46,314 nucleotides of DNA from Clostridia bacterium (lineage in GTDB: Bacteria; Bacillota; Clostridia; Oscillospirales; Acutalibacteraceae), in assembly GCA_017402845.1 (NCBI GenBank), contig JAFPLH010000028.1, forward strand, positions 102,430 to 148,743, in the 5' to 3' direction. Shown piece after piece: positions 1-46,314 of this stretch. A model generated the notes under the pieces. That model saw only the letters and a program-made list of their open reading frames with translations, was not told the origin of the DNA and did no database searches. Numbering within the stretch: the first letter of the stretch is position 1; each line of letters starts with the position of its first letter. Made by a program: the position numbers and the translations under genes.

Positions 1-2
1 TT

Positions 3-236
3 GTAACTGACGTTGTTCCACTTGTAGGAGAATATTCATACTTCTACACCTGCGGACCTCTGCCAATGTTTAAGGCTGTTTACAAGACCTGTATTACAAG
101 CGGACAGTTCAGCTTTGAAGAAAGAATGGGCTGCGGCTTCGGTGCCTGCATGGGCTGCACCTGCAAAACAAAATACGGCAACAAACGCATTTGTAAAGAC
201 GGCCCTGTGCTTGAAAAGGAGGAGATCATATGGTAA
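3..236 (+). CDS. pyrK: Dihydroorotate dehydrogenase B electron-transfer subunit, C-terminal part (partial)
   Basis: Only the last 77 codons are present; the gene begins upstream of the window. PyrK carries FAD and a [2Fe-2S] cluster and passes electrons from the PyrD flavin to NAD+ in the type B enzyme. The fragment shows the end of the ferredoxin-reductase NAD-binding fold (YTCGPLPMF) and then the cluster-binding cysteines in MGCGFGACMGCTC plus a later Cys, spaced C-x4-C-x2-C-x11-C. The stop codon overlaps the pyrD start by seven bases, and its last codons hold the pyrD ribosome site AAGGAGGAG. The overlap indicates translational coupling of two subunits of one complex. Confidence 0.93.
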   Translation, partial: VTDVVPLVGEYSYFYTCGPLPMFKAVYKTCITSGQFSFEERMGCGFGACMGCTCKTKYGNKRICKDGPVLEKEEIIW

Positions 237-1147
237 ACACTAAAGTCACGCTAAGCGGTATTACTCTTGATAATCCCGTTATACCTGCAAGCGGAACTTT
301 CGGGTTCGGATATGAATTTGCCGATATCTACGACATTAATATTCTCGGCTCTATCTCCTGCAAGGGTACTACAAAGGATTCCCGTTTCGGTAATCCTACT
401 CCGAGAATCGCAGAATGTACTATGGGACTTATAAACTCCGTAGGACTTCAGAATCCCGGAATTGACAAGGTGGTAAGCGAGGAGCTGCCAAAGCTCTCAA
501 AAGTATACAGCAAACCCGTTATCGCAAATATCAGCGGCTTTTCAATAGACGATTACGCTTATACTTGTGAAAAAATCGACAGTCAGCCGCAGGTCGGTAT
601 TATCGAGGTAAATATTAGCTGTCCTAATGTACACAACGGCGGTATGAGCTTCGGAACTGATCCAAATACTGCTCTCGCAGTTACTAAGGCTGTTAAGGCT
701 GTAACAACAAAGCCTGTATACATCAAGCTTTCTCCGAATGTAACAGATATTACCGAAATTGCAAAGGCTTGCGAACAGGGCGGCGCTGACGGTATCAGCT
801 TGATAAATACACTTATGGGTATGCGTATAAACTTAAAAACTAAAAAACCCGTTATTGCAAATAAAATGGGCGGCTTTTCCGGTCCTGCTATCTTGCCTGT
901 TGCTGTCAGAATGGTATATCAGGTATTTGAAGCAGTAAAAATACCTATAATCGGTATGGGCGGTATCAGTACTGCCGAAGATGTTATTGAAATGATGCTC
1001 GCAGGTGCGTCTGCCGTACAGGTAGGTGCGGCAAACCTTGTTGATCCGTGCGCCTGCAAAACAATAATTGAAAATTTGCCGGCTGTTATGCAAAAATACG
1101 GCATTGACAGCTTACAGGATATTATAGGAGGTTCGCACAATGGGTAA
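230..1147 (+). CDS. pyrD: Dihydroorotate dehydrogenase B, catalytic subunit
   Basis: This 305-residue TIM-barrel FMN enzyme oxidises dihydroorotate to orotate, the fourth step of UMP synthesis. The N-terminus ([20 protein letters not shown]) and the segment [12 protein letters not shown] are typical of class 1B; Cys131 in the latter is the expected catalytic base (class 2 enzymes use Ser). The GGI/GA phosphate-binding segments near residues 245-265 ([15 protein letters not shown]) are present. Length is normal. It is preceded by an AAGGAGGAG site and overlaps pyrK and pyrF, so the three are co-translated. PyrK next door supports an NAD-linked heterotetramer. Confidence 0.97.
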
Positions 1148-1838
1148 AGATGTTATTGTTGCCTGCGATTTCAGCAGCAAAGAAGAAGTTTTCGCTTTTC
1201 TCGACAAGTTCACAGAAGAAAAACCTTTTGTAAAAATAGGTATGGAGTTATATTATGCCGAAGGTCCGGAAATTGTAAAAGAGATCAAGAAAAGAGGACA
1301 TAAAATCTTTCTTGACTTGAAGCTGCACGATATTCCCAATACAGTTATGAAGTCTATGCGTGTATTGTCGTCGCTTGACGTTGATATGACTAACCTTCAC
1401 GCCGCAGGTACTGCCGCTATGATGGAAGCTGCTATCAAAGGTCTGACTAAGTCAGACGGAACAAGACCTATTCTTATCGCAGTTACTCAGCTTACATCAA
1501 CAAGCGAAGACCGTATGAAGAATGAACTTCTCATTGACAAACCGATCGACGAAGTAGTTATGCACTATGCACTTAACGCAAAAAATGCAGGACTTGACGG
1601 CGTTGTATGTTCTCCGCTTGAGGCTGCAAAGGTCCACGAAAAGTGCGGAACAGATTTCGTTACCGTAACACCCGGCGTTCGCTTTGCTGACGGCGAGATC
1701 GGAGATCAGGTTCGCGTTATGACTCCTGCACAGGCTAAAGAGATCGGTTCTGATTATATAGTTGTAGGCAGACCTATTACGCAAGCCGCAGATCCCGTAG
1801 CAGCATACAAACGCTGTGTTTCAGAATTTGTAGGTTAA
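1140..1838 (+). CDS. pyrF: Orotidine 5'-phosphate decarboxylase
   Basis: This 232-residue TIM barrel decarboxylates OMP to UMP, the last step of the de novo pathway. The hallmark DxKxxD motif is visible as [12 protein letters not shown] (Asp59, Lys61, Asp64), and the phosphate-binding loop PGVR occurs in VTVTPGVRF near residue 180. Size and motifs match the short bacterial PyrF family. The start overlaps the end of pyrD by eight bases, with an AGGAGG site inside the pyrD coding end. Confidence 0.97.
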
Positions 1839-1844
1839 TACAGA

Positions 1845-2504
1845 ATGTTTGATACTATACTATTCGATTTAGACGGTACTCTTACAGACTCCGCCGAGGG
1901 TATTATTAATTCGGTAAAATATGCTTTTGCGAAAATGGGTATACAGCAGCCCGACAATAATACACTTCAAAAATTTATCGGGCCTCCCCTATCGGCGTCA
2001 TTCAAAGAATACTGTAATTTTGACAGCACTCAGATCGAACAAGCAATTGCTTATTACAGAGAATATTTCTCTGTAAAAGGCATTTTCGAGAACAGAGTTT
2101 ACAACGGTATACCGTCGGTTCTTGAAAGCCTGAAACACAAAAACAAAACACTTATTGTGGCAACAAGCAAACCCGAAGTATACGCAAAAAGAATACTTGT
2201 ACATTTTGATATTGCCCGTTATTTTGACATAATTGCAGGGAGTACCCTCACAGAAGAAAGAAACACAAAAGCAAAAGTCCTTGAATACGCATTTACACAA
2301 GGTAATATTACCGATAAGAATAAAGCCGTACTAATCGGTGACCGTAAACACGATGTTATAGGCGCACACGATATAGGTATAAAGTGTATCGGTGTATTAT
2401 ACGGATACGGAACATCAGACGAGCTCACTGAATACGGTGCAGATTATATTCTCGAAACCGTTAAGGATATCGAAAAATTTTTTAAAGATAGAAAAGGAGT
2501 ATGA
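1845..2504 (+). CDS. HAD-superfamily phosphatase (phosphoglycolate phosphatase/5'-nucleotidase-like) inside the pyr operon
   Basis: This 219-residue protein has the HAD subfamily IA layout. Motif I is FDLDGTLTDS with nucleophile Asp8 and acid/base Asp10. An alpha-helical cap follows, including IGPPLSASF. Motif II is VATSK, then the motif III Lys, and motif IV is LIGDRKHDVIGA. It is usually labelled Gph-like, but related Firmicute proteins act as 5'-nucleotidases. It sits between pyrF and pyrE, six bases after pyrF and just ahead of pyrE, so it is certainly co-transcribed with UMP synthesis. I infer a role in pyrimidine nucleotide or PRPP-related housekeeping; the substrate cannot be read from sequence. 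Confidence 0.85.
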   Translation: MFDTILFDLDGTLTDSAEGIINSVKYAFAKMGIQQPDNNTLQKFIGPPLSASFKEYCNFDSTQIEQAIAYYREYFSVKGIFENRVYNGIPSVLESLKHKNKTLIVATSKPEVYAKRILVHFDIARYFDIIAGSTLTEERNTKAKVLEYAFTQGNITDKNKAVLIGDRKHDVIGAHDIGIKCIGVLYGYGTSDELTEYGADYILETVKDIEKFFKDRKGV

Positions 2505-2509
2505 TAATT

Positions 2510-3145
2510 ATGGAAAAATTGATTGCAAAAGACCTTCTGTCTATAAACGCTGTTTTTTTAAGACCTCAGCAGCCTTTTACATGGGCAAGCGGAATAAAAA
2601 GTCCTATCTACTGCGATAACCGTCTTACTCTCTCTGCACCTCGTGTAAGAGATGATGTTGAAAACGCTCTTGCAAAGGTTGTTGAAGAATACTATCCTGA
2701 CTGCGAAGTATTAATGGGTACAAGTACAGCAGGTATCGCTCATGCAGCTTTAACTGCAAATATCCTTAATCTGCCTATGGGTTATGTACGTTCGAGTGCA
2801 AAAGACCACGGCAGAACAAATCAGATCGAAGGCAAGCTTGAAAAAGGTCAGAAGGTTGTAATTATCGAAGATCTTATATCAACGGGCGGCAGCGTTATTG
2901 AGGTAGTAAACGCTCTCAGAAACGCAGGCGCAGAGGTTTTAGGCATAGCAAGCATTTTCACATACGGTATGAAAAAGGGTATTGACCGTCTTGCAGAAGC
3001 AAACGTCAAAAACGTAAGCCTTACAAATCTTGACGTTATTGCAGAGGTTGCAGCCGAACAGGGCTACATCAAACCTGAGGACAAAGAAAAGCTCATAAAA
3101 TTCCGCAACAATCCGTCAGACGAGAGTTGGATCGGTGAAGTGTAA
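2510..3145 (+). CDS. pyrE: Orotate phosphoribosyltransferase
   Basis: This enzyme joins orotate to PRPP to make OMP. It has 211 residues with the PRPP-binding loop [13 protein letters not shown] at about residues 116-128 and the catalytic loop [14 protein letters not shown] before it. I chose the ATG at 2510 ([10 protein letters not shown]) because the GGAG site lies about ten bases upstream. An in-frame ATG at 2501 overlaps the previous stop (ATGA) but has only one base between it and GGAG. Its stop shares one base with the pyrB start. Confidence 0.96.
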
Positions 3146-4059
3146 TGAGAAGTATAATAGATATACTTGATCTGTCTGTCGAAGAAATAGACAGCCTTAT
3201 TAATACAGCCTGCGATATTATCGAAAATCCCGACAAATACTGCGATAAGTGCAAACGCAAAAAGCTTGCGACGCTCTTTTTTGAACCTTCTACACGTACA
3301 AGGCTCAGCTTTGAAGCCGCTATGTATGAATTGGGCGGCAATGTTATAGGCTTTTCAGCAGCTAACAATTCATCTGCCGCAAAGGGAGAGAGCGTATCAG
3401 ATACTGTAAAAACGGTTTCATGCTATGCTGATATTATCGCTATGCGTCACCCCAAAGAGGGTGCGCCAATGGTTGCGTCTATGGCTGCAAGCGTACCTGT
3501 TATCAATGCTGGCGACGGCGGACACAATCACCCCACTCAGACTCTTGCCGATCTTCTTACCATTTACCGTGAAAAGGGAAGCTTTAATAACCTTACGGTC
3601 GGTCTTTGCGGTGACCTGAAATTCGGCAGAACTGTACACTCCCTTATAAACGCACTTTCCCGATACTCAGGTATAAATTTCATTCTGATCTCACCTGATG
3701 AGCTTAAACTTCCGGACTATGTAACAAACAATGTTTTGAAGAAGTACAATATACCTTATGAAGAAACTACCGATCTGCTCGAAGCTATGCCAAAGCTTGA
3801 CATACTTTATATGACGAGAGTACAGAGAGAAAGATTCTTTAACGAACAGGATTATATAAGACTTAAAGACAGCTATATTCTTACGCCTGACAAGCTTGAT
3901 ACCGCAAAGCAGGATCTGTGCATTATGCATCCCCTGCCCCGTGTGAACGAAATTTCAGTAGCTGTTGATAACGACAAACGTGCCTGCTATTTCAAGCAGG
4001 TAAAAAACGGAAAATATATGCGTATGGCTCTTATTCTTATGCTTTTGGGGGTGGAATAA
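3145..4059 (+). CDS. pyrB: Aspartate carbamoyltransferase catalytic chain
   Basis: This enzyme condenses carbamoyl phosphate with aspartate, the first committed pyrimidine step. It has 304 residues. The carbamoyl-phosphate signature [12 protein letters not shown] lies at about 47-57, HPTQ at 129-132 and HPLPR near 260, all as in E. coli PyrB. The gene starts in the pyrE stop and is followed with no gap by pyrI, giving a co-translated catalytic/regulatory pair. Confidence 0.97.
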
Positions 4060-4485
4060 ATGGTAATTGATTCTATAAGCAACGGTATTGTAATAGATCA
4101 CATTACATCCGGCAAAAGTATGGTATTATACCGTTATTTGAACCTTGAGAAGCTCACCTGCTCGGTGGCAATTATAAAAAATGCGCCAAGCTCAAAGAAC
4201 GGTAAAAAGGATATCATAAAAATAGACGAGCTGATCGACATAAACGTTGATATGCTCGGATATCTTGATCCCGGTGTATCGGTTAATATCATCAAAGACG
4301 GTGTTATAGTCAACAAGTTTCAGCCTGAATTACCGGAAAGACTTATTGGGGTAATAAAATGCAAAAATCCCCGCTGCATTTCGCAGGAGGAGCAGGAGTT
4401 GACTCACATCTTCAAGCTTACCGACAGAGAGAAGCGTATTTATCGCTGTATTTACTGTGAAGCCGGCAGTTCGGCAGTAAACTGA
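4060..4485 (+). CDS. pyrI: Aspartate carbamoyltransferase regulatory chain
   Basis: This 141-residue chain binds nucleotide effectors at its N-terminus and zinc at its C-terminus, where it docks on PyrB. Four zinc ligands are visible: Cys101 and Cys106 (CKNPRC), then Cys130 and Cys133 (CIYC). The start directly abuts the pyrB stop; a GGGGGTGG stretch at the end of pyrB probably serves as ribosome site. Its presence implies an allosteric, E. coli-like PyrBI enzyme rather than the unregulated PyrB trimer of Bacillus. No clear intrinsic terminator follows. Confidence 0.96.
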   Translation: MVIDSISNGIVIDHITSGKSMVLYRYLNLEKLTCSVAIIKNAPSSKNGKKDIIKIDELIDINVDMLGYLDPGVSVNIIKDGVIVNKFQPELPERLIGVIKCKNPRCISQEEQELTHIFKLTDREKRIYRCIYCEAGSSAVN

Positions 4486-4652
4486 TATTATTTCGGGTAT
4501 ATAAAATAAAAAATTATTGCTAACGATCAAAGTTGCAGTTTATTGTGCGGAGCGGAGAGTTACCACACTCAACACTTATAATTATATATATCTAACATCA
4601 TAAACAAGGCAGTTTAACTGCTGTATCATATTACAAAGGATAGGTGATATTA

Positions 4653-5729
4653 ATGAAACGAATAGGCATTTTAACAAGCGGCGGAGATTGTCAAGGTCTT
4701 AATGCAAGTATCAGAGGCGTTGCAAAAACTCTCTACAACCATTACGGCGACGACGTTCAAATAATCGGCATTATTGACGGCTATCGTGGCTTGATCTACG
4801 GCGAGTACAAAGAAATGGAACGTGAAGACCTTTCAGGTATTCTCACCATGGGCGGTACTATTTTAGGTACATCTCGTCAGCCGTTCAAGCTTATGAGAGT
4901 TATTGACGAAACGTCTGTTGATAAGGTTGCTGCTATGAAAGAAAACTACAAAAAGATGAAGCTTGATTGTCTTGTTGTATTAGGCGGCAACGGTACACAA
5001 AAAACAGCTAATCTTCTTTCAGAAGAAGGACTCAATGTTGTTTCTCTCCCGAAAACGATAGACAACGATCTCTGGGGTACAGATATGACCTTTGGTTTTC
5101 AGTCTGCTGTTGATATTGCCACACACGTTATCGACTGTATCCATACCACAGCAACATCACACGGCAGAGTTTTCATTGTTGAAGTTATGGGACATAAGGT
5201 TGGCTGGCTTACACTCTATGCCGGCATTGCAGGCGGCGCTGACGTTATTCTTATCCCCGAAATTCCTTATGATATCAACTCTGTTATAGAAACGATCAAA
5301 AAGAGAACTAAAGAAGGCAAAAACTTCTCTATTCTTGCTGTTGCCGAGGGCGCTATTTCAAAGGATATAGCTTCTCTGCCTAAGAAAAAGAAAAAACAAG
5401 CTATTGCAGAGCTTGCTTATCCGTCTATCTCGTATAAGATCGCTGCAGAAATTCAAGAGGCAACAGGTCAGGAAACAAGAGTTACCGTTCCCGGTCACTT
5501 TCAGAGAGGCGGCAGCCCTGACGCTTATGACAGACTAATTTGTACACGCTTCGGCGTTGCAGCCGCTAACCTTATTATCAATAAGGATTACGGCAAAATG
5601 GTTGCTCTTAACGGTCAGGATATTGTCGCTATCCCCCTTTCTGAGATCGCCGGCAAACTCAAAGGCGTTCCTGTTGACAGTCCTGTTGTTCAGGCTGCTA
5701 AAGACCTCGGAATCAGCTTCGGTGAATAA
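4653..5729 (+). CDS. pfkA: 6-phosphofructokinase (group III type)
   Basis: This enzyme phosphorylates fructose 6-phosphate in glycolysis. It has 358 residues from the ATG at 4653; an upstream in-frame GTG at 4644 is less likely because AGGTGA sits five bases before the ATG. Motifs are ILTSGGDCQGLNA (7-18), GGNGT (111-115), PKTIDND (133-139), MGHKVGWL (179-186) and GHFQRGGSPDAYDR in the C-terminal half. The residue pair at the phosphoryl-donor site is Gly114 and Lys134. In known enzymes Gly/Gly marks classical ATP-PFK and Asp/Lys marks PPi-PFK. Gly/Lys is the mixed pattern of group III enzymes, usually ATP-dependent and often not allosteric. It appears to stand alone. Confidence 0.94.
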   Translation: MKRIGILTSGGDCQGLNASIRGVAKTLYNHYGDDVQIIGIIDGYRGLIYGEYKEMEREDLSGILTMGGTILGTSRQPFKLMRVIDETSVDKVAAMKENYKKMKLDCLVVLGGNGTQKTANLLSEEGLNVVSLPKTIDNDLWGTDMTFGFQSAVDIATHVIDCIHTTATSHGRVFIVEVMGHKVGWLTLYAGIAGGADVILIPEIPYDINSVIETIKKRTKEGKNFSILAVAEGAISKDIASLPKKKKKQAIAELAYPSISYKIAAEIQEATGQETRVTVPGHFQRGGSPDAYDRLICTRFGVAAANLIINKDYGKMVALNGQDIVAIPLSEIAGKLKGVPVDSPVVQAAKDLGISFGE

Positions 5730-5755
5730 TTATCAAGAAAATTATTATCAATAAT

Positions 5756-5792
5756 CCCCCCTGTGTTATGCCTGATGCGTAACGCAGGGGGG
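5756..5792 (+). terminator. GC-rich hairpin after pfkA, probable terminator
   Basis: A 13-bp stem (CCCCCCTGTGTTA against TAACGCAGGGGGG, one G-T pair) lies 27 bases after the pfkA stop. No strong T run follows on either strand, so it may be a 3'-end stabiliser rather than a classic terminator. Confidence 0.5.
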
Positions 5793-5858
5793 AAATTACA
5801 CTAATGATCGTTTTCAGAACAGTTACCTAATTTGTTCATATCATTTATATATAATATC

Positions 5859-5896
5859 TAAGGGGTGCAACCCGTGGAGAAAGATTGCACCCCTTA
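5859..5896. terminator. Second perfect hairpin downstream of pfkA
   Basis: The stem is TAAGGGGTGCAA against TTGCACCCCTTA, 12 bp without mismatch, with a 14-base loop. It is followed by GACTTGTACATTTA, again without a T tract. It could be a backup terminator or an RNA end-processing signal. Confidence 0.35.
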
Positions 5897-5899
5897 GAC

Positions 5900-6432
5900 T
5901 TGTACATTTATCATAAAGGAAGAAAAACTCTGAGTCAAATAACAACCGTATAATTATTCAGGTTATCATTATAATTATACACTACAATTACAAATAATTC
6001 CAGTTTATTTACATCAAATTTATAAATAAAACTTGGTAACAAATAAGGTAACAAACCTCGGCTTTGAAACTTATATATTTTGCATTGTCTATATGTTATA
6101 TTGTATGACATTATTATATTACTAATTTACAAAAAAATCAATATTATTTTGTAATATCGGAGAAATAAAAGTTGGTAACACATACGGAAACATTCACATT
6201 TTAACAATTACCTTAGTATTATACTTTGCATATTGTTTAATTTGAGTTTTTAATGTAAATTAATTCAATATTTTACATTATTTTTCTATATTAGCATTAT
6301 ATGTATCATCTTTGTGGTATAATAAAAGCTGTATTTGTTACTTATGCTATATTAGTTGTTGACAATTTTATATATTATTTACTATTTCAGTATGTAATTG
6401 TGTTTATTAAGTGATTTTGGGAGGTTTCATTA
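5900..6432 (+). promoter_or_regulatory. AT-rich control region with repeated GGTAACA boxes upstream of an HTH regulator
   Basis: No gene is visible. Two copies of a roughly 32-base sequence lie about 140 bases apart (6025-6056 and 6165-6196). Each contains two boxes 12 bases apart: GGTAACA at 6035 and 6047; GGTAACA at 6174 and GGAAACA at 6186. An inverted TGTTAC lies at 6336. A possible promoter has TTGACA at 6359 with a weak -10 (TATTTC at 6383). The next gene has a GGGAGG site just ahead of its ATG. Confidence 0.5.
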
Positions 6433-7902
6433 ATGAGTTTTTCTGAATACCTGAGCAGTTATATAAAAGAAAACGATATTAGTCTGCCAAAGCTTGCAAA
6501 ACAAATCGGAATTGACAGAGTAACTTTGTTTCGGTATACAACAGGCGACAGAAAACCCGCAAACGAAACAATAGTACGAAACATAGCAAACGTATTATGT
6601 ATGTCTGCTAAGGAAAAGGATATTCTTCTCGAAGAATACGATAAAACAGTTATGGGCGAGGAGATCGTAAACAGCTATAAATACATGTGCAAGATGATGA
6701 ATAATCTTGCAGATGTAAACGATTTTCTGAACCCGAAATACAGCTTTCAAAAGGACAGTGACACATCTTCTTTTACTCAGAATGATGACTCTACAATTAT
6801 TCAATCACAGCAGGCTATTCTTTCTTATATAGTACGTATGCTGTATAATGCTGCAAAATCAGACTCGCCGCACGAAAGAATTATGATCATTATGCAGCCT
6901 ACACAAACCAAAGTTCAGGAAATGCTTATTCCCCTGCTAAGCGGTGCTGATGTTACTGTCGATCAGATCATCTGTTTTGAAAAGAATATTGAAAAAAGCT
7001 ATCTTAATTTAGAAGCTCTTGAAAACATCGTCACACAATCGTTTGCACTTAAAAATTATAACGTATACTACCATTATGAGGTATTAAGTACCTTTTTAAG
7101 TTCCGCGGCTCTTTTGCCAAACGTAATAATTGCCGGCGGCTGTCTGGTCACATTTAACAGTGATATGACCAGAGGATTTTTTTCTCGCTACCCTAAAATC
7201 ATTGAGTTTTTGACAGGGGAGTTTGATTCTATCTGCAAAAAATGCAGCATGCTTATAGATCAGGCAAACTATGCCGAAGATGTTGGTACGTTGAATCTCG
7301 TTTTAGCCAGTAAAACAGTTGGTACTCTTTTCGATCAGCCGTGTATTGCGCCTTGCTGCGATAAAAAGTCGCTTGAAGAAACAATTTACGACTTTCCTGC
7401 AAAGCAAGGTCTGATAGAAGCACTCATCAAGCAAAACGGCGACTGGAACGATTATGTTCATACCAAAGGCGAAATGTACGTAGAAAAAATTATTAGCTGC
7501 TGCTCTAAAAGCGGAATTGAAGCTATTTTGAAAACAGGCAGAATAGGCGAATTCCCCGAATTGTGTTATGCCCCCTTATCTTATGAGTTCCGTTTGAAGA
7601 TTTTGAAACGTATGGTAATTCTGCAAAAGGAAGGTATAGTTTCATACATAATAATTAAAGAGCCAATCAATCTTTTAAAGAATATGCAGTGTTACTGGAC
7701 TCCTGATGATATTATCGTTTCTTTCAGGTCTATCAGAAAGGATTCTATACTGCAAATAAGCATGCGTGAAGCAAGCATACTGAATACTGTTTCAAATTTC
7801 ATGGAGTACATTAAAAATAAAAATATGATCCTCTCAGAAGAAGAAGTTATTGCATATCTTGAAGATCTTATACATAAAGCCGAAAACAATTACTTTTGGT
7901 AA
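6433..7902 (+). CDS. Large helix-turn-helix (Cro/C1-like) protein, function unknown
   Basis: The protein has 489 residues. Residues 1-60 form an XRE-type DNA-binding domain: SLPKLAKQIGIDRVTLFRYTTGDRKPANE has the two-helix pattern and the wing-side RKP. The remaining 430 residues show no motif I recognise, no membrane segment and no signal peptide; they look like a helical sensor or partner-binding domain. The start follows GGGAGG. It is a single-gene unit flanked upstream by the GGTAACA box region, which could be its own operator. The last codons run into GGTAACAC, the same sequence as the boxes, probably by chance. Confidence 0.75.
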   Translation: MSFSEYLSSYIKENDISLPKLAKQIGIDRVTLFRYTTGDRKPANETIVRNIANVLCMSAKEKDILLEEYDKTVMGEEIVNSYKYMCKMMNNLADVNDFLNPKYSFQKDSDTSSFTQNDDSTIIQSQQAILSYIVRMLYNAAKSDSPHERIMIIMQPTQTKVQEMLIPLLSGADVTVDQIICFEKNIEKSYLNLEALENIVTQSFALKNYNVYYHYEVLSTFLSSAALLPNVIIAGGCLVTFNSDMTRGFFSRYPKIIEFLTGEFDSICKKCSMLIDQANYAEDVGTLNLVLASKTVGTLFDQPCIAPCCDKKSLEETIYDFPAKQGLIEALIKQNGDWNDYVHTKGEMYVEKIISCCSKSGIEAILKTGRIGEFPELCYAPLSYEFRLKILKRMVILQKEGIVSYIIIKEPINLLKNMQCYWTPDDIIVSFRSIRKDSILQISMREASILNTVSNFMEYIKNKNMILSEEEVIAYLEDLIHKAENNYFW

Positions 7903-7951
7903 CACTATATTTCCGCTTCGATCTGTTTGTTAAAAAACTTTTAATAATATA

Positions 7952-7980
7952 TTGACAACCTTGTCGAACAGTAGTATAAT
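7952..7980 (+). promoter_or_regulatory. Consensus sigma-A promoter of birA
   Basis: TTGACA (7952-7957), a 17-base spacer and TATAAT (7975-7980) are a perfect match to consensus. A 16-base near-palindrome, TTGACAACCTTGTCGA, covers the -35 and could be an operator. Confidence 0.88.
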
Positions 7981-8015
7981 TGTTATAGTTTGAGGGTAAT
8001 AATAATTACTCACGC

Positions 8016-8042
8016 AGGGCGGCTTAGGCTGTCCTGTTTTTT
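8016..8042 (+). terminator. Intrinsic terminator in the birA leader (possible attenuator)
   Basis: The stem is AGGGCGGC against GCTGTCCT, 8 bp with a TTAG loop, followed by GTTTTTT. It lies about 30 bases after the expected start of transcription and 28 bases before the birA ATG. Transcripts from the consensus promoter must read through it to express birA. Confidence 0.8.
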
Positions 8043-8069
8043 CATTTCGTTAATGAGGAAGTTGATATT

Positions 8070-9044
8070 ATGTCTTTAAAAGAAGATTTACTCAAGTTTT
8101 TTGAATCACACAACGAAGAATTTATATCAGGACAAACGCTTGCGCAATCTTTCAACGTATCACGCAATGCTATCTGGAAAGCCGTAAATAAGCTTAAATC
8201 CGAAGGCTATAAAATATCATCAGTAAGCAACAGAGGTTACTGCTTTTCTTCAGACAACGATATTTTATCTATTGACAAGATATACAAATACATGACAGAT
8301 AATTCAAGACAGTTAAAACTATCTGTTTTGAAAACAACCGACTCAACCAACAATGAAGCTAAAAGAATGATAGCTCAAGGTTTATCGGAAAACGCACTCA
8401 TAATTGCAAATGAACAGACCGCCGGCAGAGGACGACTCGGCAGAAGCTTTTATTCTCCCGGTGAAACTGGTATATATATGAGTTTCGTTTTTCGTACACA
8501 GCTTGATCTGTCGGACGCTGTTTCTGTTACGACCGCCGCTGCCGTTGCCGTAGTGAGGGCAATTGTCAAGCTGACTGATAAACACCCTCAGATAAAATGG
8601 GTAAATGATGTCTATCTTGAAAACCGCAAGATATGCGGTATTCTTACAGAGGCTGTTTCTGATTTTGAAACTTGTATGACGCAGAATATTATTATCGGCA
8701 TAGGTATAAATATGCGGTACTCTGATTTTCCCGAAGATATTAAAGACAGAGCAGGCGTACTCAACGCCAAAGGACTTTCAAGAAACAAGCTTATCGCTGC
8801 CGTTGCAGACGAAATGATGACATTGACAGAGGATCTCAAAAACCACTCTTACATTGACGATTACAGAAAATATTCGATGATAATAGGCAAACGAATAGAT
8901 TTCTATAAAAACAACATAAAAAATGAAGGAACCGCAAAAGATATCGACGACAACGGCGGACTTATTGTAACACTCGATGACGGCACTACCGAAACACTGA
9001 CAAGCGGCGAGGTTACTGTAAGATTATCAAACTCCATACAATAA
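8070..9044 (+). CDS. birA: Biotin--[acetyl-CoA-carboxylase] ligase with N-terminal HTH (BirA-type repressor)
   Basis: The protein makes biotinyl-5'-AMP and transfers biotin to carrier proteins. It has 324 residues. Residues 1-60 form the winged-helix DNA-binding domain (LAQSFNVSRNAIWKAVNKLK), so it is the bifunctional enzyme and repressor. The catalytic part shows GRGRLGR at 119-125, KWVND at 176-180 and Lys187 in the NRKICGIL segment. A short SH3-like C-terminal domain follows. The start has GAGGAAG upstream. The consensus promoter and leader terminator suggest control by premature termination, with possible autoregulation. Confidence 0.95.
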   Translation: MSLKEDLLKFFESHNEEFISGQTLAQSFNVSRNAIWKAVNKLKSEGYKISSVSNRGYCFSSDNDILSIDKIYKYMTDNSRQLKLSVLKTTDSTNNEAKRMIAQGLSENALIIANEQTAGRGRLGRSFYSPGETGIYMSFVFRTQLDLSDAVSVTTAAAVAVVRAIVKLTDKHPQIKWVNDVYLENRKICGILTEAVSDFETCMTQNIIIGIGINMRYSDFPEDIKDRAGVLNAKGLSRNKLIAAVADEMMTLTEDLKNHSYIDDYRKYSMIIGKRIDFYKNNIKNEGTAKDIDDNGGLIVTLDDGTTETLTSGEVTVRLSNSIQ

Positions 9045-9045
9045 C

Positions 9046-9079
9046 AAAAAGGACTGTCTTTCAAGGCAGTCCTTTTTTT
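9046..9079. terminator. Bidirectional terminator between birA and ppk
   Basis: The stem AAAAAGGACTG(T)C pairs with GGCAGTCCTTTTTTT. T runs on both strands serve the convergent birA (+) and ppk (-) transcripts. Confidence 0.93.
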
Positions 9080-9093
9080 CTGATATAATTATT

Positions 9094-11202
9094 TTAATCC
9101 TGTTTAACAACATTCTGAGCCGCTTGATCTGCTTTATGCAGCAGCGCTTTCAGTGCAAGCTGTGAAAACTCCGTTTGACAATTCAAATGCTTTTTCCCTC
9201 GTTTGTCTGCCATTACATAAGCAGTATCAGGCTGCTGTATTCTTGTGTTGACATTATCGCTCCACATAACCTTTAATATATCGTCGCAGCGTTTGTATAT
9301 ATCCTCGTCCTCAACAGGAAATACAAGCTCTACTCGTCTGTCAAGGTTTCTGGGCATCCAGTCTGCCGAACCTAAATACATTTCCGGATTTCCGCCATTT
9401 TCAAACTTAAATATTCTGCTATGCTCCAAAAGCTGACCTACTATGCTGTGTACGGTAATATTTTCGCTTATATTCTCTATTCCCGGTATAAGGCAGCATA
9501 TGCCTCTTACTATCAGCTTAACAGGTACATTTGCCATAGAAGCATTATACAAAAGCTGAATTATCGCCGGATCTACAAGAGAGTTGATCTTAACTGTAAT
9601 ACCTGCCGGCAGTCCGTTCTTTGCATTATCTATTTCCTGTCTGATCTTATCCTCAAAAAACATTCTCATACCGTGAGGCGCAACTACAAATTTATTATAC
9701 TGCGGCGGCAGCGAATACCCTGTGAGTACATTAAATAAAGAAGAAGCGTCCTCGCCGTATTCCTCTTTGCAGGTAAACAAACCCATATCAGTGTAAAAGC
9801 GTGCAGTACTGTCGTTATAGTTTCCAGTGCCCATGTGCAGATATCTGCGAATACCGTCTTCTTCGCTGCGTACTACAAGGCATATTTTACAGTGCGTTTT
9901 CAAGCCGCTTAAACCGTATATTACATGACAGCCTGCTTTTTCAAGCTTTCTCGCCCATGCAATATTGTTTTCTTCGTCAAAGCGTGCTTTAAGCTCTACA
10001 AGCACCGTAACCTGTTTGCCGTTTTCTGCGGCTTTTATAAGTGCGTCTACTATCGGAGAATTTCCGCTTACTCTGTAAAGAGTCTGTTTGATCGCAAGCA
10101 CCTTTTCATCTTTGGCAGCGTCACGAACGAACCGCACAACGCAGTCAAAGCTGTCATACGGGTGATGTACGAATCTGTCTTTTTCTCTTATTGCCTCGAA
10201 AATATCGTCATAGCCGTAAAAATCCGGCGGCGGATCAACAGGCTTTATCGGTTTGAACAACAGCTTATCACAGCCCTTTATACCGGCAAACTTCGCTAAA
10301 AATGTCAAATCAAGAGGTCCGTGGCAAGGGTATATCTCGCTTTCATCAACGCCGAGCATTTCTACAAGGAATTTTCTTAACTGCTTATCGCATTTGTCTT
10401 TGATCTCAAGTCTTATCGGCTTTCCTCGTCTGCGCTGCTTTATCGATTTCTCTATCTCTGTCATAAGATTGTCGGTATCCTCGTCAATATCAAGGTCTGA
10501 ATCTCTCGTTATGCGGAACGGACAGCAAGCCTTTATCTTAAACAGCTCGAACAGTTCGTCAAGACGAGAGATAATGATATTTTCGAGAAGAACAAAATCC
10601 CTCTCCCCTTTTGCAGGCAGTTCAATAAATCTCGGCAATACAGACGGTACCTGCATAACCGCAAAAAACGTTTCTTTGTCGTCATTCATAAGCCTTACGG
10701 CAAGGTTAAGACTTTTATTGAGCAGCAGCGGAAAAGGTCTGCTCGGATCTACCGCAAGCGGCGTTAATACCGGAAATATCACCTTATCAAAGTATTTGTC
10801 ACAAAACGCCTTTTGTTCATCGTTAAGCTCGCTTATCTTTTTTATGTATATGTCGTGTTTCTTTAGTACAGGCAAAATCGACCTGTTAAGGCAATTGTAC
10901 TGGTGCTCGGAAAAATCATGAATTTTATCCGACAAACGATTATAAAGCTGTTTCGGAGTAAGCCCCGACAGATCGGTGGTTTTAACTCCATGCTCCATCT
11001 GGTCAATGACACCGGCAACACGCACCATCATAAACTCGTCAAGATTAGACGCTGTGATCGCCAGAAACTTGACTCTCTCCATTATCGGATTTTCTTTTTC
11101 AAAGGCTTCTTCAATAACTCTTGTATTAAAATCCATCCAGCTTAGCTGTCGGTTATTATACGGAAACTTCTTCCCCTTGCCTTTTTCGTAATTTTCATCC
11201 AT
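9094..11202 (-). CDS. ppk: Polyphosphate kinase (PPK1)
   Basis: This enzyme reversibly polymerises the ATP gamma-phosphate into polyphosphate. It has 702 residues from the ATG at 11202; the frame continues 20 codons upstream, but AAAGGAG lies ten bases before this ATG and the protein then begins MDENYEKGKG. The N-domain holds NRQLSWMDFNTRV and NLDEFMMVRVAG. The catalytic half has SPIVDALIKAAENGKQV, VLVELKARFDEENNI, the active-site histidine in THCKICLVV, and the second histidine segment YLHMGTGNYN. Length fits PPK1 (E. coli about 690). It is convergent with birA and lies about 200 bases after dapB, so it may be transcribed separately. Confidence 0.97.
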   Translation of the reverse strand: MDENYEKGKGKKFPYNNRQLSWMDFNTRVIEEAFEKENPIMERVKFLAITASNLDEFMMVRVAGVIDQMEHGVKTTDLSGLTPKQLYNRLSDKIHDFSEHQYNCLNRSILPVLKKHDIYIKKISELNDEQKAFCDKYFDKVIFPVLTPLAVDPSRPFPLLLNKSLNLAVRLMNDDKETFFAVMQVPSVLPRFIELPAKGERDFVLLENIIISRLDELFELFKIKACCPFRITRDSDLDIDEDTDNLMTEIEKSIKQRRRGKPIRLEIKDKCDKQLRKFLVEMLGVDESEIYPCHGPLDLTFLAKFAGIKGCDKLLFKPIKPVDPPPDFYGYDDIFEAIREKDRFVHHPYDSFDCVVRFVRDAAKDEKVLAIKQTLYRVSGNSPIVDALIKAAENGKQVTVLVELKARFDEENNIAWARKLEKAGCHVIYGLSGLKTHCKICLVVRSEEDGIRRYLHMGTGNYNDSTARFYTDMGLFTCKEEYGEDASSLFNVLTGYSLPPQYNKFVVAPHGMRMFFEDKIRQEIDNAKNGLPAGITVKINSLVDPAIIQLLYNASMANVPVKLIVRGICCLIPGIENISENITVHSIVGQLLEHSRIFKFENGGNPEMYLGSADWMPRNLDRRVELVFPVEDEDIYKRCDDILKVMWSDNVNTRIQQPDTAYVMADKRGKKHLNCQTEFSQLALKALLHKADQAAQNVVKQD

Positions 11203-11398
11203 TGAACGATCTCCTTTGTTTACCGATCTAATCATACGGTAATACATTTTTTCCGATCCCATACCTTCGGCACATATCGCCCTTCAATTTTTCTTTCCGT
11301 TTTTTTGTGTGAAGTGTAGAGTTTTGAAAGATGATCTTACAATACTTCCACTTTTCACTCTAATTCAAATATTAATATCGCTGACTATAAATCTATTA

Positions 11399-12160
11399 TC
11401 AATATCTTTCTTTGAGCAAGTCAGACATATCGTAATTGCCGGGCTTTTTATCTGCCAGAAACAGTGCGGCATTAACAGCGCCCTCACCGAAAAGATTTCG
11501 TGACTGTGCATGATGTGATATTGTAAGCACTTCATTTTCACCGGCAAAAATAACGTCATGTTCACCGACAATATTTCCGCCTCTGATACTGCTTATGCCT
11601 ATTTCTTTTTTATCTCTTTTTTTCCTTACAGAGTGTCTGTCGTATACATATTCGGGCTCATTCTCTTTGACCTGTGAGATACCGTCTGCTATCATAAGGG
11701 CAGTACCTGAGGGAGCGTCAATTTTTCTGCTGTGGTGTTTCTCAACTATTTCTATATCATAGTCATCACCTAAAACTTTAGCGGCAGTTTTTGAGATCTC
11801 TATCAGCAAATTGATTCCAAGCGACATATTACCCGAACGGAAAACTGCAATTTTCTCTGCTGCTTTGTTTATACTGTCAATTTGTTCTTTGCTGTATCCT
11901 GTTGTACATAATACACAGGGAATACTATTCTCAACTGCATATCTAAGTAGTCCGGCAAGTGCGGCAGGGTTTGAAAAATCAATTATTACATCAGGTTTTT
12001 CTTTCACATCATCAAAATAACTGTATACGGGATACTCATTTTTTATTCCGTCATACACATCTACTCCGCATATGATTTTTGCGTCAGCTCGCTGTGATAC
12101 CATAGCCGAAATTACTTGTCCCATTCTGCCGTTACAACCTGACATTAAAATATTTATCAC
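11399..12160 (-). CDS. dapB: 4-hydroxy-tetrahydrodipicolinate reductase
   Basis: This is the second committed enzyme of the diaminopimelate/lysine branch and uses NAD(P)H. It has 253 residues. The Rossmann motif is MSGCNGRMGQ at the N-terminus, and the substrate and catalytic segment is EKHHSRKIDAPSGTAL. The start is a GTG (protein begins MINILMSGC) with AAGGAG nine bases upstream. It follows asd on the same strand after about 145 bases containing a hairpin, so it could be read with asd or from its own weak promoter (-10 TATAAT at 12214-12209). Confidence 0.96.
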   Translation of the reverse strand: MINILMSGCNGRMGQVISAMVSQRADAKIICGVDVYDGIKNEYPVYSYFDDVKEKPDVIIDFSNPAALAGLLRYAVENSIPCVLCTTGYSKEQIDSINKAAEKIAVFRSGNMSLGINLLIEISKTAAKVLGDDYDIEIVEKHHSRKIDAPSGTALMIADGISQVKENEPEYVYDRHSVRKKRDKKEIGISSIRGGNIVGEHDVIFAGENEVLTISHHAQSRNLFGEGAVNAALFLADKKPGNYDMSDLLKERY

Positions 12161-12237
12161 AATAATTATCTCCTTTTTTATTATTCTGCGTTAGTCTTTT
12201 TATATTCTATTATAGCAGTATGAAGGTATTATTATAC

Positions 12238-12287
12238 AAAACAGGGCAACAGGAAATATACCGAAAATTATATATACCCGTTGCCCC
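12238..12287 (-). terminator. Hairpin between asd and dapB, probable terminator
   Basis: GGGCAAC (12244-12250) pairs with GTTGCCC (12280-12286), with further pairing inside. On the minus strand the stem is followed by TGTTTTG. It lies just after the asd stop and may limit read-through into dapB. Confidence 0.6.
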
Positions 12288-12306
12288 AAAAACTGTCTAT
12301 GCCTTA

Positions 12307-13383
12307 TCAGTCCATATAACCCTTAGCAGCCAGAAGCTCAGCCAAAAGCACAGCACCGCCGGCAGCGCCTCTAAGTGTATTATGTGACATACAAACAAAC
12401 TTGATGTCATACTGTGTATCTTCTCTGAGTCTGCCTACTGAAACAGCCATACCGCCTTCAAGATTTCTTTCAGACTTGATCTGCGGTCTGTCGTTCTCTG
12501 TAAAGTAGTGCAGGAACTGCTTCGGAGCACTCGGAAGACCAAGCTTTTGCGGCTCGCCGCTGTAATTGTTCCATCTCTCGATGATCTCGTCTATTGAGAT
12601 CTTCTTATCGAAAGATACAAATACTGCTGCTGTATGACCGTCGCTTACGGGAACACGAATACACTGAGCTGTAATAGAAGGAGTCTGAGCAGGCTTAATC
12701 TCGCCGTCCTCGATAGTACCCCAGATCTTGAGCGGTTCTTTCTCGCTCTTTTCCTCCTCGCCGCCGATGTAAGGAATTACGTTATCTATCATTTCAGGCC
12801 AGCGCTCAAATGTCTTGCCTGCGCCGGAGATTGCCTGATATGTGCATGCAAGCACCTTTGTTACACCGAGATCCATAAGAGGGTGAATTGCCGGTACATA
12901 GCTCTGAAGCGAGCAGTTAGACTTAACTGCGATAAAGCCTTTCTTTGTACCAAGGCGCTTTCTCTGCGACTCAATGATAGCAAGATGATCTGAATTTATC
13001 TCAGGAATTATCATCGGAACATCAGGAGTAAAGCGGTGTGCGGAGTTGTTAGATACAACCGGACATTCTGCCTTTGCATAAGCCTCCTCAAGTGCTCTGA
13101 TATCTTCTTTTTTCATATCAACTGCACAGAATACGAAATCAACCTTTGAAGCAACTTCTTCAACCTTTGAAGCGTCCATGATAACCATTTTCTTCATAGA
13201 CTTAGGCATTGGTATCTGAAGTGCCCAGCGGTTACCTGCGGCCTCCTCGTATGTTTTGCCTGCACTTCTTGCACTTGCAGCCAGAACAACTACATTGAAC
13301 CAGGGGTGATTGTCAAGCAGGGTAGCAAATCTCTGACCTACCATACCTGTTGCACCGATAATACCTACATTATACTGCTTCAT
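12307..13383 (-). CDS. asd: Aspartate-semialdehyde dehydrogenase (archaeal/fungal-type clade)
   Basis: This enzyme reduces aspartyl phosphate to aspartate semialdehyde for lysine, threonine and methionine. It has 358 residues. The NADP-binding motif is GIIGATGMVGQRFA, the nucleophile is Cys157 in KSNCSLQ, GAGKTFERWPE follows, and His250 lies in VPVSDGHTA. The SNCSLQ signature and the GGEEEKSEKEPLKIWG stretch place it with the longer archaeal/fungal-like enzymes rather than the E. coli type. RBS AAAGGATTG precedes the ATG. It heads a leftward group with dapB. Confidence 0.96.
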   Translation of the reverse strand: MKQYNVGIIGATGMVGQRFATLLDNHPWFNVVVLAASARSAGKTYEEAAGNRWALQIPMPKSMKKMVIMDASKVEEVASKVDFVFCAVDMKKEDIRALEEAYAKAECPVVSNNSAHRFTPDVPMIIPEINSDHLAIIESQRKRLGTKKGFIAVKSNCSLQSYVPAIHPLMDLGVTKVLACTYQAISGAGKTFERWPEMIDNVIPYIGGEEEKSEKEPLKIWGTIEDGEIKPAQTPSITAQCIRVPVSDGHTAAVFVSFDKKISIDEIIERWNNYSGEPQKLGLPSAPKQFLHYFTENDRPQIKSERNLEGGMAVSVGRLREDTQYDIKFVCMSHNTLRGAAGGAVLLAELLAAKGYMD

Positions 13384-13649
13384 TTTAAATCAATCCTTTC
13401 CTAAACCTCACAGCCGGCTTGTATTGACATTACTTTATAAAATGTGTAAAATAAAGTTTGATATCTACAATCGGCTTAAAAGCAGCCAACAAAAATCAGC
13501 AGACTTCAAAAAAGAAATCTCTACTTAATTTTATCATTATTATTATACGTTGTCAAATCGAAAACGGTACATTCTGCAAATTTTTCAAAGATTTTTATAA
13601 TTCTTTTGTACTCAAAAACTATTGCGAACAGAAAAGAAAGGAAACTTAC

Positions 13650-14675
13650 ATGAAAACAAGCGATTATTTCTATGATCTGCCTAAAGAGCTTATCGCTCAG
13701 ACGCCGCTTGAAAAAAGAGATTCTTCACGGCTTCTCGTACTGGACAGAAAAACCGGCGAAACCTGCCACAAGCATTTTTTTGACATTGCCGATTATCTTG
13801 AAGAAGGCGATTGTCTTATACTTAACGATTCAAGGGTACTTCCTGCAAGATTATACGGTATAAAGAAGGATACCGGAGCAAGAGTGGAATTTTTACTGCT
13901 TAAACAACATTCTCAGAAGGTATGGGAATGTCTTGCAGGCCCCGGAAAAAAAGCCCGTGAGGACACACAGTTTATTTTCGGCGGCGGTATTATGACCTGC
14001 AAGGTACTCGAAGTACTTGATAACGGAAACAGAATGGTTGAGTTCACTTGCGAGGATAATTTTTTCACAGCGCTTGACAAGCTGGGAGAAATGCCGCTTC
14101 CGCCGTATATCACAAAAAAGCTTGAGGATAAAGAACGCTATCAGACAGTATACAGCAGAGAATTAGGCTCGGCTGCCGCCCCGACCGCCGGTCTGCATTT
14201 TACCGAAGAACTTCTGCAAAGCCTGCGTGAAAAGGGTATAAATATAGGTTATGTTACTCTCCATGTCGGACTTGGTACATTCAGACCGGTCAAGGTTGAC
14301 GATATTTCACAGCATAAAATGCACAGCGAACATTACGAAGTACCCAAAGAAACAGCAGAGCTTATAGCTGCCACAAAAAAAGCAGGAAAGAGAGTTATCT
14401 CGGTAGGTACAACAAGCTGCAGAACGCTTGAATCAGTTGCAAAGGAACACGGAGAAGTTATTGCCTGCGACGGATATACCGATATATTTATTTATCCGCC
14501 GTATGAATTCAAGGTGCTCGACGGACTTATAACTAATTTTCATCTGCCCGAAAGCACGCTTATTATGCTTGTTTCTGCATTTGCAGGCTATGAAAATACC
14601 ATGAACGCATACAAAACAGCAGTTGAAGAAAAATACAGGTTTTTCAGCTTCGGTGACGCTATGCTCATAATTTAA
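13650..14675 (+). CDS. queA: tRNA preQ1(34) S-adenosylmethionine ribosyltransferase-isomerase
   Basis: QueA moves the ribosyl part of AdoMet onto preQ1 in tRNA, making epoxyqueuosine. It has 341 residues from the ATG at 13650 ([17 protein letters not shown]). The open frame runs 64 codons further upstream, but AAAGGAAAC sits just before this ATG and the family length is matched. Visible family segments are [51 protein letters not shown] and [16 protein letters not shown]. No tgt or other queuosine gene is nearby. Confidence 0.96.
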
Positions 14676-15047
14676 CTCTAATATTCATGCTTTGATTTGA
14701 AAAATATACTTTCACACACAAATTAGCACCTATTATTTACACGGTTGTTGAACGAGTAAAGAAATTGTGAATAATTAAAGTTTTTTGTCAAACTTTTTTT
14801 CAAAAAAGTTTGCGGGGTTCTAAGTGGCAGCGAGTCTCGCCTGCCGGCTCGGTCGGTGCTTCTGCTTCGCAGAGTTCTCCACCGGAGAACCGCACCCCCT
14901 TAGCCGCCGGAGACACGCTCCAGCCCTTTGCAAGGGGTGAATTTCAACACCGTCCTACGTACTGTGTTGAAAGCGTCCCCTTATATAATAAATTTATTAA
15001 TAGTTTATTTACTTGTTCAAAAACCCTGCTATTATTTCCGATAGATA
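14676..15047. other. Intergenic region dominated by interspersed repeat A
   Basis: Between queA and the gltX promoter there is no supportable gene. About 195 bases are the family A repeat listed separately; the rest is AT-rich. An open frame through the repeat has no ribosome site and is treated as spurious. Confidence 0.6.
14787..14980. repeat. Interspersed repeat family A, copy 1
   Basis: This GC-rich block is over 85% identical in its core to 28743-28935. It opens with a hairpin (AAACTTTTTT against AAAAAAGTTT), then GCGGGGTTCTAAG and the core TCGCCTGCCGGCTCGGTCGG. The hairpins CTGCTTCGCAG and TTCTCCACCGGAGAA follow, then CCCCCTTAGCCGCCGGAG, and a closing hairpin TTTCAACAC against GTGTTGAAA. 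First and last stems differ in sequence from copy 2 yet stay paired. Confidence 0.85.
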
Positions 15048-15076
15048 TTGAATTTTTGTCAAAAATATGATATAAT
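15048..15076 (+). promoter_or_regulatory. Promoter of gltX
   Basis: TTGAAT (15048-15053), a 17-base spacer and a perfect TATAAT (15071-15076) lie about 40 bases before the gltX start. Confidence 0.7.
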
Positions 15077-15118
15077 ACTGCGGTATAAAAAACGCATATA
15101 GAGGAGATGTATGTTAAT

Positions 15119-16579
15119 ATGGCGGGTAAGGTTAGAACACGCTATGCCCCAAGTCCTACGGGCTTTATGCACGTTGGCAATTTAAGAACTGCACTTTACG
15201 AATACCTTATTGCAAAATCGCAAGACGGTACGTTTGTACTCAGAATTGAAGATACAGACCAGGAACGTTATGTTGAAGGTGCGGTTGACGTAATTTATAA
15301 CACACTCAGAACAGCAGGACTCAAGCACGACGAAGGCCCCGATATCGGCGGCGAATACGGCCCTTATGTACAAAGCGAACGCAAGGATATGTACCGCCCG
15401 TTTGCAGAAAAGCTTATTGAAGAAGGCAAAGCGTACCGCTGCTTTTGTTCAAAGGAAAGACTTGAAGCTCTCAGAGAAACCAAGGAGTACGCTCAAGGCG
15501 GCTATGACAGACATTGCCGTGATCTCCCTTCTGAGGAGATCAACAAGCTTCTTGCTGAGGGTGTTCCCTATGTTATACGTCAAAAAATGCCCATAGACGG
15601 CGAAACTACCTTTACCGACGCTGTATACGGTGAAATTACTGCCCCGAACAGCGAGCTTCAGGATCAGATCCTCATTAAAACCGACGGATACCCCACTTAT
15701 AACTTTGCAAATGTAATCGACGATCATACAATGGGTATTACTCACGTTGTTAGAGGGTGTGAGTACCTTTCTTCTACTCCGAAATATAATCTTTTGTATG
15801 ATTCGTTCGGTTGGGAGATTCCCACCTATGTTCATCTTCCGCTTATTATGGGCAAAGACGCTGACGACAAGATCTCTAAGCTTTCTAAGCGTCACGGCTC
15901 AACAGGATTTGAAGATCTTATTAAAGAAGGTTATCTGCCCGAGGCTATTATAAATTATATTGCTCTTTTGGGCTGGTGTCCAAAAGACAATCAAGAGATA
16001 TTTACTCTCAAAGAGCTTGAAAAGGCTTTCAGTATTGACGGTATCAGCAAATCACCTGCCGTATTTGACTATAACAAGCTTGAGTGGTTCAACGGCGAAT
16101 ACATCAAGGCAATGACAACCGAACAGTTTGAGAAGATCGCAAAGCCGTATATTTTACAGGCTATTGGTGACAAACCACTCGACACCTTAAAGCTTGCGTC
16201 TATTTTGCAGCAGAGAACTACAAAGCTTACACAAATTCCCGAAACTATCGGATTTTTCGCACAGCTTCCGGAATATACTAAGGATATGTTCGTAAACAAG
16301 AAAAGCAAAACAAATCTCGAAAATTCACCTGTAATGCTCAAAGCCGTTTACAGCGAGCTTTCAGGTCTTGACGACTGGTCACATGACGCACTTCATGATC
16401 TGCTTATTAATTTAGCCGTAAAGCTTGGTGTTAAAAACGGCACTGTTATGTGGCCTGCAAGAATTGCATTGTCAGGTAAAACTGTAACGCCGGGCGGAGC
16501 TATTGAAATACTTGATATACTCGGCAAAGAAGAATCACTTGCAAGACTTGAAAACGGTCTTAAAATGTTTGGCGAGTGA
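15119..16579 (+). CDS. gltX: Glutamate--tRNA ligase
   Basis: This class I synthetase charges tRNA-Glu. It has 486 residues from the ATG at 15119 (MAGKVRTRYAPSPTG). An ATG four codons earlier directly touches the GAGGAG site, so it is unlikely. The HIGH-type motif is PSPTGFMHVGNLRTAL, the KMSKS-type motif is KISKLSKRHG, and the C-terminal helical anticodon domain is complete. It is followed after 21 bases by glnS, forming a two-gene unit. Confidence 0.96.
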   Translation: MAGKVRTRYAPSPTGFMHVGNLRTALYEYLIAKSQDGTFVLRIEDTDQERYVEGAVDVIYNTLRTAGLKHDEGPDIGGEYGPYVQSERKDMYRPFAEKLIEEGKAYRCFCSKERLEALRETKEYAQGGYDRHCRDLPSEEINKLLAEGVPYVIRQKMPIDGETTFTDAVYGEITAPNSELQDQILIKTDGYPTYNFANVIDDHTMGITHVVRGCEYLSSTPKYNLLYDSFGWEIPTYVHLPLIMGKDADDKISKLSKRHGSTGFEDLIKEGYLPEAIINYIALLGWCPKDNQEIFTLKELEKAFSIDGISKSPAVFDYNKLEWFNGEYIKAMTTEQFEKIAKPYILQAIGDKPLDTLKLASILQQRTTKLTQIPETIGFFAQLPEYTKDMFVNKKSKTNLENSPVMLKAVYSELSGLDDWSHDALHDLLINLAVKLGVKNGTVMWPARIALSGKTVTPGGAIEILDILGKEESLARLENGLKMFGE

Positions 16580-16600
16580 TCGTTTCATCGGAGGTTCAAA

Positions 16601-18298
16601 ATGTCAGAAGATATTATAAAAGATAAAGAAGAAAAATCAGGCAACGCAAATTTTATACATGATTTTATTGACGAGGATATTGCTAAGGGCGGTCAGTTTG
16701 AGGGTATGACTGTACACACTCGTTTTCCGCCCGAACCTAACGGTTACATTCACATAGGTCATGCAAAGGCTGTGTGCATAAACTTTGGTACTGCTGAAAA
16801 ATACGGTGGTATGTGCAACCTCAGAATGGACGACACAAACCCCACAAAAGAAGACGAAGAATACGTTGACGCAATCAAAGAAGATATTGAATGGCTCGGC
16901 TTTACTTGGGACGACAGATTCTATTATGCATCACAGTATTTTGAAAAGATGTATGAATGTGCTATTGAGCTTATAGAAAAAGGCTTGGCTTATGTTTGTG
17001 AGCTTACTCCCGAACAGGTGAAGGAGTACAGAGGCGATCTCTCCTCACCTGCAAAAAGTCCGTATCGTGACAGACCGATAGAGGAAAGCCTTGATCTCTT
17101 TAAACGTATGCGTGCAGGCGAGTTTCCTGACGGCTCTATGACACTCAGAGCAAAAATTGATCTGGCTTCAGGCAACTTTAATATGCGTGATCCCGTATTG
17201 TACAGAATAAACCGCATTACTCACCACCGCACAGGAAACGATTGGTGCATATATCCTATGTATGACTTTGCTCACACAATTGAGGACGCTATGGAGCATA
17301 TCACACACAGCTTGTGCTCGCTTGAATTTGAGGCTCACCGTCCGCTTTATGACTGGGTAAAGAATAATGTTACTCTCCCCTCAAAGCCAAGACAGATAGA
17401 GTTTGCAAGACTCGGTATTACCAACACGGTTATGAGCAAAAGAAAGCTTCGTAAGCTTGTTGAAGATAAGATAGTAGCAGGTTGGGACGATCCGCGTATG
17501 CCTACTATATGCGGTTTGAGAAGACGAGGATATACACCGAGATCAATTCGTAATTTCTGTGACAGAATAGGTGTTTCAAAGGTAAATTCTACTGTTGATT
17601 ACAGCTTTTTGGAGTTTTGTTTGAGAGAAGATCTCAACGAAACTGCTGAGCGTACAATGGCTGTTATTGATCCGGTAAAGCTTATCATTACAAACTATCC
17701 CGAAGGCAAAACAGAAGAATTCGAGATCGAAAACAATCCTAACCGCCCTGAGGACGGCAAGCGTACAATAACATTTTCAAGAGAGTGTTATATCGAAGCT
17801 TCCGACTATACCGACACACCTGTTAAAGGCTATTTCAGACTTTATCCCGGCAACGAGGTAAGACTAAAAACAACTTATATCGTTAAATGCACAGGCTGCA
17901 AGCGTGATGAAAACGGTAATCTCTTAGAGGTATATGCGGAATACGATCCCGAAACAAGGGGCGGCAACGCTCCCGACGGAAGAAAGATCAAAGGTACTAT
18001 TCACTGGGTTGACGCTAATAATTGTGCAGAAGCTGAAGTAAGACTCTATGACAATCTTTTCACCGATCCTGAGCCCGACACCGGCGACAAGAATTTCTTA
18101 GACTATATTAACCCCGATTCTCTTAAAATTGTCAAGAACTGCAAGGTTGAAAAGTCTATGGAAACTATGAAGGCACCAAAGAGTTTTCAGTTTATGCGTC
18201 AGGGTTATTTCTGCATAGACAGCAAAGACTCATGTGAAGGTCATCTTGTATTTAACAGAAGCGTATCTCTTAAAGACAGCTTTAAAAAGAAAAAATAA
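16601..18298 (+). CDS. glnS: Glutamine--tRNA ligase
   Basis: This enzyme charges tRNA-Gln directly. It has 565 residues. The HIGH-type motif is [20 protein letters not shown], the KMSKS-type motif is NTVMSKRKL, and the C-terminal anticodon-binding beta-barrels extend to the end. RBS GGAGG lies about ten bases before the ATG. GlnS is absent from many Firmicutes, which use GltX plus GatCAB; here GltX and GlnS are adjacent and co-transcribed. That suggests GltX is discriminating in this organism. Confidence 0.97.
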
Positions 18299-18315
18299 TA
18301 AGTTATTAAAAAAAA

Positions 18316-18351
18316 TCCGATACACTCAAAGCGAATGTATCGGAGTTTTTT
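18316..18351. terminator. Bidirectional terminator between glnS and the his operon
   Basis: TCCGATACA pairs with TGTATCGGA. A T6 tract follows on the plus strand and a T8 tract on the minus strand, ending both the glnS and the leftward his transcripts. Confidence 0.93.
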
Positions 18352-18374
18352 GTATGTGTAAGTTTAGGAACTGT

Positions 18375-18535
18375 TCATCAATAGCTTTTGATTTCTGCTT
18401 GTCTAATTCGTCCTGCACAGCGTTAAATTCCCTTGAAATACGTCAGTATTCCTGCGGTCATTTTATGCACTCTGACGAAAAATCTGACTACGCATCTTCG
18501 GCACTGCCTTTGTGCGGTATTGCCCAAGATCATTT
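18375..18535. repeat. Interspersed repeat family B, copy 1 (left end degraded)
   Basis: It shares the core CCCTTGAAATACGTCAGTAT and the following GCGGTCATTTTATGCACTCT with the copy at 40424-40601. The right terminal sequence TTTGTGCGGTATTGCCC is recognisable. No matching left terminal repeat is visible, so it looks truncated or diverged. It lies downstream of the his operon. Confidence 0.7.
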
Positions 18536-18555
18536 TTATGATTTGTTATATCATC

Positions 18556-18780
18556 TTAAAACGGAAGCTTAAACTTTCCGCCCAATTTATCAGCTATCTT
18601 ATCACCTACTCCGCTTTTTACCTTTTCAACAACAATGTCATAGATCTTCTCGCACTCTGCCTCCGGCAGCTTTGTTTCTTTTGAAATAAGCTTAACCGCC
18701 TCTTGCTTGTTAGACAATGCCTTTAAGATCTCAGGGTTACTCTTAACCTTTTCAACTGCCTGCATTACTTTTTCATTCAT
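18556..18780 (-). CDS. Small hypothetical protein, last gene of the his operon
   Basis: The protein has 74 residues, is charged and helical, with no signal peptide or membrane segment, and begins MNEKVMQAVEKVKSN. I do not recognise the family. AAAGGACG lies eight bases before the ATG. It begins only 15 bases after the histidinol phosphatase stop on the same strand, so it is probably transcribed with the his genes. The helix-rich composition with repeated Val-Glu-Lys heptad-like spacing could support oligomerisation, which is inference only. Confidence 0.72.
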   Translation of the reverse strand: MNEKVMQAVEKVKSNPEILKALSNKQEAVKLISKETKLPEAECEKIYDIVVEKVKSGVGDKIADKLGGKFKLPF

Positions 18781-18795
18781 AGTTCAAACGTCCTT

Positions 18796-19620
18796 TCAAT
18801 GACTAATTATCTTTGGTATAAACATGCTTCCGTCAAAAAAATATATTTCTGTAAATCCACAGTCTTTTGCAAGCTGTACCGATTCATTTAAGCGGTAATC
18901 AATGGAAGATACATTGTGACTGTCTGACGAAACAGTAACCTTTCCGCCAAGCTTTGCGATATACCGCAATATGTCAGCGCTCGGATAAGGCTCTTTTGTA
19001 TATCCTTTTGACATTCCGCCCGTGTTTATTTCAAACACCGCACCGCTTTTTACGAGCGTTCGGGCGGCTTTTTGCCAAGCGTTTATATAACGCTCGTTCT
19101 CTCTGTCAAATAACCTGCCATCTGCATTAAACCTCTCCGGCAAATCAAAATGCCCTATTATATGACATTGCGTTTTGTTTTGCACATCAGATACAGTACA
19201 ATAATAATCTTCAAGGTACGAATAAATATCGCCGTCATACAGTCTGTTTACAGCTTCAAGAACAATTTCTTTTGTTTCGTCAACGGGAATAAACTCGCCG
19301 CTTTTCTTAACGTAGTGTACCGAACCTATAATATAATCAGTATCAATAAACGGTTCAACAGAATAATAATCCTGCTCAAGACCGATATATACGTCTATTA
19401 CATGGCGGTATTTTTCTTTCAGAGCCTTTATTTCTTCGCAATACCTGAGCGTACCCTCACGGCTCATACAATATGATGTATCATGCTTAGTTAATGCGTG
19501 ACCTGAAAACCCGATAGAAGTCATTTTCTTTTGTACTGCACTTGTTATCATTTCTTCCGGTGTATTTGCTCCGTCACAGTATTTTGTATGCGTGTGCAAA
19601 TTCTGGCAAGCATTTATCAT
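18796..19620 (-). CDS. hisK: Histidinol-phosphatase, PHP family (HisJ/HisK type)
   Basis: This enzyme removes phosphate from histidinol phosphate, the penultimate-stage reaction of histidine synthesis. It has 274 residues of the PHP metallo-hydrolase fold. The N-terminal metal motif is [10 protein letters not shown] (His9, His11, Asp16), IIGSVHYV follows in the middle, IIGHFDLP near residue 155, and VTVSSDSHN near the C-terminus. Its ATG overlaps the hisIE stop by four bases (ATGA), proving coupling to the his operon. HisB in this operon lacks a phosphatase domain, so this gene fills that step. Confidence 0.93.
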
Positions 19621-20267
19621 GAGGTCATTTTCTCCTGCTTTACCTTATGGTCAATAACGTGACGTGAAGCAAGCTCCTTGTGTATATCTTCAAGAGAAAT
19701 ACCCATTTCTATCATCATTACCATTACATGATAAGTGAGGTCTGCAACCTCGTAGATAGTTTCTTTTTTATCGTCTGCTTTTGCCGCAATTATTACCTCT
19801 GTACACTCCTCGCCTACCTTTTTGAGTATTTTGTCTATGCCCTTTTCAAAAAGGTATGTTGTGTATGAACCCTCTTTTTTCTCTGTTTTTCTGCCGACAA
19901 GCATTTCCATGAGCGATTCAAGTGAAAAGCTGTTGAGTGTATCGCTTACGTATACATCATCATTGAAGCATGAGTCTGTACCAAGATGACATGCAGGACC
20001 GTCCTTTTTTACGTATACAGTAAGTGCGTCACGGTCACAATCTGTCTGTATTTTTACAATGTGCTGTACGTTGCCCGAAGTTTCGCCCTTTCTCCAAAGC
20101 TCCTGTCGTGAGCGTGACCAGAAGCATGTTCTGCCCTCTTTTAAAGATATTTCAAGGCTTTCTCTGTTCATATATGCAACAGTAAGCACCTTTTTGCTGT
20201 CGTCGTCAATAACAACAGCGGGTATAAGTCCTTTTTCGTCAAATTTAAGTTCGTCAATGTTTATCAT
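19617..20267 (-). CDS. hisIE: Bifunctional phosphoribosyl-AMP cyclohydrolase / phosphoribosyl-ATP pyrophosphatase
   Basis: This enzyme catalyses steps two and three of histidine synthesis. It has 216 residues. The HisI part (1 to about 105) shows [18 protein letters not shown] and the metal cysteines in QTDCDRDA and [10 protein letters not shown]. The HisE part (about 112-216) shows [14 protein letters not shown] and [24 protein letters not shown] site precedes the ATG. It follows two membrane-protein genes that interrupt the his order after hisF. Confidence 0.96.
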
Positions 20268-20286
20268 AATAATTATCTCCTCGCAA

Positions 20287-20928
20287 TTATTTTTTTAGCA
20301 CCAGTGCGGCAATAATCAACCCCAACCAGAATAAACCGAATATCATCAGAATGAACCCGTCATTTTTAATTTTCTTCTTTTCGGCTTTAAAATCTTCCTC
20401 CAGTAGAGAATACTCCGGATCTCTCGTATCAAACAGTATCACCCATGTATCATTTATCTTTGGCTTTTTCCCGTTAATACGGTCATGGTTTCTTATCACT
20501 CTTTCAAATACGTAATGCACCCCGTCATACCAGCAATCAAAAAAATACGAAAATTCCTGATAATGTAACGTTTCGCCGCGACTTTCTTCCGATATCATTT
20601 CTTTGTTCGTTTTTATTACCGCTCCATTGACCTTTTCTTTCGGAAAGTCTAAATCAAGCTTCAGATTTCTATGTGTTGCGGTATAATAAATTCCATATAC
20701 AAACAGCATTAATCCAATGCTTACAAATCCGGACGGTAAAAGCAAGATCAATGGGTTATACTGTTTTTTGTATATCACACAAAGCGTCACATATGTAACT
20801 ATAAAGCAGACAGCAGAAATAACTGCGTATGGACGCCTGCTTTCTTTTTTTATCGTAATTCCTGATTGCTTCAAGCGATAATGCTTGACTCCGTTACCTG
20901 ATATTGCTTTTTTTATATCATCAGTCAT
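20287..20928 (-). CDS. Membrane protein with DUF3592-like layout inside the his operon
   Basis: The protein has 213 residues. Two transmembrane segments lie at about 32-52 and 56-80 and a third at about 190-211; between them is a soluble beta-rich region with [10 protein letters not shown] and [16 protein letters not shown]. This layout resembles DUF3592 proteins, an assignment I hold loosely. Its ATG lies three bases after the end of the broken paralogue upstream, and hisIE follows 19 bases after its stop, so it is embedded in the his transcript. No link to histidine synthesis can be read from sequence. Confidence 0.7.
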
Positions 20929-20931
20929 ATC

Positions 20932-21590
20932 CTATACCCCATGCTCCAGAATAAGCGCCACAAAAAATATACCGAGCCAGAACGCACCTATAAGTAAAGC
21001 GGCAACGGCGCTGTATTTTTTTTTGACTGCTCAACATCTTCAAGAAGAATTGAACATTCGGGAGCATCCTTGTCAAAAAGAATAGTCAGCTTGTCTTTGA
21101 CTTTTATCTTTCTTCCGTTGGAATGAGTAAGAAAACCCTCTCTCACCAGTTCATACCGAACCGAGTTGTAATAAACGACAAGTATCATATTCTCTGTGAC
21201 AATATTCTCAATTTCGGGATCAAACTTGCCAATGACTTCTGTTGTTGTTACTCAATATTTGTCCTCAACTATTGCAGTAAGTCTTTCTTTGTTTCCGGTA
21301 ACACCCATGTCTTTACGAACCGAAGGCAAAAGACCATAGCCGCCCAAAAGCATAAGCATTAAACCCGGAAAGATCATTGTTGTGGGAACCAACAGTCCAA
21401 TCGGCTGAAAATCATTTAGACCTATACTATAAAAGGATAATAAAGCATATACTGCAATAAATGAAATAACGGCAAGAGCCGGCAGCGGATCCTTTTTTCC
21501 GCTTTCGCTGACAAGCAGCTTTTCAGGGGGCATAAGCTTGTATCTCTCGCATTTTTCACCGGAATGATCGGTCAGAATATTATGTTCCAT
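20932..21590 (-). pseudogene. Broken paralogue of the adjacent membrane protein
   Basis: Reading leftward, an ORF of 112 codons with two membrane segments ends at an in-frame TGA (21254-21252). The same frame continues beyond it with sequence that aligns to the intact neighbour (VVYYNSVRYELV; KVKDKLTILFDKDAPECS). Near the end, a run of nine A on this strand (21024-21016) shifts the frame. One extra A would restore a tail ending IGAFWLGIFFVALILEHGV, matching the neighbour's third membrane segment. Two lesions make this a likely pseudogene from a tandem duplication. Confidence 0.75.
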
Positions 21591-21612
21591 ATACTTTCAC
21601 CAATATCAATAC

Positions 21613-22371
21613 TCAAAGTCTTACATTAATGCCGTCGTTTCTCAGCTTTTCTTTCAAAGCTTTTATATCTACCTCTCCGAAGTGGAAGATAGACGCTGCA
21701 AGTCCTGCGTCAACTGTGGGAAGTGCATTAAATAACTGAGTAAAATGCTCCATATTTCCGGCTCCGCCGGAAGCAATAACAGGTACCGTTGCAATTTCGC
21801 AAACTGCGCCGAGCATTTCAAGGTCAAAGCCCTGCTTTACGCCGTCGGTGTCAATACTGTTGAGTACGATCTCGCCTGCGCCCATTTTCTGACCTCTTTT
21901 TATCCACTCGATAGCGTCCATGCCTGTATCTTCTCTGCCGCCCTTTGCGAATACATGATAGCTTCCGTCTACACGCTTTGCGTCAACCGACAATACAACG
22001 CACTGATCGCCGTATTTTTGAGCCGCTGCATGTATAAGATCGGGATTTCTTATTGCTCCCGAATTTACGCTTACTTTATCTGCTCCGCACTTCAACACCC
22101 TGTCAAAATCGTCTGTGGTATTGATACCGCCGCCGACTGTCAGCGGAATAAATACCGAGCTTGCAGCCTCACAAAGAATATCTGTAAATAATGCTCTGCC
22201 CTCTGCTGACGCTGTAATATCGTAAAATACAAGCTCGTCTGCGCCGCACTCGCTGTAAAACTTTGCAAGCTTTACAGGTGACGAAACATCAGCAAGTCCT
22301 AAAAAATTCACGCCCTTTACAACTCTGCCGTCTTTAACGTCAAGACAGGGAATAATTCTCTTAGTAATCAT
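21613..22371 (-). CDS. hisF: Imidazole glycerol phosphate synthase, cyclase subunit
   Basis: With HisH, it converts PRFAR and ammonia to IGP and AICAR. It is a 252-residue TIM barrel with catalytic Asp11 (IPCLDVKDGRVVKG) and Asp130 (VVLSVDAKR), plus phosphate-binding glycines in TVGGGIN and ASGGAG. Its ATG overlaps the hisA stop (ATGA). It is followed by the duplicated membrane genes rather than directly by hisIE. Confidence 0.97.
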   Translation of the reverse strand: MITKRIIPCLDVKDGRVVKGVNFLGLADVSSPVKLAKFYSECGADELVFYDITASAEGRALFTDILCEAASSVFIPLTVGGGINTTDDFDRVLKCGADKVSVNSGAIRNPDLIHAAAQKYGDQCVVLSVDAKRVDGSYHVFAKGGREDTGMDAIEWIKRGQKMGAGEIVLNSIDTDGVKQGFDLEMLGAVCEIATVPVIASGGAGNMEHFTQLFNALPTVDAGLAASIFHFGEVDIKALKEKLRNDGINVRL

Positions 22372-23093
22372 TTTTCACCCTCCGAAGCTATTTCAATTGC
22401 TTTTTCAAGGTCAATTGCGCCCGTATAAAGAGCTTTTCCTAAAATTGCGCCGTACATATTCATTTTTGTCAATGCTTTTACATTATCAAGCGTAGAAATA
22501 CCGCCTGACGCAACTATATCCATATTGAATTTTTCCGACAGCGCTTCATACAATTCTATGTTTGTACCCGACATTACACCGTCTTTTGAAATATCGGTGC
22601 AAATAACTGTTTTCACACCCAAAGCCTCAAGCTCTGCACAGAAATCAAAGCAGTCAAGAGATGATGTTTCAGTCCAGCCCTTGATCGCAGCTTTACCGTC
22701 TTTGATATCTACACCGACAGCAATTTTCTCGCCGTACTTTTTTACAGCAGTTTCAAGAAAAGCTCTGTCTGTAACTGCGGCTGTACCGAGTATCACACGC
22801 ATAACACCTAAGTCAAGGTACTTTTCAACTGCCTCTATTGAGCGAATGCCACCGCCTATTTCGGCTTTAAGACCGCTTTCTTCTACAATACTGCGTACTA
22901 CCTCAATATTTGCATTAGAGCCGTCTTTTGCGCCGTCAAGGTCTACAATGTGTATATACTGCGCGCCTGCCCTTGCAAAGCCTTTTGCAACCTCGCAAGG
23001 CGTTGTGCTGTATACTGTTTTTTGATTATAATCGCCTTTATACAGACGAACGGCACAGCCGTCTATTAAATCTATTGCAGGGAATATTTTCAT
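22368..23093 (-). CDS. hisA: ProFAR isomerase
   Basis: It isomerises ProFAR to PRFAR. It is a 241-residue barrel beginning MKIFPAIDLIDGCAVRL. Catalytic Asp8 and Asp129 (VGVDIKDG) are present, with GGGIRS and ASGGIS phosphate sites. I place the start at 23093 because AAAAAGGAATG lies just upstream; the frame extends eight codons further into hisH. The gap to the hisH stop is four bases, and the end overlaps hisF by four. Confidence 0.96.
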   Translation of the reverse strand: MKIFPAIDLIDGCAVRLYKGDYNQKTVYSTTPCEVAKGFARAGAQYIHIVDLDGAKDGSNANIEVVRSIVEESGLKAEIGGGIRSIEAVEKYLDLGVMRVILGTAAVTDRAFLETAVKKYGEKIAVGVDIKDGKAAIKGWTETSSLDCFDFCAELEALGVKTVICTDISKDGVMSGTNIELYEALSEKFNMDIVASGGISTLDNVKALTKMNMYGAILGKALYTGAIDLEKAIEIASEGEK

Positions 23094-23097
23094 TTTA

Positions 23098-23718
23098 TCA
23101 TTCCTTTTTAAGCTCACAAAAAGCCTTTAATATTTTAAGTCCTACCTCACCGCTTTTTTCGGGGTGAAACTGCGTTCCGAATACGTTTTTATCTGCAACG
23201 GCTGCCGTTACGTCAAAGCCGTACTCAACTGTTGCTATAAGCGATTCGTCACAATCCGCACCATAGTAGGAGTGTACAAAATAAACAAAGTCGCCCTCAT
23301 TTATATACTTGAACAGCGGAGATCTTTCCGAAACAAATCTCAAAGCATTCCAGCCTATCTGCGGGATCTTATACTCCTTTGAAAGAATATCGCTCATAGG
23401 CTTTACACTTCCATTTATAAGCGATAAGCCCTTGTGTTCGCCGTATTCATAGCTTTTTTCAAACAAAAGCTGCATACCTAAACAAATGCCTAAAATAGGC
23501 TTTCCCTTTTCAGCCTGCTGCAGCAGTACATCTGCCATACCGCTTTCAAAAAGCTTTTTTGCGGCGTCACCGAACGCACCCACTCCGGGCAGAATAATTC
23601 TGTCGGCTTTATCTATTACCTGTGGATCATTAGTTACAACGGCTTCTTCGCCTATAACCGCAAAAGAGCTTTTAAGCGAAAACAGGTTGCCTACTCCGTA
23701 ATCTATAATAGCTGTCAT
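23098..23718 (-). CDS. hisH: Imidazole glycerol phosphate synthase, glutaminase subunit
   Basis: This class I glutamine amidotransferase supplies ammonia to HisF. It has 206 residues with nucleophile Cys79 in LGICLGMQLLFE and the dyad His185 and Glu187 in GTQFHPEKSG. The oxyanion region PGVGAFGDA is intact. The start directly abuts the hisB stop; AAAGGAG is just upstream. Confidence 0.97.
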   Translation of the reverse strand: MTAIIDYGVGNLFSLKSSFAVIGEEAVVTNDPQVIDKADRIILPGVGAFGDAAKKLFESGMADVLLQQAEKGKPILGICLGMQLLFEKSYEYGEHKGLSLINGSVKPMSDILSKEYKIPQIGWNALRFVSERSPLFKYINEGDFVYFVHSYYGADCDESLIATVEYGFDVTAAVADKNVFGTQFHPEKSGEVGLKILKAFCELKKE

Positions 23719-24306
23719 TTACAACACTCCTTTTGTAGACGGTATCTCATCGCCTAATTCTGCGTCGATCTCGCAAGCGTTTTTCATCGCCCTTGCAAAA
23801 GCCTTGAAAATCCCCTCTGCTATGTGATGCGAATTTCTGCCGCTTATCTTCTTTATATGCAGAGTAATGCCGCTGCTGCGTACAAATGCTGCGAAAAACT
23901 CCTCGACAAGCTCGCTGTCAAACGTGCCTATCTTCTCTGACGGAAATTCAGCTTCAAAGCAAAGGCAGGCACGTCCTGAAATATCAACTGCACACAAAAC
24001 AAGTGATTCGTCCATTGGCAGTATAATATGACCGTATCTGTTGATACCTCTCATTTCTCCAAGCGACTGAGCAAAAGCCTTTCCCAGACAAATGCCTATA
24101 TCCTCAACGGAATGATGATCGTCAACATAAGTATCGCCCTCACATTTAAGGTCAATATCGAATCTGCCGTGACGAGAAAAAAGCGTCAGCATATGGTCTA
24201 AAAAACCTACGCCCGTATTTATTGTGGAATCGCCTATACCGTCGATATCGAGTGAAAGCTCAATAGATGTTTCGGCTGTTTCTCTGCTGATTTTTGCAAA
24301 TCTCAT
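23719..24306 (-). CDS. hisB: Imidazoleglycerol-phosphate dehydratase
   Basis: It dehydrates IGP. It is a 195-residue single-domain enzyme without the N-terminal phosphatase of the E. coli fusion. The metal-binding repeats are visible as GFLDHML, DDHHSVEDIG and RNSHHIAEGIFKAFAR. AGAGGTG precedes the ATG, four bases after hisC. Confidence 0.97.
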   Translation of the reverse strand: MRFAKISRETAETSIELSLDIDGIGDSTINTGVGFLDHMLTLFSRHGRFDIDLKCEGDTYVDDHHSVEDIGICLGKAFAQSLGEMRGINRYGHIILPMDESLVLCAVDISGRACLCFEAEFPSEKIGTFDSELVEEFFAAFVRSSGITLHIKKISGRNSHHIAEGIFKAFARAMKNACEIDAELGDEIPSTKGVL

Positions 24307-24310
24307 GTTG

Positions 24311-25378
24311 TTACACCTCTTGTCTGAGTATTTTTTCCGTAACGCTCAGAAGCGTATCCATTTGCTCTTTTGTGCCCACGGTTATACGAACATAGTCACT
24401 GATATCGGGGTTAGAGAAATGACGAACCAAAACACCGTTTTCCTTTAATTTTTTATAGTACTCACTGCCGCTGAGAGTATTACTCTTTGCAAAAATGAAG
24501 TTAGCCTTTGAATCCGGAAAAGTAAATCCCATTTCTTCAAGCTTTTCTTTTGTATACTCACGAACTTCGATTATCTTTTTGCAGCAGTTTTTGTAGTAAT
24601 CATCGTCATCAACAGCGGCTGCGCCTGCAAGCAGAGTAAGTCTGTTTACGTTATACGGATTTGTCGAATATTTTATTCTGTTAAGATCTCCGATCAAAGT
24701 CTTTGAACCGATAGCAAAGCCAAGTCTTGCGCCTGCCATTGAACGTGATTTTGAGTATGTCTGCACAACTAAAAGATTTTCGTATTTCTTTGTGAGTTCA
24801 ACGCAAGATTCCGCGCCGAAATCAACATAAGCCTCGTCTATAACAACTACGTTTTCACTGTTCGATGATACTATGCTTTCAACCTCGCTTTTTGTGAGCG
24901 CAAGTCCGGTAGGTGCGTTCGGATTGGCTATTACAACTGTTTTACCCGTGTTCATATAATCTGAAACGTTAATTCTGAAATCACTGTCAAGCGGAATTTC
25001 AGTGTACTTTACGCCGTGAAGATCTCCGAACACCTTGTAGAAGCCGTAAGTGATATTCGGAAATACACATTCCTTTTCGTCTGAACAAAAAGCCATAAAA
25101 GAAAAATTAAGTATATCGTCCGAACCGTTTGATACAAAAACGTTATCCTTTTCTACGCCGTATAAACCGGCTATTTTTTCCCTCAGCGCCTTGCAGTCGG
25201 GATCAGGGTATAACGCAAGCTTTTTGACCTCATCTTTGCATACAGCCTTAAAAACACCCTCTGACGGCGGAAAAGGAGATTCGTTTGTATTAAGCTTTAC
25301 ATAGTCCATATCCTGCGGCTGTTCACCGGGAGTATAGACCTCAAGACACTGATATTTATTTACCAAAAATTTACTCAT
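24311..25378 (-). CDS. hisC: Histidinol-phosphate aminotransferase
   Basis: This is a PLP enzyme of fold type I, 355 residues. The PLP-binding lysine is Lys210 in VVQTYSKSRSMAGARLG; also visible are NPNAPTG, VIDEAYVDF and the substrate Arg segment YVRITVGT near the end. AAAGGTG lies eight bases before the ATG, 15 bases after the hisD stop. Confidence 0.96.
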   Translation of the reverse strand: MSKFLVNKYQCLEVYTPGEQPQDMDYVKLNTNESPFPPSEGVFKAVCKDEVKKLALYPDPDCKALREKIAGLYGVEKDNVFVSNGSDDILNFSFMAFCSDEKECVFPNITYGFYKVFGDLHGVKYTEIPLDSDFRINVSDYMNTGKTVVIANPNAPTGLALTKSEVESIVSSNSENVVVIDEAYVDFGAESCVELTKKYENLLVVQTYSKSRSMAGARLGFAIGSKTLIGDLNRIKYSTNPYNVNRLTLLAGAAAVDDDDYYKNCCKKIIEVREYTKEKLEEMGFTFPDSKANFIFAKSNTLSGSEYYKKLKENGVLVRHFSNPDISDYVRITVGTKEQMDTLLSVTEKILRQEV

Positions 25379-25393
25379 AAGAATACACCTTTA

Positions 25394-26671
25394 TTATTTC
25401 TTTCTTGTGCGAACAACTGCCGAACGAGCGTGTCCTGACAAAGCCTCTTTTTCCGCAAAATAAGCGATATCTTCGCTTACCTTAGCCAAAGCGTCATACG
25501 TATAATAAGTAAACGCTGTTTTCTTAACATAATCATCAACAGACAAAGGACTTGAAAATCTTGCAGTACCGTTTGTAGGCAAGGTGTGATTCGGACCTGC
25601 AAAATAATCGCCAAGTGCTTCGGGACAATTTTTACCCAAAAATACAGAGCCTGCATTTTTGACCTTGTCAAGATAATCAAAAGGATTATCAACGCAAATT
25701 TCAAGGTGTTCGGGAGCGATCATATTTGCGATTTCAACGGCATTCGGAATATCCTTTGCAATAATGATCTTGCCGTTATTATCAATAGATACTCTTGCTA
25801 TTTCCTCTCTCGGCAAAACGCTTAGCTGTTTTTCTATCTCCTCGCTTACATTCTTTGCAAGCTCGGCGCTATCGGTAACAAGTACAGCCGTTGCAAGCTT
25901 GTCATGTTCAGCCTGTGAAAGCATATCTGCCGCAACGTATTCAGGATCACAAGTACCGTCTGCAATAACAAGAATATCGCTCGGACCTGCGATCATATCA
26001 ATATCTACCATACCGAAAACCTGCTTTTTCGCCTCTGCTACAAAAGCGTTGCCGGGACCTACTATCTTATCTACCTTCGGTATGCTTTCGGTACCGTAAG
26101 CAAGAGCTGCAATCGCCTGCGAACCGCCTACCTTGAATATCTTTGTTACTCCGGCTATTTTTGCGGCTGCGAGTATTACGGGATTTACAGTACCGTCTGC
26201 TCTCGGCGGAGTAGCCATAACTATTTCGGATACACCTGCAATTACTGCGGGAATAACCGTCATCAAAACAGTTGACGGCAACGGCGCTGTACCGCCGGGA
26301 ACATATACGCCTACTTTTTCTATCGGAATGACCTTCTGCCCCAGAACAACTCCGTCTTTTTCGCTTATGACAAAGCTGTTTTTTACCTGGTGCTTGTGAA
26401 AATTATAGATGTTTTCTTTAGCCTTCTTTATGATCTCGATAAACTTTTCGTCTGTTTGTGCAAATGCGTCTGCAATTTCGCTTTCGCTTACCTCTAAAGA
26501 ACCGAGGTCTGCCTTATCGAATTTTTTTGTATATTCCCTGAGTGCCGCGTCTCCGTTTTTTGCAACGTTTTCAATAACGGCAGATACTATCTCCTCTACT
26601 CCGGAGGAGTTCTTTTCTCGCTTTACTATCTCACCGACTGATATTTTGTCGGTATCATATATCTTTATCAT
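25394..26671 (-). CDS. hisD: Histidinol dehydrogenase
   Basis: This zinc enzyme carries out the last two NAD+-dependent oxidations to histidine. It has 425 residues. Visible signatures are VYVPGGTAPLPST, the zinc and active-site segments DMLSQAEHDKLATAV, APEHLEI and GPNHTLPT, and the C-terminal LSGHARSAVV. It lies 19 bases after hisG, with AAAGGATTG upstream. Confidence 0.97.
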   Translation of the reverse strand: MIKIYDTDKISVGEIVKREKNSSGVEEIVSAVIENVAKNGDAALREYTKKFDKADLGSLEVSESEIADAFAQTDEKFIEIIKKAKENIYNFHKHQVKNSFVISEKDGVVLGQKVIPIEKVGVYVPGGTAPLPSTVLMTVIPAVIAGVSEIVMATPPRADGTVNPVILAAAKIAGVTKIFKVGGSQAIAALAYGTESIPKVDKIVGPGNAFVAEAKKQVFGMVDIDMIAGPSDILVIADGTCDPEYVAADMLSQAEHDKLATAVLVTDSAELAKNVSEEIEKQLSVLPREEIARVSIDNNGKIIIAKDIPNAVEIANMIAPEHLEICVDNPFDYLDKVKNAGSVFLGKNCPEALGDYFAGPNHTLPTNGTARFSSPLSVDDYVKKTAFTYYTYDALAKVSEDIAYFAEKEALSGHARSAVVRTRKK

Positions 26672-26690
26672 TTTATTTACAATCCTTTAC

Positions 26691-27332
26691 TTAATTATCC
26701 CTGTTTTCACAGTAAGCCTTTATACTCTCAGCAAGCTTTACTATCTCTTTATTCTTAAACTTGTAGCTCACCTTATTTGAAATAAGCCTTGCGCTTATCG
26801 GCACGATAGTTTCAACGGGTTCAAGATTATTCTCTTTAAGAGTAGTACCGGTTTCTACGATATCTACAATTACGTCTGACATTCTCAGAATAGGAGCTAT
26901 CTCTATTGAACCGTTAAGCTTGATTATATCAATATCTCTGCCCTTTTTATCATAAAATGTCTTTGCGATATTCGGAAACTTTGTTGCAACTCTGAGTGTT
27001 CTTTCGGTATTATCGTAAAAGTCACGTCTTGCGGCAACAGCCATTCTGCACTTTCCTATACCGAGATTGTAAAGCTCATATACATCAGGAGCGTACTCCA
27101 AAAGAATATCCTTACCGGCAACGCCTATATCAGCAGCTCCTCTTTCAACATAGATAGATACATCAGACGGCTTTACCCAGAAATATCTCACGCCTGCGTC
27201 GAGATTTTCAAAAATAAGCTTTCTGTTTGTTTCGTGAATTGCGGGGCAGTCATAACCGCACGATTCAAAAATTGCAAGCACCTTTTCGCCAAGTCTGCCC
27301 TTTGGCAGGGCTACATTAATCATTTGTTTCAA
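26691..27332 (-). CDS. hisG: ATP phosphoribosyltransferase, short form catalytic subunit
   Basis: This is the first enzyme of the pathway. At 213 residues it is the short HisG that lacks the C-terminal histidine-binding domain and needs HisZ. Motifs are ALPKGRLG, VERGAADIGVAGKDIL and the PRPP loop VDIVETGTTLKENN. I keep the TTG start at 27332, since GGGGAGG lies nine bases before it; the first ATG is three codons later and would be 18 bases from the site. It overlaps hisZ by 17 bases. Confidence 0.95.
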   Translation of the reverse strand: MKQMINVALPKGRLGEKVLAIFESCGYDCPAIHETNRKLIFENLDAGVRYFWVKPSDVSIYVERGAADIGVAGKDILLEYAPDVYELYNLGIGKCRMAVAARRDFYDNTERTLRVATKFPNIAKTFYDKKGRDIDIIKLNGSIEIAPILRMSDVIVDIVETGTTLKENNLEPVETIVPISARLISNKVSYKFKNKEIVKLAESIKAYCENRDN

Positions 27333-28437
27333 TTACTTCTGCCTCCCCGTTTTTAAGCACAGCCAATTGTCTGTATTTAATACTTCCGTCATTCTTTCTT
27401 GCGGCACGCACGCTTTTCCCATTTTCTGAAAGACTCTTGACAGCGTTTGCAAGCGTTTTCAGCGAGTCTTTTTCATCATACACAAGAAGCACGTCAACAT
27501 CAAACATTTTTTCACTGCCCATAAGTCTTTCAAGCAGATCAAGGTACACCGCAAAACCAATAGCACCCGACTTTTTACCGAGCTTATGTACAAGCTTATC
27601 GTATCTTCCGCCCGTAAGTACGCTTGCGGGTACTCCGTCGATAAAGCCCTGAAATACGATCCCGTTATAGTAGCTTGAATCGTTTACAATAGAAAAATCA
27701 AGGTTTACACCTTCAGCACAGCCGTAATCATTCAAAAAGCCGTAAATACTTTCAAGCTCTTTAACCGCTGAATCCGTTTTTTCGTTAATACTGATACTCT
27801 TTATCTTTTCAACGGTTTTCATAAACGAACCGTAAATGCCCGTTAAAACACACAAAGCCTGAGATACCTTTTCATCAACGTAATTATCCTTACAGAACTC
27901 TGCGATCGCCGGAGTATTCTTTTCTCTAATAAGGCTTACAGCAGTTTTTTTCTGCTTGTCTGAAAGCTTTGTTTCGTCAAGCAGACCTGTTACAAAACCC
28001 ATATGCGAAATATCGAGAATGTTACGCTGACTTATTGCGTTAAGACTCTTTTTCGCAAGCATGATGACCTCGCTTTCGGAATACAGATCGAGATCACCTA
28101 TACATTCAAGACCTACCTGCATTATTTCTTTATACTGATGTGTACCCTTATCGGCACGGTAAACATTCTCACTGTAATAAACCTTGTCGCATACCAACGG
28201 ATCGTTTCCAGATCCCTTTACGATAGACAATGTTACATCAGGCTTTAAAGCCATAAGCTTGCCGTTTGTATCGTTAAATGTAATTATATCGCTGCTGAGC
28301 AAAAAATCTTTGTTCTTTGCGTAAAGATCGTATTCTTCAAATTTGCTCATCTTAAACTGTCTGAATCCATAACTGCTGTAAAGCGAGCTCAGACTCATAA
28401 CTGCCATTTCTTCTCCGGTAAAACCGATTTTACTCAT
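27316..28437 (-). CDS. hisZ: ATP phosphoribosyltransferase regulatory subunit
   Basis: HisZ is a HisRS-like protein without aminoacylation activity that forms the hetero-octamer with short HisG and carries the histidine feedback site. It has 373 residues from the ATG at 28437 (MSKIGFTGEE). The class II synthetase-like core is seen in LMALKPDVTLSIVK and VLTGGRYDKLV. The C-terminus has an anticodon-domain-like part (VDVLLVYDEKDS). First gene of the operon, with a short leader of roughly 40 bases and no T-box visible. Confidence 0.93.
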   Translation of the reverse strand: MSKIGFTGEEMAVMSLSSLYSSYGFRQFKMSKFEEYDLYAKNKDFLLSSDIITFNDTNGKLMALKPDVTLSIVKGSGNDPLVCDKVYYSENVYRADKGTHQYKEIMQVGLECIGDLDLYSESEVIMLAKKSLNAISQRNILDISHMGFVTGLLDETKLSDKQKKTAVSLIREKNTPAIAEFCKDNYVDEKVSQALCVLTGIYGSFMKTVEKIKSISINEKTDSAVKELESIYGFLNDYGCAEGVNLDFSIVNDSSYYNGIVFQGFIDGVPASVLTGGRYDKLVHKLGKKSGAIGFAVYLDLLERLMGSEKMFDVDVLLVYDEKDSLKTLANAVKSLSENGKSVRAARKNDGSIKYRQLAVLKNGEAEVIETND

Positions 28438-28486
28438 TTCTTTCCCACCCTTGTTCAATGTGCGATTTTTGGTTTAATGCACTACG

Positions 28487-28515
28487 ATTATACCACACTT
28501 TATTATATTAGTCAA
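28487..28515 (-). promoter_or_regulatory. Promoter of the his operon
   Basis: On the minus strand, TTGACT (28515-28510), a 17-base spacer and TATAAT (28492-28487). The -10 lies within GTGTGGTATAATCGTAGT, shared with two promoters at 30.4 and 30.6 kb. An 8-bp inverted repeat, ACACTTTA (28495) and TAAAGTGT (28517), brackets the spacer and -35 and could be an operator. Confidence 0.85.
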
Positions 28516-28631
28516 GTAAAGTGTTAGCATATTATCACGATAAAGCTATTTTTATTTAGAGTTACAATACACCCACATTATATTATATGATTTTTTGGCG
28601 ATAATTTCAATACAGTATGCGAATTAATTAC

Positions 28632-28661
28632 AAAAATCGCCCTGACAAAAGCCAAGGCGAT
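28632..28661 (-). terminator. Minus-strand terminator upstream of the his promoter
   Basis: The stem ATCGCC and GGCGAT (28661-28656 and 28641-28636) is followed on the minus strand by TTTTTG. It would stop leftward transcription from the zinc-ribbon/DUF1836 region before the his operon. Confidence 0.65.
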
Positions 28662-28742
28662 CTCATTTTAAAACAACACAGCACAGCTATCGTGCCGGAA
28701 ATGCGCAATTCAGGCTGAGCAAAAAACAAATACAGTTTTCGC

Positions 28743-28935
28743 TCAAGCCTTTTTCAAAAGGCTTGCGGGGTTCTAAGGGGCAGCGAGTGTCGCCTGCCGG
28801 CTCGGTCGGTGCTTCTGCTTCGCAGAGGTTCTCCACCGGAGAACCTCAACCCCTTTGCCGCCGGAGCCAGAAGAAAGCCCTTTTAGGGGTGAATTTCAAA
28901 AACAGTCTAAACGACTGTTTTTGAAAGAGGGGCAT
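28743..28935. repeat. Interspersed repeat family A, copy 2
   Basis: It matches 14787-14980 in the same orientation. Opening hairpin AAGCCTTTT against AAAAGGCTT, shared GC-rich core, hairpin GGTTCTCCACCGGAGAACC, and closing hairpin TTTCAAAAACAGTC against GACTGTTTTTGAAA. Outer stems differ in sequence from copy 1 but remain fully paired. Confidence 0.85.
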
Positions 28936-29072
28936 TTTGGCAGAAAATGCTCCTTTGAGCCGTTTCGCACAATAGCTTCCCCGCCGCTCCAAGGCGGCTC
29001 AACAAAGTTTGACAGCGATAAACAAAAAAACTCTTTTTACACAATCTGAATTGATAATTTCAAAATGAATTC

Positions 29073-29248
29073 TAAGGAAACACTGAATAAATCACGTCCT
29101 GCGGACTGAGCACCCATCTCGCTTGCCTTTTTAGTCAAATTGTACTCAAATCACTTGAAATACGTCTGTATTCCTGCGTGATTTTCGCACAATTTGCCCT
29201 GAAAAATTCTAAGCGATATAGGCACTCGATTTAATCAGTTTTTCCCTA
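29073..29248. repeat. Interspersed repeat family B, copy 2 (MITE-like)
   Basis: This is a 176-base element with 21-base terminal inverted repeats, TAAGGAAACACTGAATAAAT.. at the left and the complement of TAGGGAAAAACTGATTAAAT.. at the right (18 of 21 match). It shares the internal CTTGAAATACGTCTGTATTC core with the other family B copies. There is no coding capacity. Confidence 0.75.
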
Positions 29249-29281
29249 AATATACGGTACAAAATAGTTTTAAGCATACAC

Positions 29282-29506
29282 TCAAGCCAGATTAACGTCT
29301 GCTACAAGCTTTTTGCAGCGTTCGCAATAAAATGCGTCTAATTCAGCTCTGCCGTTTGTCATTTTTACGTTGCGAACAATTCCCTTTCCTGCAATTGCAC
29401 CGAAAAGGTCTTGTCTTTGGTTATCGGCATTGAATCTCATCAGACCTCTGCCCTCGCTTATCAATTTTCCCTTTTTCATCATTCCCGAACAGTACGGACA
29501 TATCAT
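29282..29506 (-). CDS. Small zinc-ribbon protein
   Basis: The protein has 74 residues. CPYC at residues 3-6 and CERC near residue 61 form a probable four-Cys zinc site, with a basic middle. The layout resembles DUF6487-type zinc-ribbon proteins of Clostridia; the function is unknown. GAGGAG precedes the ATG. It lies in a leftward group downstream of the DUF1836 regulator but is separated from it by about 310 bases. Confidence 0.78.
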   Translation of the reverse strand: MICPYCSGMMKKGKLISEGRGLMRFNADNQRQDLFGAIAGKGIVRNVKMTNGRAELDAFYCERCKKLVADVNLA

Positions 29507-29820
29507 TCTGATCTACTCCTCTTTATCATAAGATTATATTGCAGGTATTCCCGACGTAAGAACACCTGCAATTTCTTTTTTCTTCCAATTTAGCCTTCCA
29601 ATTTAACCTTTTAGCTCTAAGCTATTCAAGCTGCCCTGTGCAGCCTTTTACACCGCTTTTTTCCGTATCCTTTTTATTCTTAATTTTTTTATTTTTAATT
29701 TTTATCTATATCTTCATTTTTATCTTTGCGGTGTACTGTACTAATTTTCATATACCAATTTTTTTATTCCCTGTTTTCGCTTTGTTTTTTCTTTGTTTTT
29801 TCTTTTATTGTATATATTAT
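29507..29820. other. T-rich spacer with a dyad, no gene
   Basis: This spacer contains an imperfect 10-bp dyad (GCAGGTATTC at 29541 and GAACACCTGC at 29560) just upstream of a minus-strand TATAAT at 29538. A tandem 13-base repeat follows (TCCAATTTAGCCT, then TCCAATTTAACCT, around 29583-29609). Then comes a long pyrimidine-rich run on the plus strand to 29820. A hydrophobic open frame there merely reflects the T runs. Confidence 0.5.
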
Positions 29821-30384
29821 TTATGAAAAAACATCTGCAAATTCTTCATCGATTTTATCTTGAATCTGTGCAGATAAAAAAGCCATTACCATGATCTGCA
29901 ATGTCCTTTGAAGCTTAACCTTCCCTACGCTGTCTATATCGGGAATATGCGACACCTGCTCGCTAACCATAGCGCTGATCACGTCGAAGCTGTGCGTACT
30001 CGACTTGTCGCATAAATATACCGCTTTGCAAAACTCATTAAATAATACCTCGTCGCTTACCACATCATCAGAGGTATCTTCTACATCACCGTTTATATAC
30101 GCCATCAGATTAATTACATTTTCAATTTTCATAGACCTTCGTATACTATTTATAAGCATTATTCTCACTATCTGGCGTTGTCCGTACCTTTTATTTATTG
30201 GTGACGGCACCCATCCACGCTTTACCCAGTTCTGTATGGTGGAGGTTTCGAGTCCGGTAAGCTCTCTCACCTGTGAAAGCGTTATGCCGTTGGTAAATGC
30301 AAAAAACGGTTTTATCACATCAAATGCACATGAATTTTTATCACTGTCAAATTTCATTACCGTTCCGGGTATATATTGTATCAT
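29821..30384 (-). CDS. DUF1836 family, MerR-like HTH regulator
   Basis: The protein has 187 residues from the ATG at 30384, which has AGAGGTG upstream; the frame is open 26 codons further. Residues about 33-70 form a MerR-like winged helix: LSQVRELTGLETSTIQNWVK, then RGWVPSPINKRYGQRQIVRI. The rest is a helical domain seen in DUF1836 proteins. It is presumably a DNA-binding regulator. Its promoter carries the box also found at the his promoter and at the promoter 200 bases upstream, so autoregulation is a reasonable guess. Confidence 0.85.
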   Translation of the reverse strand: MIQYIPGTVMKFDSDKNSCAFDVIKPFFAFTNGITLSQVRELTGLETSTIQNWVKRGWVPSPINKRYGQRQIVRIMLINSIRRSMKIENVINLMAYINGDVEDTSDDVVSDEVLFNEFCKAVYLCDKSSTHSFDVISAMVSEQVSHIPDIDSVGKVKLQRTLQIMVMAFLSAQIQDKIDEEFADVFS

Positions 30385-30414
30385 TGTCGCACCTCTGCTT
30401 TTGAAGATACTATG

Positions 30415-30443
30415 ATTATACCACACGTTCAAGTGATAGTCAA
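30415..30443 (-). promoter_or_regulatory. Promoter of the DUF1836 gene
   Basis: TTGACT (30443-30438), 17-base spacer, TATAAT (30420-30415) on the minus strand. It lies in GTGTGGTATAATCATAGT; the spacer reads ATCACTTGAACGTGTGG. Confidence 0.85.
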
Positions 30444-30526
30444 CAAAATTACGCTTTTGCAACTAAATACGGTAATATTTACAAAATCCGAACACAACCC
30501 AAACACAAATTTGCAGTGATAAGAGA

Positions 30527-30589
30527 TTATTTACAAATCTCACGCTTCAAAAAGAACAATTGCAGATCACTTTTAGGTTCATCTGTCAT
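30527..30589 (-). CDS. 20-residue small ORF with strong expression signals
   Basis: The peptide is MTDEPKSDLQLFFLKREICK. AAAGGAGGG lies six bases before the ATG at 30589, and a consensus promoter lies 31 bases upstream. No known family. It could be a functional micropeptide, a leader peptide for the DUF1836 gene about 140 bases downstream, or the remnant of a duplicated gene, since promoter and leader resemble those of the DUF1836 gene. Confidence 0.45.
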   Translation of the reverse strand: MTDEPKSDLQLFFLKREICK

Positions 30590-30619
30590 TGTCATCCCTC
30601 CTTTTGTTACTATACTACG

Positions 30620-30648
30620 ATTATATCACACGTTCATGTGACTGTCAA
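30620..30648 (-). promoter_or_regulatory. Promoter of the 20-codon ORF
   Basis: TTGACA (30648-30643), 17-base spacer, TATAAT (30625-30620) on the minus strand, in GTGTGATATAATCGTAGT. A dyad TCACA-N6-TGTGA (30626-30641) fills the spacer. Confidence 0.85.
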
Positions 30649-30680
30649 TAGCGTTCGTGAGAAAATTTTAAAAATATTTT

Positions 30681-30709
30681 TTGTACAAGTTCCCCAAACA
30701 AGCTATTTT
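30681..30709 (+). promoter_or_regulatory. Possible promoter of the 45-residue peptide
   Basis: TTGTAC (30681-30686), 17 bases, TATTTT (30704-30709). It is divergent from the promoter at 30620-30648. Confidence 0.4.
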
Positions 30710-30786
30710 CTATATTATGTACTAAAGCCGACAAACAGAAGCAAAACCTTCTGCGGCAGCAAAAATATTTTAAGGAGGCACATTTT

Positions 30787-30924
30787 ATGTGTAACGCATT
30801 TGGAAACAACAGCTGTACTTGGATCATTCTCTTGGTGATTATTCTTATCGTATGTAACGGCAACAACGGCGGCTGTGGCTGCGGTAACGACTGCGGCTGC
30901 AACAACGGCTGCGGCTGCGGCTAA
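30787..30924 (+). CDS. 45-residue Cys/Gly/Asn-rich membrane peptide
   Basis: This is a short gene: MCNAFGNNS, then CTWIILLVIILIVC (one membrane span), then NGNNGGCGCGNDCGCNNG, ending CGCG. It has nine cysteines, seven of them in the tail (or six, counting the Cys that closes the span separately). AAGGAGG lies nine bases before the ATG, and a hairpin AGCCGGCA/TGCCGGCT follows the stop. The span-plus-small-residue tail recalls the very small membrane proteins of spore-formers (YjcZ-like), but I do not recognise a family. Metal binding or a disulfide/thioether-rich surface is possible. It is not a canonical lantibiotic precursor: no modification genes are adjacent. Confidence 0.75.
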   Translation: MCNAFGNNSCTWIILLVIILIVCNGNNGGCGCGNDCGCNNGCGCG

Positions 30925-30957
30925 AAGCAAATAGCCGGCATTTGCCGGCTTACACAA

Positions 30958-30999
30958 CAAAAAAGCACTCTCCGCACATATCTCTGTGCAGGGAGTGCT
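30958..30999. terminator. Terminator between the small peptide gene and murF
   Basis: AGCACTCTCCGCACA pairs with TGTGCAGGGAGTGCT (13 of 15 canonical, the rest wobble). The minus strand continues TTTTTTGTTG, ending murF; the plus strand continues GAACTTTTG. Confidence 0.85.
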
Positions 31000-31025
31000 G
31001 AACTTTTGTATTTTAGAAATGTCAC

Positions 31026-32378
31026 TTACAAGCTTTTCAAATACTCTGTTATCTTTTCAAAATGCATTGAGTGCGACGCTTTGACAAGGATAGTATCATT
31101 CTTATGAAGTATAGTATCTATTTCTTCAAGCGCTTGTTCAAGCGTATCAAAATGATGCACCTCAACGCTTGAAGCACATTCGCCTATCGTTTTTGCAAGC
31201 TTTCCGATAGTTATCAGAACATCTACACAGTGATCGTTTATATAAAAACCAACTTCTCCGTGAAGCATAATCTCTTTATCGCCAAGCTCTTTCATATCGC
31301 CCAAAACAGCAACCTTTCTCTCACCGTTCATTGACGTAAGAGAGTCTATCGCCGCTTTCATAGAGGCAGGATTTGCATTGTAGCAGTCGTCGATAATCTT
31401 AAACGAATCTGTTGTGATAACGCTTGCACGGCTGCCAACAGTTTTATACGACGCAATACCTTTTACGATATCCTCGTCTTTCATATTCATAGCTCTGCCG
31501 ACTGCTGCCGCTGCAAGAGCGTTTGTTACCATATAACTGCCGATAGCGTTGATAAACGCATCTACTTTTTTACCCTCATAGCACATTGTAAAGCTTATGC
31601 CGTTTTCGCCGTCTGCCGAAATGTTTTCTGCATAGAAATCATTGCCAGAATTCAAGCCAAAACGGAAATCAGCCTCACTTAAAGCAGCAAGCTTATCATC
31701 ATCACCATTTACCACAATAAAGCTGTCGTCCTCTTTGTACTCAAGCATTTCAGTTTTTGCCTTGAACACGCCGTCTCTGTCTTTGAGATTTTCAAGGTGA
31801 CAATTGCCTATATTAGTAAATACGCAAACCGTAGGACGTGCCATTTTACTTAATCTTCTCATCTCACCGAAGCCACTTATACCCATTTCTACAACGGCTA
31901 TTTCTGTATCTTCCGGCATCGCAAGAAGTGTAAGCGGTACTCCAAGTTCATTGTTAAAATTCCCCTTTGTCTTATGCACCACAAAATTCTGCTCCAGAAC
32001 AGAAGCTATTACCTCTTTTGTACTTGTTTTTCCAACGCTGCCCGTAATGCCTACAACCTCGATATTTTCAAACAGACTGCGATAATACTCTGCTATATCT
32101 TTGATCGCCTGTGTTGTTGAACGTACAAGTATTATCGGCTTTTCAGATGATATCACCTGTTCGCTGAGCGCACAAACAGCACCTTGTTCAAAGGCTTTTT
32201 CTATATAGCGGTGACCGTCTGTTCTCTCGCCCTTTATTGCAACAAACAAAGTTCCCTTTGCTGCCTGTCTGCTGTCGATAGTCACATTTTCGATAGTATT
32301 GTTCAAGTCTTTGCTGTTTCCCAAAAAATCGCCGTTACAAGCAGCTGCAATTTCATGCAAGGTCATCTCTTTCATCAT
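31026..32378 (-). CDS. murF: UDP-N-acetylmuramoyl-tripeptide--D-alanyl-D-alanine ligase
   Basis: It adds D-Ala-D-Ala to the UDP-MurNAc-tripeptide in the cytoplasm. It has 450 residues. The ATP loop is GITGSVGKTSTKE; VVEMGISGFGEM, FTNIGNCHLE and DDCYNANPASMKAA are typical Mur-ligase segments. GGAGGG lies eight bases before the ATG. It follows ddl, which makes its dipeptide substrate, by 19 bases. Confidence 0.97.
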   Translation of the reverse strand: MMKEMTLHEIAAACNGDFLGNSKDLNNTIENVTIDSRQAAKGTLFVAIKGERTDGHRYIEKAFEQGAVCALSEQVISSEKPIILVRSTTQAIKDIAEYYRSLFENIEVVGITGSVGKTSTKEVIASVLEQNFVVHKTKGNFNNELGVPLTLLAMPEDTEIAVVEMGISGFGEMRRLSKMARPTVCVFTNIGNCHLENLKDRDGVFKAKTEMLEYKEDDSFIVVNGDDDKLAALSEADFRFGLNSGNDFYAENISADGENGISFTMCYEGKKVDAFINAIGSYMVTNALAAAAVGRAMNMKDEDIVKGIASYKTVGSRASVITTDSFKIIDDCYNANPASMKAAIDSLTSMNGERKVAVLGDMKELGDKEIMLHGEVGFYINDHCVDVLITIGKLAKTIGECASSVEVHHFDTLEQALEEIDTILHKNDTILVKASHSMHFEKITEYLKSL

Positions 32379-32397
32379 AGTATAAGCCCTCCGACAA

Positions 32398-33450
32398 TCA
32401 AGCGTTGTACTTTTTGAGCGAAATATTTACTATCATATCGCACAGCTCGTCATACTCTATACCAACAGCCTTAGCCTCCTGCGGAATAAGGCTTGCGCTT
32501 GTCATACCCGGAAGTGTATTCGCCTCCAAAGCGTAAGTATCGCCGTTTGCATCAAGGAGAAAATCTATTCTGCCGTATGCGTCGAGCTGTAAAGCATTAT
32601 ACGCCTTAACTGCCTCTGCCTGTAAAAGCTTTGTTGTATTTTCGTCAAGCACAGCAGGACATACCTCCTCAGTTTTGCCTGCCTGATACTTATTCACATA
32701 ATCGTAAAAGCCCTCTTTGGGAATAATCTCTATTATAGGCAAAGCCTTGCCGTCAATAACGCCTATTGAGAATTCTCTGCCCTTTACATACTGCTCAACC
32801 AAAACTTCTGTTTCAAACTCAAAAGCAGCTTTCATTGCATTATCAAAGTCGGTTTTGTTTTCAACTATTGATACGCCTACGCTGCTGCCGCCGGAACACG
32901 GCTTTACAACACAGGGAAAATAATCCCACTGTGCACATTTGCCGTTTTGCATATCCTCTGTTTTATAACATTCTCCCTTAGGCGTACCGATACCGTGATG
33001 AAGGAAAATACTCTTTGTTATACCCTTGTTCATAGCAACGGCGCTTCCCAGATATCCGCTGCCGGTATACTTTATGCCAAGCAGATCGAAGGTTGCCTGA
33101 AGCTTGCCGTTTTCGCCGTTATCTCCGTGCAGAGCCAAAAAACAAATATCTGCATAGCGGCAGATCTCCTCTACGTGTTCGCCTAAAAATCTATCTGTTT
33201 TATCACGTCTTTGAGCCTTTATCGCCTTCAGATCGGGAATTCTTTCTCTGACTCCCAGATTCTGTGTAAAATCGTATCCATTTTCAAAAAGTGCAGCAAC
33301 ATCGCACTCGTCGTGTTCATAGCCCATAAATACATCAAGCAAAACGACCTTGTGACCACGTCTGCGCAAAGCGCCTGCAACCATTGTACCCGAAGTAATT
33401 GAAACATCTCTTTCTGTGCTGAGTCCGCCTGCAAGAACAACTATATTCAT
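32398..33450 (-). CDS. ddl: D-alanine--D-alanine ligase
   Basis: This ATP-grasp enzyme has 350 residues from the ATG at 33450 (MNIVVLAGGLSTERDVS), which has GGAGG upstream; the frame extends 15 codons further without a ribosome site. FYDYVNKY in the omega loop is the pattern of D-Ala-D-Ala rather than D-Ala-D-Lac ligases, and EANTLPGMT is the C-terminal metal/ATP segment. Paired with murF. Confidence 0.96.
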   Translation of the reverse strand: MNIVVLAGGLSTERDVSITSGTMVAGALRRRGHKVVLLDVFMGYEHDECDVAALFENGYDFTQNLGVRERIPDLKAIKAQRRDKTDRFLGEHVEEICRYADICFLALHGDNGENGKLQATFDLLGIKYTGSGYLGSAVAMNKGITKSIFLHHGIGTPKGECYKTEDMQNGKCAQWDYFPCVVKPCSGGSSVGVSIVENKTDFDNAMKAAFEFETEVLVEQYVKGREFSIGVIDGKALPIIEIIPKEGFYDYVNKYQAGKTEEVCPAVLDENTTKLLQAEAVKAYNALQLDAYGRIDFLLDANGDTYALEANTLPGMTSASLIPQEAKAVGIEYDELCDMIVNISLKKYNA

Positions 33451-33538
33451 TGTAAAAACCTCCATAATAAAAAAGCCTGCACCTACGAACAGCATAAGCT
33501 GTGATAAAAATTATAATTGCACACTGACTTATATTTTA

Positions 33539-34558
33539 CTATTTTTCCGCAAATGTTACAATAGAAAAATCGACATTTGTTTCGACAAAATAGCGATTAT
33601 TTTTGTTTTCTTCGTCGGAATACTCCAAGGTTGTATTATTCTTGAATACGGAATATCCACCTTTATACCTCAGAAGTGCGTCTGTATTTTTCGGGAATGT
33701 GACTTCTGCCTGAGATTTTGAGAAATTGAACTGCAGGTTTGCGCTTATCTGTGAAAACCTTGCTGCTATGCGGCTGAAATCTGCATCCAGGTTAAAGCTT
33801 CCGTTTGCGCCGAGTACCGTCAAAACTGCGCTCGATATATTTGCATTGGTATAAACAGCGTTTATTCCGTCAACAGTCATCTGTGAAGATGCACAATTCA
33901 TAACTACGCCTTCTTCTGCGGTCAGCGTTTCTATATCTGCTTTTGAATCATTGAGCATTACAGATATATTCTCCGCCGTTACATCACAAGCTTCAACAGA
34001 CGAATTAATAACGCTGATATCAATATCCATTGCGCTTTCCGGTGACTCTAACTTGTAAATGCAGTTTTCTCCCTTCAAAGAATAACCGCCCTTGAACGAA
34101 TCGGGAATTTGAAGAATAATACTTACGTCTTCTTTATTTGCGGCAGCCGTGTCTGAAAACTCGTTTTGTATATAAAGAGTTCCGTCTTTAACTGCCGTAT
34201 GAATAGCGGTATTGCCTTTAAGCTCGTTTTTATAATCATAAGAAATGCTGAGCTTGTCGCTGCCCTCTGCTTCGTGCAGCTCTGCAATACAGCTATTGGC
34301 ATATATTTCTATCGTATTAAATTCGTTTAGCTGATATGTCAAAGAGTCTTCGCTTGTCAGACCTTTTGCAGAAGAAATATCAACTAATTGCGGCACCTGT
34401 GCAATATTTTCCGATTGTCCTGTATTGACAAGCTTTGCAAAATGATTGTATATTTCGCCGTAGTTTACACTATCCTTTTTTATAGCAAGACCGCCTGCCG
34501 TCAGCAGTATAAAAGAAACTACAAAAAATACGGCGAACAGCTTAAATGCTTTTTTCAT
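33539..34558 (-). CDS. DUF4097-like exported or membrane-anchored protein
   Basis: The protein has 339 residues. The N-terminal hydrophobic segment (about 5-27, LFAVFFVVSFILLTAGGLAI) is a signal anchor. The remainder is rich in short Asn/Ser/Val beta repeats (INSSVEACDVTAENISVMLN), as in DUF4097/toastrack beta-helical domains. Its ATG overlaps the stop of the HAAS protein by four bases. DUF4097 and HAAS (DUF1700) genes commonly travel together as envelope-associated modules of unknown function. Confidence 0.8.
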   Translation of the reverse strand: MKKAFKLFAVFFVVSFILLTAGGLAIKKDSVNYGEIYNHFAKLVNTGQSENIAQVPQLVDISSAKGLTSEDSLTYQLNEFNTIEIYANSCIAELHEAEGSDKLSISYDYKNELKGNTAIHTAVKDGTLYIQNEFSDTAAANKEDVSIILQIPDSFKGGYSLKGENCIYKLESPESAMDIDISVINSSVEACDVTAENISVMLNDSKADIETLTAEEGVVMNCASSQMTVDGINAVYTNANISSAVLTVLGANGSFNLDADFSRIAARFSQISANLQFNFSKSQAEVTFPKNTDALLRYKGGYSVFKNNTTLEYSDEENKNNRYFVETNVDFSIVTFAEK

Positions 34559-35109
34559 TTTCTCTCTCCCTCGTTTTCAAGAACTCTTTTCATAAACCGA
34601 GGAAATACTCTCACGGCTGCCGATGTAAACTTTGAAAGAGCAATACACAGCATTACAAACGAAAAAGTTAATGTCAGCAAGCCCAAACCTATTATTATAA
34701 ATCCGGGGCTGAATGATGTAAGCGTAAACGAAAATACACCCAGAGCAAGCGATACTATACATAATACCACAGCGAACATCAAAAACAATACGCACATAAC
34801 CGCCGTAAGCGGAACCGTTACCGCACCCACAGGCAAAAGCAGAATAAACCTTGCAACGCTGCCTGCTGTTCTTTTGCCTTGTTTTTTTTCGGTAATAATA
34901 CCGTTAAGCAAAACACGATCGCCGTGTTTATATCTTAAAGCGATAGCTTCGGGACTGCCCAGCGCATTTATAATTTCGCTTTCATCTGTACCCTTTTCAA
35001 GCTGCTGAGCAAAGTATCGGTCACATTCGTTTTTTATCGTATACTTATCCTCATCAGGCATACCGTCAAGAGCAGACATCAATTCATACATAAACTGCGA
35101 CTGTGTCAT
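34555..35109 (-). CDS. HAAS/DUF1700 domain membrane protein
   Basis: The protein has 184 residues from the ATG at 35109. Residues 1-60 form the HAAS helical domain: MYELMSALDGMPDEDKYTI, then SEIINALGSPEAIALRY. Three hydrophobic segments follow. I set the start here because GAGGG lies upstream and the ATG overlaps the HAD stop (ATGA). HAAS proteins usually accompany a PadR regulator; none is present here. Confidence 0.85.
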   Translation of the reverse strand: MTQSQFMYELMSALDGMPDEDKYTIKNECDRYFAQQLEKGTDESEIINALGSPEAIALRYKHGDRVLLNGIITEKKQGKRTAGSVARFILLLPVGAVTVPLTAVMCVLFLMFAVVLCIVSLALGVFSFTLTSFSPGFIIIGLGLLTLTFSFVMLCIALSKFTSAAVRVFPRFMKRVLENEGERK

Positions 35110-35837
35110 AGAAGATAATCCCTCATTTTCAAAGTATCTCCGTTCGGTATAATAAAGTCTGCTCCACATTCCGGATCAAACGCCGGAGATATATTTGTAT
35201 GTATATACAAAGCTGAAAGTCCTGCCGCCTTTGCTCCCCTGATATCTGCGGTAGGATCATTTCCTGTCATAATTGATTCTTCGGCTTTCAGATCAAAGCG
35301 TGAAAGAATTGCTTTATAAAAATGTATATCGGGCTTTGAACACTCTGCGTCAGATGAAATAAGAATACCGTCAAACTTATCGAGAATACCGAGTATCTGT
35401 AATTCGTCCCATGTAAAAGCTCGCTGCGCATTTGTGAGAAGATACACATTTCCGCCCGCTTTTTTGAGATCGTCAAGCAGCTGTGCAATACCGTCATACA
35501 GTTTTATATAATCTCTTGACCACTTTCTGAAATACAAAGCCGTATCAAGAGTCAGTTTATCGCTATCCTTACAAGCAACGCCCTTATTTCGATATAAAAG
35601 CGAAAATACCTTTTCTATTTTTATATCAATATGTTTGTACTCAGGGTGCTGTTTACGTACGGCTTTTTTCTCGTTCTCAACTGCTTTGATATACTCGTCC
35701 TGAAGCTGCTTTGCGGTATAAGCCGCACCGTTTTTTGTATAATACTCTGCTGTTTTCTGCCAGAGAGAAATATCGCTTTCATCTGTATGAATATCCGCAA
35801 GTGTACCGTATAGATCAAAAATATAGTTTTTATACAT
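35106..35837 (-). CDS. HAD-superfamily hydrolase (YjjG/dehalogenase-like)
   Basis: The protein has 243 residues. Motif I is IFDLYGTLADI: nucleophile Asp8 is present, but the usual second Asp is Tyr10, as in haloacid dehalogenase-type members. A helical cap follows, then LLTNAQ (motif II) and MTGNDPTADIRGA (motif IV). Domain order matches the YjjG-like group. The DxY replacement weakens the case for a phosphatase; the substrate is unknown. First gene of a three-gene coupled unit with HAAS and DUF4097 proteins. Confidence 0.82.
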   Translation of the reverse strand: MYKNYIFDLYGTLADIHTDESDISLWQKTAEYYTKNGAAYTAKQLQDEYIKAVENEKKAVRKQHPEYKHIDIKIEKVFSLLYRNKGVACKDSDKLTLDTALYFRKWSRDYIKLYDGIAQLLDDLKKAGGNVYLLTNAQRAFTWDELQILGILDKFDGILISSDAECSKPDIHFYKAILSRFDLKAEESIMTGNDPTADIRGAKAAGLSALYIHTNISPAFDPECGADFIIPNGDTLKMRDYLL

Positions 35838-35862
35838 TTAAAATACCTCCGTTTTTTTATCT

Positions 35863-35891
35863 ATTATATTATAGCTTGAATCCAATGTCAA
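35863..35891 (-). promoter_or_regulatory. Promoter of the HAD-HAAS-DUF4097 unit
   Basis: TTGACA (35891-35886), 17 bases, TATAAT (35868-35863) on the minus strand; consensus. Confidence 0.85.
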
Positions 35892-35909
35892 ATAATATCG
35901 AATATGCTG

Positions 35910-35939
35910 TTGACTAATGTCCATAAAAAAGTATATAAT
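35910..35939 (+). promoter_or_regulatory. Promoter of the copper ATPase gene
   Basis: TTGACT (35910-35915), 18 bases, TATAAT (35934-35939). It is divergent from the HAD promoter. I see no clear CsoR or CopY site. Confidence 0.8.
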
Positions 35940-35987
35940 AATGTTAGACGCAAATAACTCTTTTACAGATAATAACGAGGTGATCTT

Positions 35988-38504
35988 TTGCAGCAATACG
36001 ATATTACAGGCATGAGCTGTGCAGCTTGCAGCGCAAGAGTTGAAAAAGCTGTTTCAGCACTTAAAGGGATCGACTCCTGCTCTGTCAATCTTCTTACAAA
36101 TTCAATGACTGTCGAGGGTTCAGCCGCCCCGAAGGATATAATCTCCGCTGTAGAAAAAGCAGGCTACGGCGCAAGAAGCAAGAATACGTCACATACAAAC
36201 GAGATCAGCAGCGCCTCTCTTGACAGTGCCGAAAAGGAAACTTCTCTGCTCATAAAGAGATTAGTTTCTTCGTTGATATTTTTAGCCGTACTGATGTATT
36301 TTTCAATGGGACATTCAATGCTCGGTCTGCCGCTGCCCTATTTTTTCGAGAATAATTATATTGCTCTTACACTCATGCAGCTTTTACTTTCGGCTGCGGT
36401 CATGGTCATAAATCAGAAGTTCTTTAAAAACGGCTTTAAGGGTATTATTCACAAAGCTCCCAATATGGATACTCTTGTAGCGTTGGGCTCAGGTGCGTCT
36501 TTTGTATACAGCACATGCGTGCTTTTTGCCATGACTGACACTTTACTTAACGGCAAAACAGAGCTTGTAAAGCAGTATTCACACGAGGTATACTTTGAAG
36601 CTGCCGCCATGATACTTGCACTTATCACAGTAGGTAAAATGCTCGAATCACGTTCAAAGAACAAAACCACTAACGCCATTAAAAGCCTTATGAGCTTAAC
36701 GCCTAAAACGGCTAATATCATACAAGACGGCAAAGAAATTACAGTTCCCTCAGAGAACGTAAAAGCAGGCGATATCTTTATAGTACGTCCGGGAGAAAGT
36801 ATTCCCGTTGACGGCGTTGTGATAGAGGGCGAAAGTGCGGTAAACGAATCAGCGCTTACCGGTGAAAGCATTCCTGCCGATAAAGCAGTCGGGAGTACCG
36901 TTTCAGCGGCTACGATAAATACTGTCGGCGTACTGCGCTGCAAAGCTGTTCATGTCGGGCAGGATACGACACTTGCACAGATAATCAAAACGGTAACTCA
37001 AGCCGCCGCAACAAAAGCTCCTGCGGCAAAGGCTGCCGACAAAGCCGCTTCGATTTTTGTACCCGCTGTTCTCATCATTTCAGCCGTGACATTTGCGCTC
37101 TGGCTAATAGCAGGAGAAGCTGTCGGTTTTTCGCTTGCCCGTGCCGTTTCTGTTCTTGTTATAAGCTGCCCCTGCGCTTTAGGTCTTGCAACGCCCGTTG
37201 CAATAATGGTAGGCAGCGGAGTAGGCGCAAAAAACGGTATACTGTTCAAAACTGCCGCCGCACTTGAAGAAACAGGCAAAGCTCAGATCGCCGTTCTCGA
37301 TAAAACAGGAACTGTAACTCACGGCACACCCTCGCTTACCGATATATTACCGATAAACAGCATGACAAAAGACGAGTTTTTAAAGCTTGCATATTCTCTC
37401 GAAGTAAACAGCGAACACCCTTTGTCAAAGGCGATCTCAGAACAAGGCAAAAAACAGTTTGATACTCCTTTACCGTCAAGCTCATTCAAAACGTTTTCAG
37501 GCAGCGGAGTAAAAGCAGTAATAAACGACAGCACTATTACAGGCGGCAACAAAAGACTTATACAAACGATCTGCACCCTGCCCGACTATGCAGTAAAAAA
37601 GGGTGACGAGCTTGCAGCCGAAGGAAAAACTCCGCTTTATTTTGCAAAGGACAATGAATATATTGGTACAATAGCCGTTGCCGATACCATAAGAGCAGAA
37701 AGTATTCAAGCGATCAAAGAGCTTAAAGACATGGGAATACACGTAGTTATGCTAACAGGCGACAACGAAAAAACCGCAAATGCCGTGGGAAGTGCAGCAG
37801 GTGTTGACAACGTTATCGCAGGAGTACTGCCAAACGATAAAGCTGACGTTATCAAGCAGCTAACTTCTTACGGAAAAACGCTTATGGTCGGTGACGGTAT
37901 AAACGACGCTCCCGCATTGACCGCTGCTGACTCAGGAATCGCAGTAGGCGCAGGAACAGATATTGCTATTGACAGCGCCGACGTCGTTTTGATGAAAAGC
38001 AAGCTTACCGATGTGCCGGCTGCTATCAGACTCAGCAGAAAAACTCTGCGAAATATTCACGAAAACTTGTTTTGGGCGTTCATTTATAATATAATGGGAA
38101 TACCGTTAGCCGCAGGCATTTATTATCCTATTTTCGGGTTAAAGCTTAACCCTATGTTCGGGGCGGCTGCTATGAGTATATCAAGTCTTTGCGTTGTTTC
38201 AAACGCTCTGCGCCTGAATTTTGCAGACGTTTACAACAGCCGCAGAGATAAAAAAGCAAAACCTATAAAAGAAAATATTAAAATTGAAAGGAAGAAAAAA
38301 GACATGGAAGTAACACTAAAAATCAAAGGTATGATGTGCCCTCACTGCGAGGCAACAGTTAAAAAGGCTCTTGAAGAATTTGCACAGGTAGACTGCGCAC
38401 AGCCAAGCTTTAAAGAGAATAAGGCCGTTGTAAAGCTTAATTCGGACATCGACGTTGAATTGCTGAAAAAAGCCGTTATTGATAAAGGCTATGAGGTAGA
38501 ATAA
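35988..38504 (+). CDS. copA: Copper-translocating P1B-type ATPase fused to a C-terminal CopZ-like domain
   Basis: It exports Cu+ across the membrane using ATP. It has 838 residues from a TTG start preceded by GAGGTGAT. The N-terminal HMA domain (1-70) has GMSCAAC (Cys11, Cys14). Then come membrane helices, the phosphatase loop LTGESIP, the CPC channel motif VISCPCALGLATP, the phosphorylation motif LDKTGTVTHG, the HP motif SEHPLS, and the hinge MVGDGINDAPAL. After the last helices a charged linker leads to a second HMA domain (773-838) with GMMCPHC (Cys784, Cys787). A C-terminal HMA is unusual for CopA and reads like a fused CopZ chaperone with its own start site. Confidence 0.95.
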   Translation: MQQYDITGMSCAACSARVEKAVSALKGIDSCSVNLLTNSMTVEGSAAPKDIISAVEKAGYGARSKNTSHTNEISSASLDSAEKETSLLIKRLVSSLIFLAVLMYFSMGHSMLGLPLPYFFENNYIALTLMQLLLSAAVMVINQKFFKNGFKGIIHKAPNMDTLVALGSGASFVYSTCVLFAMTDTLLNGKTELVKQYSHEVYFEAAAMILALITVGKMLESRSKNKTTNAIKSLMSLTPKTANIIQDGKEITVPSENVKAGDIFIVRPGESIPVDGVVIEGESAVNESALTGESIPADKAVGSTVSAATINTVGVLRCKAVHVGQDTTLAQIIKTVTQAAATKAPAAKAADKAASIFVPAVLIISAVTFALWLIAGEAVGFSLARAVSVLVISCPCALGLATPVAIMVGSGVGAKNGILFKTAAALEETGKAQIAVLDKTGTVTHGTPSLTDILPINSMTKDEFLKLAYSLEVNSEHPLSKAISEQGKKQFDTPLPSSSFKTFSGSGVKAVINDSTITGGNKRLIQTICTLPDYAVKKGDELAAEGKTPLYFAKDNEYIGTIAVADTIRAESIQAIKELKDMGIHVVMLTGDNEKTANAVGSAAGVDNVIAGVLPNDKADVIKQLTSYGKTLMVGDGINDAPALTAADSGIAVGAGTDIAIDSADVVLMKSKLTDVPAAIRLSRKTLRNIHENLFWAFIYNIMGIPLAAGIYYPIFGLKLNPMFGAAAMSISSLCVVSNALRLNFADVYNSRRDKKAKPIKENIKIERKKKDMEVTLKIKGMMCPHCEATVKKALEEFAQVDCAQPSFKENKAVVKLNSDIDVELLKKAVIDKGYEVE
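38304..38504 (+). CDS. copZ: Possible separately translated CopZ-like copper chaperone (internal start in copA frame)
   Basis: Starting at the internal ATG 38304, the same frame yields a complete 66-residue HMA domain, MEVTLKIKGMMCPHCEATV onward. AAAGGAAG lies nine bases upstream, which is good ribosome-site spacing within the ATPase coding region. Free CopZ of this size delivers Cu+ to CopA. It could be made alongside the fusion, or it may be a relic of two genes whose stop codon was lost. Confidence 0.5.
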   Translation: MEVTLKIKGMMCPHCEATVKKALEEFAQVDCAQPSFKENKAVVKLNSDIDVELLKKAVIDKGYEVE

Positions 38505-38573
38505 GAAATCAACTGATATTTACACTTGAGGTCACATTTTGTTGAGTATTCTTAGACAAAAAACGATACGCAT

Positions 38574-38620
38574 ACAAAAAACACCGCCGAGTCCTGCTTT
38601 GCGCTTTACTCGGCGGTGTT
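38574..38620. terminator. Terminator between copA and the glycyl-radical-like gene
   Basis: A perfect 12-bp stem ACACCGCCGAGT and ACTCGGCGGTGT. The minus strand continues TTTTTTG, so it mainly ends the leftward gene, but it can serve both. Confidence 0.88.
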
Positions 38621-38634
38621 GTATGTTTATGTTA

Positions 38635-38916
38635 TTATATCTGCTCTGTTACCAAAACATCATGCTTTACACGATCATGCTCCTCTGCACGCTTGCCGTT
38701 GTTCCAGTTGTCTAATGTTCCTACAAGATAACCCGTTATTCTTCTGATACGTTCAAAATCCTTCGGTACAAAATGATACTTCAGATCCACATAATCACCG
38801 TCAAGCGAAATATCAATACCGGTTATCTTTTTGTCGCAGTGCTTTTCTGTTATATATCTTACGTATGCGTCACGCTCTTCGTCGGAGATAACTCCTCCTG
38901 TTACATTTATACTCAT
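38635..38916 (-). CDS. Stand-alone glycyl-radical-like protein related to the NrdD C-terminus
   Basis: The protein has 93 residues from the ATG at 38916 with AAGGAGG upstream. Residues 56-85 (IRRITGYLVGTLDNWNNGK, then RAEEHDRVKH) match the glycyl-radical segment of anaerobic ribonucleotide reductase, R-x-[CST]-G-Y with WNxG and DRV downstream; Gly62 would be the radical site. The catalytic barrel and the zinc Cys pairs of NrdD are absent. Small proteins of this kind are annotated as NrdD-like in Clostridia. By analogy with GrcA it could be a spare radical domain, or it may have no radical. Divergent from a Crp/Fnr gene. Confidence 0.65.
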   Translation of the reverse strand: MSINVTGGVISDEERDAYVRYITEKHCDKKITGIDISLDGDYVDLKYHFVPKDFERIRRITGYLVGTLDNWNNGKRAEEHDRVKHDVLVTEQI

Positions 38917-38989
38917 AAATTTTGCCTCCTTATAAAAAATGCCTTTACATTTCTTTGGTTTTATTATATCATATAAATATACAATTCGT

Positions 38990-39005
38990 TGTTGCATTTG
39001 CAACA
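38990..39005. promoter_or_regulatory. 16-bp palindrome between divergent genes, candidate Crp/Fnr operator
   Basis: TGTTGCA-TT-TGCAACA, a perfect 7+2+7 inverted repeat, 50 bases before the Crp-type ATG and 74 bases before the ATG of the glycyl-radical-like gene. The minus-strand -10 TATAAT lies near 38966. Confidence 0.55.
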
Positions 39006-39054
39006 TCTTTAAAAAATTACAGAAAAATTACAAAACAATTTCGGTGATGATACT

Positions 39055-39702
39055 ATGAATGTCAACAATACATATCTTTTCAGAGGGATAGAAGAAAACG
39101 AATGTAAAAGAATGTTAAAATGCTTTCAGGCAGAAGAAAAAAACTACAAAAGCGGAGATATTATCTGCAATTACTCAGAAAAAACCGACTTTATTGGTAT
39201 TGTAACGAGTGGTTCTGTTAATGTTGTAAGAGGTGACGAGAACGGAAATATTTCAATTTTGGAACATATTGAAGAAAACGGACTGTTCGGAAAATACTTT
39301 ATATATCCTGCGTCTGCCGGCGAAGGTATATATGTAGTATGTGACTGTGCGTGTACCGCAGTATTTATCGAAAGCTTTCAGATCACAAAAAGATGTTCAA
39401 AGGCGTGTATATGTCACAGTATGGTAGTATCCAATATGTTCGACATAGTAACGGAAAAATCAAAAGAGCTGAGCAGTCATCTGATAGTTCTGAGCTGCCG
39501 CACCACAAGAGAAAAGCTTTTATGCTGTTTCAGACTTCTGAGCGCACAGCGTCAGAGCAAGTCTTTTGAACTTCCCTTTTCTGCTACTGCGCTTGCAGAG
39601 TATATATGCGTTGACAGAAGCGCTATGACAAGAGAGCTTAAAAAGATGAAAGAAGAAGGCATTATAAAAATGAATAAGCGAAATATAGAGCTATTGTATT
39701 AA
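39055..39702 (+). CDS. Crp/Fnr-family transcriptional regulator
   Basis: The protein has 215 residues. The N-terminal beta-barrel sensor domain (about 20-120) and C-terminal winged helix (ALAEYICVDRSAMTRELKKM, about 180-200) fit the family. It has nine cysteines at 17, 23, 38, 96, 98, 100, 114, 118 and 120, far more than usual, so an Fe-S or thiol-based sensor is conceivable; the spacing is not that of E. coli FNR. GGTGAT precedes the ATG. Likely targets include the palindrome upstream and the divergent gene. Confidence 0.9.
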   Translation: MNVNNTYLFRGIEENECKRMLKCFQAEEKNYKSGDIICNYSEKTDFIGIVTSGSVNVVRGDENGNISILEHIEENGLFGKYFIYPASAGEGIYVVCDCACTAVFIESFQITKRCSKACICHSMVVSNMFDIVTEKSKELSSHLIVLSCRTTREKLLCCFRLLSAQRQSKSFELPFSATALAEYICVDRSAMTRELKKMKEEGIIKMNKRNIELLY

Positions 39703-39725
39703 TACTCACGCTAAACTGCGATTTC

Positions 39726-39756
39726 TTGATGTACTGTTTTTTTCTCATACTATAAT
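39726..39756 (+). promoter_or_regulatory. Possible promoter of the 5'-deoxynucleotidase gene
   Basis: TTGATG (39726-39731), a 19-base spacer and TATAAT (39751-39756). The spacer is longer than ideal; a second TATAAT lies at 39758. Confidence 0.4.
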
Positions 39757-39832
39757 GTATAATTACAACTGACCATATGAATTACATTTACCCTTTTCAA
39801 TAATAATTATGATGAATTTGGAGGTTTTAACC

Positions 39833-40426
39833 GTGAGCAGCTTTTTTTCAATGATATTCAGAATGAAATATATCAACCGCTGGGGACTTATGAACAACAA
39901 GCGTACAGAGAATTTAAGCGAACACAGTCTTGAAGTAGCTATGATAGCTCATTGTTTGGCAACTATCGGAAATGTTCGCCTTCAAAAAAATCTCGACGCA
40001 GACCACATCGCAGTTATGGGACTCTTTCACGACTGCACAGAAATAATCACAGGCGATATGCCTACTCCCGTTAAGTATTATAACGAAGAAATCCGCCGTA
40101 CATACAAAGAAATAGAGAAAAAAGCCGCAAGCGAGCTTGTAAGGCTGCTGCCCGACGATATGCAGAGTATATATGAACCTCTGCTTTACGAACAGGGCAA
40201 CACAGAGTATGAAGCAAAACTCGTTAAGGCGGCAGATAAGATCTCTGCATATATAAAATGTATAGAAGAAGTGCGCATGGGCAACGACGAGTTTAAAAAA
40301 GCCAAAGACGCAACTGCTAAAGCTATTGCAGGATATAATATTCCCGAAGCTGATATCTTTATAAAAGAGTTTGCCCAATCCTACGCACTTACCCTTGACG
40401 AACTGAAAGACAACCCTATACCTTAA
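39833..40426 (+). CDS. yfbR: 5'-deoxynucleotidase, HD-domain (YfbR type)
   Basis: It removes phosphate from deoxynucleoside 5'-monophosphates. It has 197 residues from a GTG start with GGAGG eight bases upstream; an in-frame ATG eight codons earlier has no site. The sequence closely follows E. coli YfbR (199 residues): INRWGLMNNKRTENLSEHSL, LFHDCTEIITGDMPTPVKYY, and KAADKISAYIKCIEE. The HD metal residues are in SEHS and HDCTE with the later AADK Asp. Its TAA stop is the first three bases of a MITE-like repeat. Confidence 0.95.
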   Translation: MSSFFSMIFRMKYINRWGLMNNKRTENLSEHSLEVAMIAHCLATIGNVRLQKNLDADHIAVMGLFHDCTEIITGDMPTPVKYYNEEIRRTYKEIEKKAASELVRLLPDDMQSIYEPLLYEQGNTEYEAKLVKAADKISAYIKCIEEVRMGNDEFKKAKDATAKAIAGYNIPEADIFIKEFAQSYALTLDELKDNPIP

Positions 40427-40601
40427 GGCAACACCGCACAAAGACCGCCTTACGGCTTTGCGCCAAATCTGCTTGGTCTTTTTCCGGCATAGTACACAAA
40501 ACTCCCTTGAAATACGACAGTATTCCGGCGGTCGTTTTATGCACTCTGCCGAAAAAATCTACTGCGCATCTTTGCAACAATCTCTGTGCGATATTGCCTT
40601 A
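40424..40601. repeat. Interspersed repeat family B, copy 3 (MITE-like)
   Basis: This 178-base element has 17-base terminal inverted repeats, TAAGGCAACACCGCACA at the left and TGTGCGATATTGCCTTA at the right (15 of 17 match). The core CCCTTGAAATACGACAGTAT is shared with copies at 18.4 and 29.1 kb. It begins exactly on the yfbR stop codon. Confidence 0.8.
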
Positions 40602-40607
40602 ATGAAT

Positions 40608-40644
40608 ATCACCGCTTAAATTTGCTAATAATAATTGCGGTGAT
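40608..40644 (+). promoter_or_regulatory. Hairpin covering the ribosome site of the germination gene
   Basis: ATCACCGC (40608-40615) pairs perfectly with GCGGTGAT (40637-40644), and the latter contains the GGTGAT ribosome site eight bases before the ATG. The fold would hide the site. Confidence 0.5.
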
Positions 40645-40652
40645 GTGTCAAT

Positions 40653-42167
40653 ATGTTCGATATTATAAAGAAAACCAAACAATTATATATGCCGCCCGAA
40701 GCTCCGCCGAAAAAACAAAACGACAAAAAGCTTTCCGAGGATATTTGCAGCAATATTAATGATATAAAAAAGCTCTTTCACAATTCGTCAGATCTTACCG
40801 TTAAAAATATGAGTCTTATGCTCAACAACGCAAGAATACATCTTGCGGTACTCACTATGGAAGGTCTTGTAGACAAAGAAACCCTTGCCGCAAGCATTAC
40901 AAACCCTATCTCTAACTATAAATCAGAAAATTACAGCGGAGAAGATCTTCTCCAGCTTCTCGAGAGCGATATTATTACTATCAGCGATCATACACGCACA
41001 GACACACTCTTTGACCTGTCGCAAAAGCTTATGTCCGGTTTTGCCTGTATTATGATAAACGGATGTTCAATAGCTGTTGCCGCCGGCGTACAAGGTTACG
41101 CCTTTCGCGGTGTTGAAGAACCCGATACAGAAGCAGTCGCAAAAGGCTCAAGAGAAGGCTTTGCCGAACCGCTGAGAGTTAATATTTCGCTGATACGGCG
41201 AAGATTTAAAAATCCCGGCTTGAAATTTGAAACTATGACAATAGGCGATATCTCTCAGACTGATGTATGTATCGGTTATCTTAACGGAGCTGTCAGCGAA
41301 GAAATACTCAGCGAAGTAAGAACACGTTTAAAGAAGGTAACGCTTTCAACACTTCTGGGCTCAGGCTATCTTACTTCATACCTTGATGATGACGGCTCAG
41401 CGCTCTTTTCGGGTGTGGGTACAACAGAACGTCCCGACACCGCTTGCGCAAAGCTTAGCGAGGGCAGAATTATTATTATCGTTGACGGTACTCCTAACGT
41501 ATTGTATGTACCGCACCTTATGGCGGAAAACTTTCAGACATTCGACGATTATACAAACCGCCCGTATTTTGCGTTCGGCGCAAGACTGCTCAAATATATA
41601 TCCTTTATACTTTCGGTTTTTCTGCCCGGTTTATACGTAGCCGCCGCAACCTTTAACCCCGAATTGTTTCCCGGACAGCTTCTTACAAAGGTTGCAGGCT
41701 CTGTTGCTCAGACGCCGTTTTCTGTATTTACAGAAGTGTTTTTGTTTACGGGAATATACGAAATAATGCGTGAAGCAGGCTTGCGTCTGCCGAAAACGCT
41801 CGGTCATGCAGTTAGTATTATAGGCGGTCTTGTAATCGGTGATACCGCTGTAAACTCCGGCTTTATAGGCGCTCCTACTTTGATGATAGTAGCGCTTACG
41901 GTAATATGCTCTTATGTTATACCCGATCTATACGCACCTGTGGCAATTTTACGAACTGTTTTCCTGATAGTTGGCGGTATATGGGGTGTTTGGGGTATTA
42001 TTCTTTTGTTTTGTATACTGTTAGTAAATCTATGCTCCAAAAAAAGCTTTGGAATACCCTTTACCGCACCTGTTGCGCCGTTTGATCTGTTCGGTCAGAG
42101 AGATGTTGTATTCAGAGCAGACTGGAAAACTCTGGCTCACAAGGACGTTAAAGTACAGGATATATAA
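40653..42167 (+). CDS. Spore germination protein, GerA/SpoVAF family A subunit
   Basis: The protein has 504 residues. A large soluble N-domain (to about 305) holds the family segments AFRGVEEPDTEAVAKGSREGF and VNISLIRRRFKNPGLKFETM. About five membrane spans follow, starting at ISFILSVFLPGLYVAAATF, with AAATFNPELFP and TGIYEIMREAGLRLPK as typical. GerA proteins form nutrient-receptor complexes with B and C subunits in the spore inner membrane; no B or C gene follows, so this is an orphan A subunit or SpoVAF-like. It implies a sporulating host. Confidence 0.93.
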   Translation: MFDIIKKTKQLYMPPEAPPKKQNDKKLSEDICSNINDIKKLFHNSSDLTVKNMSLMLNNARIHLAVLTMEGLVDKETLAASITNPISNYKSENYSGEDLLQLLESDIITISDHTRTDTLFDLSQKLMSGFACIMINGCSIAVAAGVQGYAFRGVEEPDTEAVAKGSREGFAEPLRVNISLIRRRFKNPGLKFETMTIGDISQTDVCIGYLNGAVSEEILSEVRTRLKKVTLSTLLGSGYLTSYLDDDGSALFSGVGTTERPDTACAKLSEGRIIIIVDGTPNVLYVPHLMAENFQTFDDYTNRPYFAFGARLLKYISFILSVFLPGLYVAAATFNPELFPGQLLTKVAGSVAQTPFSVFTEVFLFTGIYEIMREAGLRLPKTLGHAVSIIGGLVIGDTAVNSGFIGAPTLMIVALTVICSYVIPDLYAPVAILRTVFLIVGGIWGVWGIILLFCILLVNLCSKKSFGIPFTAPVAPFDLFGQRDVVFRADWKTLAHKDVKVQDI

Positions 42168-42216
42168 AGGGCACCTCTAAAGGCGTATGAAAAAAGTACC
42201 GTTAGAGAAATCAAAA

Positions 42217-42249
42217 GACACGAAGCAATTATGTTTCGTGCCTTTTTTT
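42217..42249. terminator. Terminator after the germination gene
   Basis: GACACGAA and TTTCGTG form the stem, followed by CCTTTTTTT on the plus strand; the minus strand continues TCTTTTG. It serves the converging phage-like genes too. Confidence 0.8.
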
Positions 42250-42275
42250 AATACTATATAACTATCAGCTATGAA

Positions 42276-42536
42276 CTATACACCTGTAACCGCCACACCG
42301 GCGCCTAATTCTACCCAGCCTGTTTTTGTGTAACGGTACAGCTCGCCCGTATCGTCGCACAATGCCGTTGAACCATAATTACAGTTTGTGATAAGTGAAA
42401 GCTTTGGTACGTCAACAGAATTCAGTCCGTACTCGTTTACATTGTCGGAATTACCCGTAATCTTATATATACTGCCAAAATCGGGCGCGCTTCCCGAATT
42501 GTACAGCATACCCATTATCAGAACTTGTGCAGGCAT
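42276..42536 (-). CDS. Small hypothetical protein, phage-tail-region-like
   Basis: The protein has 86 residues, Gly/Thr/Tyr-rich with beta character (SGSAPDFGSIYKITGNS, ELYRYTKTGWVELGAG). There is no membrane segment. GGGGAAGG lies before the ATG. It is the last of three leftward genes with strong ribosome sites and 10-20-base gaps. The composition fits a structural add-on such as a tail protein, but I recognise no family. Confidence 0.6.
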   Translation of the reverse strand: MPAQVLIMGMLYNSGSAPDFGSIYKITGNSDNVNEYGLNSVDVPKLSLITNCNYGSTALCDDTGELYRYTKTGWVELGAGVAVTGV

Positions 42537-42554
42537 TTTATCCTTCCCCTTTCA

Positions 42555-43268
42555 TTATTCTTCCGTACACTCAACGGCAAAATGACTTCCCGCTATAAGC
42601 GTTTTGCCGCCTACTCTTATCTTTCCGAAAACGCTGCCTTCAGTTTGCAGCTTTTTGTAAAGCCTCGGCGCTACAAGCGGCTTTGTATAGCTGAACGCAT
42701 TACAAAGCAACGTATGATTTGCCGCCGCACCCAAAAAGCACTTTGATATTTCAACATTTTCAAGAGTATCATGCAGGTCTGTGCAGTAAGTTATATATGT
42801 ATTGCCCATATCATCGTTAGCTGCTCCGGTATGTATAAATCCATTTACCGTATTGCCGTATTCATCTTCAAAAGTTGAAAAGAAATTTTGTATATAGCAG
42901 TCAGGTATACTGTATGTACTGTCATTCGTTGTACTTAATACCGAAAATACAACGCCGTAATTTGTCTTTGCGAAGCTGTATGAAAAGTAGCTGCCGTTGA
43001 CGTTGCCGCATAGGTTTATCCAATCTCTTTGCTCTGAGCTTCCGTCATTACAATGCATAGTAATTACCGCACCTGTACTGTTTGACGGTACTATCTTTAT
43101 ATAACGGCTCTGCTGTGTTCCGTCAAAATATATTTTGAACTGGTTTTGCGCTTCTTCTGTCGAAACACCTGCAAAACCCGAAAAAAGCTCGGTAAAGTCC
43201 GCTTTTACCGTATCATATACATTATTAAGATCAATGTATTGTCGTCTGTAAATCTTGTTTAACTCCAT
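42555..43268 (-). CDS. Hypothetical protein, phage-tail-region-like
   Basis: The protein has 237 residues, beta-rich, without signal peptide or membrane span; it begins MELNKIYRRQYIDLNNVYD. Ser/Thr/Asn/Tyr are abundant, as in surface-exposed phage structural or tail-tip proteins. AAGGAG precedes the ATG. It lies in the middle of the three-gene unit. No family recognised; the phage link is inference from composition and the neighbouring protein. Confidence 0.6.
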   Translation of the reverse strand: MELNKIYRRQYIDLNNVYDTVKADFTELFSGFAGVSTEEAQNQFKIYFDGTQQSRYIKIVPSNSTGAVITMHCNDGSSEQRDWINLCGNVNGSYFSYSFAKTNYGVVFSVLSTTNDSTYSIPDCYIQNFFSTFEDEYGNTVNGFIHTGAANDDMGNTYITYCTDLHDTLENVEISKCFLGAAANHTLLCNAFSYTKPLVAPRLYKKLQTEGSVFGKIRVGGKTLIAGSHFAVECTEE

Positions 43269-43279
43269 AAAAATTCTCC

Positions 43280-43558
43280 TTATTCATTTTCAGTCTGTGC
43301 GTTTCCGTGTATCAGACAGTTAAAACCTCCGGCACACTGTTTCTCCTTTGCTCCCAAAACACATGAAAGTGCAGGCGTACACCTATGCCACGCCGTGCCC
43401 GATACCGAGCCTATCCTGATATTTGCTATAAGCTCTGCATAAAGCGACGTTTTTGTGGGATAATCTATTCGCACCCTATGCCCCTTTATCGCCTCTATTA
43501 TATCGTCAAAATCAGCAATAGCCTGTTCAATTGTCTGCTTAGCCGTACGCTGAGTCAT
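43280..43558 (-). CDS. Small protein with a phage tail-type N-terminus
   Basis: The protein has 92 residues. The N-terminal segment TIEQAIADFDDIIEAIKGHR, with the following TKTSLYAELIANI, resembles the short helical motif found repeatedly in tail-region proteins of Clostridial prophages. The C-terminal part has four Cys (RCTPALSC, KQCAGGFNC). AGGAGG lies before the ATG. First gene of the leftward trio. No integrase, portal, capsid or lysis gene lies nearby, so if phage-derived it is a fragment or a domesticated piece. Confidence 0.6.
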   Translation of the reverse strand: MTQRTAKQTIEQAIADFDDIIEAIKGHRVRIDYPTKTSLYAELIANIRIGSVSGTAWHRCTPALSCVLGAKEKQCAGGFNCLIHGNAQTENE

Positions 43559-43768
43559 AAATTATTCACCTCCTATTACCTACCGGAATGATATAAAAAA
43601 TTGCATATTTTTGTGCAAAATTTTTTCATACAAAAAATTATTTACAATATTGTTACTTTTGGTCTATTATTGCCCTCGATTTAATTCTTATAAACAATTA
43701 TAATTTTATCATAAGGGATTATAATATAGCGGTGTGGTTTATTTCTATATTTGAAAGGAATAATATTT

Positions 43769-44971
43769 ATGGCGAAAAACCCAACTAAAGGCGACTTTGA
43801 TGACGGCTACACCGTCATGGGTTCTTATGGCGCACCGGCGTCACGCAGCTTTGGCATCCAGCCTGCCGAAAAGAAAACAAAAAAGAAACGAACGAAGCTA
43901 ATAATAAGAAATATTTTTCTTATAATTCTTTCGTTAGTAATGGCGGCTGCGGGCACCGGATTTGTATATTACTACAACACCCTTGCATCATTGAATTACA
44001 GCGATTCTGGCGACTTTGACGGCGCACAGAATTATAAAGCAGCCGATAAGAAATACCTCTTTCAATATGATCCCGACTTTAACCAGGAAACTATTAATAT
44101 GGATATGAGCGAGGGTTCGCTTCTTAATGATCCTATGGTACTCAATATTCTTCTGTTCGGAGCAGACCGCAACGACGGCACAGGCTCACGAAGCGATACC
44201 ATGATCATGCTTTCTATCGACAACCGACACAAAAAGCTGAAGATCACCTCGTTTATGCGTGACCTATGGGTATACATTCCCGAATACGGTTACAGCAAGC
44301 TTAATCACGCATTTTCATACGGCGGACCAAAGCTTGCAATATCTACAATAGAAACGAATTTCGGTGTGAATATAGACCGATACGCAATTGTTGATTTTAA
44401 AAGCTTTCGCAGTATAATAGATATTTTAGGCGGAATAGACCTTGAGCTTACCGACGAAGAAATAGATTACATCAACTGGCAGTCGTGGCAAAACAATCAG
44501 GTAGACACCCGCTATGAAATTCAGGCAAGCGCAGGCATTGTACACTTAAACGGCAGACAGGCTCTTTGGTACGCCCGCAACAGAGGCGACGAAACTATGG
44601 GCTTTTCAGGCAGCGACTTTGACCGCACACAACGTCAGCGTACACTTTTGCGTACCCTTGCAAAAGATATGAAATCCGCTTCTCTTTCGCAGATAATCAG
44701 CATTGTAAACGAAATAGGCCCTCTTATTACAACCAACCTAAAAAAATCTGAAATTACCACCTTAGTCGGAAACTCTTTGACCTACCTTTCATACGATATG
44801 TCGGAATACCGCCTGCCCACAGACGGCAGCTATATGGCTGCATGGCATTACGGAATGTCTACTCTCGATATTGTAGACCTGAATACCGAACGTATCGAGT
44901 TTGCAAAGTTTATTTATGAGGAGCTTGTTACGGACGCTCTTGACGGATATATGACCTATGAAGCAAATTAA
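43769..44971 (+). CDS. LytR-CpsA-Psr (LCP) family cell-wall glycopolymer ligase
   Basis: LCP proteins attach teichoic acid or capsule chains to peptidoglycan outside the membrane. The protein has 400 residues from the ATG at 43769 with AAAGGAA upstream. A basic cytoplasmic tail of about 45 residues is followed by one membrane span (about 45-69, IIRNIFLIILSLVMAAAGTG). The LCP domain has ILLFGADRNDGTGSRSDTMI, SFMRDLWVYIPEYGYSKLNH and the conserved arginines in LWYARNR and DFDRTQRQR. A terminator follows. Confidence 0.94.
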   Translation: MAKNPTKGDFDDGYTVMGSYGAPASRSFGIQPAEKKTKKKRTKLIIRNIFLIILSLVMAAAGTGFVYYYNTLASLNYSDSGDFDGAQNYKAADKKYLFQYDPDFNQETINMDMSEGSLLNDPMVLNILLFGADRNDGTGSRSDTMIMLSIDNRHKKLKITSFMRDLWVYIPEYGYSKLNHAFSYGGPKLAISTIETNFGVNIDRYAIVDFKSFRSIIDILGGIDLELTDEEIDYINWQSWQNNQVDTRYEIQASAGIVHLNGRQALWYARNRGDETMGFSGSDFDRTQRQRTLLRTLAKDMKSASLSQIISIVNEIGPLITTNLKKSEITTLVGNSLTYLSYDMSEYRLPTDGSYMAAWHYGMSTLDIVDLNTERIEFAKFIYEELVTDALDGYMTYEAN

Positions 44972-44985
44972 ACAGCAAACACACT

Positions 44986-45023
44986 ATCCCCGTGCCCTGT
45001 CAGCATGGGGATTATCTGTTTTT
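44986..45023 (+). terminator. Terminator after the LCP gene
   Basis: ATCCCC(G)TGC pairs with GCA(T)GGGGAT, followed by TATCTGTTTTT. Confidence 0.85.
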
Positions 45024-45601
45024 CATAATTGTTTTTGACTTTGATTAATTAATATAGTAATAATATCAGAACAATGCATAAATCTGACAATTATTTTTTA
45101 AAAAATCGCATTAATTATTAACAAATCTCTAAAAAAATTTCCAAAATTCATCATTATTTTCAAAATATGCTTGATTTTTTATTCTTTTAAAGTTATAATA
45201 GATTTAACTAATATAAATACATAGTATGATATTCTATTGTTTAAAAATTATCAAACTTTTAAGTCTATATTCGACAAAATTTCATATCGCTAAATAGTAT
45301 AATATTTTTCAGCAAAAGAATATCTATTAATTATTACTTTAAAAAATTACAAATTATTACAAAAAGCTATTGCTTTAGTTACAACTTTGTGATAAAATAA
45401 AATCAATTATTTTTATAAGCTGCATAGCAACTCTTTTTAAGAGGACGAACGGCTGCTGACTTAATCACTGCAACAAGAACCTTTTTATTATTACGATTAA
45501 TGTTTGTGACGTTTTGCTTTGAAGCTCGTAATGATAATAAATTTATTGGTGTTTTTTATGTTTTATGCAATCATGAAAAATATTTAGGAGGGAGTTTTTT
45601 T
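45024..45601 (+). promoter_or_regulatory. Very AT-rich upstream region and long leader of the surface-protein gene
   Basis: There is no gene. A possible promoter is TTGCTT (45370) with TAAAAT (45393), spacer 17, giving a leader of about 200 bases. The leader contains CTCTT/AAGAG (around 45431-45443) and a long stem, TTTATTATTACGA (45484-45496) with its partner at 45526-45541 carrying a three-base bulge. AGGAGGGAG lies before the ATG. I could not match it to a known riboswitch class. Confidence 0.5.
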
Positions 45602-46314
45602 ATGAACACCAAGAAATCTGGTCACTTGAAAAGAGTGATAGCAGCCGGACTATCCGTGATGATGTTCTCAGGTTACGTTCCTACCGACGTAATTCCGGAT
45701 AGCTTTGCATTAGTAGTTGCTGCAGCTACAACAGTTCCTATGAAGTACGATTTTGATGCTTCCACACACAAGTTAGTATTAAAAGGAGGTGAGTACTCAG
45801 GTACTATCAGTTGGGGAACTCTTGACAAACGGCAGGTCTATACTATTGAAATTGAAGCAGATAGAGAGGTAAAATTAGACAACTGTATTGACTTGTTCAA
45901 GAACTTTCCAAATGTTCAGACTATCGACCTCACGGGCTTGGACACAACAGCAGTAAAAACTATGGGTAATATGTTCAGCGGATGCGGTTCGCTTACATCT
46001 GTAACCTTCGGCGAAAAATTTGACACTTCCAATGTTGCCAATATGTCTGATATGTTTGACGGATGCGCAAGCCTTGAAAGCGTTGATATATCAAAGTTCG
46101 TGACAAATAATGTTACCGAGCTTGATTTATCTAAAATGTTCAACGATTGCGGAAGTCTGACAGAGCTGGATATCGGAGATATGGACACATCAAAGGCAAT
46201 TGTTGCAGGTATGCTTACAAACTGCTCCGGTCTGGAAAAGATAATAGTAGGTGCTGACGCAAACATTGAAAATCCTATCACATTCCCCGTTGTTACTGAT
46301 ACAGATACCTATAT
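45602..46314 (+). CDS. BspA-like/DUF285 surface protein, N-terminal part (runs off the window)
   Basis: The first 237 codons are present. A signal peptide covers about 1-45 (RVIAAGLSVMMFSGYVP, then a small-residue stretch ending LVVAAA). From about residue 100 there are repeats of the DUF285/BspA type: MFSGCGSLTSVTFGEKFDTS, NMSDMFDGCASLESVDISKF, MFNDCGSLTELDIGDMDTS and MLTNCSGLEKIIVG, period roughly 23-25. Such leucine-rich-like domains mediate adhesion or substrate contact at the surface. C-terminal anchoring cannot be seen. The preceding LCP ligase is a separate unit. Confidence 0.88.
   Translation, partial: MNTKKSGHLKRVIAAGLSVMMFSGYVPTDVIPDSFALVVAAATTVPMKYDFDASTHKLVLKGGEYSGTISWGTLDKRQVYTIEIEADREVKLDNCIDLFKNFPNVQTIDLTGLDTTAVKTMGNMFSGCGSLTSVTFGEKFDTSNVANMSDMFDGCASLESVDISKFVTNNVTELDLSKMFNDCGSLTELDIGDMDTSKAIVAGMLTNCSGLEKIIVGADANIENPITFPVVTDTDTY

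Follow-up and report, generated by a model that had tools for sequence, protein, structure and literature searches.

A 45-residue cysteine- and glycine-rich peptide is encoded on the plus strand of the window, the 46,314-nucleotide stretch of a Clostridia bacterium contig that we analysed, and it is probably a late mother-cell sporulation microprotein of the spore envelope, cross-linked via its Cys tail. The computational evidence consists of the gene itself, its conservation, a promoter motif ahead of it, the same motif ahead of cotJ, and co-occurrence with sigma-K. Taken together, the promoter, the phylogenetic pattern and the composition of the peptide make a late mother-cell sporulation protein the simplest account. 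The late-sporulation expression predicted from the upstream sequences is well supported, and a role in the spore coat is what we infer for the product.

The coding sequence (positions 30787-30924, plus strand; product MCNAFGNNSCTWIILLVIILIVCNGNNGGCGCGNDCGCNNGCGCG) runs from an ATG start to a TAA stop, and a ribosome-binding site, AAGGAGG (30772-30778, plus strand), lies 8 bases before the ATG; GGAGGCACAT at this site is kept in 4/4 aligned members of the genus. A promoter scan found no sigma-A promoter closely upstream on the plus strand. Downstream of the peptide, a Pfam search identified a Mur-ligase (MurF-type) gene on the minus strand. Fold and terminator scans placed a 7-bp GC-rich hairpin 3' of the peptide gene at 30933-30950; this hairpin and the one after it jointly fold far more favourably than shuffled sequences do (z -5.28). 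A hairpin at the 3' end had been predicted and is there, but it is accepted as a terminator on the minus strand only, the plus strand lacking a T run after it.

The 45-residue reading frame is a real gene, widely conserved in gut Ruminococcaceae-type bacteria. With this one sequence as query, relatives turned up in 182 of 300 genomes from its family at E<=0.1, nearly all of them free-standing ORFs with a strong Shine-Dalgarno sequence, and a profile built from 38 members (A2, cut-off E<=0.01) found them in 215/300 genomes and 109/135 genera. Order-wide, matches were present in 88/197 genomes, 69 of them outside the family, many covering the N-terminal half only; across the phylum, an earlier profile (A1) matched in 8/299 genomes. 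The relatives with names are MAGs labelled Ruminococcus, Oscillospiraceae, Clostridia and similar. Across more than 100 genera, genomes as a rule carry a single copy, with tandem copies at several loci (L013, L015, L095), and a genome of the window's own genus (G268) has SpoIVA and sigma-K and no peptide match. Among six loci of this genus, codons 2-24 are under purifying selection, with pS of 0.28-0.63 versus pN of 0.00-0.05 (4-9 synonymous versus 0-3 nonsynonymous differences per pair), and tail lengths differ by whole codons. The original prediction of a real gene with a strong Shine-Dalgarno sequence is thus borne out by the AAGGAGG site, by the family-wide relatives and by the synonymous bias of codons 2-24, and the conserved Cys pattern with synonymous-biased change that it had looked to for support appeared in the 38-member profile and the six genus loci.

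The relatives have a common plan, MC(N)xxFGxxSCxW followed by a hydrophobic run of 9-15 residues and then a Cys/Gly/Asn tail. The 86 distinct members are 33-55 residues long with 6-15 Cys; Cys is at position 2 in 79/86, CxW is found in 85/86 and a tail CxC also in 85/86. The window peptide contains no Lys or Arg and has its hydrophobic stretch at W12-C23, ahead of the Cys/Gly/Asn tail. The predicted tail of alternating Cys and Gly with Asn proved to be a family trait, since past residue 24 the 86 members are 29% Gly, 29% Cys and 22% Asn. A single membrane span had also been predicted; the hydrophobic segment is present but short, with a median of 12 residues in the 86 relatives (range 9-15, counting Cys), and AlphaFold, run on 13 sequences, gave a single helix at residues 11-24 and a disordered tail with low confidence (mean pLDDT 55, pTM 0.33). 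The hydrophobic part could possibly be a short or tilted span, a surface-lying helix or a packed helix.

The window peptide matched no family in Pfam or NCBIfam at E<=10, and searches of Pfam, NCBIfam, PHROGs and PDB returned no family for it. Against NCBIfam, the 38 members had no matches besides weak TatA/CcmD-type ones. A TatA/TatE translocase subunit was rejected: weak matches came from 9/38 members (best 8.7e-5) and none from the window peptide, and a TatA/TatE profile combined with an amphipathic helix was not found, because the region after the span is the Cys/Gly/Asn tail. Such peptides are presumably often mis-annotated as 'chorion class high-cysteine protein', a name for which a literature look-up returned only a silkworm-related paper. 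A motif-string search, which left aside small-protein catalogues in supplements, did not find the conserved peptide motif printed in any paper, and literature listings on neighbouring terms held nothing on the peptide. In another family of the phylum, two loci (L032:1474 and L039:1489) encode peptides of 28-30 residues with FGGCWWII...CCCC, no tail and strong ribosome-binding sites. These are maybe distant relatives; no good sigma-K-type site was found before them.

The promoter was defined by ab initio two-block motif discovery on 86 peptide upstreams, the set left after three alternative-start or duplicate upstreams were dropped from 89. A CATAnTATG box recurs in the listed upstreams, and the whole motif reads GTAACM-N14/15-nCATAnnATGT, most commonly about 60 bp before the ATG, with a spacing of 14 or 15 between the blocks in 79/86; the site of one relative is GTAACA-CATAGTATGT. 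The 86 upstreams are not 86 independent events, because they have common ancestry and some come from one genus. In held-out scoring, with each test sequence left out of matrix training but site positions picked using all data, scores of at least 10 were obtained for 67/86 peptides, versus 2/396 control genes taken from the same loci and 1/860 shuffles. A score of 7 was reached by 4/396 control upstreams and a score of 9 by 3/396. Eight later peptide records kept out of training, three of them near-identical (L178, L180, L182, L184, L186, L188, L189, L192), scored 8.0-16.4, 7/8 at 11 or above. The promoter is kept where the gene is not beside ctsR, with scores of 13.7-16.3 at L010/L014, L123, L029 and L128.

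In C. difficile, sigma-E and sigma-K are reported to have a common -10 element and to be told apart at -35, where ATA marks sigma-E and AC marks sigma-K; the published sigma-K type pairs AC with a -10 of CATAnnAT, and the second promoter of sigK itself has AC and CATATAAT (PMC3789822). The B. subtilis sigma-K motif is described as two blocks with a 14-16 nt gap (PMC517825). The peptide motif matches both the C. difficile rule and the two-block B. subtilis form and is therefore assigned to the sigma-K type, with AC in the -35, CATAnnAT in the -10 and sigma-K spacing found family-wide and a weak copy in the window. In that copy, the predicted -35 element (30690-30695, plus strand) is TTCCCC, a weak version of GTAACM that reads GTACCA or GTACCC in relatives from the genus, and the predicted -10 element (30710-30720, plus strand) is CTATATTATGT for a consensus of nCATAnnATGT; both are placed by the motif and the genus alignment. 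The whole site scores 9.0, the value attained by 3/396 control upstreams, and is among the weakest of the genus, where L094, also with TTCCCC, scores 7.7.

The spore-coat operon cotJ has the same motif ahead of it. CotJB, which worked as a positive control, was found in 25/26 genomes searched, the window's own among them, and in 17/27 CotJB loci the peptide matrix scored at least 7.5 at a site immediately ahead of a cotJA-type ORF. With a stricter definition of cotJA, 10/12 loci scored at least 7 and 7/12 at least 9 (controls 4/396 and 3/396, over a slightly different stretch). The cotJ site of the window's own genome scores 10.7 with the peptide matrix, and its cotJA-type ORF is CotJA by Pfam (1.9e-15). 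The CotJ operon (cotJA-cotJB-cotJC) and the peptide thus have their promoter motif in common within the same genomes, whereas the proteins are unrelated and the operons separate. In C. difficile, the CD2399-cotJB2-cotD operon is reported to be lowered in a sigK mutant (PMC3789822).

Besides CotJB, the window's own genome has SpoIVA and a sigma-K-grade match (1.1e-87). SpoIVA was found in 257/300 family genomes, and its association with the peptide is modest when completeness is ignored (191/24/66/19, OR 2.3, p 0.017); for well-assembled genomes only the table was 159/50/7/14 (p 1.1e-4), partly tallied by hand and with the completeness of G159, G174, G228 and G244 not seen. Sigma-K was searched in 49 genomes, 21 of which are well assembled with SpoIVA absent or below threshold. 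Fifteen of these 21 had no sigma-K-grade match (best E about 1e-15 to 1e-21, the level of ordinary sigma-70), and the peptide was absent from 14 of the 15, the exception being a borderline match (E 0.007, G166). The remaining six have sigma-K (1e-74 to 4e-92) and the peptide in 6/6 (Fisher p 1.3e-4, 15 versus 6); therefore, the absence of SpoIVA there is probably an assembly gap. Thus, bar the one borderline match, the peptide occurred only where sigma-K did in this 21-genome subset, and there it tracks sigma-K better than SpoIVA. The curated cut-off was passed by 4/49 sigma-K matches only (own genome 293.3 against 298.65), and YabG, a known sporulation protease used as positive control, reached its cut-off in 0/26 genomes. 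In three other genomes of the family sigK is in two pieces, on one contig in G021:C11 and G223:C1 (about 34 kb and 15 kb apart) and on different contigs in G278 (C20/C21), as expected for a skin-like element that would interrupt sigK. Ruminococcus albus 7, possibly but not surely a member of the window's genus, is reported to be without several spo genes (PMC3533761), so the window's organism is not certain to sporulate; possibly, the gene is drifting from sporulation control in this genus, or sporulation itself is decaying.

In the proposed mechanism, a sigma-K-type RNA polymerase of the late mother cell would transcribe the peptide gene during spore-coat building. The peptide would associate with the membrane, or pack via its short hydrophobic helix (residues about 11-24), and its Cys/Gly/Asn tail (CGCG...CGC) would link up, through disulfides (or metal), with itself or with other proteins of the spore surface, making the peptide a small anchor or cross-linker of the outer layers of the spore. 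SpoVM and SscA, which act at the forespore surface, are likewise very small but have no Cys tail; the likeness of the peptide to them is one of size, and no family match was detected. YjcZ-type proteins are tiny transmembrane sporulation proteins of Bacillus in which a Gly-rich part precedes the hydrophobic stretch and a Cys tail is absent. They are like the peptide in being tiny and sporulation-linked with one hydrophobic stretch, but the peptide has its Cys/Gly/Asn tail after that stretch, and 0/38 members match a YjcZ profile at E<=1 in Pfam or NCBIfam, libraries that we take to hold a model of the YjcZ family. CotY/ExsY of Bacillus, CdeC of C. difficile and CsxA of C. sporogenes are far larger than a 45-residue peptide, and no sequence match to them was found. 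Like the peptide, they are Cys-rich; they belong to the self-assembling spore-surface proteins reported from Bacillus and Clostridium (PMC4950064, PMC6101409, PMC7333573, PMC8546674), and a spore location is predicted for the peptide. In B. subtilis, yjcZ has been assigned to the sigma-K regulon (PMC517825).

Outside the window's genus, the peptide gene is often divergent (head-to-head) from ctsR-mcsA-mcsB-clpC, neighbour names that we first took from sequence features; Pfam searches confirmed CtsR and McsB, and McsA and ClpC stand without profile confirmation. Among the matches listed, which cover 146/215 peptide genomes and 150/206 CtsR genomes, the peptide lies within 3 kb of ctsR in 58 of the 93 genomes with both genes listed, head-to-head in 58/58. 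A search for McsB in 60 further peptide genomes found it in 45 and not in 15, with 24 head-to-head within 3 kb by hand count, so that 82/146 listed genomes have the peptide head-to-head with a ctsR or mcsB locus; in some lineages with ctsR not beside the peptide (L064, L066, L074), the gene faces mcsA directly. Duplicate locus L067 (of L052) was left out of the neighbour tally, and L110-L113, where the search pattern missed the peptide, out of the heptad survey. This pairing would suit a role in stress, with the peptide belonging to the CtsR/McsA/McsB/ClpC heat-shock and thiol-stress system, CtsR-controlled from the shared divergent promoter region and either buffering thiols or metal at the membrane or modulating the McsA-McsB kinase; we regard this reading as unlikely. 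The co-occurrence of peptide and CtsR in 300 genomes (164/51/42/43, OR 3.3, p 1.4e-5) is stronger than the SpoIVA link, and CtsR heptads occur in many of the intergenic regions, of which the compact ones (L108, -106) have paired heptads that could serve both genes. However, the pairs are mostly beside ctsR, 160-450 bp from the peptide start, and a CtsR operator is not the favoured peptide promoter; the conserved promoter is of sigma-K type rather than sigma-A with a CtsR operator. Moreover, the peptide is not confined to genomes with CtsR, as 51/215 peptide genomes have no CtsR match. McsB is missing from 15/60 searched, ten genomes with CtsR and without SpoIVA also miss the peptide, and the window's own genome has ctsR on a different contig, as is also seen in its genus. 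The pairing is strong and was therefore also kept in a reading that we consider very unlikely, in which the peptide, made in the mother cell, would partner the McsA-McsB arginine-kinase/ClpC machine at the membrane and tie protein-arginine phosphorylation to the thiol/metal state of the spore envelope while the spore is assembled or germinates. Protein-arginine phosphorylation is reported to hold back B. subtilis spores until it is reversed by YwlE. Delta-mcsB spores of this species are reported to germinate faster (PMC11841064). The pairing with ctsR/mcsAB is perhaps positional; alternatively, that system may be put to use in spores.

Within the window's genus, the neighbour is a 187-residue DUF1836/MerR-type HTH regulator gene (29821-30384, minus strand; PF08876 4.7e-12, PF13411 8.4e-6), divergent from the peptide and adjoining it in 6/6 loci. 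Control of the peptide by this regulator, e.g. as an envelope or metal-stress switch, is highly improbable, although two conserved operator-like promoter copies lie between the genes and DUF1836 proteins have been proposed as regulators of bacterial hemolysin III genes (PMC3146951). The copies (30415-30443 and 30620-30648, minus strand, from scan and alignment) are near-identical strong sigma-A promoters (TTGACT/TTGACA, 17 bp, TATAAT) aimed at the regulator and not at the peptide, and the association is restricted to one genus, with a single weak DUF1836 match (L031, E 9e-5) at all other loci examined. Both carry the imperfect palindrome CACGTTCAWGTG inside the spacer and are conserved in four genus members, unlike the DNA between them; the pair looks like a duplicated autoregulatory operator of the DUF1836 gene. 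The gene is judged a genus-specific neighbour and not part of the mechanism; the adjoining regulator of the original prediction holds for the genus and not in general. A divergent tiny ORF had also been proposed (about 30527-30595, minus strand), but only its ribosome-binding/start site, AAGGAG-GATGACAATG, is conserved and its codons are not, and it probably arose by copying of the 5' end of the DUF1836 gene rather than being a second peptide gene. The least probable reading is that of a secreted peptide (signalling, bacteriocin or RiPP-type) or of a toxin from a small toxin-antitoxin pair. Small size, hydrophobicity, abundant Cys and the tandem copies at several loci would fit it; against this, a leader is absent, NCBIfam gives the members only the weak TatA/CcmD-type matches, the gene is as a rule single-copy, and its promoter is of sporulation type. 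Modification or export genes are likewise missing from the recurrent neighbours, which are ctsR, mcsA, mcsB and clpC, in agreement with the earlier remark that no modification enzymes are adjacent. Overall, the gene, the hydrophobic segment and the tail of that first description stand and its regulator link is not general, and the promoter and the ctsR/mcsAB pairing had gone unnoticed.

As a late-sporulation product, the peptide would be a small candidate cross-linker (by Cys) of the spore surface in gut anaerobes that travel from host to host as spores but whose spore layers are poorly known. This widespread microprotein, unnamed and with a late-sporulation promoter, is also a possible metagenome marker of true spore-formers, and its head-to-head pairing with ctsR-mcsAB-clpC raises the testable possibility that protein quality control and spore formation are connected.

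Elsewhere in the window, 5 kb from the peptide and with no link seen, lies a P-type metal ATPase gene with CxxC metal-binding domains (35988-38504, plus strand, start codon taken from the ORF list only), which we take to be CopA-like by its motifs. In seven genomes, a scan with GTAACMN{15,16}CATANNATG, a pattern too strict for a regulon survey, gave ten matches and its reversed control two; three matches lie before peptide relatives, five have no identifiable gene start, and one precedes a 273-residue ORF. The latter (L139:1576-2394, G103) encodes a protein without a Pfam match behind the same sigma-K-type motif, and a shortened frame of it with nearly the same promoter is found in a second genome (L142 from 1578, G152), making this gene a candidate new sporulation gene.
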